From contig VGCH01000003.1 of the NCBI GenBank assembly GCA_016870115.1, positions 1 through 64,000 of the forward strand: a DNA stretch of 64,000 bases, written 5' to 3'. Shown here in pieces: positions 1-64,000 of this stretch. Under the pieces are notes generated by a model that was not told the origin of the DNA, did no database searches, and worked only from the letters and a program-made list of their open reading frames with translations. Source of the DNA: Alphaproteobacteria bacterium (GTDB lineage: Bacteria > Pseudomonadota > Alphaproteobacteria > Reyranellales > Reyranellaceae). Each line of letters starts with the position of its first letter. Positions within the stretch are counted from its first letter, which is position 1. The translations under genes and the position numbers were made by a program.

Positions 1-175
1 GCTCGGACGGCGAACTCGGTGTCACAGATTTCTGTCTCATCTCGTTCCCCTCAGGTTAACGATGAGCCGGAAATCCTCTCTTCCTCAAGACGTCAAATCT
101 GTATCAGTGCTCCTGACGCCGGACAAACAGGAGCTTCCCCAGAAAGCCTATAGACATTGGCTTCCTGAAGAAAAA

Positions 176-268
176 TGGCGGAGAGGAAGGGATTCGAACC
201 CTCGATAGGGGTTTACCCCCTATAACGGTTTAGCAAACCGCCGCCTTCGACCGCTCGGCCACCTCTCC
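176..268 (-). tRNA. tRNA-Ser (anticodon GCT)
   Basis: Read on the minus strand, a 7-bp acceptor stem (GGAGAGG at 262-268 paired with 180-186) encloses a long variable arm of the class II type. The anticodon stem-loop is CGGTTTGCTAAACCG, giving anticodon GCT, and the T arm contains GGTTCGAATCC. A discriminator G (179) is followed by an encoded CCA (RC of 176-178). The length of 93 nt fits tRNA-Ser reading AGC/AGT. A run of T follows the CCA directly on the transcribed strand. Nothing convincing is encoded between this gene and the window edge at 1-175. Confidence 0.97.
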
Positions 269-402
269 GCGGCCCGCTACAAGCCCCGGCGGTCTTCGTC
301 CACGACGGATGCGCACGCCTTCTAGCCGGCGGGTCCCGGGGTGTCAAACGCAGCGGCGATTTCGCCTTTGATTTCAGATGTTTGGCGCGGGAAAGTAGGG
401 CC

Positions 403-1626
403 ATGACACCGGCCAACCAGGCGCTCGCCGCCGCCCGCACCCTCTCGCCCGCCGAGGCCGCCCACGCCCCGCTTGGCACCGCCGAAATGCTGTCGCGGCT
501 GGTCGCCTTCGACACCACGTCGCGCAACTCCAACCTCGAGCTGATCCACTGGGTTCGCGACTACCTCGCCGCCCAAGGCGTCGTCGCGACTCTCGTGCCG
601 AGCGAGGACGGCGCCAAGGCGAACCTCTACGCCTCGATCGGTCCCGCGGCCGAGGGCGGGATCGTTCTGTCGGGTCACACCGATGTCGTGCCCGTCGACG
701 GACAGCCCTGGTCCACCGATCCCTGGGCACTGGTCGAGAAGCCGGACGGCAAGCTCTACGGCCGTGGCAGCTGCGACATGAAGGGCTTCGTCGCGGCGGT
801 GCTCGCGCATGTGCCGGCCTTCAAGCAGGCGCGACTGAAAGTGCCGATGCATTTCGCGTTCAGCTACGACGAGGAAGTCGGATGTCTTGGCGCGCACTCC
901 TTGGCCGAGCGCCTGATGGGTGATGTGCCCAAGCCGCGGGCGGTCGTTGTCGGAGAGCCCACCATGATGGGCGTGGTGAATGCGCAGAACTGGGGTGGCG
1001 GCCTGATCGCGACCTTCACGGGCTTCGAGGCGCACTCCTCGATGACGCATCTCGGCGTCAGCGCCATCCATTTCGCCGGCGAGTTCATCCACTGGCTGAA
1101 CGTGCTGCAGGAGGAGCTGGCGGCGCGCAAGCGGACCGATATCGACACAGTGCCCGGGCACACGACGATCAATGTCGGCGTCATCAATGGCGGCACGGCC
1201 GGCAACATCCTGGCCCGCGAGTGCGTGCTGAATTGGGGCTATCGCACTCTGCCCGGCGACGACGCGATGGAAGTGGAGCGCCGCGCCGAGGCCTATCTGA
1301 TGGGTGAGCTGCTGCCGCGCATGCGCGCCAAACACCCCTCCGCCAACATCGATCTCAAGCGCCGCTCCATGGTGCCGGGCATCAAGGCGGAGGAAAACGT
1401 CGTCGCCACGGAGCTCGCCCTGCAATGGACGGGCTCGAACCGCACCTTCGCGGTACCCTACGGCACGGAGGCGGGTATCTTCCGCGCGCACGGCGTGCCG
1501 ACCGTCATTTGCGGCCCGGGCGATATCTCCCAAGCGCACCAGCCGGACGAGTTCGTCGCGGCCTCGCAGCTCAAGGCCTGCGATGCCTTCATCGCCCGCA
1601 TGATCGAGTGGGCGGAGCGGCAGTGA
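403..1626 (+). CDS. argE: Acetylornithine deacetylase (ArgE-type M20 peptidase)
   Basis: A zinc-dependent M20 deacetylase expected to release ornithine from N-acetylornithine in cytosolic arginine synthesis. The 407-aa product carries the M20 metal and catalytic motifs in order: GHTDVVPVDGQPW, GRGSCDMKGF and DEEVGCLGAH, with a C-terminal GPGDISQAHQPDEF segment typical of ArgE/DapE enzymes. An in-frame TTG 21 nt upstream (382) would add seven residues. I prefer the ATG at 403, which is preceded by a purine-rich stretch. The stop overlaps the GTG of the next gene (GTGA), so the two are probably co-translated. M20 members are hard to tell apart by eye, so ArgE is the best fit rather than a proven substrate. 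Confidence 0.85.
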   Translation: MTPANQALAAARTLSPAEAAHAPLGTAEMLSRLVAFDTTSRNSNLELIHWVRDYLAAQGVVATLVPSEDGAKANLYASIGPAAEGGIVLSGHTDVVPVDGQPWSTDPWALVEKPDGKLYGRGSCDMKGFVAAVLAHVPAFKQARLKVPMHFAFSYDEEVGCLGAHSLAERLMGDVPKPRAVVVGEPTMMGVVNAQNWGGGLIATFTGFEAHSSMTHLGVSAIHFAGEFIHWLNVLQEELAARKRTDIDTVPGHTTINVGVINGGTAGNILARECVLNWGYRTLPGDDAMEVERRAEAYLMGELLPRMRAKHPSANIDLKRRSMVPGIKAEENVVATELALQWTGSNRTFAVPYGTEAGIFRAHGVPTVICGPGDISQAHQPDEFVAASQLKACDAFIARMIEWAERQ

Positions 1627-2840
1627 CGACCGCGCGACGCCGATTCCTTGGCTGGCTCGCGGCGAGTCCACTCGTCGCGAGTGCCGGCCGATCGGCGGCG
1701 CAATCCTTGCCCGATCCCGCGATCTGGGCGCCGCGCGACCCCGCGCGGATCATCACCTCGCCGGCCGACGCCCAGAACGTGTTCGATTTCGAGCCGGCGA
1801 TGCGAAAGGCGGTATCGCCGGCGCATTTCGGCTACATGGCCACCGGCACCGACGACGAGGCGACGCTGCGCGCCAATCGCGCCGGCTTCCAGCGGTATCA
1901 GTTGCGGCCGCGCCGCCTGATCGACGTCAGTCAGGTCGACACGTCAATCGAGATCTTCGGCGAGCGCTATCCGAGCCCCATCGCCATCGCTCCGACGGCT
2001 TCAAACCGCGCGTTCCACGAGGACGGCGAACTCGCGGTCGCGCGTGCCGCCCGGCGGGGAGATCATCTGCAAATGCTCTCGACGGTGGCGACGACCTCGG
2101 TTGAGGCGGCCAACGAAGCGCGCGGTCGACCGGTCTGGTTCCAGCTCTACCCCACCGACAAGCGCGAGCTGGGCGAGGCGCTGGCGCGGCGCGCCGAAGC
2201 GGCGGGCTGCCGTACCATCGTGGTGACGGTGGATGTGCTCGCGCGCCAGAATTGGGAAACCTATGCGCGGCTCTGGCGCGCCGACGGCGGCAATTGCGGA
2301 TCCTGCCATGGGCTTGGCCTGCCGGCCTTCGTGGCGCGCAAACCCAACTTCGCGGGCCTCGACATTTCCGGCGTGTCCTCCACCGGTGCCACGTCCCTCA
2401 CCTGGGACACGCTGAAGCGCCTGCGCGATGTCGTGAAGACGCGTCTGGTGGTGAAGGGCCTGTTGGCGCCGGAGGATGCGGTCCTCGCGTCGCGCGCGGG
2501 CATGGATGGCATCATCGTCTCCAACCATGGCGGTCGCTCGGAAGACAACGGCGGCTCCACGATCGAGGTGCTGCCCGAGGTGGTCGCCGCGGCGGGGGCG
2601 AACCTGCCGGTGCTCGTGGACTCAGGTTTCCGGCGCGGTACCGATATCGTGAAGGCGCTGGCGATCGGCGCCCGCGCGGTCTGTATCGGTCGCCCCTACC
2701 TTTGGGGACTTGGCGCGTTCGGCCAACCCGGCGTCGAGCGGGTTCTTGAGATCCTCCAGCGCGAAACCCGCGCCGCGATGATGCAAATGGGCGCGCCGAC
2801 GGTGAAGGCCCTCGTGCCGGCGCTGGCCGTGCGGGACTGA
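1623..2840 (+). CDS. Tat-exported FMN-dependent alpha-hydroxy acid dehydrogenase with CxxCH motif
   Basis: Member of the flavin L-lactate/glycolate/mandelate oxidoreductase family (TIM barrel, FMN), 405 aa. The GTG start overlaps the argE stop and places a twin-arginine leader (TTARRRFLGW) at the extreme N terminus, so the enzyme is likely folded with FMN and exported. Catalytic landmarks are visible: PIAIAPTASNRAFHEDGE, VSNHGGR with the proton-abstracting His at about residue 302, and VDSGFRRGTDIVKAL with IGRPYLWGL for phosphate binding. Unusually, the loop after the VTVDVLAR strand contains NCGSCHG (residues 224-230), a textbook c-heme attachment motif. The natural electron acceptor and substrate cannot be read from the sequence. 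Lactate- or glycolate-type 2-hydroxy acids are likely. Confidence 0.85.
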   Translation: MTTARRRFLGWLAASPLVASAGRSAAQSLPDPAIWAPRDPARIITSPADAQNVFDFEPAMRKAVSPAHFGYMATGTDDEATLRANRAGFQRYQLRPRRLIDVSQVDTSIEIFGERYPSPIAIAPTASNRAFHEDGELAVARAARRGDHLQMLSTVATTSVEAANEARGRPVWFQLYPTDKRELGEALARRAEAAGCRTIVVTVDVLARQNWETYARLWRADGGNCGSCHGLGLPAFVARKPNFAGLDISGVSSTGATSLTWDTLKRLRDVVKTRLVVKGLLAPEDAVLASRAGMDGIIVSNHGGRSEDNGGSTIEVLPEVVAAAGANLPVLVDSGFRRGTDIVKALAIGARAVCIGRPYLWGLGAFGQPGVERVLEILQRETRAAMMQMGAPTVKALVPALAVRD

Positions 2841-2854
2841 GCGGGTTCCGGCTC

Positions 2855-3268
2855 TCAGAGGCCCGCACAGACGGGGCGTTCGACGCGGAAAACCGACTCC
2901 TGGCGAAAGCGCGAACGGTAGGCGGCGGCAATCGCATCCACGCGTGGGGCATGGGCCGGCGCATCGAACACAACGACCACCACTTGCTTGGAGCGCTCGC
3001 GCACGATCTTCCCGTCGCGGCCGCGATACTGGCCTGCGACATCGAGCACGCTCAATCCGTCGGGAAAGCGGGGGCTCACTTCGCTCGCAAGAAAGGCGTT
3101 CCAGTCCGCGTCGCTCACCTCGCCGCCGCCCGGCAGCGCGCGCCCGAAGAACAGCTCGACTGCGAGCGCGGGCTTGAGCGGGTCGCGACAGACCGCCGAC
3201 GGCGGCTCGGGCGATGCGCAGCCGGCCAGAATTGCCGCCGCCGCCGCTAAAGGCGCGATGAGCCGCAT
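2855..3268 (-). CDS. DUF3574 lipoprotein
   Basis: A 137-aa predicted lipoprotein. The signal sequence ends in a lipobox (LAAAAAILAGC), so Cys at about residue 17 should be acylated. The mature part matches what I know of DUF3574: a strand-rich domain with ELFFGRALPGG, a W..FL..EVSPRFPDGLSVLDVAGQYRG block, and a VVVVVFDAP strand. No enzymatic function is known for this family. The gene ends 14 nt from the convergent FMN dehydrogenase and lies 11 nt downstream of a glutathione S-transferase gene on the same strand, so it may sit at the end of that two-GST transcript. Confidence 0.75.
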   Translation of the reverse strand: MRLIAPLAAAAAILAGCASPEPPSAVCRDPLKPALAVELFFGRALPGGGEVSDADWNAFLASEVSPRFPDGLSVLDVAGQYRGRDGKIVRERSKQVVVVVFDAPAHAPRVDAIAAAYRSRFRQESVFRVERPVCAGL

Positions 3269-3279
3269 GACTCGACCGC

Positions 3280-3906
3280 TCAATTCAGGAAGGGGACTTC
3301 CATCCCCTTCTTGACCGCGGCCCGCGCGCCAACCTGCTCGAACCAGCGCTTCACATGGGGGTAGGCCGCAAGGTCGACCGTGTGCCACTCGTGACGCGCC
3401 GCCCAGGGGAAGATCGCCATGTCGGCGATGGTGTAGTCGGCGCCTGCGACATAGGGCGTCTTGGCGAGTTGCCCATCCAGCACGCCGTAGAGCCGCTTGG
3501 ACTCTTCGACATAGCGGTTGATGCCGTACTCGATCTTTTCCTTCGCGGCGCGCAGGAAATGATGCGCCTGGCCCAGCATCGGCCCGAACCCGCCCATCTG
3601 CCACATCAGCCATTGCAGCGTGTCGCTGCGCCGCGCCGGATCGGCGGGCAGAAACTTGCCGGATTTCTCCGCGAGGTAGATCAGGATGGCGCCGGACTCG
3701 AAGACCGACAGCGGCTTGCCGCCCGGGCCCTCGCCATCGACGATCGCGGGGATGCGATTGTTGGGGCTGATCGCGAGGAACTCCGGCTTGAACTGCTCGC
3801 CCTTGCCGATATTCACCGCATGAACGCGATAGGGAAGCGCGCACTCCTCCAGCATGATGGAGACCTTGCGGCCGTTGGGCGTTCCCCAGGTGTAGAGATC
3901 GATCAT
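3280..3906 (-). CDS. Glutathione S-transferase (YfcG/Ure2-like), copy 2
   Basis: Cytosolic GST of 208 aa. The N-terminal thioredoxin-like domain has the Ure2/YfcG-type TPNGRKVSIMLEE segment, with Asn replacing the usual catalytic Tyr/Ser, followed by SPNNRIPAIVD and FESGAILIYLAE, which bind the glutathione gamma-glutamyl part. The all-alpha C-terminal domain contains YTIADMAIFPW. YfcG-like enzymes act as disulfide-bond reductases using glutathione. The ATG at 3906 has AAGGAG upstream. The neighbouring gene at 3969 is a close paralogue, so this is a tandem duplication transcribed together, with this copy second. Confidence 0.92.
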   Translation of the reverse strand: MIDLYTWGTPNGRKVSIMLEECALPYRVHAVNIGKGEQFKPEFLAISPNNRIPAIVDGEGPGGKPLSVFESGAILIYLAEKSGKFLPADPARRSDTLQWLMWQMGGFGPMLGQAHHFLRAAKEKIEYGINRYVEESKRLYGVLDGQLAKTPYVAGADYTIADMAIFPWAARHEWHTVDLAAYPHVKRWFEQVGARAAVKKGMEVPFLN

Positions 3907-3968
3907 GGACGACGGGCTCCTTGTGCGACGCGGTGCTACGGGACGATGGCCCACCTATACCGGCAGGC

Positions 3969-4688
3969 TCAGCTCTTCACCACCGCCGCGGTCTGGCCAA
4001 ACAGGATCCGACGCTGCTCGTCCGTGTTGACGCCCGGCTTCTGACGCAGCTCCTCCCCGACCGCCTTGCCCTTCACGACCGCCGGTCGCTTGCCCACGGT
4101 GTCTGCGAACCAGCGCTTGAGATGCGGGAACTGAGCGATGTCCTGCCCGAGATTCTTCCACGGCAGAACCCACGGCCAGATCGCCATGTCGGCGATGGAG
4201 TAGTCGCCGGCGACGAACTCGCGGTCGGCGAGCAGCCTGTTCAGGACGCCAAATAGGCGATTGACCTCGTCGCTATAGCGCTTCTGGCCGTAGGCCACCG
4301 CTTCGTGCGGGTTGAATTGCGGCGCGTAGACTCTGAAGTGCGTCGCCTGCCCTGCCATCGGTCCCAGGCCGCCCATCTGCCAGTTCAGCCATTGCAGCGC
4401 GTCGTAGCGGCCACGCAGATCCTTGGGCAGGAACTTGCCTGTCTTGTCCGCGAGGTATTGGAGGATCGCACCCGACTCGAAGACGGCGACCGGTGGGCCA
4501 CCGCCCGGCGGATCGGGATCGACAATCGCCGGCATGCGATTGTTGGGACTGATCGCGAGAAACTCGGGCTTGAACTGCTCGCCCTTGCTGATGTTCACCG
4601 GAATCATGCGATAGGGCAGACCGCATTCCTCCAGCATGATGGAGATCTTCCAGCCGTTGGGCGTGGGCCAATAGTGAAGGTCGATCAT
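3969..4688 (-). CDS. Glutathione S-transferase (YfcG/Ure2-like), copy 1
   Basis: Paralogue of the adjacent GST, 239 aa, sharing long identical blocks such as KGEQFKPEFLAISPNNR and the TPNGWKISIMLEECGLPY active-site segment. It differs by a longer linker in the alpha-helical domain and a C-terminal extension ending GVNTDEQRRILFGQTAAVVKS. This resembles the YghU/YfcG subgroup of disulfide reductases. The start was taken as the ATG at 4688 because GGAGAG lies about eight bases upstream; a TTG five codons earlier would overlap that site. It is the first gene of the minus-strand pair. The 164 bases to the divergent DUF1993 gene hold the promoters but show no clear motif. Confidence 0.92.
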   Translation of the reverse strand: MIDLHYWPTPNGWKISIMLEECGLPYRMIPVNISKGEQFKPEFLAISPNNRMPAIVDPDPPGGGPPVAVFESGAILQYLADKTGKFLPKDLRGRYDALQWLNWQMGGLGPMAGQATHFRVYAPQFNPHEAVAYGQKRYSDEVNRLFGVLNRLLADREFVAGDYSIADMAIWPWVLPWKNLGQDIAQFPHLKRWFADTVGKRPAVVKGKAVGEELRQKPGVNTDEQRRILFGQTAAVVKS

Positions 4689-4852
4689 TGGAACGCTCTC
4701 CAACCGTTGCGGAATCGGGTCGGCGCAGCTTACGGCGCGAGCGGTCAGTTCCGAAACCGCGAAAGGTTCATGCGACCATGAGCCAGCTCACGACGAGATG
4801 CATTGGCAGCGCCGTGTCGGTGCGCTAGACCGCAGGCAACGGAGGACAAACC

Positions 4853-5374
4853 ATGGCTCTTTCCCTTTATGACGCGTGCGTGCCGAGCTTCGTGCAAATC
4901 CTGGGATCAATGGAAGGCGTGTTCGCCAAGGCGCAGGAGCATTGTGCCAAGACCGGCGCCGATGCGAACGCGCTCGTCGGCGCCAAGCTGGTCGACGACA
5001 TGCTTCCCTTGTCGTTCCAGGTAACGTCGGTCGCCCACCACTCGGTCGGCGCGATCAAGGGCGTCACGGCCGGCACCTTCGGCCCGCCCGCGGGCGGCAC
5101 GGCCTATGATTTCGCCGGACTGCGCAAGCTCTTGGCCGAGTCCCGCGCAGCCGTCGAGGCGGTGACGCCGGCCGAGCTCAATGCGTTCGAGGGCAAGGAC
5201 GTCGTCTTCGCGATGCGCGACTTCAAGATCCCCTTCACGGCCGAAGGGTTTCTGCTGTCGTTCTCGCTGCCGAACTTCTATTTCCACGCCACGACCGCCT
5301 ACGACATCCTGCGCGGCCGCGGCGTGCCGATCGGCAAGCGCGACTTCCTCGGCAAGATGCGGATCAAGACCTAG
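4853..5374 (+). CDS. DUF1993 family protein
   Basis: A 173-aa soluble protein matching DUF1993. The N terminus MALSLYDACVPSFVQILGSM, the central LVDDMLPLSFQV segment and the C-terminal FLLSFSLPNFYFHATTAYDILR with RDFLGKM are characteristic. These are four-helix proteins of the DinB-like superfamily with no established reaction; a metal-dependent role has been suggested from fold only. A GGAGG ribosome-binding site sits eight bases before the ATG. The last 11 nt overlap the 3' end of the convergent GNAT gene, so termination between them must occur inside coding sequence. Confidence 0.88.
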   Translation: MALSLYDACVPSFVQILGSMEGVFAKAQEHCAKTGADANALVGAKLVDDMLPLSFQVTSVAHHSVGAIKGVTAGTFGPPAGGTAYDFAGLRKLLAESRAAVEAVTPAELNAFEGKDVVFAMRDFKIPFTAEGFLLSFSLPNFYFHATTAYDILRGRGVPIGKRDFLGKMRIKT

Positions 5375-5897
5375 AGCGCCAGCGTTCGCGCGAGAGCGCG
5401 TACCAGACCTCGCCCTGTTCGGTTCCCGAATAGGGTTTGCCCTTGAAGGGCACGGTCTTGGTGTGGGTCAGTCCGACCTTCTCCAGGACGCGGCGCGAGC
5501 CCTGGTTGAGCACCATCGTGCGGGCCACGATCTGGTCGCACGCGGAGTTTCTGAACCCCCAATCGACCAGTGCCCGCGCGCCTTCTGTGGCAAGTCCGCG
5601 ACCCCACGCCGCGCGGCGCAGGCGATAGCCGAGCTCGGATACGGCGTCGCTCTCCGGCCAGAGGCAGAACCAGCCGACAAACGCAGCGTCCGCCACCTGC
5701 CGCGCCGTCCAGACGTAACTCTCGGTGCCATCGGGCATCAAGAACGTCGCATCCGGGTCCACGCGTTGCCGGTCAACCGGTTCACCGCCGTTCAGGTAAC
5801 GCATGACCTCCGGATCGCGCTCGAGCTCGACGAAGTCGGCACGATCCGCGGGACGGCACGGCTCGAGGACGAGCCGCGACGTGCGCACGACCGTCAT
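5364..5897 (-). CDS. GNAT acetyltransferase (RimJ/RimL type)
   Basis: A 177-aa acetyltransferase of the Acetyltransf_3 group. It opens with the typical RTSRLVLEPCRPADRADF strand and continues with EVMRYLNGG; the acetyl-CoA binding region is LGYRLRRAAWGRGLATEGARALVDW, including the R-G-x-G/A loop. The following ARTMVLNQGSRRVLEKVGL segment is the usual motif B. Members acetylate protein N termini, aminoglycosides or small amines, and no substrate can be assigned here. It lies 13 nt downstream of the beta-lactamase-fold gene on the same strand's opposite end, with its own ATG, and overlaps the convergent DUF1993 gene by 11 nt. Confidence 0.9.
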   Translation of the reverse strand: MTVVRTSRLVLEPCRPADRADFVELERDPEVMRYLNGGEPVDRQRVDPDATFLMPDGTESYVWTARQVADAAFVGWFCLWPESDAVSELGYRLRRAAWGRGLATEGARALVDWGFRNSACDQIVARTMVLNQGSRRVLEKVGLTHTKTVPFKGKPYSGTEQGEVWYALSRERWRSRS

Positions 5898-5910
5898 GGT
5901 GGCATGAACG

Positions 5911-7197
5911 TCAGTTGGCGATCGCCTGGTAGGTGAGGCCGCGCATCAGGAACCGGTAGCGCAGACGTGCCGCCGGCGACTGCATCATCAGGATCGCAAA
6001 CATGCGCTCCTTCGGATCGACCCAGAAGTAGGTGCCGAACGCGCCGCCCCACTGATAGTCGCCGACGCTGCCCGGCAGCGGGTTGACGCCGGTCGCCGTC
6101 CGGACCGCGAAGCCAAGGCCGAAGCCGGTGCCGCGCGTCGGGCTCGGCTCGAAGGCCTCGAAGCGCCACATGTCGGGACCTGTCGGCATGCCGGGCGGCA
6201 GGGCGTCGGCGGTCATCAGCTCGACCGACTTGCGCGACAGCAACCGGACACCGTCGAGCTGGCCGCCATTGACCAGCATCTGAAGGAAGCGCGAATAGTC
6301 CGCCGCGGTCGACACCATGCCGCCGCCGCCGGAGCGCCAGGTGAACTTCTCCGTGACATCGGGCACGTTCGGCATCGCGTTGTTGGGCCCCTCCTTCATC
6401 GGACGAGCGCCGCGTGCCTTGCGATCCGCCGACACCTCGAAGCCGGTGTCACCCATCCGCAGCGGCGCGAGAATCTCCTTCTCCAGGAAGACGTCCAGCG
6501 GCTGGCCCGACGCGACCTCGACCACGCGCCCCAGCACGTCGGTCGACATCGAGTACTCCCAGGTCGTGCCGGGCTGGAACGCGAGCGACAGCTTGGCGAG
6601 CTTGACCGCCATTTCGGCATTGGTCTTACCGCGGTCGGTGACTTTCATGTCGACATAGGACTGCTTGACCGGGTTCGCGCCGACGGCGCCGTAGGTCAAG
6701 CCAGAGGTATGGCGAAGCAGATCCTGGACCGTCATCGGACGGCGCTGTGGGGCCTGCTCCCACTCCACCGTGCCGTCGGCCTTCTCCTTGCGCACCGCGA
6801 CCTTGGTATCGGCGAATTCGGGAATGAAGCGCGAGACCGGATCCTGGAGCGTGAGCTTGCCGCGCTCCATCAGCATCAGGGTCGCCACGCTCACGACCGG
6901 CTTGGTCATCGAGGCGATGCGGAAGATCGTGTCGTTGGTCATGGCGACGCCGGCATCCTTGTCGCGATGCCCGTAGGACCCGAAATGCGCGATTTTTCCG
7001 TTGCGGGCGATCAGGACTACCGCGCCCGGCAATTCATTGTTGGTCACGCCCTCGCGCATGCGGTCAGAGAGTACCCGCAGGCGCGCAGAACTGAAGCCCA
7101 CTTCCTCCGCCTGCTGCACGCGGGGCAGCCCCTGTGCCAGCGCCCCACTCGTGCCCGCGACCGCAACCGCGACCGCCGTCAATGTCACCCGCATCAT
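5911..7197 (-). CDS. Secreted serine hydrolase, beta-lactamase/esterase family
   Basis: A 428-aa protein with a cleavable signal peptide (MMRVTLTAVAVAVAGTSGALAQ) and a class C beta-lactamase-like fold. The nucleophile motif is SMTK (Ser96, Lys99) within RIASMTKPVVSVATLML. The second catalytic element is WEYSMSTDVLG, with Tyr in the Y-x-N position. The third motif is degenerate (QWGGAFGTYFW instead of K-T-G), as in the EstB esterases, so esterase or D-aminopeptidase activity is more likely than antibiotic hydrolysis. GGGGAGG precedes the ATG at 7197. The gene is divergent from the secreted hypothetical at 7355, with 157 nt between them. Confidence 0.9.
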   Translation of the reverse strand: MMRVTLTAVAVAVAGTSGALAQGLPRVQQAEEVGFSSARLRVLSDRMREGVTNNELPGAVVLIARNGKIAHFGSYGHRDKDAGVAMTNDTIFRIASMTKPVVSVATLMLMERGKLTLQDPVSRFIPEFADTKVAVRKEKADGTVEWEQAPQRRPMTVQDLLRHTSGLTYGAVGANPVKQSYVDMKVTDRGKTNAEMAVKLAKLSLAFQPGTTWEYSMSTDVLGRVVEVASGQPLDVFLEKEILAPLRMGDTGFEVSADRKARGARPMKEGPNNAMPNVPDVTEKFTWRSGGGGMVSTAADYSRFLQMLVNGGQLDGVRLLSRKSVELMTADALPPGMPTGPDMWRFEAFEPSPTRGTGFGLGFAVRTATGVNPLPGSVGDYQWGGAFGTYFWVDPKERMFAILMMQSPAARLRYRFLMRGLTYQAIAN

Positions 7198-7354
7198 GTT
7201 CGCCTCCCCATTTGCGCCCAGCAAAGCAAATTGCCCAGATTTGCGCGAGGGCATTTCGCCGTGGCTGGTCGCGACGGTTCGCACGGCGAGGGCGTCGCGA
7301 CCAACATCAAGGTTCGTTGCAGAGGGGAGCCGGCGACCATGGTACGGTTTACCC

Positions 7355-7864
7355 ATGAGCTTCTTTGGTCGCGATCGTTGGACCGGCCGCCTACCGGGCG
7401 CGCGCGCTGTGCCGTTGGCCCTCCTTGTGGTGGCGCTCGCGACGCCGGCGGCGGCGCAGGAGCCCTGGCCGACCGTCTGCCTCTGCCAGTCCGGCGTCAA
7501 CGCCCGACACTTCTTCGGCGAGATCGAGATCACCGACGCCAACCGCGCGGCCATCGCTCGGCGTATCGAGAGCGGCGAGCTCGACCTCAGAAAGACGGCC
7601 ACCTTGGGAGGATCGGGCTGCGAGCCAAAGGAGTGGCGACGCGAGCGCCTGTGCGGATTCACCTCTACCTCGACCCAGCGGCCCGACGGCACGCGCGAGA
7701 CTCGCAACGTCAACAACGCGCCCGTTCCCGGTCCGCGGACCATCGCCATCAATAACACGGGCGGGATTCCCTACAAGGTCCGCCCCAGCCAGGGCGACTT
7801 CTCGCTCGATCCGGAGCGCTGGGCGCGGGTTCGCGTCATCACGGTCGGGGGCACGCAACCGTAG
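7355..7864 (+). CDS. Hypothetical secreted protein
   Basis: Not recognised. The 169-aa product has a basic N terminus and a hydrophobic stretch ending in ATPAAAQ, consistent with signal peptidase I cleavage near residue 30. The mature part has four cysteines in two groups (VCLCQ near the new N terminus, then GCEPK and LCGFT), which suggests two disulfide bonds in the periplasm, and a polar C-terminal half with a NNAPVPGPRTIAINN stretch. No ribosome-binding site is obvious before the only suitable ATG. The gene sits 31 nt upstream of the glyoxalase-like gene, so the two may share a transcript. Confidence 0.6.
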   Translation: MSFFGRDRWTGRLPGARAVPLALLVVALATPAAAQEPWPTVCLCQSGVNARHFFGEIEITDANRAAIARRIESGELDLRKTATLGGSGCEPKEWRRERLCGFTSTSTQRPDGTRETRNVNNAPVPGPRTIAINNTGGIPYKVRPSQGDFSLDPERWARVRVITVGGTQP

Positions 7865-7895
7865 CGCCCTACGACGGCCGTGCTATGACCCCGCG

Positions 7896-8645
7896 ATGAA
7901 AATCACCGCCCGCGACATCGATCATGTGGTGCTGACCAGCACCGCGCCCGAAACCCTCGCCCGTCGCCTCGGCGAACTTGGCTTCACGCTGACGCCCGAG
8001 GGCACCGAACCCAGGTGCATCTGCTTTCAGCCGGCGGCCGACGACGTGCCCAACTTCATCGCTCTCCGCGAGGGCGAGGATGCCGCCGCGCTCGCCCTTA
8101 ATGTCGCGAAGCTCGATGGTCCCGTCGAGACGTTCAGTTGGGAGACTGAGGACGGACCGTCGCTCGACGCGGAGCTGGTGAGCGGCGATCCGGCCGCCGC
8201 GCTCGGCTGGCGCCCGGTCCAGCACCCAACGCCCGACGCCTTCACGGCCCCGGAATGGATCGTGCACCCCAATGGCGCGCTCGCGATGATGGCGGTGCAC
8301 GCCGTCGCCGACGATCCGGCCGCGCTCGCCAAGACGCTGAAGGCGGCGTGGGGCGGCAAGAGCGAGACGATCTTCGACGGCTGCAGCGTGGTGAAGACCG
8401 GCACGGTCGAGCTGCTGATCTGGACACCGGCGGCGTGGCAGGACGAGTACAAGGCGATCGAGGCGATGGCGCCCGCGACTCGACCGGCGATCGTGGGCCT
8501 CGCGATCGCGGTCGAACGGGCTCGCCCGGTGCGAGCGCTGCTAAACGCCAACAACATCCCGAACGTGCCCGTCGAAGACGGCCGGATCCTGGTCGGCGCC
8601 GAAGCGGCCGGCGGGCTGGCGGTGGAGTTCGTGCCCCAGGTCTGA
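7896..8645 (+). CDS. Glyoxalase-like (VOC) domain protein
   Basis: A 249-aa cytosolic protein with the opening ITARDIDHVVLTSTAPETLARRLGELGF, typical of vicinal-oxygen-chelate fold proteins of the Glyoxalase_3 type. A second betaalphabetabetabeta half follows (APEWIVHPNGALAMMAVHAV, then VVKTGTVELLIWTPAAW and GGLAVEFVPQV). The metal ligands expected of active glyoxalases (His in IDHV, Glu near the end in VEFV) are plausibly present. No substrate is evident. The gene ends 2 nt before the convergent metallo-beta-lactamase gene's stop, leaving no room for a separate terminator. Confidence 0.8.
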   Translation: MKITARDIDHVVLTSTAPETLARRLGELGFTLTPEGTEPRCICFQPAADDVPNFIALREGEDAAALALNVAKLDGPVETFSWETEDGPSLDAELVSGDPAAALGWRPVQHPTPDAFTAPEWIVHPNGALAMMAVHAVADDPAALAKTLKAAWGGKSETIFDGCSVVKTGTVELLIWTPAAWQDEYKAIEAMAPATRPAIVGLAIAVERARPVRALLNANNIPNVPVEDGRILVGAEAAGGLAVEFVPQV

Positions 8646-8647
8646 CG

Positions 8648-9418
8648 TCAGAACGCCGGCGCCGGCGCCTGCGGCACGCCCTTCCAGAAGTCGGCGTCGT
8701 GGCCAAAGAACAGCCGCGCACCACCGCGTTCAAGGGCGGTGAGCCGATCGAGCGAGCGCAGCATTTCCTCGCGATCGAACACGAAGCGCGGGAGCCGCCG
8801 TTCGCGCAGCGTGCGGCAGAAGTAGCAAGCATCACCGGTCAGCACGACCTCGCCGCGCTCGGTCCGGACCTTGAGCGACTGGTGCCCGGGCGTGTGGCCG
8901 TAGGTAGGCACGCACACGACGCTGCCGTCACCGAAGAGATCGTGCTCCCCCTCCACCGCCAGCACCTTGTGGCCGTGGTCGATGTCAGCACGATAGATGC
9001 CGACGCGGGCGGCGAGATCGGCATCGCGACCGGCGTCCCACTCGCGGCGTTGAACGACCAGCGTGGCATTGGGCACGAGCGCATTGCCGCCGGCATGATC
9101 GAAATGCAGGTGCGAGTTCACGACGAAGTCGATCCGACCCGGGTCGCGATCCGCCGCCATCAGACGCTCGGCGACGCTATCGCCCGCGCCATATCCGGAA
9201 AAGTCGAAGAGCCTACCAACCCGCTCGCCGAGCCTCGCCGCCGGCGCTTCGCGACACTGCGGGTGCATGCCGGTATCGAACAGCGCGCGCCCCTTGGGGT
9301 GCTCGATGAGATAGGACGGGATGGGCAATCTGACCGGCCCGTCCTCGCCTTCGATCATGTCTTTCAGCCGCCCGCCCAGCCAGCCGCAGGTGAGTGCATA
9401 GAGGCGGGCCGTGCTCAC
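8648..9418 (-). CDS. Metallo-beta-lactamase-fold hydrolase, N-acyl homoserine lactonase-like
   Basis: A 256-aa MBL-fold enzyme close to the AttM/AiiB lactonase group. It shows [10 protein letters not shown] (metal ligands His103, His105, Asp107, His108), [21 protein letters not shown] and a late FFGHD. The N-terminal [10 protein letters not shown] and [19 protein letters not shown] are typical of this subfamily, which opens acyl-homoserine lactone rings, though lactonase activity cannot be proven by eye. The GTG start overlaps the gatB stop (GTGA), so translation is coupled to gatB, an unexpected pairing of a housekeeping gene with a possible quorum-quenching enzyme. No signal peptide is present. 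Confidence 0.85.
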
Positions 9419-10863
9419 GCGTCGAGCGCCTTCCTCAGAAGGTCGTTCACGACCTTGGGGTTGGCCTTGCCACCGGTCGACTTCATCACCTGACCGACGA
9501 ACCAGCCGAACAGCGTCGGCTTGGCCTTGTAGGCGGCGACCTGTCCCGGGTTGGCATCGATCACCGCCTTGATCGTGGCCTCGATGGCGCCGGTGTCGGT
9601 AACCTGCTTGAGCCCCCGCTCCTCGACCAGCGCGGCAGGGTCCTTGCCGGTTTCTTCCATGGCAACGAACAGGTCCTTGGCGATGCGGCCAGAGATCGTG
9701 CCGTCGGCGATCAGGTCCAGGAGCTTGCCCAGCGCGGTGGCGGCGATGGGCGACTGCGCGATGCCGACACCGCGACGGTTCAGCATCGCGAACAGATCGC
9801 CCATGACCCAGTTCGCGGCCTGCTTGGCGTCGCGGCCGTTCGCCACGGCCTCGAAGAACTCGGCAGTGTCCTTCTCCGCCACCAGCACGCCCGCGTCGTA
9901 GGGCGACAGGCCGAAGCGCTCGACATAGCGCGCCTTGCGGGCGTCCGGCAGTTCCGGCAGGCCGGCGCGGATCTTCGCGACGTACTCCGGCGTCAGGATA
10001 AGCGGCAGCAGATCGGGATCGGGGAAGTAGCGATAGTCGTGGGCGTCCTCCTTCGACCGCAACGAGCGTGTCTCGCCGCGCGCCGGATCGAACAGCCGGG
10101 TCTCCTGGTCGATCTTGCCGCCGCCTTCGATGATCTCGACCTGGCGCCGCGCCTCGACCTCGATCGCCTGACGCACGAAGCGGATCGAGTTCACGTTCTT
10201 GATCTCGCAGCGCGTCCCCAGCTGGGCGCCCGGCCGCCGCACCGACACGTTGACGTCGCAGCGCATGGAGCCTTCGTCCATGTTGCCGTCGCAGGTCCCG
10301 AGGTAGCGCATGATCGACCGCAGCTTCGCGAGGTACGCCGCCGCCTCGTCGGGCGAGCGCATGTCGGGCTTGCTCACGATTTCCATCAGCGCCACACCCG
10401 ACCGGTTGAGATCGACGTAGGTCTGGGTCGGGTGCTGGTCGTGCAGGCTCTTGCCCGCGTCCTGCTCCAGGTGCAGTCGCTCGATGCCGACGCGGCCGAT
10501 CGAACCGTCGGGCAGGTCGATCTCGACCTCGCCTTCACCCACGATCGGGTCCTTGTACTGGGAAATCTGGTAGCCCTGCGGCAGATCTGCGTAGAAGTAG
10601 TTCTTGCGGTCGAACACCGAGCGGAGATTGATCTTCGCGTTCAGGCCGAGACCGGTGCGCACGGCCTGCTCGACACAACGCGCGTTGATCACCGGCAGCA
10701 TGCCCGGCATCGCCGCATCCACCAGCGAGACCTGGGTATTGGGGTCCGCCCCGAACGCCGTCGCCGCGCCTGAGAAGAGTTTCGCCTCGGACACGACCTG
10801 CGCGTGGACCTCGAGGCCCAGCACGATTTCCCAGTCGCCGGTTTCGCCTTTGATCATCGCCAT
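9415..10863 (-). CDS. gatB: Asp-tRNA(Asn)/Glu-tRNA(Gln) amidotransferase subunit B
   Basis: GatB, 482 aa and full length. It is the kinase/tRNA-binding subunit of GatCAB, which phosphorylates and transamidates Asp-tRNA(Asn) or Glu-tRNA(Gln). The family signature is clear: [13 protein letters not shown] near the start, the [19 protein letters not shown] block, [31 protein letters not shown] and [14 protein letters not shown], followed by the C-terminal YqeY-like helical tail. The gene is separated from gatA-gatC by about 4.7 kb of catabolic-type genes. It is the first gene of a two-gene unit with the downstream MBL-fold hydrolase. Confidence 0.97.
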
Positions 10864-10940
10864 GCGGCGGTAGATAGGGGCTTGCGGGGCCGCTGTCCAT
10901 GCGTAGCATGGCCACCAACAACAAAGCCCGGGAGGCTCTC

Positions 10941-11915
10941 ATGACAACTCTTCGCCGCCGCTCCGTGATTGCCGGCGCGACTGCCGCCGTCGCCGCGCCA
11001 TCGATCCTTCATGCCCAGACCGACCTGCCGCGCGGGCCGATCAAGTTCGTCGTTCCCTTCCCGCCGGGGGGCTCGACCGACCCAATCACCCGGACCATCC
11101 AGGCCAAGCTGATCGAACAGACGGGCTGGAACATCGTGGTCGAGAACAAGCCCGGCGGCACCGGCGTCGTGGGCGCAACCATCGTCGCCAAAGCGCCGCC
11201 CGACGGGACGAACTGGCTGTTCGTGTTCGACAATCACATCCTCAACCCGATCTGGACACCGTCGGTTCCCTACAAGGATAGCGAACTGTTTCCGGTGATG
11301 CAGATCGGACGGAGCGCCCAGGGCATCGCGGCTCACCCGACTCGGCCGTTCAAGAACTTCAAGGATGTGCTGGCGGCCGCCAAGGCGCAGCCCGGCAAGG
11401 TCAGCGTCGCGGTGCTCGCCGCCAGTCTCGCGCAAGTCATGTTCGCCTTCATGCAGAAGGAGAACGGCTTCGAGGTGAACACGATCCCGTACAAGGGCGG
11501 CGGTCCGCTGTTGCAGGACGGCATTGCGGGCGTCACCGATCTCGCCGTTTCCAGCCTCGCCGTGATGATGCCGCATGTGCGGGCCAACAAGCTGAACCTG
11601 GTCGCCGTCACAGGCGAGAAGCGCAGCGCCGCGGCGCCCGACATCCCGACGCTGGCGGAGCAGGGAATCAAGGTCGCGCCCTCCTACTCATGGTGGGGGG
11701 TCTATGCGCCCACCGGCACGCCCCGCGGCATGGTCGACCGCATGCACGCCGCGATCGTCAAGGCGGTGCGTTCGCCGGACGTCACCCAGAGGTTCGTCGA
11801 GCAATTCGACATGGACATCTTGCTGAGCGCGCCGGAGCAGTTCGCCCAGTTCCATGCCAGCGAGGTCGCGTTCTGGGGCAAGGTGATCCGCGACAACAAC
11901 CTCAAGCCGGAATGA
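10941..11915 (+). CDS. Bug-family (TctC) periplasmic solute receptor
   Basis: A 324-aa extracytoplasmic binding protein of the tripartite tricarboxylate transporter receptor family. The N terminus has a twin-arginine-like leader (TTLRRRSVIAGATAAVAAPS ending HAQ), so export may use Tat. Diagnostic blocks include IKFVVPFPPGGSTDPITRTI, VENKPGGTGVVGATIVAKAPPDG and YKGGGPLLQDGIAG. Bug receptors bind carboxylates or aromatic acids. No TctA or TctB membrane subunit lies in this window, so it is an orphan receptor, as is common for this family. The start at 10941 has GGGAGG upstream; an earlier in-frame ATG would only lengthen the leader. It converges on the SDR gene. Confidence 0.93.
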   Translation: MTTLRRRSVIAGATAAVAAPSILHAQTDLPRGPIKFVVPFPPGGSTDPITRTIQAKLIEQTGWNIVVENKPGGTGVVGATIVAKAPPDGTNWLFVFDNHILNPIWTPSVPYKDSELFPVMQIGRSAQGIAAHPTRPFKNFKDVLAAAKAQPGKVSVAVLAASLAQVMFAFMQKENGFEVNTIPYKGGGPLLQDGIAGVTDLAVSSLAVMMPHVRANKLNLVAVTGEKRSAAAPDIPTLAEQGIKVAPSYSWWGVYAPTGTPRGMVDRMHAAIVKAVRSPDVTQRFVEQFDMDILLSAPEQFAQFHASEVAFWGKVIRDNNLKPE

Positions 11916-11922
11916 CGGCAGG

Positions 11923-12708
11923 TCAGATCGCGTATCCGCCATCCACCATCAGCGTCTGGCCAGTGATGTAGCCGGCGCGGTCCGAAAGAAGGAACGCGAC
12001 CGCGTCGGCGACATCCTGGGCGCTGCCAAGCCGTCCGAGCGCCACGGCCTGCCGTGTGGCCTCGAAGAAGCGTTCGTCGAAATCGCCGCTGGCCTTCAGC
12101 GCATGGTACATGCCGTCGGTGATGACACCGACACCGACGCAGTTGGCGCGCACGCCGTAGCGCCCCTCCTCCGCCGCGATTCCCTTGACGATCTGCTCCA
12201 CCGCCGCCTTGGGGGCAGAGGACAGCACGTCCTTGCGCGCGTAGCGACGCACCGCCGGAGTTCCGAGCGCGACCGCCGTACCCTTGGTTGCCCGCAGATG
12301 CGGAAGTGCCGCGTGCAGAAGGTGGTAGCAGCCGAACAGGTCGGTGCCGACGGTTCGCTGGAAGAGGTCGGGTTCGATGCAAGCGATGTGGCGCATGTCG
12401 ATATAGGGGCCGGCGGCATAGACGACGGTATGCAGAGCGCCGAAGCGACTGGCGGTGTCGGCAGCAAGCGCGACAGCGGCGGCGGCGTCCGCGAGATCCA
12501 GCTGCGCGATATGAGCGCGGCGCCCCGCTGCCTGGACGCGCCCGGCGGCGCGCTCCGCCGCATCTGCATTGCGGTAGTAGGTCAGGACGACGTCGCTGCC
12601 GGCCCGCGCGAGCGTTTCGGCGATCGCGGCGCCGATGCCCCCCGACCCGCCGCCGATCAATGCGGCGCCCGTCCCGTAGCGTGCCGCGCCATTCTCCCCA
12701 CCGCTCAT
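11923..12708 (-). CDS. Short-chain dehydrogenase/reductase (atypical active site)
   Basis: A 261-aa SDR with a Rossmann nucleotide loop (GGGSGGIGAAIA, residues 19-30), an NNAG equivalent (YAAGP) and a C-terminal GYITGQTLMVDGGYAI. The catalytic Lys is kept (SSAPKAAV, Lys167), but the residue four before it is Ser163 rather than Tyr; the nearest Tyr is at 156. The usual YxxxK pair is therefore absent and substrate reduction by the classical route is doubtful unless Tyr156 substitutes. The ATG overlaps the TetR stop (ATGA), so it forms a two-gene operon with the regulator, which suggests joint function with the divergent Rieske oxygenase. Confidence 0.88.
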   Translation of the reverse strand: MSGGENGAARYGTGAALIGGGSGGIGAAIAETLARAGSDVVLTYYRNADAAERAAGRVQAAGRRAHIAQLDLADAAAAVALAADTASRFGALHTVVYAAGPYIDMRHIACIEPDLFQRTVGTDLFGCYHLLHAALPHLRATKGTAVALGTPAVRRYARKDVLSSAPKAAVEQIVKGIAAEEGRYGVRANCVGVGVITDGMYHALKASGDFDERFFEATRQAVALGRLGSAQDVADAVAFLLSDRAGYITGQTLMVDGGYAI

Positions 12709-13334
12709 TCCGCCTCCAGTCCGCGCAGCACCATGCTCGAGATGTCCCGCGCGATCGCGGCCGGCGACGCGCGCTCGGGCCGGTACCAATCGACTGCCCA
12801 GTTGAGCGCGCCGAGGATCGCCATGCGCACGACCGACAGATCGACGTCGTCGCGGATGGCGCCGGCGCGCCGTGCGTCGCGCAGCAGCTTCTTCCAGAGG
12901 GCGCCGTAGGCGCGATGGCCGGCGAGTACGCGGGCACGCACGTCCGGCGGCACTTGCCAGATCAGCTTGATGGAGGCCGATGCCGCGTCGCCCTGGGTGA
13001 GCATACCCACCAAGTGGGTCTCAATCGCCTGCTCCAGCCGTACAGGTGGCGGCGTGTCGGCCGGAAGCGACGCCAGCCGTCGCTCCAGCGTCGTGTGAAC
13101 ATAGTCGAGACCGCGCGCCATGACGGCCTCGACCAGCGCCTCCCGCGAGTCGAAATGATAGTAGAGGCTCCCTGCCTTCATGCCGATTTCGGACGCGATA
13201 TCCGCCAGCCGCGCACCCGCGTACCCCCGGGCGCGCAGGGCCCGCGCCGCCGCGTCGAGAATGCGCGCGCGGGTGGCCTCGGCCTTGCCGTCAGGAGGCG
13301 GTTCAACCGCCGCAAGCGCGCTTGACGAAACCAT
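12705..13334 (-). CDS. TetR-family transcriptional regulator
   Basis: A 209-aa repressor. The N-terminal TetR helix-turn-helix lies at about residues 17-66: ATRARILDAAARALRARGYA, then LADIASEIGMKAGSLYYHF and DSREALVEAVM. The C-terminal ligand-binding helices include LNWAVDWYRPERASPAAIA. It is divergent from the Rieske oxygenase gene, with about 100 nt between the starts that contain a TCTAA-N6-TTAGA inverted repeat, and it is co-transcribed with the SDR. The simplest reading is autoregulated control of the oxygenase and SDR by the oxygenase substrate. The ligand is unknown. Confidence 0.93.
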   Translation of the reverse strand: MVSSSALAAVEPPPDGKAEATRARILDAAARALRARGYAGARLADIASEIGMKAGSLYYHFDSREALVEAVMARGLDYVHTTLERRLASLPADTPPPVRLEQAIETHLVGMLTQGDAASASIKLIWQVPPDVRARVLAGHRAYGALWKKLLRDARRAGAIRDDVDLSVVRMAILGALNWAVDWYRPERASPAAIARDISSMVLRGLEAE

Positions 13335-13350
13335 CGGCGTGGTCCATTTT

Positions 13351-13366
13351 TCTAATTGCTGTTAGA
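13351..13366. promoter_or_regulatory. Putative TetR operator
   Basis: A perfect 5-bp inverted repeat, TCTAA and TTAGA separated by six bases, lies in an AT-rich stretch between the divergent TetR (start 13334) and Rieske oxygenase (start 13436) genes. The position and symmetry suit a TetR dimer site controlling both promoters. It is inferred from symmetry only; no known consensus was matched. Confidence 0.45.
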
Positions 13367-13435
13367 TTACCGCCGCGAGCCTAGGGACGCAAGATCGCAG
13401 CCGGCTCGCGATCGTCCGAACCGAGAGTCACGCCG

Positions 13436-14584
13436 ATGGACCGCGCGCTACAGACCGAGATCGCGAGACGCCTCTTCGCTCACATGGCAGCGCGAACCAC
13501 CGACCTCGCGCCGCGGGAAATGTACCAACCTGCCGAGTCCTATATCGACCCTGCGCAGGCGACTCGCGAGCGCGAGAAGATTTTCCGCAAGCTGCCGTCC
13601 ATCGTCTGCCACGAATCGGAACTCGCGAACCCGCACGACTACGTCACCGCCGATATCGTGGGTGTCCCGGTCGTCGCCGTTCGTCAGCCAGACGGAACGG
13701 TGCGAGCCTTCACCAATGTCTGCCGTCATCGTGGCTCGCGTCTGGTGACCGCTGAGCGCGGCAACGCCCGGCAGTTCGTCTGCCCGTTCCACGCGTGGAC
13801 CTATGGCACCGACGGCACGCTGCGCAATATCGCCTACCCGGACGGGTTCTGCGGTGTCGATCGCGGCGACCACAGTCTCGTGCGACTGCCCTGCGAGGTC
13901 CGGCATGGGCTCGTTTGGGTGACGCCCGTGGCGGATGGCGCGCTGGACCTCGATGACCACCTCGGACCCGAGCTCGATCGCGAGCTGGCCGGGTGGCGCC
14001 TCGTTCGCGCCGTCTACGAGCGCAGCGAGAACTTCGACCTACCGATCAACTGGAAGCTCGTGGTTGACGGCTTCATGGAGGACTACCACCTCTGCGTCCT
14101 GCACAAGAGCACGATCGGCCCCTACATGATGGCCAATCTGCACGAGTACAGCGCGTTCCGCTCCCACTCGCGCCTCGTCGCCTCGCGCGCCAGTCTCGCG
14201 AAACTCGCAGAGCACGACCCCGAAACCGTCGATCTCCTGCCGTCGGCGATTTTCATCTACGCCCTGTTCCCCGGACAGATCCTCGTCTGGCAGGCCGACC
14301 ATTTCGAGCTCTGGACGATCCGACCGCATGCCACCGATGCGTTGCGCGCCACGGTGAGCGCACGCCTGCTGGCCCCCACGGCTGCGAGCCGCGAGACCGA
14401 GCGGCCGCTCTGGGACCGGAACTGGAAGATCCTGATGGACACGGTGCAGGCCGAGGACTGGGTCGCCGCACGCGACATCCAGGACGGCATCGCGGGCGGC
14501 GGGCAGAGCCATTTCGTGTTCGGCCGCAACGAACCGGCGCTGCAACACTTCCACCGCGAGGTCGCGCGCGCGACCGCCGCCTGA
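13436..14584 (+). CDS. Rieske non-heme iron oxygenase, alpha subunit
   Basis: A 382-aa aromatic-ring-hydroxylating-type oxygenase. The Rieske [2Fe-2S] cluster ligands are visible as CRHRG (Cys96, His98) and CPFHAW (Cys116, His119). The mononuclear iron site follows in DGFMEDYHLCVLHKS (His218, His223), with a late Asp expected in VQAEDWVAARDIQDG. Length and motif spacing match single-component-type alpha subunits that need a separate reductase, which is not encoded nearby. Substrates of this family range from benzoates to carnitine and choline-like amines, and none can be assigned. The divergent TetR and the palindrome between them suggest substrate-induced expression. Confidence 0.92.
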   Translation: MDRALQTEIARRLFAHMAARTTDLAPREMYQPAESYIDPAQATREREKIFRKLPSIVCHESELANPHDYVTADIVGVPVVAVRQPDGTVRAFTNVCRHRGSRLVTAERGNARQFVCPFHAWTYGTDGTLRNIAYPDGFCGVDRGDHSLVRLPCEVRHGLVWVTPVADGALDLDDHLGPELDRELAGWRLVRAVYERSENFDLPINWKLVVDGFMEDYHLCVLHKSTIGPYMMANLHEYSAFRSHSRLVASRASLAKLAEHDPETVDLLPSAIFIYALFPGQILVWQADHFELWTIRPHATDALRATVSARLLAPTAASRETERPLWDRNWKILMDTVQAEDWVAARDIQDGIAGGGQSHFVFGRNEPALQHFHREVARATAA

Positions 14585-14600
14585 CGCCGTCGCAGCTCGG

Positions 14601-15566
14601 TCAGCCGAGCAGCGTGCGTCGGAAGAACGCGACCATGTCGTCGCGAAACTGGTCGGCCTGATCGCCCGATGAACCTATGGTCGCGCCGCGCTGTCCGAAG
14701 CCCGCCTTGAGCGCATAGACCGCCAGGTCGCGATCCACGAGCTTGGTGTTCGCCTCGCCGGTGATCGGATGAATGAAGGCGCCATCGTCTGCCAGATACG
14801 AAGTCGGCGCCGCCGGCGACACGGAGGCGTCTTCAACGCGTTGCAGCGCGGTGCCGCGATCGAAGCTGTGCGCCGCGCCGGCAAAAATGCGGATGCTCGC
14901 GGCCGCGCCCAACAGGCGGATGGCCTGGATATAGCCCTGCACTTGCTGCGGCGAGAGCCAGTCATCGCGCTCGCCGACCAGCGCGCGCACCTCGGTCGCC
15001 CCGACATCGGGATCGAGAAACTGCTGACCGCACCATGGGTAGGCCGCAAGGACGGCGCGGGCGCCGATCGTCGGATCGTGGATCTTCTCGCAGAACCGAC
15101 GCGTGGCGCCGGTGAGGACGGCCGACCCGCCGCGGCTGTGACCTTGCAGGCCGATCCGGCCCCGGTCGATCGCCGGATGCGTCGCCAGCGCCCGCACGGT
15201 CGCCGCGACATCGTAGGCGGAAGCGGCGAAGGAGAACTGGGTCTGGTTCGCGACCGTCGACGTGACGCTGCGCGGTCCGAATGGGTCGAGGACGAACGCA
15301 GCGATGCCCAAACCGACGAAAGTCTCGGCATGGGCGAGATGCGACGCCGCGATTCCCAGGCTGCCCGGAACGACGACCACGACCGGTAGAGGAGCCCGCG
15401 CGCCGGCCGGGACGAATAGCTTGCCGTCGACGGTCTGCGGCGGAACCTCAGCGGGCGCGCTCAGCACCTGATGATAGTTGAGCGGGTTGCCGCTCTTGAT
15501 CTCGATCGTGTCGCCGCGAACGCCCGCCAGCACGACCTCGCGATCCCGGAAACGTTGGGTGTCCAT
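14601..15566 (-). CDS. Alpha/beta hydrolase, dienelactone-hydrolase-like
   Basis: A 321-aa cytosolic hydrolase. The nucleophile elbow is LQGHSRGGSAVL with Ser in G-H-S-R-G. An early PVVVVVPGSLGI gives the oxyanion region, and GERDDWLSP and GAAHSFDRG are consistent with the acid and His of the triad. The overall layout resembles dienelactone hydrolases and related acyl hydrolases. The start at 15566 is one base after the gatA stop, so it is translationally coupled to gatA even though nothing links it to tRNA amidation. It converges on the Rieske oxygenase with 16 nt between stops, spanning a 6-bp GC hairpin without a T run. Confidence 0.85.
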   Translation of the reverse strand: MDTQRFRDREVVLAGVRGDTIEIKSGNPLNYHQVLSAPAEVPPQTVDGKLFVPAGARAPLPVVVVVPGSLGIAASHLAHAETFVGLGIAAFVLDPFGPRSVTSTVANQTQFSFAASAYDVAATVRALATHPAIDRGRIGLQGHSRGGSAVLTGATRRFCEKIHDPTIGARAVLAAYPWCGQQFLDPDVGATEVRALVGERDDWLSPQQVQGYIQAIRLLGAAASIRIFAGAAHSFDRGTALQRVEDASVSPAAPTSYLADDGAFIHPITGEANTKLVDRDLAVYALKAGFGQRGATIGSSGDQADQFRDDMVAFFRRTLLG

Positions 15567-15567
15567 C

Positions 15568-17040
15568 TCAGTAGCCCTCGGCGCGAGCGGTGAAGCCTGC
15601 GGCACGCTCGAGCGCCGCCGCCGCGCCGAGAAGCGTGGTTTCGTCGAACGCCCGGCCGATCAGCTGCAACCCAAGCGGCAGGCCGTCCTTGTCGAGGCCC
15701 GCCGGCACCGAAATCCCGGGCAGGCCCGCCATCGAGGCCGGAATGGTGAACATGTCGTTCAGGTACATCGTCACCGGATCGTCCATCTTGTCGCCTGCCG
15801 CGAAGGCGGCGGTTGGCGCCGTCGGCGTCAGAAGAACATCGCAGCGCTCGAAAGCCTGCGTGAAATCGCGCGCGATCAGCGCCCGTACCTGCTGGGCCTT
15901 GCGGTAGTAGGCGTCGTAGTAGCCCGCCGACAGAACGTATGTTCCGATCAGGATGCGCCGACGCACTTCCTTGCCGAAGCCCGCGCCGCGGGTGTTACTG
16001 TACATCTCGGTGAGGTCCTTGCCCGGGACGCGCAGGCCGTAGCGCACGCCGTCATAGCGCGCGAGGTTCGACGAGCACTCCGCCGGCGCCACGATGTAGT
16101 AGGCCGGCAGCGCGTATCTGGTGTGCGGCAGCGACACCTCGACCGGTTCTGCACCGGCGTCGCGCATCATGGCGACACCCTTCTCCCACAGCGCCACGAT
16201 CTCGGGCGACGTGCCGTCGACGCGGTACTCGCACGGAATGCCGATCTTCAATCCCTTGATCGCGGGATTGCGCGCGGCGGCCACGAAGTCCGGGACCGCG
16301 AGCGGCGCGGACGTCGAGTCCTTGGGGTCGTGTCCCGACATCGCCTGCAGAAGGAGCGCTGTATCCTCGACCGACCGCGCGAAGGGGCCGGGCTGATCGA
16401 GCGAGCTCGCGAAGGCGACGACACCCCACCGCGAACAGCGGCCGTAAGTCGGCTTCAGACCGACGATGCCGCAGAAGGCCGCCGGCTGGCGGATCGAGCC
16501 ACCGGTATCGGTGCCGGTGCTGCCCGGGACGATCCGCGCCGCGACGACGGCCGCCGATCCGCCGGAGGAACCGCCGGGCACCAGTTTGCGATTCTCCCCG
16601 CGCCGCTTCCAGGGATTCTCGACGCCACCGAAATGGCTGGTCATGTTGGACGAGCCCATCGCGAACTCGTCGAGGTTGGTCTTGCCCATCAGCACGGCGC
16701 CCGCCTTCCACAGGTTGGCGGTCACGGTGCTTTCGTAGGTCGGGACGAATCCCTCGAGCACATGCGACCCCGCGGTGGTGGCTACGCCCTCCGTGCAGAA
16801 GAGATCCTTAATGCCGAGCGGAACGCCTTCCAGCAGCCCGGCTTCGCCGCGTGCCCGCCGGGCGTCACTGGCGCGCGCCATCTCGCGGGCGCGGTCGGGG
16901 GTCTCGGCGATGAAGGCATTGAGCCCGCGATGCTGTTCCATGCGCGCGATGTGGGCGTCGGCCACCTCGAGCGCGCTGGCCTTGCGCGACGCCATGGCCG
17001 CCGACAGCTCGGCGACCGAGAGATCAGTGAGAGCGGACAT
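15568..17040 (-). CDS. gatA: Asp-tRNA(Asn)/Glu-tRNA(Gln) amidotransferase subunit A
   Basis: GatA, 490 aa, full length: the glutaminase subunit that releases ammonia for transamidation. The amidase-signature triad is present: Lys78 in [10 protein letters not shown], the cis-Ser in [11 protein letters not shown] (around 158), and the nucleophile Ser182 in [30 protein letters not shown] and the C-terminal [15 protein letters not shown] are typical. gatC lies three bases upstream and an unrelated alpha/beta hydrolase follows one base after the stop, where gatB would be expected. Together with aspS elsewhere in the window, it suggests that Asn-tRNA (and perhaps Gln-tRNA) is made by the indirect route. 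Confidence 0.97.
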
Positions 17041-17043
17041 CGC

Positions 17044-17361
17044 CTACTCCACCACTTTCGGCACGGCGAAGAAGCCGCCGGCGTGGCGATCCTGCGGCTC
17101 CAGCCACACCGCGCCGCCCGGCGCATTGGCCAGCACGCGCTCGGCGATGCCGCCATCGGTCACCTTGTCGGTCCGAAGTGGCAAGGTCACGTCGCTCACG
17201 CTCGACAGCGGAGCGACATTGCCGGTGTCGACTTCGTTCAGTTGCTCGATCCAGGCCAGAATGCCGGTCAATTCTCCCGCCACCGAGGCGAGCTCGTCTT
17301 CCGGCACGTTCAGTCGCGCCAGGCGCGCGATGCGCCGCACTGCATCCTTGTCGAGCGACAT
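17044..17361 (-). CDS. gatC: Asp-tRNA(Asn)/Glu-tRNA(Gln) amidotransferase subunit C
   Basis: GatC, 105 aa, the small belt-like subunit that holds GatA and GatB together. The sequence is canonical: MSLDKDAVRRIARLARLNV, ELTGILAWIEQLNEVDTGNV, APLSSVSD and the C-terminal GGFFAVPKVVE. The start at 17361 was chosen because it gives the usual family N terminus; upstream in-frame sequence is not conserved-looking. It is the first gene of gatC-gatA-hydrolase, and the antiporter gene lies 69 nt upstream on the same strand. Confidence 0.96.
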   Translation of the reverse strand: MSLDKDAVRRIARLARLNVPEDELASVAGELTGILAWIEQLNEVDTGNVAPLSSVSDVTLPLRTDKVTDGGIAERVLANAPGGAVWLEPQDRHAGGFFAVPKVVE

Positions 17362-17430
17362 GTCTCTTGGGTCTCCGTGAGCCGGGTTGGTAGCCGTTTT
17401 GCCTCTTTCCGGCAACAGAACGCGCAGCCG

Positions 17431-19884
17431 CTACGCCGACCCGCCCGCACCCGGTGCCGCCGGCTCGCCGCGCGCCGCGGCGACCCGTGCGATCGCCGCC
17501 GAGATCGACGGTTGGCGTGCGCTCAGCCGGCGGAAATCGGCCTTGTCTAGGGCCAACAAGTGGCAGGTTCCGTCCGCCACGACGTCGGCGTTGCGCGGCC
17601 GGTCGCTGAGAAGCCCCATCTCACCGAAGAACTCGCCTTCACCGAGCGGGATGCGGCCAACGTCGGCATGAACGACCACGCGGCCCGCAGCGATGAAGAA
17701 CATCGCGTCCGCGGGATCGCCCTTGGCGACGATGCGCTCGCCGGCCTCGACCGCGACCGGCCTCAGCAACCGCCCGACCGCCGAGACCGTGCGACCGTCG
17801 CAGCCGCTGAACAGGGATACCCGCGAGATCATGGCCGCGAGCTCGGAGCCAAGGCGCAGACTCGGCCGGCGATCGAGTGCGGCCCGTCGTTCAGCGAGCG
17901 CCTGCTCCAGGCTCTCGTAGACCTCACGACTGATCGTGGCGTCGTCGAGGTGGCGGCGGTACTCCGCTCCCTCGATCCGAATCTCGGCTTGCAGGATGTG
18001 ACGTTCGCGAATCTCCTCGGCGTAGCTGGTGTAGAGGAGCGACAGGGCACGGAGCGCCCGATCCACGGCCTCCCGCCGCTCGGCCATCAATTCCGAGATC
18101 GCGTCACCCGCCTCGCGACCCGCCACGGCCCGGACCGGTTCGCGCGCGGCTCGCTTCAGTTCGTCGAGTATGGACTGCCAGACCATCAGCGCCTCGAACC
18201 GGTCAGCGAGTTCGTCCGCCAGCGGCTCCTCCCACCCGAACCGTCGGTAGAGCCAGGCGGCGATCCGGAATCGGAGATCGGGTCGCGACTGCAGGTGAAC
18301 CGCCTCGCGATAGGCAGGCGCTCCGCCGGTCTTCACCGCGTCCGAGAGCCGATCGACGCCGGCGGTCAGGATCGCCACCAGCCGGCGCGACAGAGTGCGA
18401 TGCGCGAACAGGTCGAGGTAGATGTGCCGCTCGCGCTCGCACAGCGTCAGCAACCCAGCTTCGACCCGCTTCGCCACATCGAGCACCGGGCCCGGCTCGG
18501 CTAGCGCCGCCGTTTCGGCGGCCGGCGGTGCGCCCCGTAAAGTCGCGACATCGCGCGCGACCCGCTCCCGGGAAAGCCCGAGAACGCGGTCCCGCACCGC
18601 CTGCTGGGTGGCGCTCAGCCGGTTCAGCCCGAAGGCGCCGATCAGCAGGCGAAGCGTCGGCGCATTGACGAACAGGGTGAACAGCACGAACAGGGTCGCC
18701 AGGACCGCCACGAACTCGGTGACCTCGGGCGCGAGGCGCGAATCGCCGGCGGCCACAAGCGCCAGCACCACCGTGACCGCGCCGCGCAGCCCGCCCCAGA
18801 CCAGGATTGTCTTGTAGCTCGTCGCCACGGGCGCCACGAGCCGCGCGCCGACCAGAGCCGGCAGCAGACCGAAGAGCACGAGTGCGCGCGACCCGAAAGC
18901 CGCGACGATCACCGCGCCGAGACCGGCGAGGTGGATCCACTGGATCCGGGTGAGCACCTCGGCGGCCAACATCGACGCCAGCACGAAGATGAGGCCGTTG
19001 GCCCAGAACTCGAGCTGATGCCAGGTGCGCTTCAGCGCCGTCCATGAGCCGGGGCTGAGATGAGTAGGCCCGTAGCCCGCCAGAGTGAGCGCCGCGACCA
19101 CCACGGCCACCACGCCCGAAACATGCAGATAGCGATCGCTCAGGATGTAGCTGACATAGGCGAGGCCGACCGTGAACGAGGCGATGGCCGCGTCCGCTCC
19201 AAGCCGCGGCAGAACGAAGACGGCGGCGCGTGCCAACACGAAGCCGACAACGATCCCGCCCGCGAATTCGCGCAGGAACTTCAGGCCCGGCGCCGCCGCA
19301 TCGGGCATGGTCTGCCAGACCAGAATCTCGATCAGGATGCCGAAGGCGGCGATAGCCGCAGCGTCATTGAAGAGCGATTCGCCCTCGGCAAGGATGGTGA
19401 GGCGCTTCGGCGCCCCGACATCGCGGAACACGCCGATGACCGCGGCCGGATCGGTCGTCGACACGATCGCGCCCAGGAGCAAGCAGACGATCAGGCCGGC
19501 GCCCATTGCCTGGTTCACAATGGCGCCCACCGCGCCAATACAGACCAGGACCGCCACGATGGCGAGCAGCAGGACCGCTGAGACCTCGTCCAGCAGGCGG
19601 CGCACGTCGATTGTCAGGCCTGCCGTGAACAGCAGAGGCGGCAGGAAGATGGACAGAAAGACCGTTGCGCCGCCGCCAAGATGGCGCAGCCCCTGAAAGG
19701 CGTCGGCCACGATCCCGCCCACCCCTGCCCCGGTGACCGCGCTCGCGAAGAACCCGAGGGCGATGCCGCAGACGGCCAAGAGCACGGTGTGCGGCAGGCG
19801 CAGGCGCTCCGCAACCGGCACCAGCACGCTGACCAGCGCGAGGACCAGCACCACCGCCAGAACCGCAAAGACGACTTCGACCAC
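17431..19884 (-). CDS. Na+/H+ antiporter (NhaP/CPA1 type) with C-terminal cyclic-nucleotide-binding domain
   Basis: An 817-aa inner-membrane protein. About twelve membrane segments of the CPA1 exchanger fold cover residues 1-400, with GAIVSTTDPAAVIGVFRDVG, LAEGESLFNDAAAIAAFGIL (the ion-binding Asp region) and ILVWGGLRGAVTVVLAL. A long, mostly helical cytoplasmic region follows, then a cNMP-binding domain at about 690-800 whose phosphate-binding cassette is GEGEFFGEMGLLSDRPRNADV. Exchange is therefore probably gated by a cyclic nucleotide or an equivalent ligand, as in SOS1-like exchangers. The GTG at 19884 is the likely start; an ATG at 19932 would add 16 residues. It is divergent from the alpha/beta hydrolase, 67 nt away. 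Confidence 0.92.
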   Translation of the reverse strand: MVEVVFAVLAVVLVLALVSVLVPVAERLRLPHTVLLAVCGIALGFFASAVTGAGVGGIVADAFQGLRHLGGGATVFLSIFLPPLLFTAGLTIDVRRLLDEVSAVLLLAIVAVLVCIGAVGAIVNQAMGAGLIVCLLLGAIVSTTDPAAVIGVFRDVGAPKRLTILAEGESLFNDAAAIAAFGILIEILVWQTMPDAAAPGLKFLREFAGGIVVGFVLARAAVFVLPRLGADAAIASFTVGLAYVSYILSDRYLHVSGVVAVVVAALTLAGYGPTHLSPGSWTALKRTWHQLEFWANGLIFVLASMLAAEVLTRIQWIHLAGLGAVIVAAFGSRALVLFGLLPALVGARLVAPVATSYKTILVWGGLRGAVTVVLALVAAGDSRLAPEVTEFVAVLATLFVLFTLFVNAPTLRLLIGAFGLNRLSATQQAVRDRVLGLSRERVARDVATLRGAPPAAETAALAEPGPVLDVAKRVEAGLLTLCERERHIYLDLFAHRTLSRRLVAILTAGVDRLSDAVKTGGAPAYREAVHLQSRPDLRFRIAAWLYRRFGWEEPLADELADRFEALMVWQSILDELKRAAREPVRAVAGREAGDAISELMAERREAVDRALRALSLLYTSYAEEIRERHILQAEIRIEGAEYRRHLDDATISREVYESLEQALAERRAALDRRPSLRLGSELAAMISRVSLFSGCDGRTVSAVGRLLRPVAVEAGERIVAKGDPADAMFFIAAGRVVVHADVGRIPLGEGEFFGEMGLLSDRPRNADVVADGTCHLLALDKADFRRLSARQPSISAAIARVAAARGEPAAPGAGGSA

Positions 19885-19951
19885 CGACCCTCGCGTCGAC
19901 CGTACCGCGCCCGGGTGTCGCGCCGGGCACATCCGGTTTACACTATCTGCC

Positions 19952-20779
19952 ATGTCCAAGCTCGCGGTCCTCATCCACGGCATGTGGGGCACGTCCGACG
20001 TCTGGCGGAACTGGCGCGAGACGCTCGAGGCGCGCGGCTGGCATACGGTCGCGCCCGCCTTGCGGCACCACGAGGCGCCGCCGCTGGAACCGCCCGCCGC
20101 ACTGGGTGCCACGCCGCTCGGTGCCTATGTCGACGATCTCGCCGCCCGCATCGCGGCGCTGCCGGAGAGACCCGCCCTGATCGGGCACTCGATGGGCGGC
20201 TTGATCGCTCTCAAGCTCGCGTCGATGGGGCTCGCCAGCGCGGCCGTGCTGCTAACGCCGGCTCCGCCCGCGCAGGTCTTCGCGATGCGCCCGAGCAACG
20301 TCCGCGCTTTCCTGCGAATCCAGCTCGCGTGGGCGTGGTGGCGCAAGCCGCACCGCCCGCGCCTGAACGAGGCGCTGTGGCATACGTTCAACACCATGGA
20401 CCCGCGCGAGGCCGCCCGGCTCTACGGACCGTTCGTCCACGAGTCCGGCCGCGCGCTGATGGATATCGGCCTGCCTTGGCTCGATAGGGCCCGTTCGTCG
20501 TTTGTCGATCCTGTCGAAGTGCGGGTACCGCTGCTGTTTGTGGCAGCAGAGCGCGATCGACTGACGCCGCCCTCGGTGGTGGAGCGCAGTCACCGGCTTT
20601 TTGCGCACATCGCGGAATACCGCCTCTACGCCGGCCAAGGCCACTGGGTCCTCGGCCAGCCAGGCTGGCGCGATATCGCCGATGACTCTCTCGCCTGGCT
20701 CGACGAGAACACCCGACCGGTGTCGGAGCAGGCCCAGGCCGAATTCCGCAAATGGCGATCATCGATTTCGCGGGACTGA
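19952..20779 (+). CDS. Alpha/beta hydrolase (lysophospholipase-like)
   Basis: A 275-aa cytosolic hydrolase with LIHGMWGTSDVWRNW at the N terminus (HG oxyanion motif), the nucleophile in ALIGHSMGGLIAL, an acid candidate in FVAAERDRLTPP and the catalytic His in YAGQGHWVLG. This arrangement fits Abhydrolase_6 enzymes acting on lipid or other hydrophobic esters; the substrate is unknown. Its last 28 nt overlap the start of ruvX, so the two are transcribed together and probably translationally coupled. Confidence 0.85.
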   Translation: MSKLAVLIHGMWGTSDVWRNWRETLEARGWHTVAPALRHHEAPPLEPPAALGATPLGAYVDDLAARIAALPERPALIGHSMGGLIALKLASMGLASAAVLLTPAPPAQVFAMRPSNVRAFLRIQLAWAWWRKPHRPRLNEALWHTFNTMDPREAARLYGPFVHESGRALMDIGLPWLDRARSSFVDPVEVRVPLLFVAAERDRLTPPSVVERSHRLFAHIAEYRLYAGQGHWVLGQPGWRDIADDSLAWLDENTRPVSEQAQAEFRKWRSSISRD

Positions 20780-21240
20780 GCGCGCAGCTGGGGCGCGACG
20801 GCAAGCTCGCTGCTCTCGATCTCGGCACCCGCACCATCGGCGTGGCGGCGAGCGACTTGCGGCGGATGCTGGCCAGCCCGGTGGGCGTGATCCGGCGGAC
20901 CAAACTCGCGCCCGATCTGGTCGCGCTCGACGCGATGCTCGCCCCGCATCATCCCTTGGCGCTGGTGCTGGGGCTTCCGCTGAACATGGATGGGACGGAA
21001 GGACCCCGCTGCCAATCGGTGCGTCAGTTTGCGACCAATCTGGTCAACCACGCACCGCCTGCACTGCGCGAACTGCCCTTGTTCCTGCAGGACGAACGCC
21101 TCAGCACGGCGGCGGTCACGCGCGGAATGATTGACGACTACGACATGACCCGCGCGCGCCGCGCCGAGCGGGTGGACGCGGCGGCCGCGGCCTGGATTCT
21201 GGAGAGCACGCTGCAGCGACTGGCCAACGCGCCGCCGTGA
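20752..21240 (+). CDS. ruvX: RuvX/YqgF Holliday-junction-resolvase-like (pre-16S rRNA nuclease)
   Basis: A 162-aa RNase H-fold protein of the YqgF family. LAALDLGTRTIGVAASD gives the first acidic residue, LVLGLPLNMDGTEGPRC the central block, LQDERLSTAAVTRGM the second acidic residue and ERVDAAAAAWILESTL the last. In E. coli it processes the 5' end of 16S rRNA, and it is also described as a putative Holliday junction resolvase. The start lies inside the preceding hydrolase gene (28-nt overlap). ruvX commonly neighbours gatC and pyrB in alphaproteobacteria, and here both are displaced by inserted blocks. Confidence 0.93.
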   Translation: MAIIDFAGLSAQLGRDGKLAALDLGTRTIGVAASDLRRMLASPVGVIRRTKLAPDLVALDAMLAPHHPLALVLGLPLNMDGTEGPRCQSVRQFATNLVNHAPPALRELPLFLQDERLSTAAVTRGMIDDYDMTRARRAERVDAAAAAWILESTLQRLANAPP

Positions 21241-21259
21241 GGCGGGCCAAACGTTCTAC

Positions 21260-22438
21260 TCAGGGGCAGGTGGCGGGCGGTGCGACCGGCAGCGGTGCCT
21301 CGACCGAGAGCGAACGCAGGAACGCCACCAGATCAGCGCTCTCCCCCGGTGTGAGACCGAGCGGCCGCACCAGTCGCTCCGTATTGCCGTGGAGGCAATC
21401 GAGGCTCACCGTGGAGTAATGCTCCACCACGCTCTCCAGCGTCGGCTTGCTGCCATCGTGCATGTACGGCCCCGTGCGCGCGACTTGGCGCAGGCCCGGA
21501 ATCTTGAACTCTCCGAAGTTGCGGTGCTGGCGTTCAACATGGCGAAGCCGCGTCGCGCCCGCGCCATCGGCGCTGTCACTGTGCGATCCCAAACGGTTGA
21601 AGGGGTTGGCGAGCGCCTGCGCGATGCCCTCGAAGCGCCCCGGGTCGACACCGCCGGAGCGTCGAAAGAACGGGATGCCCACATCCGCGAACTCGCCGGT
21701 CGTGAAGCGCGGTCCGAAATGGCAGGCGGCGCACTCCCCTCGTCCGACGAAGAGCTTCAGTCCACGCTTGGCATCATCCGGATAGGCCGCAATGCCGGCC
21801 GCGTCGCCGGCAATCAACGCATCGCGAAACGCGTCGAACGGCGTGCGTGGTGAAACCAACGTCTCCTGAAAGGCCGCCAGCGCCTTGCCGATGTCGACGA
21901 GCACGCGCTCGTCCTCGGGCGGCTCGGCACCGAATGCGGCGCGATGGAAGCACGCCAGCGTCGCGTCCTCGCGGACCAGCCGCGCCGCGCGACGGGCGTC
22001 ACTCGCCATCTCCGCCGGATCGAGGATCGGGCGGATGCTTTGCGCCCAAAGCGAGTCGCCTTGTCCGGCCCATCCGAACCACGCCGCATGACCCAGGTTC
22101 CAAAGCGGCTGCGTGCGGCGATCGAGCGGCACCGCGCCTTGCCCCGCTGCAACGCCGTCGGTCCAGTCTCGGTCGGGTCGATGACAGGTCGCGCAGGCAA
22201 GCCGACCATCAGCCGATAGCCGGGGCTCCGCGAAGAGGCGCGCGCCGAATGCGATGGCGGCGGGCTGACCCGACCCACGGTTCGACAAGTCCCGTCGCGG
22301 TGCCGGCGGCCATGGGCCATGCGCGGCGATCGCTCTGCGTTCGGCCTCGTCGAAGGTCGGTGCGGGCTCGCGCGCCGCAGCGATGACCACAGTCGCGATC
22401 GCGATCAGAAGTCCGGCGGCGATCCACCTGAGGGTCAT
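21260..22438 (-). CDS. Di-heme cytochrome c peroxidase family protein (MauG/CcpA-like)
   Basis: A 392-aa periplasmic protein with an N-terminal hydrophobic export signal (residues 1-22) and two c-heme sites, CATCH at 82-86 and CAACH at 236-240, spaced as in bacterial di-heme peroxidases and MauG. LFAEPRLSADGRLACATCH, SLWAQSIRPILDPAEM, GRGECAACHFGPRFT and IPGLRQVARTGPYMHDGS are family blocks. The two candidate roles are peroxide reduction and MauG-like oxidative modification of a partner protein; the sequence does not separate them. The ATG overlaps the stop of the small YtkA/FixH-like gene (ATGA), making it the last gene of a four-gene coupled operon. It converges on ruvX. Confidence 0.9.
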   Translation of the reverse strand: MTLRWIAAGLLIAIATVVIAAAREPAPTFDEAERRAIAAHGPWPPAPRRDLSNRGSGQPAAIAFGARLFAEPRLSADGRLACATCHRPDRDWTDGVAAGQGAVPLDRRTQPLWNLGHAAWFGWAGQGDSLWAQSIRPILDPAEMASDARRAARLVREDATLACFHRAAFGAEPPEDERVLVDIGKALAAFQETLVSPRTPFDAFRDALIAGDAAGIAAYPDDAKRGLKLFVGRGECAACHFGPRFTTGEFADVGIPFFRRSGGVDPGRFEGIAQALANPFNRLGSHSDSADGAGATRLRHVERQHRNFGEFKIPGLRQVARTGPYMHDGSKPTLESVVEHYSTVSLDCLHGNTERLVRPLGLTPGESADLVAFLRSLSVEAPLPVAPPATCP

Positions 22439-22842
22439 TGCACCATCATGTCATGCGTCAGGCGCTCGGTCGTATCGCCGGAGCGGACATCGAGCGCGAG
22501 CTCCCAGCGGCCCGGCATGTGGAAGACCATCCCCTCGACACGGTAGCGGCCGTCGCCCAGATCGATGAGCCGTGGCCGGTAGTTCATCCCATGCGCGTGC
22601 TCAGGCATGGTCGCATCGATCGCGACCAGCTGGGCAGGCTGGTTTCGCCGATCGCACACGTTCAGCAGAAGCGCGAACGGTTCGCCGACCTCGATCTGCG
22701 GGGGATCCGGTCGCATCGCCAGCAGGTGCTGCGAGGAGAAGACCGCCCAGCCGAGGCCCCGTCCCAGATCCAGCGGACAGTTGGCGACGGCGGGCGCGCT
22801 TGTCGCGACGAGCATCGCGAGAGCTGTGAGCACGGCCCTCAT
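22435..22842 (-). CDS. Small exported YtkA/FixH-like domain protein
   Basis: A 135-aa protein with a signal peptide (MRAVLTALAMLVATSAPAVA). The mature beta-sandwich-like part resembles YtkA/FixH-type domains: PPQIEVGEPFALLLNVCDRR, IDATMPEHAHGMNYRPRLIDL and GMVFHMPGRWELALDV. The MPEHAHGMNY and FHMPG segments supply clustered Met and His of the sort used for copper binding, but metal binding is inferred. There are two cysteines in the mature part (NCPLDL and NVCDRR). It is joined by ATGA overlaps to the amidohydrolase upstream and the di-heme peroxidase downstream, so a role in delivering metal or substrate to the peroxidase is plausible. Confidence 0.75.
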   Translation of the reverse strand: MRAVLTALAMLVATSAPAVANCPLDLGRGLGWAVFSSQHLLAMRPDPPQIEVGEPFALLLNVCDRRNQPAQLVAIDATMPEHAHGMNYRPRLIDLGDGRYRVEGMVFHMPGRWELALDVRSGDTTERLTHDMMVQ

Positions 22843-23672
22843 CGCGTCGTCGCCGTGCCAGCGGGCCAATGGGCGAACAGCCGCTCGCCATTGCGCCAGG
22901 CGATTTGCTCTGCGACCTGGCGCGGCAGGTCGGCGAGCCACTGGCGCGACCAGCGGGCATGCTCGATCACATAGTGCCAACGCTCGGGGGTGAAGGAGTC
23001 GGTGCCGACCATGAAGCGGTCGGGAAACTCCAGAAACGCCTCGCGCCAGCCCGGAGCCACGCGGCCGTTGCTGGCATGGCTTGTCAGAAACGCCAGATCG
23101 CACCACAGGTTGGGATACTTCCGGAGCATCTCTCGGACCTTCTCGGGCCGGTCGAATCCGGAGTGCGCCCAAAGCACCTTGATCGTCGGGTCCTGACGGA
23201 AGTGCCGCTCGACGGCATCGGCGTCGGAATGCGAATGCAGAACCAGCCCGTGCTGGCGCGCGAGTTCGAGCGAGCGACGCATGTTGGGCAGATCGGCGTC
23301 GGCGCCGAAGATGTGGAACTCGCCGAACGCCGCGTACTTGCGGGTCCGCAGCAGCTCCTCGAGATGGCCGACGATGGTGGTATCGCGTGCCCAGGTCGAG
23401 AGCTCGCCGCGCGACCGTTAGGGACGCAGCGAAGGCACGATCAGCTCGGGCGCGACCTCTTGCAAGAGGCGCGTGCCGTCATTGTTCGAGCTCGAGACCA
23501 TGGCGCGTTTGATTCCCGCCTTACGCAAGATCGCTACCGCCTCGCGTGGCGGCACCACCGCCCAGGCATCGTGGCTGTAGTGCAGATGAGCGTCGAATAT
23601 CGGTAGCTCGTCGGCGGCGGCCGGCGCGGCGGCGAACAGGACAAGACAGACGGCGGCAAGCCTTGCCTTCAT
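22839..23672 (-). pseudogene. Exported amidohydrolase (metal-dependent TIM barrel), interrupted by an in-frame TAA
   Basis: The reading frame runs 277 codons from the ATG at 23672 (GGAGG upstream) to a TGA at 22839-22841, but codon 85 is TAA (23418-23420). Before it come a signal peptide and the amidohydrolase metal motif IFDAHLHYS. After it, without any frame change, come GEFHIFGADADLPNMRRSLE, LVLHSHSDADAV, VLWAHSGFDRPEKV, LWCDLAF and MVGTDSFTPERW, the remaining metal and barrel elements. A single third-base change from a Tyr codon would explain the stop. Both ends keep 4-nt overlaps with their neighbours. The family hydrolyses amide, lactone or C-C bonds. If the stop is real, only an 84-residue fragment is made. 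Confidence 0.85.
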
Positions 23673-24313
23673 GGCGATCCTCCGGGACGGCGGCGCGGCG
23701 TCCACGCGAAATTGAAGCTAATCGAGATACGCTCGCCGGTGAAGCGCGCCGGCGGTACCTCGTGGCGCAACCAACTCTCGAACAGGATCACCTCACCTGC
23801 CCGGGCCGGCACGCTCACGAAGGGCCGGCGCGCCATAGGTGCCGACGGGCGGCGCGGCGGCGCCGCCATGGCGAGCGCGAGCCGCGGATCCTCGAACTTA
23901 AGTGCCGCCGCGCCGCGCGGGACCATGACGTAGTAGGTCCCGCTGAGCACGGAGTTGGGGTGCAGGTGCAGACTGTGACCGCTGCCCGCCGGCAAGACAT
24001 TGGCCCAGCAATCCGTCAGCGCGAGCGAGCCACCTTGCAGATCCCAGTGCAGGAGGCGCGCGAAGCGATCCGCGTGCGGAGCCAGCGCCCGACCCAGCGC
24101 CGCGAAGGGGGTGGCGACGCGATGGAGTTGGTCGAGCGATCCGTAGGAGGTGTAGCCGCCGAGGTAGTGGCGGGCGGACCATCGCCGGCCGGCAGCGTCT
24201 GCCGCAGTCAGAGCGGCGATCTCGTCAGCCAGGCGCCGGTTGGCGAGCGCGCCGAACGCGCGGCCGAGCGGCGCCTTGTAGATCGAGGTCGGGAAGAGAT
24301 CGAGCGCGGGCAT
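23669..24313 (-). CDS. Putative 2OG-Fe(II) oxygenase (TIGR02466-like)
   Basis: A 214-aa cytosolic protein matching the TIGR02466-type oxygenases. The N terminus LDLFPTSIYKAPL, the metal region HSLHLHPNSVLSGTYYVMVP, KFEDPRLALAMAAP, then AGEVILFESWLRHEVPP with the distal His, and RISISFNFAW with the Arg that binds 2-oxoglutarate, are all in order. Members hydroxylate unknown substrates. It is the first gene of a minus-strand operon; its stop overlaps the amidohydrolase ATG (ATGA). The start is 44 nt from the divergent PhyH oxygenase, so two different 2OG oxygenases share one short promoter region. Confidence 0.83.
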   Translation of the reverse strand: MPALDLFPTSIYKAPLGRAFGALANRRLADEIAALTAADAAGRRWSARHYLGGYTSYGSLDQLHRVATPFAALGRALAPHADRFARLLHWDLQGGSLALTDCWANVLPAGSGHSLHLHPNSVLSGTYYVMVPRGAAALKFEDPRLALAMAAPPRRPSAPMARRPFVSVPARAGEVILFESWLRHEVPPARFTGERISISFNFAWTPRRRPGGSP

Positions 24314-24357
24314 CGCGACAGTATCGGGCCTGCCGCGCCGGCATGCTATGGTGAAGC

Positions 24358-25248
24358 ATGCTGACACCGGGGCAAATCGAGCAGTACGCCGAGCAGGGAT
24401 ATCTGGTCCTGCCGGCCCTCATCCCCCCGGACAAGCTCGCGGCCATTCGCGCCGCGACCGACCGTTTGGTGGACGGCGCCCGCGGCGTGGTGGCCAACGA
24501 CGATCTCTACGATCTTGAGCCCGGTCACACCCCGACCCTGCCGCGCGTGCGCCGGCTGAAACCCGCGATCTTCAGCCGCGAGCCGATCTTCTCGGCGCTG
24601 ATCCGCGATCCGCTGATCCTCGAACCGGTTTCCCAGCTCCTCGGGACCGGCGTCCGCCTGCATGGCGGCAAGCTCAATCTCAAGGCGGCGGGCTACGGCT
24701 CCCCGGTGGAGTGGCACCAGGACTGGGCGTTCTATCCCCACTCCAACGACGATGTGCTGGCAACCGGGCTCTATCTCGATGATTGCGACCTCGCCAATGG
24801 TCCGTTGCTGGTGATGCCCGGCACGCATCGCGGCTCGATCTACGACCACCACTCCGATGGCCGTTTCTGCGGCGCGATGGACCCGATCGCGAGCGGACTC
24901 GATTTCAACCAGGCGGTACCTCTCACAGGTCCGGCCGGATCACTCACGATTCACCATGCGCGGCTGGTTCACGGCTCTGCGCTCAACACCTCCAATCGAA
25001 CGCGCCGGCTGCTGCTGCATGAATATGCCGCGACGGACGCCTGGCCGTTGATGGGCGTGAAGGATCTCGCGGAGTTCGATTCCCGAATCGTGCTGGGCGC
25101 GCCGACGCTAGAGCCGCGCGTGCGTCCCGCACCGATTCGGATGCCGCTGCCTGCCGCCGAGCATCAGGGGTCGATCTACGAGAACCAGCGCGGCGCCGGC
25201 CGACTCTATTTCCAAACCGCGCAGGCGCGCTCCATCGCGAAGATGTGA
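24358..25248 (+). CDS. Phytanoyl-CoA dioxygenase (PhyH) family protein
   Basis: A 296-aa Fe(II)/2-oxoglutarate-dependent oxygenase. The jelly-roll core carries the metal dyad in VEWHQDWAFYPHSNDD (H-x-D), the distal His in HHARLVHGSALNTSNRTRRLLL and the Arg that salt-bridges 2-oxoglutarate shortly after. YAEQGYLVLPALIPPDKLAAI is the classic PhyH opening. Members hydroxylate fatty acyl-CoAs, ectoine, halogenated or quaternary-amine compounds; the substrate here is unknown. It is divergent from the TIGR02466-like oxygenase and upstream of cytochrome b561 and the YceI genes, 61 nt away. Confidence 0.9.
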   Translation: MLTPGQIEQYAEQGYLVLPALIPPDKLAAIRAATDRLVDGARGVVANDDLYDLEPGHTPTLPRVRRLKPAIFSREPIFSALIRDPLILEPVSQLLGTGVRLHGGKLNLKAAGYGSPVEWHQDWAFYPHSNDDVLATGLYLDDCDLANGPLLVMPGTHRGSIYDHHSDGRFCGAMDPIASGLDFNQAVPLTGPAGSLTIHHARLVHGSALNTSNRTRRLLLHEYAATDAWPLMGVKDLAEFDSRIVLGAPTLEPRVRPAPIRMPLPAAEHQGSIYENQRGAGRLYFQTAQARSIAKM

Positions 25249-25309
25249 CCGCCGTTTCCATTCGGAAACTACTTGGCACGCCACGGCGCACCGGACATGG
25301 TCGCAAGCG

Positions 25310-25858
25310 ATGGCGAGCGAACGATACCACCCGGCTGCCAAGGCCCTGCACTGGACGACGGCCATCGCTGTCTTCTTGCTTCTCGGCGTCGGCTTTTGGA
25401 TGACCGGGTTGCCGGTCTCGGCGTTCAAGCTGAAACTGCAGGTCTACAACTGGCACAAATGGATCGGGCTGGTGGTGCTGGTTCTCACGTTGGCGCGCCT
25501 GTGGTGGCGCTGGCGGCACCCGCCGCCGCCGCTGCCGGGCACGCTCGCTGCCTGGGAACGTCGCCTCGCGCCGCTGGGGCACGCTCTGTTGCTGGCCCTG
25601 CTGATCGCGATGCCGATCAGCGGCTGGGCGATGAGTTCGGCGGCCGGCGTGCCGGTGGTCTGGTTCGGTGTGATCCCGCTCCCCGATCTGATCCCACGCG
25701 ATCAGAGCAGCTTCGAGACCGTGCGCGCGGTCCACAAAGTGCTCTCGAGACTGCTGGTGGTCACCATATTCGGCCATCTCGCTGCCATTGTTCGACACGA
25801 TGTCTTCCGCCGCGACGGCATCCTGCGTCGCATGCTTCCCACCAGCCGAACCGGGTGA
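25310..25858 (+). CDS. Cytochrome b561
   Basis: A 182-aa integral membrane di-heme b protein with four hydrophobic helices. The axial His residues expected of bacterial b561 are in RYHPAAKALHWTTA, VYNWHKWIGLVVL, APLGHALLLALL and VHKVLSRLLVVTIFGHLAA. The protein moves electrons between the quinone pool and periplasmic acceptors. The gene is followed after three bases by a YceI-family gene, a pairing seen in many proteobacteria in which the lipocalin-like YceI is thought to carry an isoprenoid quinone or lipid. Co-transcription with both YceI genes is likely. Confidence 0.92.
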   Translation: MASERYHPAAKALHWTTAIAVFLLLGVGFWMTGLPVSAFKLKLQVYNWHKWIGLVVLVLTLARLWWRWRHPPPPLPGTLAAWERRLAPLGHALLLALLIAMPISGWAMSSAAGVPVVWFGVIPLPDLIPRDQSSFETVRAVHKVLSRLLVVTIFGHLAAIVRHDVFRRDGILRRMLPTSRTG

Positions 25859-25861
25859 CCG

Positions 25862-26443
25862 ATGCGCCTCATGACCATTCTCGCATTGCTCCTGGGCGCG
25901 CTCGTCTCGCCTGCCTTGGCAGGACCGAACGACCCCTGGACCCTCGACATGCGGGCGAGCAAGCTCGGCTTCAACGCCCAGCAGACCGGCCAGTTCATCA
26001 ATGGACGCTTTGAGCGATGGACCGGCGACATCGTGCTCGACCCGGCCAATCCGGCAACAGCGCGAATCGATATCCGAATCGAGATGAAGTCGGCCAAGAC
26101 GAGCAGCAAGGACGTCGATGACCTCCTGCACGGTCGCGATTTCTTCGATGTGGCGCGCCACGCGGAGGGGCGCTTCACCGCGAGTTAGGTACGCGCGCTG
26201 GGCGGCGACCGCTTCGAGGCGCGTGGCAAGCTCACAATCCGCGATGTCACGCGCGACGTCGCGCTGCCCTTCACGCTCTCTGTCAGCGACGGCGCCGGTG
26301 GCGCGCTGGCAGCCCGCGCGCGCGGCCGCCTTTCCGTCAAGCGCCTCGACTATGGCGTGGGCCGCAATGAGTTTGCCAACACCAACCATGTCGCCGACGA
26401 CGTGACGATCGAACTCGAGATCGTCGCCAGCCGTCCCAAGTGA
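25862..26443 (+). pseudogene. YceI-family periplasmic protein, interrupted by an in-frame TAG
   Basis: The frame covers 193 codons from the ATG at 25862 to the TGA at 26441-26443, with a TAG at 26186-26188 (codon 109). The first part has a signal peptide (MRLMTILALLLGALVSPALA), WTLDMRASKLGFNAQQTGQF and DVDDLLHGRDFFDVARHAEGRF. Past the stop the same frame reads VRALGGDRFEARGKLTIRDV, VALPFTL and VKRLDYGVGRNEFANT, ending VTIELEIVASRPK, the normal second half of a YceI lipocalin-like barrel. One base substitution would explain the break. The shortened product would lose half the barrel and probably not fold. It sits between cytochrome b561 and an intact YceI paralogue. Confidence 0.85.
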
Positions 26444-26472
26444 TCTCTGTCCCCATGAAAGGAACTGCAGCA

Positions 26473-27087
26473 ATGATTCGTCTCTTCGCGCTCCTCGCCG
26501 CTCTTTGCCTGCCCGGCCTCGCGCAGGCCCAGCCTGTCGAGCTGCGCCTCGACCGAAGCCACATGCATGTCGGTTTCACCGTGGGCCATATCGGGTTCTC
26601 GCTGACCCACGGCCGCTTCAACGACGTGAGCGGGAACTTCGTCTTCGACAACGACAATGTCGCAGCGAGCAAGGTTTCCATCACCATCCAGACGCGCAGC
26701 ATCGATACCAACCATCAGGGGCGCGACAACCACCTGCGCAACGCCGACTTCTTCGACGTCGAGAAGCACCCCACCATGACGTTCGTGTCGACCTCGATCG
26801 AGAAGACGGGCGAGAACACCGGGCGCGTGACCGGCAATCTCACCATGCTGGACGTCACCAAGCCGGTGACGCTGGACGTGCGCTTCATGCGCATGGCCGA
26901 GCATCCACTGCCCGCCTACAAGAAGGTGCTGACCGCGGGCTTTTCGGTGCGCGGGCAGATCAAGCGCTCGGAGTTCGGCATGACCAAGTTCGCCCCGGCC
27001 ATCCCCGACGTGATCGATCTCATGATCGACGTCGAGGGCGTGCGTTGCGTTGGTGCGGCGGTAGAGGCGCCGAGCTGCAAGTCCTGA
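26473..27087 (+). CDS. YceI-family periplasmic lipid-binding protein
   Basis: A 204-aa protein with a signal peptide (MIRLFALLAALCLPGLAQAQ) followed by the YceI beta-barrel: LRLDRSHMHVGFTVGHIGFS, GRFNDVSGNFVFD, RDNHLRNADFFDVEKHPTMTF, TGNLTMLDVTKPVTLDV and IKRSEFGMTKFAPAIPD. YceI proteins bind polyprenyl lipids or quinones inside the barrel. AAGGA lies about ten bases before the chosen ATG; an in-frame ATG at 26455 is an alternative. It is the intact member of a tandem pair with the interrupted copy upstream, and the third or fourth gene of the b561 transcript. It ends 6 nt from the convergent citrate synthase. Confidence 0.92.
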   Translation: MIRLFALLAALCLPGLAQAQPVELRLDRSHMHVGFTVGHIGFSLTHGRFNDVSGNFVFDNDNVAASKVSITIQTRSIDTNHQGRDNHLRNADFFDVEKHPTMTFVSTSIEKTGENTGRVTGNLTMLDVTKPVTLDVRFMRMAEHPLPAYKKVLTAGFSVRGQIKRSEFGMTKFAPAIPDVIDLMIDVEGVRCVGAAVEAPSCKS

Positions 27088-27093
27088 CGTCCG

Positions 27094-28179
27094 CTAAGCC
27101 GGTCGCGGTCCCACGTAGTTGGACTGCGGCCGGATGATCCGGCCCGAGCGCTCCTGCTCGAAGACGTGCGCGCACCAGCCGGCGGCGCGCCCGACCGCGA
27201 ACAGCGCCGTGAAGGCGCTGCGCGGGATCGCCAGCGCTTCCAGGAGCAGCGCGGTATAGAACTCGACGTTGGTGTCGAGGCGCTGCTTGGGCTTGGCGGC
27301 CCGCAGGGCGGCGATTGCCGCGCGTTCGATGTCGGCGGCGAACGCGAGACGCCCGGCGGTCGACGGAAGCGTCGCCACGGCCGCCTTCAGGACATCGGCC
27401 CGCGGATCCCGAACCTTATAGATGCGGTGGCCGACGCCCATCAGCCGGACACCGTCGGCGAACGCGCGGCGGAACCACGGCTCGGCAGCCTCGACGGTGC
27501 CGATCTCGTCCAGCATGTCGAGCACCGGTCCCGGCGCGCCGCCATGCAATGGCCCCTTCAACGCGCAGAGTCCGGCCAGCACAGCCGAAACGAGTTCGGC
27601 CCGCGTCGATGCGGCAACACGGGCGGTGCAGGTCGAGGCGTTGAAGCCGTGATCGGCCACCGTTCCCAGGTAGATGTCGAGCGCCCGCTCGAACACCGGC
27701 GGCGCGGGTTCGCCCCGGATCATGCGCAACAGGTCCTGCGCGGTGCCGAGCGCGGGATCCGGCGCGATTGGCGCGGCGCCGGTGGCGGAACGCAAGATGG
27801 CCGCGAGGGCGACCGGCAGAGCGCCACACACCCGCAGATGGGCAGGCAGAGTATCGGTGTCCGGGAGCATCGCGAGCGACAGACGCAACGCTTCGACGGG
27901 CGTGAGGCCTCGTGCGGCGGCCAAGAGCGCCGGCACGCTTGCCCACGCGCGGGTACGAGCCTCGCCCAAGCCACGCCGCACGGCCGTTTCGTCGCCCCCG
28001 GCCTCAGCGAGGCCGTCCCACAGCACCGCCGCCACCGCCTCGAAGCCCCGGGTCGCGACCAGATCCCCGATCGAGTGGCCGCGGACGATCAGGCGGCCGG
28101 CCTGGCCATCCACCTCGCTCAGCGCCGTATCGGCGACCACGACCCCGTCCAGCCCGCTATCGACCCGTGTCAGCATCAT
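27094..28179 (-). CDS. Citrate synthase-family enzyme (short form)
   Basis: A citrate/2-methylcitrate synthase-type protein of about 361 aa that condenses acetyl- or propionyl-CoA with oxaloacetate. Both catalytic His are present, in LKGPLHGGAPGP and GVGHRIYKVRDPRADVL. The acidic residue of the triad is Glu in DTNVEFYTALLLEAL where many family members have Asp. The C terminus AGWCAHVFEQERSGRIIRPQSNYVGPRPA is typical. Start choice is uncertain: adjacent ATGs at 28179 and 28176 follow GGGGGA, and an ATG at 28191 precedes it. It is divergent from a second citrate synthase that carries an N-terminal HTH. It is not obviously the main TCA enzyme, which is usually longer. Confidence 0.88.
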   Translation of the reverse strand: MMLTRVDSGLDGVVVADTALSEVDGQAGRLIVRGHSIGDLVATRGFEAVAAVLWDGLAEAGGDETAVRRGLGEARTRAWASVPALLAAARGLTPVEALRLSLAMLPDTDTLPAHLRVCGALPVALAAILRSATGAAPIAPDPALGTAQDLLRMIRGEPAPPVFERALDIYLGTVADHGFNASTCTARVAASTRAELVSAVLAGLCALKGPLHGGAPGPVLDMLDEIGTVEAAEPWFRRAFADGVRLMGVGHRIYKVRDPRADVLKAAVATLPSTAGRLAFAADIERAAIAALRAAKPKQRLDTNVEFYTALLLEALAIPRSAFTALFAVGRAAGWCAHVFEQERSGRIIRPQSNYVGPRPA

Positions 28180-28226
28180 CGCATCCCCCATTGTTGCGGG
28201 CGGAAGCGTCGGACTCGTAGTATAAC

Positions 28227-28258
28227 TTGTCAATCTTGATTAGGTTGATCAATATAAA
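28227..28258. promoter_or_regulatory. Phased TTG repeats and palindrome between divergent citrate synthases
   Basis: In an AT-rich gap, three TTG-led units begin at 28227, 28236 and 28245, exactly 9 bp apart. The last is the perfect palindrome TTGATCAA (28245-28252). A promoter-like TTGTCA at 28227 and a TATAAA at 28253 flank the repeats. This is a good candidate binding site for the HTH-bearing citrate synthase encoded immediately downstream, but binding is inferred only. Confidence 0.45.
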
Positions 28259-28260
28259 CT

Positions 28261-29466
28261 ATGGCTAACCAGCTCCTGACCTCCCGCGAAGCCGCGCGGC
28301 GCCTCGGCGTCTCCTCGGCGACGCTCTACGCCTATGTGAGCCGGGGCCTGATCCGGTCCCACGCCGAGCCCGGCCGCCGCGAGCGCGGCTACCGCTCCGA
28401 CGAGATCGCCGCTCTGCAGCGACATCGGAAGTCGGGCCGCGGCGGCGCGGCGGTGGCCGCCAGCGCCCTCGATTTCGGGCGCCCACTGCTGGACTCGGCG
28501 CTCACGCTGATCGCGGGCAACCAACTGTTCTATCGCGGGCAAGACGCCGCCCGCCTCGCGCGCACCGCCTCACTCGAGGAGGTCGCCGCCCTCCTCTGGC
28601 AATGCGACGCATTCCCGTTCGCCGTCGACAACCTGCCGACCGTCGGGCCGGCGCTGCGGCGCGCGTGGCTCGCCGCCGCGCCGCTCCCGCCGCTCGATCG
28701 GTGCCTCGCCATCCTGCCGATCGCGGGGGCGCTCGATCCGGCGAGCTGGTCGGGCGACGCGGCAGCCCTGCGGCGGACCGGCGCTCGGCTCCTGCGCCTC
28801 TCGACCGCCGCCGTCGCCGGGCGCCCGCCCTCGCCGGAGCCGGTTCACCTCCAGCTGGCGCGCGCCTGGCGCCTCGACGCCACAGGCGCCGGGCTGGTGC
28901 GCGCAGCGATGGTGTTGATGGCCGACCACGAGTTCAACGCATCGGCGTTCGCCGCGCGGGTGGTGGCCTCGACCGGCGCGAACCTGCACGCGGCGCTGGT
29001 CGCGGGGCTCGCCGCGCTGAGCGGCCCCAAGCACGGAGGGCTCACCGCGCGGGTGGCGGCACTCTTTGCCGAGGCCGCGGCGGCGGGCGACATCGAAGCC
29101 GTGCTCGCCGCGCGCCTGCGACAGCGGATTTTCATCCCGGGCTTCGGCCACCGCCTCTATCCCGACGGCGACATCCGCGCGACGACCCTGCTTGCCCTGC
29201 TGCGCGAGGCGCTGCCCGATCATCCCGGGACCCGGCTGGCGCTCGACCTCGCCAGCGCGGCGCAACGCCTGATCGGCCGGCCGCCCAACATCGATTTCGC
29301 GACCGTGGCGTTGCAGCATGTGCTCGGCCTGCCCGAGCACTCGGCGCTTGCGATGTTCGTGATCGGCCGGACCGTTGGGTGGACCGCGCACGCGCTGGAG
29401 CAGGCTGCGCTGGACGAGCTGATCCGCCCTCGCGCGCGCTACACCGGGCCGCCGCCGGCGGCGTGA
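28261..29466 (+). CDS. Citrate synthase-family protein with N-terminal MerR-like helix-turn-helix
   Basis: A 401-aa fusion. Residues 1-60 form a MerR/HTH_17-type DNA-binding domain (LTSREAARRLGVSSATLYAYVSRGLIRS, then RRERGYRSDEIAALQRHR). From about residue 70 comes a complete citrate synthase-like fold: LSGPKHGGLTARV (His), GFGHRLYPDGDIRATTLLAL (His) and RPPNIDFATVALQHVLGL (Asp), so the catalytic triad is intact. The C terminus WTAHALEQAALDELIRPRARYTG is normal. No ribosome-binding site precedes the ATG, which follows an A/T-rich stretch directly. It is divergent from a second citrate synthase. A metabolite-responsive regulator that also keeps catalytic residues is the likely reading. Confidence 0.9.
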   Translation: MANQLLTSREAARRLGVSSATLYAYVSRGLIRSHAEPGRRERGYRSDEIAALQRHRKSGRGGAAVAASALDFGRPLLDSALTLIAGNQLFYRGQDAARLARTASLEEVAALLWQCDAFPFAVDNLPTVGPALRRAWLAAAPLPPLDRCLAILPIAGALDPASWSGDAAALRRTGARLLRLSTAAVAGRPPSPEPVHLQLARAWRLDATGAGLVRAAMVLMADHEFNASAFAARVVASTGANLHAALVAGLAALSGPKHGGLTARVAALFAEAAAAGDIEAVLAARLRQRIFIPGFGHRLYPDGDIRATTLLALLREALPDHPGTRLALDLASAAQRLIGRPPNIDFATVALQHVLGLPEHSALAMFVIGRTVGWTAHALEQAALDELIRPRARYTGPPPAA

Positions 29467-29541
29467 GAATCTGCGTTATCCCCGCCTCGGTGCGCGGGCC
29501 GCTTGCCGCGCCATCCCCCGCGTGCTTAACGTCGCGCTTTA

Positions 29542-30522
29542 GTGACAAAGAAGCGCAATGGACTGCCGAGGCTGCCCCATCTCCTCGGCATCGAGGGGCT
29601 TGCGCCCGACACCGTGTCGGGCCTGCTCGACCTTTCCGAATCCTACATCGGCCAGAACCGTTCGCTCGACAAACGGCGCGATCTGCTGACCGGCCGCACG
29701 GTGATCAATCTCTTCTTCGAGAACTCGACGCGCACGCGCACGAGCTTCGAGGTCGCGGCCAAGCGGCTGGGCGCCGACGTGATCAACATGGAGGTCGCGA
29801 GCTCGTCGGTGCGCAAGGGCGAGACGCTGCTCGACACCGCGATGACGCTGAACGCGATGCTGCCCGACACGCTCGTCGTGCGGCACCACGAATCCGGCGC
29901 GGTCAACCTGCTCGCCCAGAAGATGAAGTGCGCGGTGATCAATGCCGGCGATGGCCAGCACGAGCATCCGACGCAGGCCCTGCTGGACGCGCTGACCATC
30001 CGACGCCGGCGCGGAAAGCTGGAAGGCCTGCTGGTCGCGATCTGCGGCGACATCCTGCATAGCCGCGTCGCGCGCTCCAACATTCACCTGCTGAACATCA
30101 TGGGCGCCCGGGTGCGTGTGGTCGGCCCGCCCACCCTGATGCCGACGGACGTCGATCGCATGGGCGTGGAGGTCCACTTCAACATGCGCACCGGCCTCAA
30201 GGACGTCGACATCGTCATGATGCTGCGCCTGCAGACCGAGCGCATGCAGGGCACCTACGTGCCCTCGATCAGCGAATACTTCCGCTTCTTCGGTCTCGAC
30301 CAGGAGAAGTTGAAGGTCGCCAAACCCGATGCGCTGATCATGCATCCCGGCCCGATGAATCGCGGCGTCGAGATCGACTCGGAGGTCGCCGACGATCTCG
30401 ATCGAAGCGTGATCCACGAACAGGTCGAGATGGGCGTCGCGGTCCGAATGGCCTGTCTCGAAGCGCTGATCGGCACGCGCCGCAACGCGCCGCCGGATCT
30501 GACCACGGGGGCGCTGCTGTGA
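29542..30522 (+). CDS. pyrB: Aspartate carbamoyltransferase catalytic subunit
   Basis: PyrB, 326 aa: carbamoyl phosphate plus aspartate to carbamoyl-aspartate, the committed step of pyrimidine synthesis. The carbamoyl-phosphate site is [37 protein letters not shown] contributes the Ser/Lys from the neighbouring subunit, and [14 protein letters not shown] and [10 protein letters not shown] follow. The start is GTG at 29542; no better ATG exists. The stop overlaps the start of the dihydroorotase-like gene (GTGA), so the two are co-translated, as in bacteria where the two proteins form one dodecamer. Confidence 0.97.
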
Positions 30523-31868
30523 GCGGAGAGATCCTGCGCGGCCTGCCCCAGCATGTCGGCTCGACCGCCTACATCAATGCCCGAATCGTGGATCCCGCCG
30601 CGTCGGCCGAGTATCGCGGCGCGGTCCTGATCTCGGATGGCAAGATCGCCGATTTCGGCCCCAACCTTTTCGCGTCTGGGGCACCGTATGGCATCGAGTC
30701 CGTCGACTGCGGCGGGCTTTGCCTTGCGCCCGGCATTGTCGACCTGCGCGTGCACACGGGCGAGCCGGGCGAGGAACACAAGGAGACGCTGGAGAGCGCG
30801 GCGATCGCCGCAGCGGCGGGCGGCGTCACATCTTTCGTGCTGCTGCCCGACAACGAGCCGCCCTTCGACGATGCCTCGCTGATCGAGTTCGTGGCGCGCC
30901 GCGCCCGCCAGATCCGCCTCGCCAACATGCACGCCTATGGCGCGCTGACGGTCGGGCTTGAGGGCGAGCAGCTGGCCGAAATGGGCCTGTTGGCGGAAGC
31001 GGGCGCGCTCGCCTTCACCGACGCCGATCGCGCCGTCGGCAGCGCCCAGGTGATGCGGCGCGCGCTCTACTACGCCAAGGCGTTCGACGCGCTGATCGTG
31101 CACGTGCCACAGGAACCGACGCTCTCCACCGGCCACATGTCCAGCGGCGAGATGGCGACCCGGCTCGGCCTCACCGGCATCCCGCCGCTCGCCGAAGTGA
31201 TGATGGTCGAGCGCGACCTGCGCCTTGTCGAGATGACGGGCGGGCGCCTGCACCTCAGTAAGATTTCGACCGCGGCGGCGGTCGAGGCGATCCGCGCGGC
31301 CAAGGCGCGTGGCCTCAAGATCACTTGCGACACCGCCCCACCCTACTTTGCGCTCAACGATCTGGCAGTTGGCGACTACCGCACCTTCGGGCGCCTGACG
31401 CCGCCGCTGCGGGCCGAAGCCGACCGCGCCGCCATCGTCGCCGGTCTGCAAGACGGTACGATCGACGCGATCGTGTCGGACCACCGCCCGCAGGACCAGG
31501 ACAGCAAGCGCGTTCCCTTCGCGCAGGCGCTGCCGGGCGGTATCGGGCTGGAGACGCTGCTGCCGGTCTCGCTGGAACTGGTGCACAACGGCGCGCTCAG
31601 CCTACCGAGGCTGATGCAGTGCCTGGCCGCAGCGCCGGCGTCGCTGATGCGGCTGCCGGCCGGGCGCCTCGCTAAGGGCGCGCCGGCGGATCTCGTCCTG
31701 TTTGATCCCGACAGCGCCTGGAAGATCGATCGTGCCGGCATGCATTCCAAGACCAAGAACACGCCGTTCGACGAGCGCCCCGTGCAGGGCCGCACCATGG
31801 CCACGATCGTGGGCGGCCGCCCGATCTGGCGGGATGCCCGCTTCACGCCCGCCGCTGCAGCGGCGTAA
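30519..31868 (+). CDS. pyrC: Dihydroorotase homologue, probably non-catalytic PyrC' (PyrX)
   Basis: A 449-aa amidohydrolase-superfamily protein collinear with dihydroorotase but lacking key ligands. The usual D-x-H-x-H-x-R opening reads [18 protein letters not shown], so the first metal His is Arg77 and the substrate Arg is replaced. The later H-E-D and T-P-H-H blocks read VHVPQEPT and [18 protein letters not shown] retains the Asp. Such degenerate copies, directly after pyrB, are known to act as structural partners needed for aspartate carbamoyltransferase assembly, and a true dihydroorotase should be encoded elsewhere. Start is GTG overlapping the pyrB stop. Confidence 0.88.
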
Positions 31869-31929
31869 GGCGCCGCAAATCCGCCACGTCGCCTGCTATG
31901 CTGGCGTGTCGCATTGAAGGATGTTCCGC

Positions 31930-32658
31930 ATGATCGGCCGTGTCGTCCTCCCGTTCCTGCTCTGCGCGGCTCTCGCAGCCCCCGCCGCCGCCCAGCCGCG
32001 CCCGGCGCAACAGCGCGAGGATCTGCTCGACGCGATCACCCGCCACATCTCGCTCTGCACGGAGTTCAGCGACGACCGCGAGCGCCTCGCCTGCTTCGAT
32101 CGACTTCAGACGCGGATCGGTTCCGCTGGCCCCGCCGCGGCGCCGCAACCCAGCCCGCTTGCCCGGCCGGGCACGTCGCCACCGGCTGGCACTCGCCCTG
32201 GTGATGTCCAGCCGCTCGGCGTGCCCGGGGGCGGCGCCGCCACTCTGGGCGGCACAGGTCCTGCCACCTCCGATCCCGACCGCGCGTTCGATCCGCGTCA
32301 ATCGACCTACCGGCCGCCCGAGCAGTTGGCGGCCAAGCCGCAGCCGGCGGTCCGCCGCACCGGCCCCCGGCCGATCCCGCCGGCGCGAGGGCCGCAATCA
32401 TTGATCGCGCTCGACGCCAACAACCTGACTTACGGAGAGGCGCGCTACTGGCAAGTCACGATCACGATCGTGTCGCAGACTCAGCGTACGCTCGACGTCC
32501 AGATCCAGTGCACCTTCACCAACAGCGGCAAGCCGGTCGAGGACGTCTATTTCGGCCCCGTGCCGATCCAGCCCGGTGAGCAGATTTCGACCGAGCTGAT
32601 CGGCCCGCCGACAACCGCCTTCATCGACACCGCAAACTGTCGCGTGCTAAGCCCCTAG
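31930..32658 (+). CDS. Hypothetical exported protein with CFD motif and proline-rich linker
   Basis: Function unknown. The 242-aa product has a signal peptide ending APAAAQ. After it comes a short helical region with a Cys pair (HISLCTEFSDDRERLACFDRLQ), reminiscent of the C-x(n)-R-L-x-C-F-D motif of VasI-like and other periplasmic proteins. A long Pro/Ala/Gly-rich low-complexity linker spans about residues 60-150, and a C-terminal beta domain of about 85 aa (YWQVTITIVSQTQRTLDVQ ending ANCRVLSP) closes it. The start at 31930 has GAAGGA eight bases upstream; the ATG at 31921 overlaps that site. It lies between pyrC' and plsY, three bases from plsY. Confidence 0.65.
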   Translation: MIGRVVLPFLLCAALAAPAAAQPRPAQQREDLLDAITRHISLCTEFSDDRERLACFDRLQTRIGSAGPAAAPQPSPLARPGTSPPAGTRPGDVQPLGVPGGGAATLGGTGPATSDPDRAFDPRQSTYRPPEQLAAKPQPAVRRTGPRPIPPARGPQSLIALDANNLTYGEARYWQVTITIVSQTQRTLDVQIQCTFTNSGKPVEDVYFGPVPIQPGEQISTELIGPPTTAFIDTANCRVLSP

Positions 32659-32661
32659 GGC

Positions 32662-33306
32662 ATGCCCGATCCGATTGCTTGGTCCTATGTCTGGCCATAT
32701 CTGCTGGCCGCGCTGGCATTCGGCTATCTCGCCGGGTCTATTCCTTTCGGATTGCTGCTGACCCGCGCCGCGGGCCTTGGCGACATTCGCAAGGTTGGTT
32801 CGGGCAACATCGGCGCCACCAACGTGTTGCGCGCGGGCGGCAAGAAACTCGCAGCCGCTGCCCTGCTGCTGGACGCCGGCAAGGGGCTGGTCCCGGTCTT
32901 GATCGCCGCGCAAGCCGGTCCGCACCCTGCCTTGGCCGCCGCGTTGGGCGCCGTCCTGGGTCACCTGTTTCCGGTCTGGCTCGGCTTCAAGGGCGGCAAG
33001 GGTATGGCGACGGCGCTGGGCGTGCTGTGGGGGCTCGCTTGGGCGGTCGGCGCGATCGCCTGCCTCGGCTGGTTGGTCGTCGCGCTGGTGTTTCGCATGT
33101 CCTCGCTGGCATCGCTGATGTCGATCGCGATCGGCGCGGCCGCCGCTTGGATCCTCGCCTCCACCCAGCCGTTCGGTTTGGTGCTCTCGAACACCCACAT
33201 CGCTGAACTTGCGACCATCCTGGTGCCGCTGGTGTGGGTCAAGCACGCGCAGAACATCCGCCGCCTGATCGCGGGAACCGAGCCGCGAATCGGCGCCAAG
33301 GCCTGA
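32662..33306 (+). CDS. plsY: Acyl-phosphate:glycerol-3-phosphate acyltransferase
   Basis: PlsY, 214 aa, a polytopic inner-membrane enzyme that makes lysophosphatidic acid from acyl-phosphate, the first step of phospholipid synthesis. Family motifs appear in order: GYLAGSIPFGLLLTR, KVGSGNIGATNVLRAGG, the DAGKG loop, GHLFPVWLGFKGGKGMAT (substrate-binding loop) and VWVKHAQNIRRLIAGTEPRIG at the C terminus. It follows the exported hypothetical by three bases. In relatives plsY sits between pyrC and dprA; here the gap to dprA is filled by a GNAT gene and an ABC transporter operon. Confidence 0.96.
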   Translation: MPDPIAWSYVWPYLLAALAFGYLAGSIPFGLLLTRAAGLGDIRKVGSGNIGATNVLRAGGKKLAAAALLLDAGKGLVPVLIAAQAGPHPALAAALGAVLGHLFPVWLGFKGGKGMATALGVLWGLAWAVGAIACLGWLVVALVFRMSSLASLMSIAIGAAAAWILASTQPFGLVLSNTHIAELATILVPLVWVKHAQNIRRLIAGTEPRIGAKA

Positions 33307-33315
33307 CGCGACGCC

Positions 33316-33885
33316 TCAGCGCGTCTCAAGTCGCATCCGCTGCTTGCCGCGCTCGCGCGCATCCGCCGCGACGAACCCCGCTGCCTCGAACAGACGCAGC
33401 GTCCCGGTCCAGGCGAAGGCCGCCGGGATCGGCTCGCCCTTGCGCGACGGCCGAACCGGATAGCCCTCCAGAACGCGGCCGCCTTGCCGTCGCGCCGACC
33501 GGATCGCCGCCTTGAGCAACGCCGACGCGACGCCGCGCTGCCGGAACCCGGCCTTCACGTAGAAGCATGGCAGCGACCAGACGCGGTCGGCGTCCTCGCA
33601 CGCGAGCGAGGGTGCGCGGTCCAGCCGCGGCAGTTCCCGGCGTCGCTGGACGGCGGCCCACCCGACGGGCTGCCCATCGACATAGGCCAGCACGCCACCG
33701 GCGCGGCCCGCGGCGACGAGCGCGCGAAAGCGGCGCTTGTTCGCGGTGCCCTTGAGTGTCGCCCAGTCTTCTCCCTTCTCGATCCGCCAGTGCATGCACC
33801 AGCAGCCACCGCACGCACCATTCGCGCCGAACAGCGCCTCGATATCCGGCCACGAGGCGGGGCCGATCTCTCGGGTGACGATCAT
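33316..33885 (-). CDS. GNAT-family N-acetyltransferase
   Basis: A 189-aa acetyltransferase. The acetyl-CoA loop is FRQRGVASALLKAAIRSARRQGG, with Q/R-x-x-G-x-A. The upstream strand VWSLPCFYVKAGF and the C-terminal LRLFEAAGFVAADARERGKQRMRL are typical of GNATs that resemble YoaP or arsinothricin-type acetyltransferases. The N-terminal half contains an unusual GACGGCWCMHWRIEKGEDW stretch with three Cys, found in a subgroup of unknown substrate. It is transcribed against plsY and the ABC operon, 9 nt from the plsY stop, and looks like a later insertion. Confidence 0.88.
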   Translation of the reverse strand: MIVTREIGPASWPDIEALFGANGACGGCWCMHWRIEKGEDWATLKGTANKRRFRALVAAGRAGGVLAYVDGQPVGWAAVQRRRELPRLDRAPSLACEDADRVWSLPCFYVKAGFRQRGVASALLKAAIRSARRQGGRVLEGYPVRPSRKGEPIPAAFAWTGTLRLFEAAGFVAADARERGKQRMRLETR

Positions 33886-33966
33886 CAGTTGCCTCCGGAC
33901 GGAAGTTGCTCGCGTCGGCGTTGACCGCTAGGTTCCGCCATCCGAACGTACCGGAGGACAACCGAC

Positions 33967-35547
33967 ATGTTCATGAAGAAAATCGCGGCAGCAAGCGCTG
34001 CCGCCCTGCTGATGTTCTCGGCCGCCGAGGCCAAGACGCTGCGCTGGGCGAGCCAGGGCGATGCCCTCACCCTCGATCCGCACGCGCAGAACGAGGGCCC
34101 GACGGGCGCGATGAACCAGCACATCTATGACCCGCTGATTCAGCGCAATCCCAAGCTCGAGAAGGTGCCGAACCTGGCGCTCAGCTGGAAGCCGATCTCG
34201 GCCGACACCTGGGAGTTCAAGCTGCGCCCGAACGTGAAGTTCAGCGACGGCAGCGCGCTCACCGCCGAAGATGTGGTCTTCAGCTACCAGCGCGCGCTGC
34301 AGCCGACCTCGGATTTCCGCGCCTACATTTCGAGCGTGAAAGAGGTGAAGGCGGTCGATCCGCTCACGGTGCACATCGTGACCAACGGGCCGAACCCGAT
34401 TCTGCCCGACTACACGACCAGCATCTACATCATGTCCAAGGCCTGGGCGGAGAAGAACAACGTCACCAAGCCGCAGAACTACAAGGACAAGGAAGAGACC
34501 TTCGCGGTTCGCAACGCCATGGGCACCGGGCCCTACATGGTGAAGCAGCGCGATCCCGACGTGCGCACGGTGCTAGTGAAGAACCCCACCTTCTGGGGCA
34601 AGGATCAGTTCCCCGGCATGCCCGACGAGATCGTGTACACGCCGATCAAGGAGCCGGCGACGCGCGTCGCGGCGCTGATCTCGGGTCAAGTCGACTTCGT
34701 CCTCGACGCGCCGTTGCAGGACATTGCGCGCATCAAGCAGACGGCCGGCCTCAAGACGGTCGAGACCGCGCAGGTGCGCTCGATCTTCCTCGGCCTCGAC
34801 ATGGGTTCGCCCGAGCTCAAGTACTCCGACGTCAAGGGCAAGAACCCCTTCGCCGACAAGCGCGTTCGCCAGGCCATGTACCGGGCGATCGACGTGAACG
34901 CGATCAAGCAGAAGGTGATGCGCAACTTCTCGGCCTCCGCCGGGCTCATCACCTCGCCGGGCGTGCACGGCTATACGCCGGCGCTGGACCAGCGGCTGAA
35001 GTACGACGTAGCGGCGGCCAAGAAGTTGATGGCCGATGCGGGTTACCCCAACGGCTTCGGCGTCACGCTCGATTGCCCGAACGACCGCTACAACAACGAC
35101 GAGCAGATCTGCCAGGCGGTGGTGGGCATGCTGGCTCAGATCGGCATCAAGGTGGACCTGCAGGCCCGCTCCAAGACTCTGCACTTCCCCAAGCTGCAGA
35201 AGAAGGATTCGAGCTTCTACCTGCTGGGCTGGGGCGTACCGACGCTCGACTCGCACTACGTCTTCACCTTCCTGTACCAGACCAGCGACGCGGCCAAGAA
35301 GGTGGGCGGCTGGAACTTCACCGGCTACAGCAACGCCAAGGTCGACGAGCTGTCGGACGGCATGCTGAAGGAGGTCGACCAGGCCAAGCGCGACAAGATG
35401 GTCGCCGACGCCTGGGCGCAGGTGGTGGCCGACATGCCCTACCTGCCGCTGCACCACCAGCTGATCGTCTGGGCGATGAAGGACGGCGTGGACATGCCGA
35501 TCTTCCCGAACGACTCGCCCAACTTCAAGTACGCCCGGATGAAGTGA
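33967..35547 (+). CDS. ABC transporter periplasmic substrate-binding protein (family 5, OppA/DppA-like)
   Basis: A 526-aa exported binding protein with a signal peptide (MKKIAAASAAALLMFSAAEAK) and the SBP_bac_5 pattern: LTLDPHAQNEGPTGAMNQHIYDPL, the WEFKLRPNVKFSDGSALTAEDVVFSYQR block and VDVNAIKQKV. It should bind oligopeptides, dipeptides or similar large solutes such as opines. GGAGG lies upstream of the ATG at 33967. It heads an operon with two permease genes; strong hairpins after its stop may cut downstream expression and favour high receptor level. No ATP-binding subunit is encoded in the window. Confidence 0.94.
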   Translation: MFMKKIAAASAAALLMFSAAEAKTLRWASQGDALTLDPHAQNEGPTGAMNQHIYDPLIQRNPKLEKVPNLALSWKPISADTWEFKLRPNVKFSDGSALTAEDVVFSYQRALQPTSDFRAYISSVKEVKAVDPLTVHIVTNGPNPILPDYTTSIYIMSKAWAEKNNVTKPQNYKDKEETFAVRNAMGTGPYMVKQRDPDVRTVLVKNPTFWGKDQFPGMPDEIVYTPIKEPATRVAALISGQVDFVLDAPLQDIARIKQTAGLKTVETAQVRSIFLGLDMGSPELKYSDVKGKNPFADKRVRQAMYRAIDVNAIKQKVMRNFSASAGLITSPGVHGYTPALDQRLKYDVAAAKKLMADAGYPNGFGVTLDCPNDRYNNDEQICQAVVGMLAQIGIKVDLQARSKTLHFPKLQKKDSSFYLLGWGVPTLDSHYVFTFLYQTSDAAKKVGGWNFTGYSNAKVDELSDGMLKEVDQAKRDKMVADAWAQVVADMPYLPLHHQLIVWAMKDGVDMPIFPNDSPNFKYARMK

Positions 35548-35549
35548 TC

Positions 35550-35602
35550 CGCGCGTCCTGACGCGCGCGGGACGGCGGCGCCCCGCCACGGGCGCCGCCG
35601 TC
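35550..35602 (+). promoter_or_regulatory. Twin intercistronic hairpins after the ABC receptor gene
   Basis: Two back-to-back perfect hairpins lie in the 83-nt gap before the permease gene. One has 7-bp arms at 35550-35556 and 35561-35567 with a 4-nt loop. The other has 13-bp GC-rich arms at 35571-35583 and 35590-35602 with a 6-nt loop. No T run follows, so mRNA stabilisation or partial attenuation between receptor and permease is more likely than full termination. Confidence 0.6.
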
Positions 35603-35630
35603 GCCATTTCCAGAGGACCGATCCACCCCG

Positions 35631-36659
35631 ATGCTCTCGTTCGTCGTCTCCCGGCTCTTGCAAGCCTTCGCCGTCATGGCGTCGGTGTCGTTCCTGTGCT
35701 TCGTGCTGTTCAATTTCGTGGGCGACCCGGTCAACAACATGGTCGGCCAGGAGGCGAGCCAACAGGACCGCGAGGAGATGCGCCGTGCGCTGGGTCTCGA
35801 AGACTCGGTCGCGGTCCAGTTCGTACGTTTCGCGGGCAACATGGCGACCGGCAATTTCGGCAAGAGCTTTCGTCTTGCACGACCGGTGTCGGCGTTGATC
35901 GTCGAGCGCATGCCCGCAACGCTCGAGCTGGTGGCGGTGGCGGCATTGCTGGCGCTGGCCATGGGGATTCCGCTCGGCGTGCTGACCGCGTTGCGGCGGG
36001 GTACCGTCGATACCGGCGCGGTGATGACGTTCTCGCTGGCCGGTGTCGCCATGCCGACTTTCGTGATCGGCATCCTGCTGATCTATATCTTCTCGGTCGA
36101 GTGCAAGACTTGGGCGCCGGCGCTCGGCCTGCCGCCAGGCTTCTGTTTTCCCTCGTTCGGTCGCGGTGAGACGGTGAAGGTCGGCGGCTGGACCTCCGGA
36201 CTGCTCACGCCGAGCGGACTAAAGGCGATCGTGCTGCCGGCCCTCACGCTGTCGCTGTTTCAGATGACCCTGGTGCTGCGGCTCGTGCGCTCGCAGATGC
36301 TCGAGGTCCTGCGTACCGACTACATCAAGTTCGCCCGTGCCCGTGGCCTCTACGACCGCTCGGTCCATTTCCGCCACGCCCTCAAGAACACTCTCTTGCC
36401 CGTCATCACTGTGATCGGCATCCAGGTCGGTGGTCTCGTCGCGTTCTCGATCATCACCGAGACGGTTTTCCAGTGGCCGGGGATGGGCCACCTTTTCATC
36501 CAGTCCGTGCAGTTCGCCGACATTCCGGTGATGGCGGCCTATCTCGTGATGGTCTCGTTCATTTTCGTCGCGATCAATTTCATGGTCGATCTCCTCTATG
36601 TCGCGATCGACCCACGCCTGCGCGTCGATCGTGCTCGAGTGGGTACGGCCGGCGGCTGA
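35631..36659 (+). CDS. ABC transporter permease, DppB/OppB-like
   Basis: A 342-aa inner-membrane permease of the binding-protein-dependent transport (BPD_transp_1) family. The long N-terminal helix SFVVSRLLQAFAVMASVSFL and the FNFVGDPVNNMVG segment match the DppB/OppB type, followed by ALRRGTVDTGAVMTFSLAGV. The EAA-like coupling helix is YIKFARARGLYDRSVHFRHAL, with the typical NTLLPVITVIGIQVGGLVAFSIITETVF after it. It is the second gene of the operon. The expected partner permease is separated from it by an inserted MFS gene. Confidence 0.94.
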   Translation: MLSFVVSRLLQAFAVMASVSFLCFVLFNFVGDPVNNMVGQEASQQDREEMRRALGLEDSVAVQFVRFAGNMATGNFGKSFRLARPVSALIVERMPATLELVAVAALLALAMGIPLGVLTALRRGTVDTGAVMTFSLAGVAMPTFVIGILLIYIFSVECKTWAPALGLPPGFCFPSFGRGETVKVGGWTSGLLTPSGLKAIVLPALTLSLFQMTLVLRLVRSQMLEVLRTDYIKFARARGLYDRSVHFRHALKNTLLPVITVIGIQVGGLVAFSIITETVFQWPGMGHLFIQSVQFADIPVMAAYLVMVSFIFVAINFMVDLLYVAIDPRLRVDRARVGTAGG

Positions 36660-36676
36660 CGGTGCCGCCGACCTCG

Positions 36677-37829
36677 ATGCCCTGGGCGCTGATCGGCGCC
36701 GCCTGCCTCGCCATGTTCGCTGCCACGGCGAGCGGGACCACCCGCGCGCCCTTCCTGATCGCCATCGCGGCCGACCTCGACGCGAGTCTCCCGCTGGTCG
36801 CGAACCTCTTCTCGATGACCGCGACCGCCTGGGGCATCGCCTCGGCCGTGGCGGGTCCCTTGTCGGATCGGGTCGGCCGACGCTGGGTCCTCGTCCTCGG
36901 GCCGATCGCCCTCGGTGGCGCCATGGCCGGCACCGCGGCGGCGGGCGGATTCTTCGGGGTGGCGGTCTGGGCGACACTGGGCGGACTCGCGGCCGGCAGC
37001 TTCACCGGCGTCATCTTCGCCGAAGTGTCGGATCGTGTCGCCGACAGTCATCGCGGGCGGGCGCTCGGCTGGGTGATGAGCGGCCAGTCGATCACTCTGC
37101 TGGTCGGCGTGCCGCTGGCCGCCTGGGCCGGCGCCTACATCGGCTGGCGCGGCTGGAGTCTCTGCGTCGCCGCGCTGTCGCTGGCGAGCGCGCTTGCGCT
37201 GTTCGGCACCGCCGAGGGCCGTGGCGCCCGCGCGACCGGAGCGAGCGTCGCCCTGCGCACCGCTCTGCCGCCGCGCATTGCCGGGCTACTCGCGGTCGGG
37301 GTTGCCGAGCGGGTCTGCTACGGGCTGGCGGTCATCTATTTCGCGACCTTCCTGCAAACCCGTCCATGGGCTGCCGCTCGCGGCACTGGCGCTTCCCTTG
37401 GTGCTCTTCGCGGCCGGCAATCTGGCCGGTACGGCGCTCGGCGGGCAGCTCGCGGATCGCTACCCTGATCGCCTCCGAGCCTTCGCGATTTCCATGGCGC
37501 TGTCGGCTGTCGCCGCGCTCGCGCTGTTCCTGTGGCACCCCACTGTCGTCGTCTCGGTCGGTTGCGCGATGGCCTACGCTCTTCTGAACGCGATCGGTCG
37601 GCCTGCTCTCTTTGCCGTGCTTGCCGACGTCCCCGCCGAAAGCCGAGGCACCGTACTGGGGCTGAATGGCGCCACGGCCAGCGTCGGTTGGGTAGGCGCG
37701 GCGTCGTTCGGTGCGTTGATGTTCGCGGGCGCCGGCTTCGGCGTGTTCGGACCGCTGACCGCCGCCCTTTCGCTGGCCGCGGCCGCCGGGGCGTTGTACA
37801 GCAAACGTCTGGATCCCGGTCACCGATGA
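36677..37829 (+). pseudogene. MFS transporter gene, frameshifted, inside the ABC operon
   Basis: Two overlapping frames together encode one about 384-aa major facilitator protein. The first, from ATG 36677 (or GTG 36662), reads the N-terminal six helices including DRVGRRWVLVLGPIALGG and stays correct to YFATFLQT near 37360. The rest is in another frame, from VHGLPLAALALPLVLFAAG to the TGA at 37827-37829. Removing one C from the CCC run at 37359-37361 restores a continuous protein, so a single-base insertion is the cause. As given, translation ends at 37468. The stop overlaps the next permease ATG (ATGA), so the frameshift could also reduce translation of that permease. Substrate unknown; sugar-efflux-like. 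Confidence 0.85.
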
Positions 37830-38752
37830 ACACCGCCTCTTCCGGCGCGCTGCAGCGCTTCTTCGACAGCGACATGTGGTGGAGCTTCCGCCGCTCGCCA
37901 CTTACGGTCGCGGCGGCGGCGGTGACCGTCGTGTTCTTCCTCGCTGCGTTGCTGGCACCGTGGATCGCGCCCTTCAATCCATTCGATCCGCGTTCGCTGA
38001 ACCTGATGGACGCCTTCACGCCGCCCGCCTGGAGCGAGGGCGGCACCGCGCGCCACCTGCTGGGCACCGACAACCAGGGTCGGGACATGCTGTCGGCCAT
38101 CATGTATGGCTGCCGCGTCTCGCTGATGATCGGCCTCGCGGCTATCGTGTTTTCGGTCAGCACCGGCGTCTTGCTGGGTCTGCTGGCCGGGTTCCGCGGC
38201 GGTTGGGTCGATTCGCTGATCATGCGCGTCGCCGACATCCAGCTCACGGTCCCGGCGATCCTGATCGCGCTCACGCTGGACGGTGTGGCCCGCGTGGCGC
38301 TGCCCAAGAACGTCCACGACCAGGTGGCGATCTGGGTGCTGGTGCTCTCGATCGGCTTCGCCTACTGGCCGCAATTCGCTCGCGTGACGCGCGCTACGAC
38401 GCTCGCCGAGAAGAACAAGGATTACGTCAACGCCGCCCGCATCATCGGTGTGCCGGGCATCGCCATCGCCATCCGCCACGTGCTGCCAAACGCGCTGGGG
38501 CCGGTGTTGGTGATCGCCACCATCGAGTTAGCGCTCGCGATCATCGCCGAAGCATCGCTGTCCTATCTCGGCGTCGGCATGCCGCCGACCCAGCCCTCGC
38601 TCGGCACGCTGATCCGCATCGGCAACGCGTTCCTGTTTTCGGGCGAGTGGTGGATCGTCATCTTCCCCGCGCTGGCGCTGGTGATCCTGTCGCTGGCGGT
38701 CAACCTGCTGGGCGATTGGCTGCGTGATGCCCTCAATCCCCGGCTCCGCTGA
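37826..38752 (+). CDS. ABC transporter permease, DppC/OppC-like
   Basis: A 308-aa inner-membrane permease. The N terminus contains the OppC_N helix (RSPLTVAAAAVTVVFFLAALL, then APFNPFDPRSLNLMD), followed by HLLGTDNQGRDMLSAIMYGCRVSLMIG, which is diagnostic of DppC-type subunits. The coupling helix lies in KNKDYVNAARIIGVPGIAIAIRHVLPN, with the final SYLGVGMPPTQPSLG. It pairs with the 35631 permease. The ATG overlaps the stop of the frameshifted MFS gene. No ATPase gene follows; the next gene is dprA, 62 nt away. Confidence 0.94.
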   Translation: MNTASSGALQRFFDSDMWWSFRRSPLTVAAAAVTVVFFLAALLAPWIAPFNPFDPRSLNLMDAFTPPAWSEGGTARHLLGTDNQGRDMLSAIMYGCRVSLMIGLAAIVFSVSTGVLLGLLAGFRGGWVDSLIMRVADIQLTVPAILIALTLDGVARVALPKNVHDQVAIWVLVLSIGFAYWPQFARVTRATTLAEKNKDYVNAARIIGVPGIAIAIRHVLPNALGPVLVIATIELALAIIAEASLSYLGVGMPPTQPSLGTLIRIGNAFLFSGEWWIVIFPALALVILSLAVNLLGDWLRDALNPRLR

Positions 38753-38814
38753 CCTGAGCGGATTGCAACTGACGGTTTGTTGCTGATCGGCTAATTCCCG
38801 TCGATTCTGCGGGC

Positions 38815-39879
38815 ATGTTCGACGGCACGGTTCAGGCTCTGGCTCCCCCCGAACGTCGCGCGCGACTGAGGTTGGCGCGCACGCCGCGCATCGGGCCGAT
38901 GGCATTCCATGCGGCATTGACCCATTTCGGAACGGCCCTCGCCGCGCTGCGCGAGGTACCGGTCATCGGTGACGACGCGATCGCGCGCGAGGAAGCCGCC
39001 CTTCACGAATTGGGGGGCCGATTCCTGGTCCTCGGGGATCCCGATTACCCCGCGCTATTGGCCAGCCTGCCCGATGGGCCGCCGGTCCTCTCGATCATCG
39101 GTCGACCGGAACTTCTCGCGCGACCCGCCGTCGCGGTGGTCGGCGCGCGGGACGGGTCGCTGGCAGGCCTGTCGCTGGCGGCCGAGTTCGCCACCGATCT
39201 CGCCGCGGCCGGGTTCGTCGTCGCCTCCGGCCTCGCCCGCGGCGTCGACGCGGCGGCCCACCGCGCGGCCCTCCCGACCGGGACGCTGGCGGTGTTGGCG
39301 GGCGGCCTCGATTGCGTCTACCCGCCGCAAAACGCCGAGTTGCATGCCGCCATCGCCCGCGATGGGCTGTTGCTCGCCGAGAGTCCGCTCGGAACGCCGC
39401 CCGTGGCCCGCGCGTTCCCGCGGCGCAATCGCATCGTCAGCGGCCTGTCGGCCGGCGTCGTGGTGATCGAAGCCGGCGCTCAGTCCGGGTCGGCGATCAC
39501 GGCGCGGCTGGCCACGGACCAGGGTCGCGAGGTGTTCGTCGTGCCGGGATCGCCCCGGGACCCGCGCTACGCCGGTTCCAACGCGCTGCTGCGCGACGGT
39601 GCCCATCTGGCGCGCGATGCCGCTGACGTGATCGCCGCCCTGGATCGACCGATTTCAATCCCTAAACATGCAGCTCAAGCCGTTGAAGTAAAAACACATT
39701 ATAATTGTCTGAATTCATCCAATCGGGTGCTGTCCGCGCTGGGCTCGATCCCGACCACGGTTGACGAACTGGTCCGCCGGTGCCAAGTGTCCGCCGCCGT
39801 CGTGGCGGAGGCCCTGCTCCAGCTGGAGCTCGAAGGCCGCCTGGAGAGGCACCGGGGAAATCGCGTTTCTCTGATTTAG
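38815..39879 (+). CDS. dprA: DNA-processing protein A
   Basis: DprA, 354 aa: a RecA loader that protects incoming single-stranded DNA during transformation. An N-terminal helical region (RLRLARTPRIGPMAF) precedes the Rossmann-type domain: VAVVGARDGSLAGLSLA, GLARGVDAAAHRAAL, GGLDCVYPPQN, FPRRNRIVSGLSAGVVVIEAG, then GSNALLRDGAHLA. A C-terminal winged-helix DML1-like domain is at about 300-354. The linker between domains (39650-39725) is clearly AT-rich with codons rare elsewhere in the window, such as AAA and TTA-like context, unlike the flanking GC-rich codons. In relatives dprA follows plsY and precedes topA, as here apart from the insertion. Confidence 0.95.
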   Translation: MFDGTVQALAPPERRARLRLARTPRIGPMAFHAALTHFGTALAALREVPVIGDDAIAREEAALHELGGRFLVLGDPDYPALLASLPDGPPVLSIIGRPELLARPAVAVVGARDGSLAGLSLAAEFATDLAAAGFVVASGLARGVDAAAHRAALPTGTLAVLAGGLDCVYPPQNAELHAAIARDGLLLAESPLGTPPVARAFPRRNRIVSGLSAGVVVIEAGAQSGSAITARLATDQGREVFVVPGSPRDPRYAGSNALLRDGAHLARDAADVIAALDRPISIPKHAAQAVEVKTHYNCLNSSNRVLSALGSIPTTVDELVRRCQVSAAVVAEALLQLELEGRLERHRGNRVSLI

Positions 39880-39930
39880 ATCAGTAGGATAGCTCCGGTA
39901 TTTGCAGTTTCACTGGAGCTTGAAGCCGCG

Positions 39931-42582
39931 ATGGACGTGCTGGTCGTCGAGTCCCCGGCCAAGGCCAAGACCATCGGAAAGTATCTCGGCCCCGGGTACA
40001 CCGTGCTGGCCTCCTACGGCCATGTCCGCGACCTGCCGGCCAAGGACGGCTCGGTCCGGCCGGACGAGGATTTCGCCATGGACTGGGAGGTCGACTCCCA
40101 GTCCCAGGCCCGGCTCAACGCCATTGCCGCCGCCGTGAGCAAGGGCGGACGCCTCTATCTCGCGACCGACCCCGACCGCGAGGGCGAGGCGATCTCCTGG
40201 CACGTGCTGGAAGTGCTGCGACGCAAGAAGGCCCTGGATGGCGTCGCTGTGAAGCGCGTCACATTCAATGCCATCACCAAGCAGGCGGTCCGCGATGCGA
40301 TCGACCACCCGCGCGACCTCGACCAGCCGCTGATAGACGCCTACATGGCGCGCCGCGCGCTCGACTATCTGGTGGGCTTCACCCTTTCGCCGATCCTCTG
40401 GCGCAAGCTGCCGGGCAGCCGGTCCGCCGGCCGAGTCCAGTCGGTGGCGCTGCGTCTGATCTGCGAACGCGAAGCCGAGATCGAACGGTTCCGGGCACGG
40501 GAATACTGGACCGTCGACGCCCGCTTCGCTACCCGGCGCGGACAGGTACTGACGGCCCGCCTCACCCATCTCGATGGGCGCAAGCTCGACAAGTTCGATC
40601 TCGACAGCCAGGAGCGCGCCGAGGCCGCCAAGCGCGAGATCGAGCGCCGCGCCTTCAGTGTCGCAGACATCGACCGGCGTCAGGTGCGGCGCAATCCGCC
40701 GCCGCCCTTCATTACCTCGACGCTGCAGCAGGAGGCGTCGCGCAAGCTGGGTTTGGGCGCGGCCGCCACCATGCGGCTCGCCCAGCGCCTTTATGAAGGC
40801 GTCGACATCGGCGGCGAGACGGTGGGCCTGATCACCTATATGCGCACCGACGGCGTGCAGCTCGCCCCCGAAGCGGTAGGCCAGGCGCGCCGGCTGATCG
40901 AGACCCGCTACGGCAAGGACTACGTGCCGGAAAAGCCGCGCGCCTACAGCTCGCGCGCCAAGAACGCCCAGGAAGCGCACGAGGCGATCCGCCCGACCGA
41001 CCTTTTCCGCACGCCGCAGGACGTGGCCGCGCACCTCGATCGCGATCAGCTCGGCCTCTACGAGCTGGTCTGGAAGCGAACCGTGGCGAGCCAGATGGAA
41101 AGCGCCGTGCTCGACCAGGTGAGCGTCGACATCGCGAGCGGCGACAAGACGGTGGTGCTGCGTGCCTCCGGATCCGTCGTGAAGTTCAACGGCTTTCTCG
41201 CGCTCTACGATGAGGGGCGCGACGACAAGGGCGAGGACGATGAGGGCGGCGCGCTGCTCCCCGACGTGGCGCCGGCCGAGGCGATGGAGCGTCGCGAGGT
41301 CCTGCCGGAGAAGCACATCACCGAGCCGCCGCCGCGCTACAGCGAGGCGAGCCTGGTGAAGAAGCTTGAGGAGCTGGGCATCGGCCGGCCCTCGACCTAC
41401 GCCAGCATCATCGAGGTGCTGCAGCGACGGAACTACGTGCGCATCGATCGCAAGCGCTTCCTCCCCGAGGATCGCGGCCGCATCGTGACGGCGTTCCTGG
41501 AGAGCTACTTCCGTCGCTACGTCGACTATGAATTCACCGCCCGCCTCGAGGACGAGCTCGACGATGTGTCGGGCGGACGCGTGGCGTGGCGCGAGATGAT
41601 GCGGGAATTCTGGAAGGCCTTCAGCGCGGCCGTGGGCGAGACCAAGGATCTCCGCGTGAAGGAAGTGCTGGACGTGCTCGACGCCGAGCTCGGCCCGCAT
41701 TTCTTCCCGGCCAACGACAATGGCCGCGACCCGCGCAATTGTCCGTCCTGCGCCGATGGCAGGTTGGGGCTGAAGCTCGGCAAGTTCGGCGCCTTCATCG
41801 GCTGTTCGAACTATCCGACCTGCCGGCACACCCGAAAGCTCGGCATCGTGGATGCCGACGCCGACGCCCAGACCCACCTCGACGGCCCCAAGATGCTGGG
41901 CGTCGATCCGGCCACCGGCAAACAAGTGTCGCTGCGCAAGGGACCCTACGGACTCTATGTCCAGCTCGGCGAACCCGAAGGCAAAGAAAAGCCCAAGCGC
42001 GCGTCGCTGCTCCGCGACATGACCCCCGACGATGTGGCGCTCGACAAGGCGCTGGCCTTGCTCAACCTGCCGCGCGAGCTGGGGCCGCATCCCGAGGATG
42101 GCGAGCCGGTGCTGGCCGGAGTCGGTCGCTTCGGCCCCTACGTGAAGCACGGGCCCAAGTACAAATCGATCCCGGCCGACGAGAGTGTGCTGGATATCGG
42201 CATGAACCGCGCGGTGTCCCTGCTGGCCGAAGCCAAGGGCCCGGCCCGCGGCCGCGCGGCGATCAAGCCGCTCCGGGAATTGGGTAAGCACCCCGCCGAC
42301 GACGCGCCGGTCGAACTCTATGATGGCCGCTACGGGCCCTATGTGAAGCACGGCAAACTGAACGCGACCGTGCCGCGCGGCACGCCGCCGGATCAGCTCA
42401 CGCTCGACCAGGCCGTGGCGCTGCTCGCCGAGCGCGCCGCCAAGGCGGGCCCGCCCAAGGGTCGCGGCCGCGCCGCGGCCAAGGCTGCCGCTCCTGCCAA
42501 GCCCAAGGTCGCGGCGCCCAAGAAGAAGGCCACCGCCAAGCGCAAACCCAAGGCCTTACCGCGTACCGGCACCGATGGCTAA
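39931..42582 (+). CDS. topA: DNA topoisomerase I
   Basis: TopA, 883 aa, the type IA enzyme that relaxes negative supercoils. The TOPRIM domain is MDVLVVESPAKAKTIGKYLG with ATDPDREGEAISWHV. The active-site Tyr is Tyr303 in GLITYMRTDGV. RSAGRVQSVALRLICEREAEI and SYSSRAKNAQEAHEAIRPTD-type blocks are canonical. One Cys4 zinc-ribbon (NCPSCADGRLGLKLGKFGAFIGCSNYPTCR) is followed by repeats of a Topo_C_Rpt type and a Lys/Ala-rich basic tail. Full length for alphaproteobacteria. The last 8 nt overlap rnr. Confidence 0.97.
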   Translation: MDVLVVESPAKAKTIGKYLGPGYTVLASYGHVRDLPAKDGSVRPDEDFAMDWEVDSQSQARLNAIAAAVSKGGRLYLATDPDREGEAISWHVLEVLRRKKALDGVAVKRVTFNAITKQAVRDAIDHPRDLDQPLIDAYMARRALDYLVGFTLSPILWRKLPGSRSAGRVQSVALRLICEREAEIERFRAREYWTVDARFATRRGQVLTARLTHLDGRKLDKFDLDSQERAEAAKREIERRAFSVADIDRRQVRRNPPPPFITSTLQQEASRKLGLGAAATMRLAQRLYEGVDIGGETVGLITYMRTDGVQLAPEAVGQARRLIETRYGKDYVPEKPRAYSSRAKNAQEAHEAIRPTDLFRTPQDVAAHLDRDQLGLYELVWKRTVASQMESAVLDQVSVDIASGDKTVVLRASGSVVKFNGFLALYDEGRDDKGEDDEGGALLPDVAPAEAMERREVLPEKHITEPPPRYSEASLVKKLEELGIGRPSTYASIIEVLQRRNYVRIDRKRFLPEDRGRIVTAFLESYFRRYVDYEFTARLEDELDDVSGGRVAWREMMREFWKAFSAAVGETKDLRVKEVLDVLDAELGPHFFPANDNGRDPRNCPSCADGRLGLKLGKFGAFIGCSNYPTCRHTRKLGIVDADADAQTHLDGPKMLGVDPATGKQVSLRKGPYGLYVQLGEPEGKEKPKRASLLRDMTPDDVALDKALALLNLPRELGPHPEDGEPVLAGVGRFGPYVKHGPKYKSIPADESVLDIGMNRAVSLLAEAKGPARGRAAIKPLRELGKHPADDAPVELYDGRYGPYVKHGKLNATVPRGTPPDQLTLDQAVALLAERAAKAGPPKGRGRAAAKAAAPAKPKVAAPKKKATAKRKPKALPRTGTDG

Positions 42583-44818
42583 GGGCGCCGTCCCGACCCG
42601 CGACGAGCTGCTGGACTTCATCCGCAAGGCCACGACTCCGGTCGGCAAGCGCGAGATCGCGCGCGCCTTCGGGTTGAAGGGCGATCAGCGCATCGAACTG
42701 AAGGCTCTGCTGCGCGACCTGCGCGACAACGGCGAGATCGCCGCCGACCGCGCCAAGACCTTCCGCGATCCGGGCGCGCTCGCCGATGTCGCCATCCTCG
42801 AGATCGTGTCGCAGGATCGCGATGGCCACCTGCTCGCCGTTCCCCGGCGCCACGATCCTGAAGTCGACGGCCCCGCCCCCCGCATCGAGATCGCGCCCGG
42901 TGGCGCACGCGGCGGCCCGGCGCCCGGCGTCGGCGACCGCGTCCTCGCCTCATTGCGCCGACGCGGCGCGGACCGCTACGAGGCGCGCATCATTCGCCGG
43001 CTCGGGTCGGGCCCCAAGACAATCCTGGGTCTCGTCGAAGGCACGACTCCCAGCGGTTCGCTCCGCGTCGCGCCCACCGATCGCAAGGTGCGCGGCCCCT
43101 TCGAGGTGCGCGTCGCCGACGCCGCCGGCGCTGAAGAAGGCGACGTGGTGTGGATCGAGGAGACGGGCGCCGCGCTGTCGCGCCGGGCCCGTGTGCTGGA
43201 ACGGCTGGGTCGCATCGACGATCCGAGAACAGTCAGCCTGATCGCCATCGCCGCCAACGGCATCCCGGTCGACTTCCCGCCGGCCGCGCTTGAGGAAGCC
43301 GAGAGCGCCCGCGCGGCTCCACTCGGGGCCCGGCTTGATCTGCGCGTCACGCCGCTCGTCACCATCGACGGCGAGAATGCGCGGGACTTCGACGACGCGG
43401 TCTACGCCGAACCCGATTCCGCAGCCGACAATCCGGGGGGCTTCCGCATCCTCGTCGCGATCGCCGATGTCGCCTGGTACGTGCGGCCGGACTCGCCGCT
43501 CGATCGCGCCGCTTGGCGCCGCGGCAACTCAGTCTATTTCCCCGATCGCGTCGTGCCGATGCTGCCGGAGGCGCTGTCCAATCACTGGTGCTCGCTGGTC
43601 CCGCGCGAGGACCGGCCCGTCATGGTCGCCGACATGCGTATCGGCGCCGATGGCAAGTTGCGCGGCCATTCCTTCCATCGCGCCCTCATCCGCTCGGCGG
43701 CCCGCCTCACCTACACGCGCCTCCAGGCGGCCCGGGACGGTGCGCCGGACGACGAGATCGCGCCGTTGATGAGCACGGTGGTGCACCCGCTCTATGCCGC
43801 CTACGCCGCGCTGCTGGCAGCGCGCGAGCGGCGCGGGGCGCTCGACCTGGAACTTCCGGAGCGCGTCGTCAGGATCGGCGGCGATGGCAGCGTCGCGGAC
43901 ATCGGCGTGCGCGCCCGCCTCGACAGCCACCGGCTGATCGAGGAGTTCATGATCCTGGCGAATGTCGCCGCAGCGGAAACGCTGGAGCGCCATCGGCTGC
44001 CCTGTCTCTATCGCATCCACGATCGGCCCGATCCCGGCAAGATCGAGGGTCTGCGCGAGTTCCTGGAGACGCTCGACCTGTCGCTGGCCGCTGGCCCGCG
44101 CCTGCGACCGGCAGATCTCAACGCACTGCTGGCCAAGGTCGTGGGCACACCGCACCAGCGGCTGGTCAACGAGACCGTGCTGCGCAGCCAGAGCCAGGCG
44201 GTCTATAGCCCCGACAATGTCGGGCATTTCGGACTCGCATTGGCGCACTACGCGCACTTCACCTCGCCGATCCGGCGCTACTCCGATCTGCTGGTGCATC
44301 GCGCGCTCCTGCTCGCGATCGGCGGCGGCGACGGCGCCCTGCCCCGGGACTCCGGTCCGCGCTTCGTCGAACACGGCGAGCACCTCTCGATGTGCGAACG
44401 TCGGGCGATCGCGGCCGAACGGTCGGCGACGGACCGGTATCTCGCCGCGTTCATGTCCGGTCGGGTGGGCGCCGAGTTCGATGGGCGCGTGAATGGCGTG
44501 GCGCGCTTCGGCCTGTTCATCACGCTGGACGAAACCGGCGCCGACGGCCTCCTGCCGATCCGCGATCTCGGACGCGAGTTCTTCCGCCACGACGAGGGAC
44601 GACAGATGCTGGTCGGTCAGTCGACCGGCGAGAGCTTCGGGCTGGGCGATAGGCTCCGGGTAAGGTTGGTCGAAGCCAACGCCGCTACCGGTGGCCTGCT
44701 CTTCTCGCCGGTCCGCGTCCTAGAGCGCGTCGCGCGCAAGGGTGCCATGCCGACGGGCCGGGTGCCGCGACGTCCGGCCGCGCGCGGGGACAAAGGGCCA
44801 CACAGACGACGCCGGTGA
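42575..44818 (+). CDS. rnr: Ribonuclease R
   Basis: RNase R, 747 aa, a processive 3'-5' exoribonuclease that degrades structured RNA and acts in trans-translation. The N-terminal winged-helix region (PTRDELLDFIRKATTPVGKREIARAF) is followed by cold-shock domains. The RNB catalytic domain has TIDGENARDFDDAVYAE with the metal-binding Asp cluster, RGNSVYFPDRVVPMLPEALS, YSPDNVGHFGLALAHYAHFTSPIRRYSDLLVHR and an S1 domain near 620-710, then an Arg-rich tail. The start lies within the topA 3' end. The stop overlaps the DUF983 GTG (GTGA). Confidence 0.96.
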   Translation: MAKGAVPTRDELLDFIRKATTPVGKREIARAFGLKGDQRIELKALLRDLRDNGEIAADRAKTFRDPGALADVAILEIVSQDRDGHLLAVPRRHDPEVDGPAPRIEIAPGGARGGPAPGVGDRVLASLRRRGADRYEARIIRRLGSGPKTILGLVEGTTPSGSLRVAPTDRKVRGPFEVRVADAAGAEEGDVVWIEETGAALSRRARVLERLGRIDDPRTVSLIAIAANGIPVDFPPAALEEAESARAAPLGARLDLRVTPLVTIDGENARDFDDAVYAEPDSAADNPGGFRILVAIADVAWYVRPDSPLDRAAWRRGNSVYFPDRVVPMLPEALSNHWCSLVPREDRPVMVADMRIGADGKLRGHSFHRALIRSAARLTYTRLQAARDGAPDDEIAPLMSTVVHPLYAAYAALLAARERRGALDLELPERVVRIGGDGSVADIGVRARLDSHRLIEEFMILANVAAAETLERHRLPCLYRIHDRPDPGKIEGLREFLETLDLSLAAGPRLRPADLNALLAKVVGTPHQRLVNETVLRSQSQAVYSPDNVGHFGLALAHYAHFTSPIRRYSDLLVHRALLLAIGGGDGALPRDSGPRFVEHGEHLSMCERRAIAAERSATDRYLAAFMSGRVGAEFDGRVNGVARFGLFITLDETGADGLLPIRDLGREFFRHDEGRQMLVGQSTGESFGLGDRLRVRLVEANAATGGLLFSPVRVLERVARKGAMPTGRVPRRPAARGDKGPHRRRR

Positions 44819-45276
44819 GCCGCCCCATCTTCCAGCCCATGGAAACCGACACGCCCCGTCCCGACAGCTTGGCCGCAATGCGCCTGGGCTGGTTCGGTCG
44901 CTGCCCGCGCTGCGGGGAAGGTCGACTGTTCGGACGCTTCCTCAAGATGAACGCGGCCTGCCCACATTGCGGGCAGTCGCTGGAGCCCTACCGCGCCGAC
45001 GACGCGCCGGCCTACTTCACCATCTTCATCGTGGGTCACGTGGTGGTGCCGCTGGTGTTGCTGGTCGAGAAATGGGGCGAGGAACCTTCACTCTGGCTGC
45101 ACGCAGCGCTTTGGCTGCCGTTGTCGGTGGGCCTCGCGCTCTATCTGCTGCCCCGCATCAAGGGAGCCGTGATCGCCCTGCTCTGGGCGCAGCGGGCCGG
45201 CGTGCCGCCCCTGGCATCCGGCCGGGGCTACACCCCGCCCCAGAGGCATTGGCCCGCGGCGCCCCGGCCGTGCTAG
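44815..45276 (+). CDS. DUF983 membrane protein
   Basis: A 153-aa protein of DUF983. The N-terminal part has two CxxC motifs (RCPRCGEGRLF and ACPHCGQSLEPY) that look like a small zinc ribbon, followed by two predicted membrane helices (FTIFIVGHVVVPLVLLV and WLPLSVGLALYLLP). Function is unknown. The GTG start overlaps the rnr stop. It lies in the usual alphaproteobacterial order rnr-DUF983, and the S41 protease start overlaps its end. Confidence 0.9.
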   Translation: MSRPIFQPMETDTPRPDSLAAMRLGWFGRCPRCGEGRLFGRFLKMNAACPHCGQSLEPYRADDAPAYFTIFIVGHVVVPLVLLVEKWGEEPSLWLHAALWLPLSVGLALYLLPRIKGAVIALLWAQRAGVPPLASGRGYTPPQRHWPAAPRPC

Positions 45277-46877
45277 CCCTGCGCGTTGTGTCTCCCGCCC
45301 TTCGCCTGACCGCGTCCTTCGCTAGGATTGCGTCCGCGCTCGCCGCTGCCGCCCTGGTGGCATCGTGCGAACCCGGCGCGACGTCCGCCGTTAGCACCCG
45401 CGCGCCGGACGGCCGTGGTGTGCCGGCGACGGCCGCCGACGTAAGCGTCGAGCGGGTGGTGCTCCAGGCTTATCGCGCGATCGCGGACCGGCATATCTTG
45501 ACCCCGGACTTCCGTCAGCTTTCGGCCGAGACCTATCGCGGCTTCACGTCGGGCGATCCGGCCCTGTCGCTCGACGCGGGGGACAAGGTTTTCGCGGTCT
45601 ATCGCGACGGGCGCCAGGTCCTGAGCAGGACGGCGCCATCGGACGTCACTGACGGGCGGGCGTGGGGCTCCATGCTGGCGGAACTTTTCTCCGGCTCGCT
45701 TGAGGCCTCACCGGCGCTGAAGCTCGCCGACCGCCAGACGTTGATCAAGCAGGCGATGACGGCCACGACTCGCCAGCTGGACCGCAACAGCCGTTACGCG
45801 GACCCCGACGAGGCTCGGGAAAACCGCTTCCAGCGCGACGGCGGCGGCGGCATCGGCATCACCGTCGAGCGCGTGGATGAACGGCACGTGGTGGTGCGCA
45901 ATGTCCAGGACGGCGGTCCCGCTGCCAAAGCGGGGATTCGCGCCGAGGACCGCATCGTCGAGGTCGATGGCGAGCCCATCGGCGACCGGCCGCTCTCCGA
46001 GGTCGTGCGGCGCCTGCGCGGCACGATCGGCGCGCCGATCCAGGTGACCCTTTTCCGCCCTGCTGAGCAACGCAACTTTTCGGTGGCCTTCAAGCGCGCG
46101 CGCATCGTGCCGACCACCGTCGCGTATGAGCGCCGCGGCGATACCGCGTTCATCAGGCTGACCGGCTTCAACACCGCCACCACAGAGAACTTGCGCTCCA
46201 CCATCGAACGGGCCCGCGCCGACATCGGCCGCGACATGGCCGGCCTGATAGTCGACATGCGCGGCAACCGCGGCGGGCTTCTCGACCAGGCCGTCTCGGT
46301 TTCGGAGGTGTTTCTGGGTGACGGGCTGATCTTCGCGACCCAGGGCCGGCATCCCGACAGCCGGCGCAGCTACCGCGGGTCTGGGCGCAAATCGGGCGAC
46401 CTGCCTGTCGTCGTGCTGCTGAACGGACAGTCGGCCTCCGCCGCCGAGATCGTCGCTGCCGCCCTGCAGGATCGCGGCCGGGCTGCCATCGTTGGCAGCA
46501 CCAGCTACGGTAAGGGAACCGTCCAAACCGTCGTGCGGCTGGCCAACGAGGGCGAGTTGGTGCTCACCTGGTCGCGGCTGCACGCCCCGTCCGGATACAC
46601 GTGGAACGAACTGGGCGTCATGCCGAACATCTGCACGTCCAAAGTGGGCGACATCGACCGGCTGGCCGCCGACGCGGCCGAGGCCAACCGCTCGACCCTC
46701 GTGCGCTGGCATGCCGCCCGCAATCCGACGACCGAAGAGGTCGCCCAATTGCGGCAGAACTGCCCGCCCGCGGACGGCCTGTCGGACCGCGATGTGGCGA
46801 TCGCCACCAAGCTTCTCCAGGACCGAGATCTCTATGCCCGGGCGGTTCGCGCCGGAACGGATCTGGCCTACCGGTAG
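45270..46877 (+). CDS. S41 family C-terminal processing protease, lipoprotein
   Basis: A protein of about 535 aa with a signal ending in a lipobox-like LVASC (Cys near residue 36), so it is likely membrane-anchored on the periplasmic side. A PDZ domain is visible (VVRNVQDGGPAAKAGIRAEDRIVEVDGEPI). The S41 catalytic core follows: GFNTATTENLRSTIERA, DMRGNRGGLLDQAVSV, Ser388 in LLNGQSASAAEIVAAAL, and Lys415 in STSYGKGTVQT. CtpA-like proteases trim C termini of envelope or photosynthetic proteins; the target here is unknown. The start is uncertain: GTG 45270 overlaps DUF983, and GTG 45288 is possible. Confidence 0.88.
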   Translation: MLALRVVSPALRLTASFARIASALAAAALVASCEPGATSAVSTRAPDGRGVPATAADVSVERVVLQAYRAIADRHILTPDFRQLSAETYRGFTSGDPALSLDAGDKVFAVYRDGRQVLSRTAPSDVTDGRAWGSMLAELFSGSLEASPALKLADRQTLIKQAMTATTRQLDRNSRYADPDEARENRFQRDGGGGIGITVERVDERHVVVRNVQDGGPAAKAGIRAEDRIVEVDGEPIGDRPLSEVVRRLRGTIGAPIQVTLFRPAEQRNFSVAFKRARIVPTTVAYERRGDTAFIRLTGFNTATTENLRSTIERARADIGRDMAGLIVDMRGNRGGLLDQAVSVSEVFLGDGLIFATQGRHPDSRRSYRGSGRKSGDLPVVVLLNGQSASAAEIVAAALQDRGRAAIVGSTSYGKGTVQTVVRLANEGELVLTWSRLHAPSGYTWNELGVMPNICTSKVGDIDRLAADAAEANRSTLVRWHAARNPTTEEVAQLRQNCPPADGLSDRDVAIATKLLQDRDLYARAVRAGTDLAYR

Positions 46878-46890
46878 GCCCTCCGGCGGC

Positions 46891-46918
46891 TTGACAGGGC
46901 GCCGCCGGGTACTAAGTT
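46891..46918 (+). promoter_or_regulatory. Probable promoter of rpmG
   Basis: TTGACA at 46891-46896 is followed after 16 bp by TAAGTT (46913-46918), in the 84-nt gap between the S41 protease and rpmG. The -35 is a perfect match to the sigma-70 consensus and the -10 is weak, as is usual for alphaproteobacterial housekeeping promoters. Confidence 0.45.
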
Positions 46919-46961
46919 GCCCGCCTCTTCGAATTCCGCCCGCCGGACAAAGGACTGACCC

Positions 46962-47129
46962 ATGGCCAAGCCGACCTCGATCCTGATCAAGATGGTCTCG
47001 AGCGCCGACACCGGATTCTTTTACGTCACCAAGAAGAACCCGCGCACCAAGACCGAGAAGCTCGAGCTCCGGAAGTACGATCCGGTCGCGCGCAAGCACG
47101 TGATGTTCAAGGAATCCAAGATCAAGTAG
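46962..47129 (+). CDS. rpmG: 50S ribosomal protein L33
   Basis: A 55-aa ribosomal protein, [20 protein letters not shown] followed by [20 protein letters not shown] and ending [10 protein letters not shown]. This is the zinc-free L33 form, lacking the four cysteines. AAAGGA lies upstream with good spacing. The gene has its own promoter and terminator and so forms a single-gene unit. Length and sequence match alphaproteobacterial L33. Confidence 0.97.
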
Positions 47130-47154
47130 CCGTCGACGCCGACGGCACGACCAG

Positions 47155-47177
47155 GCCGCCCTTTCGGGCGGCTTTTT
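47155..47177 (+). terminator. Rho-independent terminator of rpmG
   Basis: A perfect 7-bp GC stem (GCCGCCC at 47155-47161 with GGGCGGC at 47166-47172) and a 4-base TTTC loop are followed at once by TTTTT (47173-47177). It starts 25 nt after the rpmG stop codon. Confidence 0.92.
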
Positions 47178-47204
47178 CGTGGGCTAGGGTGTTCTCGACT
47201 CGGA

Positions 47205-47268
47205 GGGAACCGCGCTCGCGTTCCCATCTGAACGCAAACACGCTATTCGCGATGCCTCGTTCGTCGGC
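47205..47268. repeat. Intergenic palindromic repeat, copy 1
   Basis: An inverted repeat (GGGAAC at 47205-47210 with GTTCCC at 47220-47225) is followed by a 29-nt segment at 47240-47268 that recurs, with one mismatch, at 48891-48919. Copy 2 has the same order of parts, a hairpin ending in TTCC then ATC-GA, then the shared tail. The two copies bracket the aldehyde dehydrogenase gene in the same orientation. Confidence 0.8.
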
Positions 47269-47339
47269 TCTCCGATCCGGCTGATTCCAGCCGGGCCGGA
47301 AAAACGCTAGGGTCCGACCAACCAAACCGGAGGAATTCA

Positions 47340-48839
47340 ATGAGCGCCCAGCTTTCGCGTGACGACTGGAAGGGCCGCGTCGGCGGTCTCAACTATCGCA
47401 ACCAGGCCTTCATCGCCGGCAAGTTCGCGCCGTCGCTCACCGGCAAGACGTTCGATTGCGTGAACCCGGCGACCGGCCAGGTGCTGACCAAGGTCGCGGC
47501 CTGCGAGTCAGCCGATGTCGACGTCGCGGTGCGCGCCGCTCGTGCGGCGTTCGACAAGGGAAGCTGGGTGAACATGGCGCCGGCTCAGCGCAAGCGGGTG
47601 ATGCTGAAGCTTGCCGACCTTATGATGAAGAATCGCGAAGAGCTGGCGCTGCTCGAGACGCTCGATATGGGCAAGCCGATCGCGTTCTCGACCACGGTCG
47701 ACGTGCCGGGCTCTGCCAACGCCGTGCAGTGGTTTGCCGAGGCGATCGACAAGGTCTACGACGAGGTGGCGCCGACCCCGGGCAACGTCGTTGCCATGAT
47801 CACCCGCGAGGCGGCGGGCGTGGTGGCCTGCGTGGTGCCGTGGAACTTCCCGTTGCTGATGGCCTGCTGGAAGATCGCGCCGGCATTGGCGGCAGGCAAT
47901 TCGGTGATCCTGAAGCCGGCCGAGCAGTCGCCGCTCACGGCGCTGCGCCTTGCCGAACTCGCCGCCGAAGCGGGCATCCCCGAGGGGGTGTTCAACGTGC
48001 TGCCGGGCTTCGGCGAGACCGCGGGCCAGGCGCTCGGCCGCCACATGGATGTCGACGTGCTGGCCTTCACCGGCTCGACCGAAGTGGGCAAGTACTTCCT
48101 GCGCTACTCCGGCGAAAGCAACATGAAGCAGGTGTGGCTGGAGTGCGGCGGCAAGTCGCCCAACATCGTGCTGGGCGACGCGCCCAACCTCGACGTCGCC
48201 GCGCGCCGCACCGCGTTCGGCATCTGGTTCAACCAGGGCGAGGTCTGCACCGCCGGCAGCCGTCTGATCGTCGAGGACAAGATCAAGGACCAGTTCCTCG
48301 AGAAGGTGATGGCGATCGGCCAGAAGATGATGCCGGGCGATCCGCTCGATCCCAAGACGCAGATGGGCGCCATGGTCGACGAAACCCAGACCAAGCGCGT
48401 CATGGGCTATATCGCCGCCGGCCAAAAGGAAGGCGCCAAACTCGCCATGGGCGGCAAGCAGGTCCACATCGACAACGCCGGCTCCTTCATCGAGCCCACC
48501 GTGTTCGACCAGGTCGATAACCGGATGAAGATCGCCCAGGAGGAGATCTTCGGACCGGTGCTCTCGGTCATCCCGGTCAAGGACGCCGAACAGGCACTGA
48601 GTGTCGCCAACGACACGATCTACGGCCTCGCCTCGGCGATCTTTACCGCCGACATCAACAAGGCGTTCAAGTTCGCGAAGGGTCTGCGCACCGGATCTGT
48701 GTGGGTGAACACCTACGACGGCGGCGACATCACCACGCCGTTCGGCGGCTACAAGCAAAGCGGCAACGGGCGGGACAAGTCGCTGCACGCGTTCGACAAG
48801 TTCACCCAGATCAAGACGACCTGGATCCAGCTCGGCTAG
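47340..48839 (+). CDS. NAD(P)-dependent aldehyde dehydrogenase (PuuC-like)
   Basis: A 499-aa aldehyde dehydrogenase. The active-site Cys is Cys303 in FNQGEVCTAGSRLIV and the general base is Glu268 in WLECGGKSPNIVL; the nucleotide loop is FTGSTEVGKYFL. WFAEAIDKVYDEVAPTPGNV and the C-terminal PFGGYKQSGNGRDKSLHAFDKFTQIKTTW resemble gamma-glutamyl-gamma-aminobutyraldehyde dehydrogenases, so polyamine or amino-aldehyde oxidation is the best guess. A strong GGAGGAATT ribosome-binding site precedes the ATG. The gene is flanked on both sides by copies of the same intergenic repeat, which may mark it as a movable or inserted unit. Confidence 0.93.
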   Translation: MSAQLSRDDWKGRVGGLNYRNQAFIAGKFAPSLTGKTFDCVNPATGQVLTKVAACESADVDVAVRAARAAFDKGSWVNMAPAQRKRVMLKLADLMMKNREELALLETLDMGKPIAFSTTVDVPGSANAVQWFAEAIDKVYDEVAPTPGNVVAMITREAAGVVACVVPWNFPLLMACWKIAPALAAGNSVILKPAEQSPLTALRLAELAAEAGIPEGVFNVLPGFGETAGQALGRHMDVDVLAFTGSTEVGKYFLRYSGESNMKQVWLECGGKSPNIVLGDAPNLDVAARRTAFGIWFNQGEVCTAGSRLIVEDKIKDQFLEKVMAIGQKMMPGDPLDPKTQMGAMVDETQTKRVMGYIAAGQKEGAKLAMGGKQVHIDNAGSFIEPTVFDQVDNRMKIAQEEIFGPVLSVIPVKDAEQALSVANDTIYGLASAIFTADINKAFKFAKGLRTGSVWVNTYDGGDITTPFGGYKQSGNGRDKSLHAFDKFTQIKTTWIQLG

Positions 48840-48853
48840 AGAGTCTTCGGCGC

Positions 48854-48919
48854 GGATGGAATCGCCCAAGCGGTTCCATCCGACTGGAATACGCTATTCG
48901 CGATGCCGCGTTCGTCGGC
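48854..48919. repeat. Intergenic palindromic repeat, copy 2 (overlaps MFS 3' end)
   Basis: A strong hairpin, GGATGGAA at 48854-48861 and TTCCATCC at 48874-48881 with inner CGC/GCG pairing, sits 14 nt after the aldehyde dehydrogenase stop. A second small inverted repeat (TTCCA/TGGAA) follows, then the 29-nt tail shared with copy 1 (28 of 29 identical). The tail supplies the stop codon and the last codons of the MFS gene on the other strand. Confidence 0.82.
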
Positions 48920-50132
48920 GCGCGGCGATAGCCGCGTAGCCGAAGCCGCTGGCAGCGATCACCATGATCCCCGCTAGCGTCCACAGCACCGGCGCGTAGG
49001 CACTGTAGACGCTCCAGCCCAGCGCCGCCGCGATCGGGCCGGCGGCGCGCATGATGTTGGTGGGCATGGTGAGAGCCCCCGACACCACGCCATAGCCGCG
49101 CGGGCCGATGAACTCCGGGACCGACATCCCACGCAAGATGGTGACCAGACCGTTCGCCACGCCGTAAATGACCGCGAACACGATCAGCCACGGCCACGAG
49201 GAGATGCCGCTCGCCAGCAGCGCCATCGACACCGGAAAGGCGAGATAGATCAGCGCCCCCAGCGATACCGTGCCGATATGGCGCTGGCCGGCCATGAGCA
49301 CCATACGGCCGAGCACCTGCATCGGTCCGATGAGCGCGATCACCGCCATGATGAGGACGGTATCGACTTTTCGTTCCTGGAGGACCGGTATGAGGTGGAA
49401 GCTCATCGCCGAGAAGGCGAGCCCGTAGCCAGCGAAGGCGATCACGAGGCCCCAAAAGGCGGGATATCCCATGGCCTCCCGCAGGGGCCCGCGCTCGGAG
49501 GCGGACACGGCCGTGGCCGGGACATCGGCGATGGGAACGGCGGCGATGGCGGGCCCGGGCACTAACGGCAGATGGATCAACAGCCCGACGGCAAGCGTCA
49601 GCAGCGCCAGCACATCGAGCGTAGCCCGCCAGCCGATGCGGTCGACCAGGATCTGTGCCAGCGGAATGCCGAAGGTCGAGGCGAGGCCGCCGATGAAGGT
49701 CATGAGCAGGATCGCGCGCTTGTAGTCCGGCCCGAAGACGCGCGTGATGACGGCAAAAGCCGGCTCATAGAGGATCGCCGCCTGCGATACGCCGATACCG
49801 ATCCAGATCAGGTAGAAGAGCGGCAGAGAATCGACCCGGCCCCACAGCGCCAGCATCACCGCCGCCAACACCGAACCTCCGGTCATCAGCAACCGACCGT
49901 GTCCGCGATCGATCCAGGCACCGACCGGGATCGCGCAGAGGCCCGCAACCAGCAGACCGGCCGACAGCGCGCCGTAGAGTGCGTTGCGCGACCAGCCGAG
50001 CTCGGCTTCCATCGGAAGCACGAACAGCGGGAAGGTGTAGTAGACGAGCCCCCAAGAGACGAGCTGGCCGATGGACAGCGTCCACAGGATGGCCGACCGG
50101 CCGCCCCGCCATCCCGTTCCGCCCGCTGCCAC
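48894..50132 (-). CDS. Major facilitator superfamily transporter
   Basis: A 412-aa protein with about twelve membrane segments. The N terminus WTLSIGQLVSWGLVYYTFPLF and VGAWIDRGHGRLLMTGGSVL (the loop 2-3 basic motif) resemble the MCT/OFA-like MFS proteins found widely in proteobacteria. Later helices include GLVIAFAGYGLAFSAMSFHLIPVL and GGALTMPTNIMRAAGPIAA-type sequence. The substrate is unknown, probably an organic anion. The start is GTG at 50132, with GAGG just upstream. Its final codons (RRTRHRE) and stop are formed by repeat copy 2. Confidence 0.92.
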   Translation of the reverse strand: MAAGGTGWRGGRSAILWTLSIGQLVSWGLVYYTFPLFVLPMEAELGWSRNALYGALSAGLLVAGLCAIPVGAWIDRGHGRLLMTGGSVLAAVMLALWGRVDSLPLFYLIWIGIGVSQAAILYEPAFAVITRVFGPDYKRAILLMTFIGGLASTFGIPLAQILVDRIGWRATLDVLALLTLAVGLLIHLPLVPGPAIAAVPIADVPATAVSASERGPLREAMGYPAFWGLVIAFAGYGLAFSAMSFHLIPVLQERKVDTVLIMAVIALIGPMQVLGRMVLMAGQRHIGTVSLGALIYLAFPVSMALLASGISSWPWLIVFAVIYGVANGLVTILRGMSVPEFIGPRGYGVVSGALTMPTNIMRAAGPIAAALGWSVYSAYAPVLWTLAGIMVIAASGFGYAAIAARRRTRHRE

Positions 50133-50204
50133 GCCTCGCGCTCCCCCGTTGCGGTTGATAGCCTAGCGTCACGCGTGCGACGACGATAGGGCGGAGGAAC
50201 CGGA

Positions 50205-51116
50205 GTGCGGATCGGCATCGATCTGGGCGGCACGAAGACCGAAGGCATCGTCCTCGACGATGCCGGGAGCGAGCGGGCGCGCGAGCGGGTCGCGACGCCG
50301 CGCGCCGGCGGCTACGCCGCAACCGTCACCGCCATCAGAGACTTGGTCGCGAGGCTTGAGCGCCAGGTCGGCGCGCGCTGCAGCGTGGGCGTCGCCACGC
50401 CAGGCGCCATCTCGCCTGCCACCGGGCGCATCAAGAACGCCAACTCGACGCAGTTGAACAACCAGCCGCTCGATCGCGATCTGGAAGCCGCTCTCGGCCG
50501 ACCGGTGCGGCTGGCGAACGACGCCAACTGCTTCGCCGTCTCGGAGGCCGCCGACGGCGCGGCCCAAGGCGCGCGGGTGGTTTTCGGCGTCATCCTCGGC
50601 ACCGGCGTGGGTGGCGGCGTCGTGGTCGATGGCAGGCCACTGAGCGGCGCACAGGCCATCGCTGGCGAATGGGGGCACAATCCGCTCCCCGCCCCGCGCG
50701 ACGACGAGCGGCCTGGCCCGCAATGCTACTGTGGCCGGCGCGGCTGCATCGAAACCTGGCTCTCGGGCCCCGCGCTCGAATCTGCTTTTGCGCAGCGCAC
50801 TGGGCGGCGCCTGCGCGCGACTGACATCGCCGCCGCGGCCGAGCGCGGCGACGCCGGGGCGGCGGCCGAAATCGAGCGCTACTGCGAGCGCCTCGCGCGC
50901 GCGCTGGCCTCGGTCGTGAATCTGCTCGATCCCGACGTCATCGTGCTGGGCGGCGGCCTCTCGGCCATCGGACGGCTCTACACCCGTGTTCCCGAGCTCT
51001 GGCGCGACCACATCTTCTCGGAGCGCGACAGTATCGCGACCCGCCTGGTGCCGCCGCGGCACGGCGATTCGAGCGGTGTGCGAGGTGCCGCCTGGCTGTG
51101 GCCACCGAGCGGCTGA
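50205..51116 (+). CDS. ROK-family sugar kinase (fructokinase/NagK-like)
   Basis: A 303-aa cytosolic kinase. The ATP/sugar motif is RIGIDLGGTKTEGIVLDD, the substrate loop is RLANDANCFAVSEA, and the ROK signature ILGTGVGGGVVVDGRPL ends with GEWGHNPL. The Cys-rich zinc motif CYCGRRGCIETWLSGPAL follows. These features are shared by fructokinase Mak and N-acetylglucosamine kinase NagK, and I cannot tell which sugar is used. The GTG start is preceded by GGAGGAACCGGA. It is divergent from the MFS transporter, with 72 nt between them, and a transporter/kinase pairing is possible but unproven. Confidence 0.92.
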   Translation: MRIGIDLGGTKTEGIVLDDAGSERARERVATPRAGGYAATVTAIRDLVARLERQVGARCSVGVATPGAISPATGRIKNANSTQLNNQPLDRDLEAALGRPVRLANDANCFAVSEAADGAAQGARVVFGVILGTGVGGGVVVDGRPLSGAQAIAGEWGHNPLPAPRDDERPGPQCYCGRRGCIETWLSGPALESAFAQRTGRRLRATDIAAAAERGDAGAAAEIERYCERLARALASVVNLLDPDVIVLGGGLSAIGRLYTRVPELWRDHIFSERDSIATRLVPPRHGDSSGVRGAAWLWPPSG

Positions 51117-51128
51117 CCACCGCCCGCT

Positions 51129-51935
51129 TCAATTGCAGGTCGGCTTCTCCAGCGCCTCGAGGCGGACGATCCGGTACTCGATCGACATGTCGCGCTGCTC
51201 GTGCGTGCCATACAGCTCGACACCGTTGTCGAGCGTGACGCTGCCCATCTCGTAGGCCGGTGTGCCGCCATCCTTCGCGTCGGGCTCGAAGAAGCCGACG
51301 CGGAAATAGACGCGCTGCCGTCCTTCGGCGAGCGCGCGACCGGACTCGGGAACCGCAAGGTCGGCGAGCCGACGCGGCACGCGGCCAATGACGGCGTTGG
51401 CGATCCGCGGCGGCTTGGCCTTGTCGCCAAAGAAGAACCGGGCCTCGAGCCCGTTTTCGCCCGCCTGAAAGCGGCGAACGACAGCACGCGCGATGCCGAT
51501 CGGAAACAGGGTGTCGGCCGGCAACGCCACGCTCTGTCCGGCTGGTTCGCTGAAGCGCGCGTCGCCTGCACCTCCCGGCGCCAGCCGCGCCTCGCCGGCG
51601 TTGCGCTCGGTGCGTCGGCCGCTCACCGTGCTGGTGTGGTCGAAGCGCATGGACCGGCCATCGCGACTCTCCTCGATCCGCGACTGCTGCTCGTGCGCGA
51701 GCGTGCCAGTACCCGTCGGAAACTCCAGTCGCAGCCGCTGGACGATGGTGAAGCTGTCGCAGGTCGCGCGCAGCTCATAGGCGTAGCTGCCAGAAACCCC
51801 GCCACCGGCCGCGCCGGGCAGCGGCGTGACGTTGTAGGCGGCGCGGTGCGGAGCGAAGTCCTGCGCGGCGAGCGGACCCGCGGCAAGGCCGCAGGCCGCC
51901 GCCATCGCAAGAAGCGGAGCCGCGCGCGTCAGCAT
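51129..51935 (-). CDS. EipB-like (DUF1849) cell-envelope protein, copy 2
   Basis: A 268-aa exported protein with a signal peptide ending PLAAQ. It matches the EipB/DUF1849 family: DFAPHRAAYNVTPLPG, GSYAYELRATCDSFTIVQRL, ARAVVRRFQAGENGLEARFFFG and YRIVRLEALEKPTCN. Two cysteines, at 59 and at the penultimate position 267, match the disulfide that closes the EipB spiral-barrel in Brucella. EipB supports envelope integrity. The gene starts inside the 3' end of an upstream paralogue (7-nt overlap), so they are co-translated. It converges on the ROK kinase gene, 12 nt apart. Confidence 0.85.
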   Translation of the reverse strand: MLTRAAPLLAMAAACGLAAGPLAAQDFAPHRAAYNVTPLPGAAGGGVSGSYAYELRATCDSFTIVQRLRLEFPTGTGTLAHEQQSRIEESRDGRSMRFDHTSTVSGRRTERNAGEARLAPGGAGDARFSEPAGQSVALPADTLFPIGIARAVVRRFQAGENGLEARFFFGDKAKPPRIANAVIGRVPRRLADLAVPESGRALAEGRQRVYFRVGFFEPDAKDGGTPAYEMGSVTLDNGVELYGTHEQRDMSIEYRIVRLEALEKPTCN

Positions 51936-52783
51936 CGCGGTCTCGGCAACGCCTGTATCTGCACCAATCGGGCCTCCACGGCGAAGTCTCCATAGTCGAG
52001 CAACATCGAACGGGCGACGCCGTTGGCCAGCAGATCGAGCGACACCTCGTACTCGGGCTGGGCAGCTTGCCCATCATTGGCGAAGAAGGCGAGCCGCACG
52101 CCCCAGCCGGCCTGGTTGCGCAGCAAGGCGAGGTCGCCGCGCGCGGCCGCCCCTGGCAGCGGACGCGGAGGCCGGGCGATCACGGCGTTGACGCTGAACG
52201 CCCCGTCGAGCCGGGCACCGTCGAAGACCTTGTAGTCAACCGATTGCTCGCCCGCTCGCGCCGCCTGGATGACCAGGACCAGGTGGCGCGTCGGGAAGAC
52301 CGTGCCGGCCGGGAGATCGAAGGTCCGAGCCTCGGGCAAGGTGAAGCTCGCTCGCCCCTTGGCCCCCTCACCTTCCAGTTCGGCCATCCCGCGCAGTTCC
52401 TCTTCGACCTCTTCGTTGCGGAGGTTGCGCACGCTGAATCGCAGCTCAAGCCCGTCCTTCGATTCGTGACTGAGGAAGCTCGAATCCGTCTCGAACTCCT
52501 CGCCGTCGCTGCGCTGGAATGTGAGCTTGATGCGCTGCTTGATCTCGTAGCTGTCGCAGGATTCCTCGGTCTCCAGCACCATCGCGCCGTGGACATCAAT
52601 GATTCCGCTCGAGGGCCGTGCGATCGCGAGTTTGAGCGCGTAAGAAGCACGGTGGGGTGCCAGCACCACATCGGGTTGCGCCGCGCCGCCACTTATCCAC
52701 AACCCCGTCGCAGCACAGCCCAGAGCCGCGACGGACAGGAACCGTCGGGGCAGCCGGAAAGGACGAAAACTATATCTGGTCAA
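51929..52783 (-). CDS. EipB-like (DUF1849) cell-envelope protein, copy 1
   Basis: A paralogue of the next gene. Family blocks include VVLAPHRASYALKLAIARPS, VHGAMVLETEESCDSYEIKQ, RHLVLVIQAARAGEQSVDYKVFDG and a C terminus RLVQIQALPRPRC. The conserved Cys pair is at about 76 and 284, the very last residue. The only suitable start that keeps the signal peptide is TTG at 52783, giving 284 aa with a basic N terminus (RPFRLPRRFLSVAALGCAATG). No ribosome-binding site is evident, so the start is uncertain. Two EipB-like genes in tandem is unusual; one copy per genome is the pattern I know from Brucella. Confidence 0.8.
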   Translation of the reverse strand: MTRYSFRPFRLPRRFLSVAALGCAATGLWISGGAAQPDVVLAPHRASYALKLAIARPSSGIIDVHGAMVLETEESCDSYEIKQRIKLTFQRSDGEEFETDSSFLSHESKDGLELRFSVRNLRNEEVEEELRGMAELEGEGAKGRASFTLPEARTFDLPAGTVFPTRHLVLVIQAARAGEQSVDYKVFDGARLDGAFSVNAVIARPPRPLPGAAARGDLALLRNQAGWGVRLAFFANDGQAAQPEYEVSLDLLANGVARSMLLDYGDFAVEARLVQIQALPRPRC

Positions 52784-52896
52784 CGGGCCGGAACGGTGCC
52801 GCAGGGCTTGTGGCAGCGGGCGAGAGCGTAATATCCATGGGCGCCGATTGCCAGATTGATCGCGCCTCCTGCGACGGTCTCCAGAGGATAACAGCC

Positions 52897-53871
52897 ATGC
52901 CAAAGCCGCGCGTCGTCGCCACCCGCAAGTTCCCCGCCGACGTGGAGGCCCGTCTGGCGGCGAACTTCGACGCGCTTCTCAACCCGGACGACCGGCTTTA
53001 CGACGCGCCCGGGTTGGCCCGGGCGGCAGCCGGTTGCCAGGGTGTCCTGTGCGCGGCCGGCGATGCGCTGGGGGCTCAGGCCATCGAGGCCCTGCCGGCG
53101 TCGGTCCGCATGATCGCCACCTTCTCCGTAGGCTATGAGCATGTCGACGTGGCGGCCGCCGCCCGGCGCGGCATCAAAGTCAGCAACACGCCGGACGTTC
53201 TGACCGATGCCACCGCCGATATCGCGATGCTTTGCCTGTTGGGGGCCGCGCGGCGTGCGCACGAGGGCACAACCATGTTGCGGGCCCACGCCTGGGTGGG
53301 ATGGGCGCCGACCCAGCTGATGGGCGTCCACGTCACGGGCAAGCGGCTGGGGATCCTCGGCATGGGACGGATCGGCCAGGCGACCGCCGACCGGGCCCGC
53401 GCCTTCCGCATGACGATTCACTACTCCAACCGGACCCGGCTCGCGCCAGCGCTGGAGAAAGGCGCCACCTTCCATGCCGATCCGGAGGCCATGCTCGCGC
53501 ACTGCGATTTTCTGTCTATCCACGCGCCGCTCACGCCGGCGACACGCAAGTGGCTGAACGCCGCGCGGCTCACGCGTCTGCCGAAGGGCGCCGTCGTGGT
53601 GAACACCGCGCGCGGTGGCGTGGTCGACGACGAGGCACTGATTGCGGCGCTGAAGAGCGGCCACCTCGCCGCCGCCGGGCTTGATGTGTTCGATGGGGAG
53701 CCGAAACTCCACGCCGGCTACTACGGGCTGGAGAACGCGTTCCTGCTACCGCACATGGGTTCGGCCACGCTGGAGACACGCAACGCCATGGGCTTCCGCG
53801 CGCTCGACAATCTTGAGGCGTTCCTGCTCAGGAACGCGACGCCACCCGACTTGGTGTCCCCGCCTTCGTGA
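52897..53871 (+). CDS. D-2-hydroxyacid dehydrogenase (glyoxylate/hydroxypyruvate reductase-like)
   Basis: A 324-aa NAD(P)-dependent dehydrogenase of the GhrB/glyoxylate reductase group. The Rossmann loop is LGILGMGRIGQATADRARAF. The catalytic Arg is in VVNTARGGVVDDEAL, the Glu in VFDGEPKLHAGY and the His in LLPHMGSATLETRNAMG. It should reduce glyoxylate or hydroxypyruvate to the 2-hydroxy acid. The start at 52897 has AGAGGA nine bases upstream. It is divergent from the EipB pair, and its last 44 nt overlap the 3' end of the convergent lipoprotein gene. Confidence 0.93.
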   Translation: MPKPRVVATRKFPADVEARLAANFDALLNPDDRLYDAPGLARAAAGCQGVLCAAGDALGAQAIEALPASVRMIATFSVGYEHVDVAAAARRGIKVSNTPDVLTDATADIAMLCLLGAARRAHEGTTMLRAHAWVGWAPTQLMGVHVTGKRLGILGMGRIGQATADRARAFRMTIHYSNRTRLAPALEKGATFHADPEAMLAHCDFLSIHAPLTPATRKWLNAARLTRLPKGAVVVNTARGGVVDDEALIAALKSGHLAAAGLDVFDGEPKLHAGYYGLENAFLLPHMGSATLETRNAMGFRALDNLEAFLLRNATPPDLVSPPS

Positions 53872-54388
53872 CCGGCTTCTTTTTGCGTGGCGGCGCCGAT
53901 TTTGTGGTGCTCGCGCGGGTCGGATGGAGGGCGGGCGCGGGCTCTAGCGCCGGAGCCGCCTCGGCGACTGCGGTGGTCGGCTCGGCCGGCGCGGGCTCCG
54001 GCTTGGCCGGGGCGGGTTTGGGCACCGGGCGAATCGCCTGCGCCTCCCACGTCGTGACGGGCGTGGCCTCGGTGACCCGCGGCGGCGCCATGTACTGGAC
54101 GCCCCCTTCGCTCGGCGACCGGAAAGGCTCGTCATAGTCCACGGCGTAGGGGTCGTGGTCGCCCTCGCGATCACGGCAGATCTTGCGACCCGCAACGAAC
54201 CGCCACAGGGCGCAATCGCGTTGCGAGACCATGGACACATAGTGATCCGTCGTCGTTTTCTCGGACGCCGCGATCGACACGCCGTCGGCGGCGTAGCTCG
54301 CCACAGCCACGCCCAACGGCACGCCGCAGCCGCCAAGGGCCAAAGGCATCATCAGGACCGCGAGAAAGGTCAGGCTGGAGCGCCGCAT
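53828..54388 (-). CDS. Hypothetical lipoprotein with Ala/Pro-rich tail
   Basis: Function unknown. The 186-aa product has a lipoprotein signal (LAVLMMPLALGGC) and then GVPLGVAVASYAADGVSIAASEKTTTDHYVSMVSQRDCALWRF, a block I have seen in small alphaproteobacterial lipoproteins. A central acidic and Pro-rich linker follows, and a long low-complexity Ala/Pro/Lys tail (APAKPEPAPAEPTTAVAEAA and similar) that may reach across the periplasm. The start at 54388 (ATG) or GTG 54397 is uncertain. Its last 44 nt overlap the convergent dehydrogenase gene. Upstream is an AT-rich palindrome. Confidence 0.7.
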   Translation of the reverse strand: MRRSSLTFLAVLMMPLALGGCGVPLGVAVASYAADGVSIAASEKTTTDHYVSMVSQRDCALWRFVAGRKICRDREGDHDPYAVDYDEPFRSPSEGGVQYMAPPRVTEATPVTTWEAQAIRPVPKPAPAKPEPAPAEPTTAVAEAAPALEPAPALHPTRASTTKSAPPRKKKPVTKAGTPSRVASRS

Positions 54389-54407
54389 GGAGCTCACCAA
54401 TTAGATG

Positions 54408-54424
54408 AGTTAATTTAATTAACT
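54408..54424. promoter_or_regulatory. AT-rich perfect palindrome upstream of the lipoprotein gene
   Basis: AGTTAAT-TTA-ATTAACT forms a perfect 7-bp inverted repeat with a 3-bp centre, 19 nt upstream of the lipoprotein ATG. On the minus strand a TTTACA (54432-54437) lies about 18 bp upstream of TTAACT within the palindrome. A promoter with an overlapping operator is the likely reading; the regulator is unknown. Nothing else is seen in the remaining bases to aspS. Confidence 0.45.
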
Positions 54425-54525
54425 GCCTGACTGTAAATAGTTTTTCCTTCGCCGTCAATTGGCTCAGCCCGCTGGCTCCTGGGTCGTCCGGGGGGCCGGC
54501 GAGGGACCTTGGCGCGTGCGCGGTA

Positions 54526-56340
54526 TCAGGGTTTGTCGGTCTTGGGCGGCGGCAGGCGGAGGCCGATATGGAGCTCGCGCAGCTTGCCCGGGGGCACCTC
54601 CGCAGGAGCCTGCATCATCAGGTCGACGGCCTGCTGGTTCATCGGGAAGCAGATGACCTCGCGGATGTTGGGCTCGTCGGCCAACAACATGACGATGCGA
54701 TCCACGCCTGGTGCCGCGCCGCCGTGCGGCGGCGCGCCATAGCGGAAGGCGTTCAGCATGCCGCCGAAGCGCTGTTCGACCTCTTCGGCGCCGTAGCCCG
54801 CGATCGCGAAGGCCTTGAACATGATCTCGGGTCGATGGTTCCGGATCGCGCCGGAGCAGAGTTCGATGCCGTTGCAGACGATGTCGTACTGCCATGCCTT
54901 GATGGTGAGCGGGTCGTCGCGCTCGAGCTGCTCAAGCCCCCCCTGGGGCATCGAGAAGGGGTTGTGCGAGAACACGATCTGGCCGGTCTTGTCGTCGCGC
55001 TCGTACATCGGAAAATCGACGATCCAGCAGAAGCGGTAGGCATCCTGCTCGATCACGCCAAGGTCCTGGCCGATCCGGGTCCGCGCGAGACCGGCGAACT
55101 TCCACGCCGCCTCCTCCTTGTCGGCGACGAAGAACACCGCGTCCCCATCCTGGGCGCCAGTGAGCGCGGCCAGTCGCGCGAGCCGGGGACCATCGACGAA
55201 CTTGGCGATCGGTCCCTTCCCCGCACCACCTTCCAGAACGATGTAGCCGAGGCCGGGCTTGCCCTCGGAGCGCGCCCAGTCGTTCAGCTTGTCGAAGAAC
55301 GAACGCGGCTGGCGGCCAGCGCCGGGCGCACGGATCGCCCGCACGACACCGCCCGAGGCGACGATGCCGGCGAAGACCTTGAAGTCCGATCCGGCGAATA
55401 CCTCGCCCGCGTCGACGATGCGCAGCGGATTGCGCAGGTCGGGCTTGTCGGTGCCGTAGCTCAAGAGCGCCTCGGCATAGGGGATGCGCAGGAACGGCAG
55501 CGACGAGACCGTGCGCGCCTTGTCTCTTCCGAACGAGGCGAACTCCTCGAACACGCCGTGCAGGACCGGCTCGATGGCGGCGAACACGTCCTCCTGCGTC
55601 ACGAAGCTCATCTCGAAATCGAGCTGATAGAACTCGCCCGGCGCGCGATCCGCCCGCGCGTCCTCGTCACGAAAACACGGGGCGATCTGGAAATAACGGT
55701 CGAAGCCCGAGACCATCAGCAGCTGCTTGAACATCTGCGGCGCCTGCGGCAACGCGTAGAACTTGCCGGGATGCAGGCGGCTCGGCACCAGATAAGAGCG
55801 CGCGCCTTCGGGGCTGTCGGCGGTCAGGATCGGCGTCTGGAACTCGGTGAAGCCCTCGGCAATCATGCGCCGGCGTAGCGAGGCGATGACCTGGCTGCGC
55901 AGCATGATGTTGCGATGGAGCTTGTCCTTGCGCAGGTCGAGAAAGCGATAGCGCAGCCGCAGCTCCTCGGGCGTGGTGTCGTTCTCCATGTGAACGGGGA
56001 TCGGCAGCGTCTCGGACATCGACTGCACGACCATCTCGGCGGCCCACAACTCCACCGCGCCGGTATCGAGCCTCGCGTTCACCGTGGCGGCCTCGCGCGC
56101 GACCACCTTGCCCGAGACGGTGATGACACTCTCGGTCCGCACGGCTTCGGCGACCTTGAAGACCGGGCTCGACACGTCGACCACGACCTGGGTGATGCCG
56201 TAGTGGTCGCGCAGGTCGATGAACAGCAGGTTTCCGTGGTCGCGCTTGCGCTGGACCCAGCCCGACAGCCGCGCCTCGCGGCCGACATCGGAGGCCCTGA
56301 GTTGGCCGCAGGTATGGGAACGGTAGACCGAGGAAAGCAT
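54526..56340 (-). CDS. aspS: Aspartyl-tRNA synthetase
   Basis: AspRS, 604 aa, bacterial class IIb type. The OB-fold anticodon domain is [21 protein letters not shown] with [14 protein letters not shown]. Class II motif 2 is [26 protein letters not shown], the bacterial GAD insertion follows (about 290-420), and motif 3 is [22 protein letters not shown]. With gatCAB in the same window it is probably non-discriminating, charging both tRNA(Asp) and tRNA(Asn). The start at 56340 gives the usual N terminus. It is divergent from rnd, with 119 nt between them. Confidence 0.97.
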
Positions 56341-56459
56341 CGCTGATCCGGGAGTTGGGGGGCGCGGCAAAAGGCACGGAAAGAGGCCCCAAGTCAAGCA
56401 AACCGGGCTTTTCGGCGGGGCTTTGCCGGGCCGGCGCCGGCGGCTATAGAGGCCCGCCA

Positions 56460-57632
56460 ATGAAGCTGATCACGACCACCGACGACCTCGCCTCCTTCTG
56501 CGCGCGGCTGGCCGACGCCGATTTCATCGCGGTCGACACCGAGTTCATGCGCGAGCGGACCTACTGGCCCAAGCTCTGCCTCGCCCAGGTGGCGGGACCG
56601 CGCGAGGCGGCGGCGATCGACGCGCTGGCCGAGGGTATCGATCTTGCGCCACTCGACGCGCTGATGGCCAACGAGCGCGTGCTGAAGGTCTTTCACGCCG
56701 CGCGACAGGACCTCGAGATCTTTCAGCTGCGGATGGGCCGTTTGCCCCAGCCGCTGTTCGACACCCAGATCGCGGCCATGGTCTGTGGTCACGGTGAGTC
56801 GGCCTCCTACGAGTCGCTCGCCAGCAAACTCGCCAAGGCCAAGATCGACAAGTCGAGCCGCTTCACCGACTGGAGCCGCCGGCCGCTCAGCAACCGCCAG
56901 ATCGAGTACGCGCTCTCGGACGTGACGCACTTGCGCACCGTCTACGAAAAGCTGCGCGCCGAGCTCGACAAGTCAGGCCGGCTGGACTGGATCGGCGAGG
57001 AAATGGCGGTGCTGAACGATCCGGCCACCTACCGCGCCGATCCCGAACTGGCATGGCGTCGGCTGAAGCCGCGGACTGCGGCCCCGCGCACCCTCGCCAC
57101 GCTACGCGAGGTCGCCGCCTGGCGCGAGCGGACGGCGCAGCGCATCGATATTCCCCGCCAGCGACTGTTGCGCGACGAGCAAGTGCTGGAGATCTCCGCC
57201 CACGCGCCCAAGGGCGTCGAGGAGCTGGGTCAGACGCGCGGCCTGGGGCGCGGATTTGCCGAAGGCTGGCAAGGCCGGGAGCTTCTGGAAGCGATCGAGC
57301 GCGCCAGAGCGTTGCCCGAGAGCGAGCTACCACCGCGCGAGAGGCAGGGCGAAATCCTGCGCGCCCCGCCCGCAGCGGTCGATCTGTTGCGCACGCTGCT
57401 GCGCCTCAGGGCCGAGCAGGCGGGCGTTGCCGCGCGCTTGGTCGCCAATGCGGAGGACATCGACCGGATCGCCGCGGGCAAGCGCGACGTGGCCGTGCTG
57501 ACGGGGTGGCGCGCCGAGATTTTCGGCCGCGAGGCGATCGATCTGGTCGAAGGCCGGTTGGCGCTCGCCCTCGCGGGCGAGCAGGTCCGCCTCATCCCGA
57601 CCGAGCCGGCGCCTCCGAAATCGAAGGCTTGA
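56460..57632 (+). CDS. rnd: Ribonuclease D
   Basis: RNase D, 390 aa, a 3'-5' exoribonuclease that trims tRNA precursors and other structured RNAs. The DEDDy catalytic residues are in [20 protein letters not shown] (Asp, Glu), [17 protein letters not shown] (Asp) and [21 protein letters not shown] (Tyr, Asp). Two HRDC-like helical domains fill the C-terminal half. It is divergent from aspS. The last 41 nt overlap the 3' end of the convergent ppx gene, an unusually deep antisense overlap for two conserved genes. Confidence 0.96.
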
Positions 57633-59100
57633 GGCCGAACGCGTCGGCGAGCGTTTCCAGCCGGCGCGCCGTGACGTCGCCCAGCCGCACCCGTAGCTCG
57701 CGTGGCACCTCGAGGCGCAGCTCCTTCTCCGATCGGCGCAGCGCGATGCGCGGCAGCAGCCCCGGCGTGCCGCCGGAAATGTTGTAGGCAAGCCGCAGGC
57801 AAGCGCCGAGACGTCGCGCGAAGCGCTGACCCTTGTTGTCGGCGAGGCTGAGCGCGGTCGCGAGCGACGCCGACTTTGGGTCGCTCTTGTATCGATGGGC
57901 CAGTGCCAAGGCGAGAATCGCGCGCTCGCGGTGGTTCATGCCGGGTGCCGGCAGATGCAGCACGCGGACATAGGCCTGCTCGGCGCGATAGTCCGGATGG
58001 TCGCTCCACGACACGTCACTCAGATGGCAGCCCGCCAGTCGAAGCACCCCCTCGGACGCGCTCTCGCCCGCGAAAGCCTCGCTCGACCAATCGAAGATTT
58101 CCCGCGGGGAGAGATCGAAGCGCCGCCAACCGGCGCCCTGCTCCTCGGCGAAAGCGATCAACGGATGGCGTGCCTTCTCGGCATCGGGCAAGCGCGCGTA
58201 GTGGAACCCTTCGCGAAGTCCAAACGCCGAGAACGCCACGGTGCGGGGTTTCAGGACCGCCAGCAGCCGCTCCAGCGCGAGAGCGGAGAGTGGCAGCGTA
58301 TCGAGGCGACGGCGCGAGACGCCAGGCATCTTTTCCAGCGACTTGGCGCTCTGCACCGCGATCAGCCGCGCCACCGCCCGCGCCTCGTTGGCCGGGATCT
58401 CGTAGTGGTGGATGATGTGCAGCGGATATCCGTCCTGCTCCATGTGCAGGCGGGCGAACGCGCGCCATGCGCCGCCAACGGCGTAGAAGGTCTTTCCCTG
58501 CTCGCCGTCGAGCCAGTCGAGTTGGTCGATCGCCTCGGCAATCGTGCGCCGCGGATCGCCCTTGCCCGACGACATCAGTCGCAACGGCCCGATCGGGAGC
58601 GTGCTGGAGCGGCCGATGCCGCCGTTTGCCAAGGCGACGAGCTCGAGGCTGCCGCCACCCAGATCGCCCATCACGCCGGCCGCATCGGGCATACCGCAGA
58701 TCACGCCATAACCCGAGAAGCGCGCCTCGTCGGCGCCGCTGACCATATGGGCGCGCACGCGCACGCGCTTGCCGATCTCGGCCATGAAGGCGGCGCCGTC
58801 GGCGGCGTCACGCACCGCGGCCGTGGCCAGCAGATCGAGCGACACGACCTTCATGCTGGCCGCGAGCTCCGCGAAGCGCTCGATGTTGGCGAGCGCCATG
58901 CCAACGCCTTCGGGATTCAGTCGGCCGGTGGCGTCAAGCCCGCGGGCGAGGCCGCATAGGACCTTCTCGTTGAACACCGGCAACGGCGCACGGCTAGCGC
59001 GCTCATAGACGACCAGGCGGATGGAATTGGAGCCGACGTCGATGATGCCGACGCGTCCCCTGGCGAGGGTCGGGGCGGCGGCGCGGACGGCGGCTTCCAT
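57592..59100 (-). CDS. ppx: Exopolyphosphatase, Ppx/GppA family
   Basis: A 502-aa ASKHA-fold phosphatase. The N-terminal phosphate loop is GIIDVGSNSIRLVVYERA, with the second loop GVMGDLGGGSLELVAL. ATAAVRDAADGAAFMAEI and VSGADEARFSGYG carry the acid catalytic residues. The C-terminal half has the HD-like helical domain and ends with a substrate-channel region. It removes terminal phosphate from polyphosphate and possibly from pppGpp. It lies 75 nt downstream of ppk on the same strand, so synthesis and breakdown enzymes share an operon. Its 3' end overlaps rnd by 41 nt. Confidence 0.94.
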   Translation of the reverse strand: MEAAVRAAAPTLARGRVGIIDVGSNSIRLVVYERASRAPLPVFNEKVLCGLARGLDATGRLNPEGVGMALANIERFAELAASMKVVSLDLLATAAVRDAADGAAFMAEIGKRVRVRAHMVSGADEARFSGYGVICGMPDAAGVMGDLGGGSLELVALANGGIGRSSTLPIGPLRLMSSGKGDPRRTIAEAIDQLDWLDGEQGKTFYAVGGAWRAFARLHMEQDGYPLHIIHHYEIPANEARAVARLIAVQSAKSLEKMPGVSRRRLDTLPLSALALERLLAVLKPRTVAFSAFGLREGFHYARLPDAEKARHPLIAFAEEQGAGWRRFDLSPREIFDWSSEAFAGESASEGVLRLAGCHLSDVSWSDHPDYRAEQAYVRVLHLPAPGMNHRERAILALALAHRYKSDPKSASLATALSLADNKGQRFARRLGACLRLAYNISGGTPGLLPRIALRRSEKELRLEVPRELRVRLGDVTARRLETLADAFGLKPSISEAPARSG

Positions 59101-59175
59101 GCGCGCCCGTCTAGCGGAATCCGCTGGGGATTGCAGCGGTGACGGCGACGCAGGATCGCTCGTGACGCCGCCCGG

Positions 59176-61344
59176 TCAGCTGCCCAGGACCAGACGCGGG
59201 ACCGCGCCAGAGACCTTGAGTGCGCGACCGCGGCCGGAGAGAGATGGGTTGGTCATAAAGTAGTGATGGGCGATGAAGGGTGTCTTGCCGGTCTTGCAGC
59301 GGCGGTAGGTTCCATCGGGTTGCATGGTCCAGCTCTGGCCGTCGTCCTTGAGATTGGCGACCATGATCTGGTCCAACACCTGCTCGCGCACGGTGGCCGT
59401 TTCCACCGGGCAGAGCAGCTCGACGCGGCGGTCGAGATTGCGCGGCATCCAGTCGGCCGATGACACGAACACCCGCGCCTGAGCCGACGGGAGTGCCGCG
59501 CCATTGCCGAAGCAGACGATGCGGGCATGCTCGAGAAAGCGGCCGATCATGCACTTCACGCGGATGTTTTCGCTGAGGCCGGGGACGTCGGCGCGCAGGC
59601 AACAGATGCCGCGCACGATCAGGTCGATCTGGACACCCGCGCGCGACGCGGCATAGAGCCGGTCGATCATCGCGGCGTCGACCAGCGAGTTCATCTTGGC
59701 CCAGATGGCGGCCGGCTTGCCGGCCAGCGCGTTCGCCGTCTCCGCGTCGATCAGGTGGTAGAGCGTGGAGCGCAACGTCACCGGCGCAAACGCGATCTTC
59801 TCGGTGCCCTCGGGTCGGGCGTAGCCGGTCATGTAGTTGAAAAGGCGCGCGGCGTCGCGGCCCATCGCCGGATCGCAGGTGAAGAAAGACAGGTCGGTGT
59901 AAACGCGCGCCGTGACCGGGTGGTAGTTGCCGGTGCCGAAATGCACGTACGTGCGGGTAACGGCGGCCTCGCGGCGCACCACCATCGAAACCTTGGCGTG
60001 GGTCTTCAGGTCGATGAAGCCATACACCACCTGCACGCCCGCGCGTTCGAGGTCGCGCGCCCAGCGGATATTGGCTTCCTCGTCGAAGCGCGCCTTCAAC
60101 TCGACCAGCGCGGTCACGGTCTTGCCGGCCTCCGCCGCCTCGATCAGCGCCTTCACGATCGGCGAGTCGGCGCTTGTGCGATAGAGCGTCTGCTTGATCG
60201 CGACCACGGCCGGATCGCGGGCGGCCTGACGAATGAACTGCACCACCACGTCGAAACTCTCGTACGGGTGATGCACCACGATGTCCTTGGCGCGGATCGC
60301 CGCGAAGCAATCGCCGCCGGAATCGCGGATGCGCTCGGGAAAGCGCGCGTTGTAGGGAGCGAACTTCAGGTCGGGCCGGTCGTCCACGATCACGGCCTTC
60401 ACGTCGTTGATGTTGAGCATCAGGTCGGCGTCGAAGCGGTGAACTGTCTGCCCGACAAGCTCCAGCTGGTCGGCGAGAAACTCGCGCAGCTCGATCGGCA
60501 TGTCGCTGTCGACGGCCAGCGAGATCAGGTCGCCGCGACGGCGCCGTTTCAGCGCGCTCTCGTAGAGCTGGACGAGATCCTCGGCCTCCTCGTTGATCTC
60601 GACGTCGCTGTCGCGGATCACCCGGAAGAAGCCGCGCTCGACGACATCGTGTCCCGGGAACAGGCGGCCGAGAAAGAGGTGGACCAGTTCCTCCAGCGGC
60701 AGGAGGCGGATCGCCGGCCCCGGCAGGCGCACGAAGCGGTCGACCTGCGGCGGCAGTGGCAGCAGCGCCATCATCGAGCGCCGGTCGTCGCGACGGCGCA
60801 GCTTCAGCAGCGCCGAGAAGCCGAGGTTGGGAATGAACGGAAACGGATGCGCCGGATCGATCGCAAGCGGCGTCAGTACGGGAAAGACCTGGTCGATAAA
60901 GTACTGGTCGAGCCACGCGCGCTCGGCGTCGCCAAGCTCGCCCGCATCCAGCACAGCGATGCCGGCCTCGCGCAGTTCGCTGCGCAACGTCGCCCACACC
61001 TTCTGCTGGTCGGCCATCAGGACCGAAGCCCGCTCGCGGATCGCCTCAAGCTGCTCGGCGGGCGTGAGCCCGTCATCGCTCAGCTGTGTGGCGCGGGTCG
61101 GCAGCATGTCGACCAGACCTGCCACGCGCACCATGTAGAACTCGTCGAGATTGTCCGCCGAGATCGACAGAAACCGCACGCGCTCCAGCAAGGGATGGCG
61201 TGGATTGGAGGCCTCCTCCAGCACGCGCGTGTTGAAGGCGAGCCACGACAGTTCGCGGTTGATGAAGCGCTGCGGCGCGGTCGTGATGTCTGTCGGTGCG
61301 GCAGACACCTCGTGCGGGCGGGCGGGAGCGGTGGTGCCGTCCAT
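59176..61344 (-). CDS. ppk: Polyphosphate kinase 1
   Basis: PPK1, 722 aa, which makes inorganic polyphosphate from ATP and belongs to a membrane-associated complex in E. coli. The N-terminal region is [20 protein letters not shown] with [19 protein letters not shown]. The phosphorylated His is in [19 protein letters not shown] (about residue 468). The second catalytic block is [21 protein letters not shown] and [12 protein letters not shown]. The end contains [17 protein letters not shown]. It is the first gene of ppk-ppx. sixA starts on the other strand 118 nt away. No clear Pho box was found upstream. Confidence 0.96.
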
Positions 61345-61462
61345 GAGTGCGGTCCGGTGTGGCGGATTTCGGGAGTTATACACAGGAACGCTACCCCGGT
61401 ATCGTGACGGTGTCATGGCAACTAGTTAATCATTTGTTTCCAAACGGTTTTTCGCGGCGGAC

Positions 61463-61984
61463 ATGAGGACTTTGCTGCTCCTGCGCCACGCCAAGGCCGG
61501 GGTCCGTGGCCCGGGCCTCGATGATCGGGCACGCCAGCTGAACGACCGCGGCGAGCGCTCAGCGCGGGCAATGGCGGGCCTGATTGCGGACCTGCCCGAC
61601 CGCATCGATCTCATCCTCTGCTCGACGGCTGAACGAACCCGCCAGACGCTGGGGGCGCTCCTGCAGCGCCTCAACCCGCCTCCCCCGATCGATTACGACG
61701 ACGCGCTCTATCTGGCGAGCGACCGGGAACTGGCGGCCGCTCTGGCCCTGTCGCCGGACGACGCCCGAACCGTCCTGCTGGTCGGGCACAATGACGGGAT
61801 CGAACAACTCGCCCGGCGGCTTTGCGCCTCGGGACGACAACCCGACGTCACCCACCTGCGGCAGAAATACTCCACCGGCTCCCTGGCCCAGATTGCGCTC
61901 GCGATCGATCGATGGGCCGATCTACCGTCGGCGCGAGGCGAGTTGCTCGCCTATACACGCCCGCGCGATCTCGGGGTGATTTGA
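61463..61984 (+). CDS. sixA: Phosphohistidine phosphatase (SixA family)
   Basis: A 173-aa histidine-phosphatase-superfamily protein. The catalytic RHAK motif is at residues 8-11 (LLLLRHAKAGVRGPGLDD). The second conserved His is in VLLVGHNDGIEQLARRL, with LICSTAERTRQT-like sequence before it. E. coli SixA dephosphorylates His on phosphotransfer proteins. Its place beside ppk is common in alphaproteobacteria and may point to a link with phosphate or PTS(Ntr) control, which is inference. It is divergent from ppk. Confidence 0.92.
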   Translation: MRTLLLLRHAKAGVRGPGLDDRARQLNDRGERSARAMAGLIADLPDRIDLILCSTAERTRQTLGALLQRLNPPPPIDYDDALYLASDRELAAALALSPDDARTVLLVGHNDGIEQLARRLCASGRQPDVTHLRQKYSTGSLAQIALAIDRWADLPSARGELLAYTRPRDLGVI

Positions 61985-62073
61985 GGCCGACCTAGGGGCC
62001 CTCCGGTCTGCCTGGCACGAGCCGGATCGGAGCGCCGAGGGTCGAGGTATCGCCCAGGGCCAGCCACGGCGCC

Positions 62074-62099
62074 GATGGAACCGCGTGAGAGGTTCGATC
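62074..62099. repeat. Possible degenerate third copy of the intergenic repeat
   Basis: In the gap after sixA, GATGGAACC (62074-62082) and GGTTCGATC (62091-62099) form an 8-of-9 inverted repeat whose first arm resembles the GATGGAA arm of copy 2. The region that would match the shared tail (62100-62130) is only weakly similar. Treated as tentative. Confidence 0.35.
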
Positions 62100-62132
62100 T
62101 CCGCCGACGACGCGCTAGCGTTTCTCGGTCGG

Positions 62133-62627
62133 CTACCGGACGCGCGACCAGATTTCGGTCTTGCCGATCAGCGGGATGCCGACATAGCCGCGCAGCCGCA
62201 GCCTGCCATCCGGCAGCAGACGCACATTGGCTCGATAGGTCCGCCCATCACCCGGATTGTAGATCGTGCCTTCCTCGTAGCTCGCCGGATCGCCGCCGAG
62301 GCGGAAATCGTACATGCCATACATGCCGAGCAGAGGGCGGCTGCGCAGCTGTGGGTCGCCGTTCAGCACGTCGGTCACATCCTCGACGGTGGCGACGTCG
62401 CGACCGTCCGGATTGCGGGCGTCACGCAGCCACACGACGCGCCCGCAGAGCGGCCCGCGACCGACCTGCGGACAGGGTTCGATCAGCACCTGGGCCTCGC
62501 CGCCCTGGGTCAACCACTTGCCGGCGATGGGCGCCAGAGGATCCGAACGCGACGCCGGGGTCTGCGCGCCGGCCGTCGCCGCCACAAGGGCGACGGTCGT
62601 CGCCAGCATCAAGCTCCGGACCGTCAT
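62133..62627 (-). CDS. DUF2147 exported protein, copy 2
   Basis: A 164-aa protein with a signal peptide (MTVRSLMLATTVALVAATAGA) and a DUF2147 domain: PIAGKWLTQGGEAQVLIEPC, RGPLCGRVVWLRDARNPDG, LGMYGMYDFRLGGDPASYEEGTIYNPGDGRTYRANVRLL and RLRLRGYVGIPLIGKTEIW. Two cysteines (PCPQ and LCGR) may form a disulfide. The family is periplasmic, of unknown function, with a lipocalin-like beta fold. The ATG overlaps the SDR stop by one base, so it is the third gene of a DUF2147-SDR-DUF2147 transcript, and it is a paralogue of the first. Confidence 0.87.
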   Translation of the reverse strand: MTVRSLMLATTVALVAATAGAQTPASRSDPLAPIAGKWLTQGGEAQVLIEPCPQVGRGPLCGRVVWLRDARNPDGRDVATVEDVTDVLNGDPQLRSRPLLGMYGMYDFRLGGDPASYEEGTIYNPGDGRTYRANVRLLPDGRLRLRGYVGIPLIGKTEIWSRVR

Positions 62628-63406
62628 CAGTAGGTGCCCGGATACTGGCCGCCATCCATCAGGATGTTCTGGCCGGTCATGTAGCCAGCATGGACCGAGC
62701 AGAGGAAGGCGCACATGGCGCCGAATTCCTCGGCTGTGCCGAAGCGACCTGCCGGGTTGGCGCGCGCACCGGCGGCGTACTCTTCCTCGAAGCTCTTGCC
62801 GCTCTTCTGGGCACGCGACCGGTACGTCCCCTTGAGGCGATCCGTCGCGAACGGCCCCGGCAGGAGGCCGTTGATCGTGACGCCGTGGCGCACCGTGGTA
62901 CGCGCGACGCCGGCGACGAAACCAGTCAGGCCCGAGCGCGCCCCGTTGCTGAGGCCCAGGATGTCGATCGGCGCCTTCACCGAGCTCGACGTGATGTTCA
63001 CGATGCGGCCGAAGCCGCGCTTCATCATGCCGTCGACCGTCGCCTTGATGAACTCGATCGGCGTCAGCATGTTCGCGTCGATCGCCTTGATCCACTCGTC
63101 GCGGCCCCAATCGCGGAAATCGCCGGGTGGCGGACCGCCCGCGTTATTGATGACGATGTCGGGCTCCGGGCAGGCCGCGAGCACGCGGTTGCGTCCATCG
63201 ACCGAAGTCACGTCGCAAGCCACGGCAGTGACCTTCACACCGGTCGCCGACCGTATCTCCGCGGCGGTCGCGTCGACATCGGCGGCGGTGCGGGCGTTGA
63301 TCACCAGGTCGACGCCCTCGCGCGCCAGCGCCATCGCACAGCCCTTGCCCAGGCCTTTGCTGGCGGCGCAAACGATCGCCCTGCGCCCCTTGATTCCGAG
63401 ATCCAT
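62627..63406 (-). CDS. Short-chain dehydrogenase/reductase (lacks YxxxK)
   Basis: A 259-aa SDR. The dinucleotide loop is CAASKGLGKGCAMAL (about residues 13-27), followed by DIVINNAGGPPPGD, the Ser region NITSSSVKAPID (140-142) and the C-terminal GYMTGQNILMDGG. Where the catalytic Tyr and Lys belong, the sequence reads GLSNGARSGLTGF, so both are missing. This pattern is shared by a recognised subgroup of SDRs of unclear activity. It is the middle gene of a three-gene minus-strand unit, enclosed by two DUF2147 genes; a cytosolic SDR between two exported proteins is unusual. Confidence 0.88.
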   Translation of the reverse strand: MDLGIKGRRAIVCAASKGLGKGCAMALAREGVDLVINARTAADVDATAAEIRSATGVKVTAVACDVTSVDGRNRVLAACPEPDIVINNAGGPPPGDFRDWGRDEWIKAIDANMLTPIEFIKATVDGMMKRGFGRIVNITSSSVKAPIDILGLSNGARSGLTGFVAGVARTTVRHGVTINGLLPGPFATDRLKGTYRSRAQKSGKSFEEEYAAGARANPAGRFGTAEEFGAMCAFLCSVHAGYMTGQNILMDGGQYPGTY

Positions 63407-63421
63407 GTCTCCTCCCTCCCC

Positions 63422-63874
63422 CTACTGGAGCCGAGTCCAAACCTGCGTAGTGCCGAACATCGGCGCCCCGACATAGCCGCGCAGCCGCAACGTGCCATCG
63501 GATTGCAGCGAGATGTTGGCACGATAGGTCTTGCCGTCTTCGGCGTTGTAGATGGTGCCTTCCTCAAAGGCGCCAGCGGCACTGCCGGGCCTGAAATCGT
63601 ACAGCAGCACCATGCCCTGGAGCTTGCGCCCGCGCAGCGAGGGATCCGCGTTGCGCGCATCCGTGACAGTCTCCGCCGCCACCGGCTTGCCGTCGGCGCC
63701 CTTGGGGTCGAGCAGGCGCTCGATCCAACCGCATACCGGACCGCGCGTTGCATCGGCGCAACTGCCGAGGCGGATCTCTGCCCCCCGCGACTGCATCAGC
63801 CACAGACCGTTCACGGATTGGGCCGCGGCCGGCAGGGGCAGCAGCAACAACAGAGCGAGGGTAAAACGTCTCAT
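63422..63874 (-). CDS. DUF2147 exported protein, copy 1
   Basis: A 150-aa protein with a short signal peptide (MRRFTLALLLLLPLPAAA) and a DUF2147 domain: VNGLWLMQSRGAEIRLGSC, RGPVCGWIERLLDPKGADGK, LYDFRPGSAAGAFEEGTIYNAEDGKTYRAN, ending RLRGYVGAPMFGTTQVWTRLQ. It shares the Cys pair and the same end as the copy at 62133. GAAGGGA lies before the ATG. It is the first gene of the operon, 26 nt downstream of a promoter-like element that spans a perfect 14-bp palindrome, so repression by a TetR-type protein is likely. Confidence 0.88.
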   Translation of the reverse strand: MRRFTLALLLLLPLPAAAQSVNGLWLMQSRGAEIRLGSCADATRGPVCGWIERLLDPKGADGKPVAAETVTDARNADPSLRGRKLQGMVLLYDFRPGSAAGAFEEGTIYNAEDGKTYRANISLQSDGTLRLRGYVGAPMFGTTQVWTRLQ

Positions 63875-63899
63875 CCGATCCCTTCCATGATCGGGGCGC

Positions 63900-63929
63900 T
63901 ATCTACCGGTCGACCGGTTCGTTTGACAA
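63900..63929 (-). promoter_or_regulatory. Promoter with embedded 14-bp palindromic operator
   Basis: On the minus strand a TTGTCA (63924-63929) and a weak TAGATA (63900-63905) are separated by 18 bp, and ACCGGTCGACCGGT at 63905-63918 is a perfect palindrome filling that spacer. The -10 leads to the DUF2147 ATG at 63874. This layout is typical of TetR-repressed promoters. Confidence 0.6.
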
Positions 63930-64000
63930 CCCACCGAGCACGTCCGCGCAGAGCCGGCGGTCGATCTCGCGGCCTTCGGTCAGCGCTCGCCGGTCAAGTG
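63903..64000 (-). CDS. 3' end of an unidentified gene running off the window
   Basis: An open frame enters from the right edge and ends with TAG at 63903-63905. Its last 31 residues read LDRRALTEGREIDRRLCADV and then LGGLSNEPVDR. It has the look of a helical C terminus, perhaps of a TetR-type regulator or an enoyl-CoA hydratase-like protein, but this is too little to identify. The stop codon lies in the palindromic operator of the downstream operon, so the gene and that operon are immediate neighbours in the same direction. Confidence 0.35.
   Translation of the reverse strand, partial: LDRRALTEGREIDRRLCADVLGGLSNEPVDR

Follow-up and report, generated by a model that had tools for sequence, protein, structure and literature searches.

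A conserved gene trio for an exported amidohydrolase-fold protein, a YtkA-like protein and a MauG-like di-heme enzyme: a possible periplasmic maturation module

We analyzed a window of 64,000 nucleotides of genomic DNA from a member of the Reyranellaceae, in which four neighboring genes had been annotated as an undescribed cassette. From comparison of related loci, the cassette is best read as a three-gene module with a bystander upstream. The module consists of AMI (positions 22839–23672), an exported Amidohydro_2 protein with a TIM-barrel fold; YTK (22435–22842), an exported YtkA-like protein of 135 aa; and PER (21260–22438), an exported MauG-like di-heme enzyme of 392 aa. The upstream neighbor is a TIGR02466-type 2OG-Fe(II) oxygenase (23669–24313). 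All four coding regions, which lie on the minus strand, were correctly placed in the first-pass annotation; its family assignments (TIGR02466 oxygenase, Amidohydro_2, YtkA and CCP_MauG) held, and the ATGA overlaps that it reported are present at all three junctions (23669–23672, 22839–22842 and 22435–22438). The proposal of an undescribed cassette was supported for AMI, YTK and PER but not for the oxygenase, which occurs family-wide. The trio is apparently a widespread bacterial unit, of which we found no description in the open-access literature, and it probably serves to build or mature one metalloprotein outside the cytoplasm.

The closest relatives of the window locus are those of Reyranella. 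PER orthologs with 52–63% identity were detected in 29 relatives, all 29 of which have AMI and YTK beside PER. An alignment search of genome contigs with AMI yielded 475 relatives, and 80 were kept for neighborhood analysis. YTK and PER lay directly downstream of AMI in 77 of these loci, which span Reyranella, other Alphaproteobacteria, and Betaproteobacteria including Rubrivivax, Sulfuritalea and Hydrogenophaga; one of the three remaining loci ends at a contig edge. Among cultured carriers, contigs with the trio are found in Reyranella massiliensis, R. soli, R. aquatilis and Rubrivivax rivuli. The association was reciprocal. Among 385 alphaproteobacterial genomes, PER (at least 454 bits) was present in 26 and AMI (at least 388 bits) in 27, the next unrelated PER match scoring 171 bits, and every one of the 26 PER genomes, from 11 families, also carried AMI, with the genes adjoining. 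No YTK or PER was found near more distant AMIs, and neither PER nor AMI was found near the 29 generic YtkA genes examined. Co-occurrence, which the first-pass annotation had proposed as a check on all four families, was thus clear for these three, whereas all four were rarely together outside Reyranella.

The coupling between the genes was similarly conserved. Of 104 loci, 73 had a 4-nt overlap of AMI and YTK, and 78 had an overlap of 4 or 1 nt between YTK and PER. Our script takes the start nearest to the stop and so favors overlaps, but the peak at −4 was still sharp; conserved across loci in this way, the overlaps are not due to chance. Moreover, AMI and YTK were encoded as a single protein in three genomes (one alphaproteobacterial, two from another proteobacterial class), and YTK and PER as a single protein in one betaproteobacterium. 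None of these fused proteins had a second, internal signal peptide. The genes flanking the trio vary, and no conserved transporter or downstream enzyme was found beside it.

These observations bear on the possibility that the trio is a small catabolic pathway of the periplasm, in which PER would oxidize a small molecule, AMI would hydrolyze the product and YTK would supply metal or electrons. Some relatives of di-heme peroxidases, such as the rubber oxygenase RoxA and oleate dioxygenase, do act on small molecules, and the retention of standard metal ligands in AMI fits such a role. However, variable flanks without a conserved transporter or downstream enzyme are not what a pathway would lead us to expect, and the YTK fusions suggest a protein complex, making this reading improbable. 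Genes flanking the trio (GroEL/ES, phosphate ABC, UbiE, GST, beta-lactamase fold and TauD) and those flanking non-trio AMIs (RND pump, TRAP and kinase) were rejected as functional clues, being inconsistent between loci. In two loci, a distant exported AMI homolog lies after the gene for an RND multidrug efflux pump, overlapping it or at most 13 nt away. The window also holds a Na+/H+ exchanger gene (17431–19887, minus strand), whose product has a cyclic-nucleotide-binding domain at its C terminus; its position beside the trio locus is conserved in Reyranella.

The oxygenase matched TIGR02466 with 213.7 bits, against a cut-off of 62.5. If it belonged to a four-component system, as first proposed, it should accompany the trio, and it does lie directly upstream in the window and in all 41 complete Reyranella loci. 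Its overlap with AMI is not conserved, with gaps of 8–21 nt in Reyranella, and in every non-Reyranella lineage seen the oxygenase was absent from beside the trio. Orthologs were present in 12 of 12 Reyranellaceae genomes tested, including five that lack AMI and PER, and in sister genera carrying the trio the gene is located elsewhere. We therefore rejected the four-component reading, to which we give hardly any weight; as judged from these loci, the oxygenase is a neighbor and not a component. In four non-Reyranella loci, a TauD-family 2OG-Fe oxygenase gene, assigned by Pfam in one representative, was seen upstream of AMI on the same strand; this set is too small to build on as a parallel to the window oxygenase.

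In the window, AMI is interrupted. Frame translation and alignment placed an in-frame TAA at codon 85 (23418–23420, minus strand), and the Amidohydro_2 (PF04909) match, with 46.9 bits, falls on the part after the stop. The first-pass annotation had overlooked this codon: the position of the gene stands, but 22839–23672 is not a single open frame, and the accompanying statement that the proteins are translated as a set fails for this copy because of the interruption. Codon 85 encodes Tyr in all 101 relatives with a residue there (LRPYRSRGE context), both halves of AMI retain family residues, and a genome-wide search found no second copy in the source genome. The intact halves and the lack of another copy indicate that the window AMI was recently broken or has been misread; the TAA may be a sequencing error, or else the system may not be active here. 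Single in-frame TAG codons were also seen in two other AMIs and one other PER, two of them at invariant Trp positions, and can be explained either by decay or by sequence error. A second stop-interrupted gene lies within 3 kb, at a distance of 2.8 kb: a YceI-like gene (25862–26437, plus strand) is split by a single in-frame TAG (26186–26188), and both halves match the YceI profile. The stops in AMI and YceI fit local decay and sequence errors alike. The window also contains a divergent citrate synthase-like pair (28261–29466, plus strand; 27094–28233, minus strand), the former of which carries a MerR-type helix-turn-helix at the N terminus, in fusion with citrate synthase.

The AMI fold is predicted to be a TIM barrel (pLDDT 90 for the model of an ortholog); searching the PDB by sequence turned up no relative for AMI, nor for YTK. 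The metal ligands H29, H31, E118, H148, H170 and D225, comprising an HxH motif and further ligands, are conserved and are common to trio AMIs and non-trio relatives. The two groups differ at S33, H34, D35, P229 and E230, among other positions. With the ordinary amidohydrolase ligands kept as in relatives outside the trio, no special cofactor is evident in AMI. Three loci (L271, L304 and L169) carry close AMIs without YTK and PER, indicating that AMI can work alone in relatives.

PER matched the CCP_MauG profile with 113 bits and contains two heme c motifs, CATCH at codons 82–86 (22181–22195) and CAACH at codons 236–240 (21719–21733). The best relatives among solved structures were MauG and 6e1c, recorded as a di-heme enzyme, which we take to be MbnH. 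In the alignment, PER Tyr341 (21416–21418) corresponds to MauG Tyr294, the axial ligand of the six-coordinate heme, and was found in 92 of 92 trio PERs; Trp123 (22070–22072) corresponds to the inter-heme Trp93 of MauG, and Gln133, Pro137 and Glu143 correspond to Gln103, Pro107 and Glu113. Tyr341, Trp123, Pro137 and Glu143 are invariant across about 100 trio PERs, and Gln133 is present in most. The position equivalent to MauG Trp199, presumably the surface Trp two residues before the second CxxCH through which electrons are transferred to pre-MADH, is Gly234 in PER, likewise two residues before the motif. PER scored 178.5 bits with TIGR03791 (MauG) and 135.5 bits with TIGR04039 (MbnH), below the curated cut-offs of 443.85 and 362.85, respectively. 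PER is therefore MauG/MbnH-like at its heme sites and is filed as neither. In 11 peroxidase sequences, including one from the source genome, the axial position is Met. Phylogenetic analysis placed 19 trio PERs in one group (support 100/100, stem 1.31), separate from MauG, MbnH, the MtoX-associated enzyme and the peroxidases. The Tyr ligand and the tree position rule out an ordinary CcpA peroxidase, in agreement with the MauG-type enzyme suspected at first reading.

YTK matched YtkA (PF13115) with 26.9 bits against a gathering cut-off of 25.9, a marginal assignment since a whole-genome scan missed it. Its model (pLDDT 90) predicts an all-beta domain, to which the nearest solved folds were Helicobacter CrdA, in its apo and silver forms, and, more weakly, FetP and CopC. 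In trio YTKs the Met-rich loop of generic YtkA proteins is replaced by MPxHxHGMNY, and a His-Met pair is added before the common PGxW, giving the signature MPxHxHGMNY...HMPGxW, which is invariant or nearly so. In the window, these elements are MPEHAHGMNY at codons 79–88 (22579–22608, minus strand) and His108-Met109 of FHMPGRW (22516–22521, minus strand). M79, P80, H82, H84 and N87 were found in 105 of 105 sequences, as were His108 and Met109; Y88 was found in 104 and M86 in 103. Two Cys residues are also invariant or nearly so, and the only invariant Trp, Trp113, is part of the general YtkA fold. The alignment thus points to a candidate His/Met metal site, and the fold match and residues suggest that YTK resembles a copper protein, with copper as the putative metal. 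The first-pass suggestion of a PER partner or a copper chaperone gained support, in that YTK has features of both.

The relation of this predicted site to AMI and PER can be examined where the partners are missing. Seven relatives within the family lack AMI; five of these are Reyranella, in which AMI and PER have been lost and YTK is intact between the oxygenase and RuvX. Pairs of these solo YTKs are under purifying selection (dN/dS about 0.06–0.2). Trp113, both Cys and the residues of the fold are retained, but the His/Met signature, including His108-Met109, has gone entirely from all five. In a further genome (G020), PER is a relic, and AMI and a signature-bearing YTK are still whole. The five solo YTKs form one tree group (82/92), so they may not represent independent losses. 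As the signature erodes where AMI and PER are lost while YTK stays under selection, the simplest reading of these sequences, and one for which the evidence is strong, is that the putative metal site serves AMI/PER.

This pattern would be unexpected for a general oxidase chaperone, and it bears on a housekeeping explanation, in which PER would remove peroxide, YTK would aid copper assembly of cytochrome oxidase and AMI would be unrelated. The components of that explanation have precedents: the YtkA protein CtaK of Bacillus subtilis is implicated in CuA assembly (PMC13344008), and peroxide reduction is within the capacity of Tyr-ligated di-heme enzymes, as the example of BthA demonstrates (PMC6405878). 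However, the perfect reciprocity of PER with AMI, the fusions and the position of PER outside the Met-ligated peroxidase group make it very unlikely. YTK shares with YtkA/CtaK and CrdA the Pfam domain and, as predicted, the fold, and differs from them in the replaced Met-rich loop, the two invariant Cys and its genetic link to AMI and PER.

The nearest parallel to the trio is the operon of mtoX, SCO1/SenC and mauG, in which SCO–MauG fusions are known (PMC5739008). Both have the order target enzyme, copper chaperone and MauG-like gene, with AMI in the place of the target, and both have carrier–MauG fusions; in the Ruegeria pomeroyi mtoX locus the SCO and mauG genes overlap by 4 nt, as at the last junction of the trio. 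In contrast, AMI is an Amidohydro_2 protein and not SBP56/MtoX, the methanethiol oxidase, the trio carrier is YtkA-like and not SCO, and PER falls in a separate clade. By analogy with this operon, PER would act as the oxidant and YTK as the copper carrier, with AMI as the likely target. MauG itself, which acts in TTQ biosynthesis, has the Tyr ligand, inter-heme Trp and Gln/Pro/Glu set in common with PER; apart from the sub-threshold score and the Gly at the Trp199 position, the trio differs in having no methylamine dehydrogenase genes nearby.

MbnH/MbnP and CorB/CorA likewise pair a di-heme enzyme (Tyr-ligated in MbnH) with a copper-binding partner encoded beside it. MbnP is a substrate of MbnH, and CorA is thought to be one of CorB; YTK could similarly be the substrate of PER, which would oxidize a residue at the His/Met site and complete the copper site, with the loaded YTK then serving AMI. 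The YTK–PER fusion and the loss of the YTK signature together with PER and AMI speak for this reading, as does CorA/MopE, in which the copper site has a kynurenine derived from Trp and a di-heme protein is co-transcribed alongside (PMC3912023). Unlike in the MbnH system, the partner of PER is YtkA-like and not MbnP, and PER falls below the MbnH cut-off. YTK has no dedicated Trp for kynurenine: Trp113 is general to YtkA and kept in YTKs without PER, and is thus an unlikely target. Oxidation would then have to fall on Tyr88, a His or a Met, and we regard YTK as the PER substrate as possible but rather unlikely.

Taken together, these comparisons lead us to favor, tentatively and at somewhat less than an even chance, one translation-coupled periplasmic maturation module, with a metalloenzyme as its target, a carrier of the copper type and a MauG-like di-heme enzyme as the oxidant. 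With copper bound at its His/Met site, YTK would sit between AMI and PER. PER, with its Tyr/His-ligated heme, inter-heme Trp and acid-base Glu, would react with peroxide to reach a high-valent state and would oxidize a residue of AMI or of an AMI–YTK complex, yielding the mature exported amidohydrolase-fold enzyme. Counted against this module are the lone AMIs, the ordinary AMI ligands, the non-Trp residue at the MauG Trp199 site, and the stops in the window AMI and in a few other trio genes. We regard as rather unlikely a stronger version, in which the product of the trio is an exported amidohydrolase-fold enzyme of a new class, dependent on copper or covalently modified, and owes its maturation to a MauG-like enzyme acting via a carrier of YtkA type whose His/Met copper site is itself new.

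The superfamily of MauG-like di-heme enzymes is large, yet its known substrates are few; for one clade, the trio suggests two candidate partners, with support from gene fusions. A natural control is provided by the genomes where YTK has outlived both partners and its predicted metal site has eroded, and cultured Reyranella or Rubrivivax would allow a concrete experiment. If the proposed module is correct, the amidohydrolase superfamily would join the targets of MauG-type maturation.
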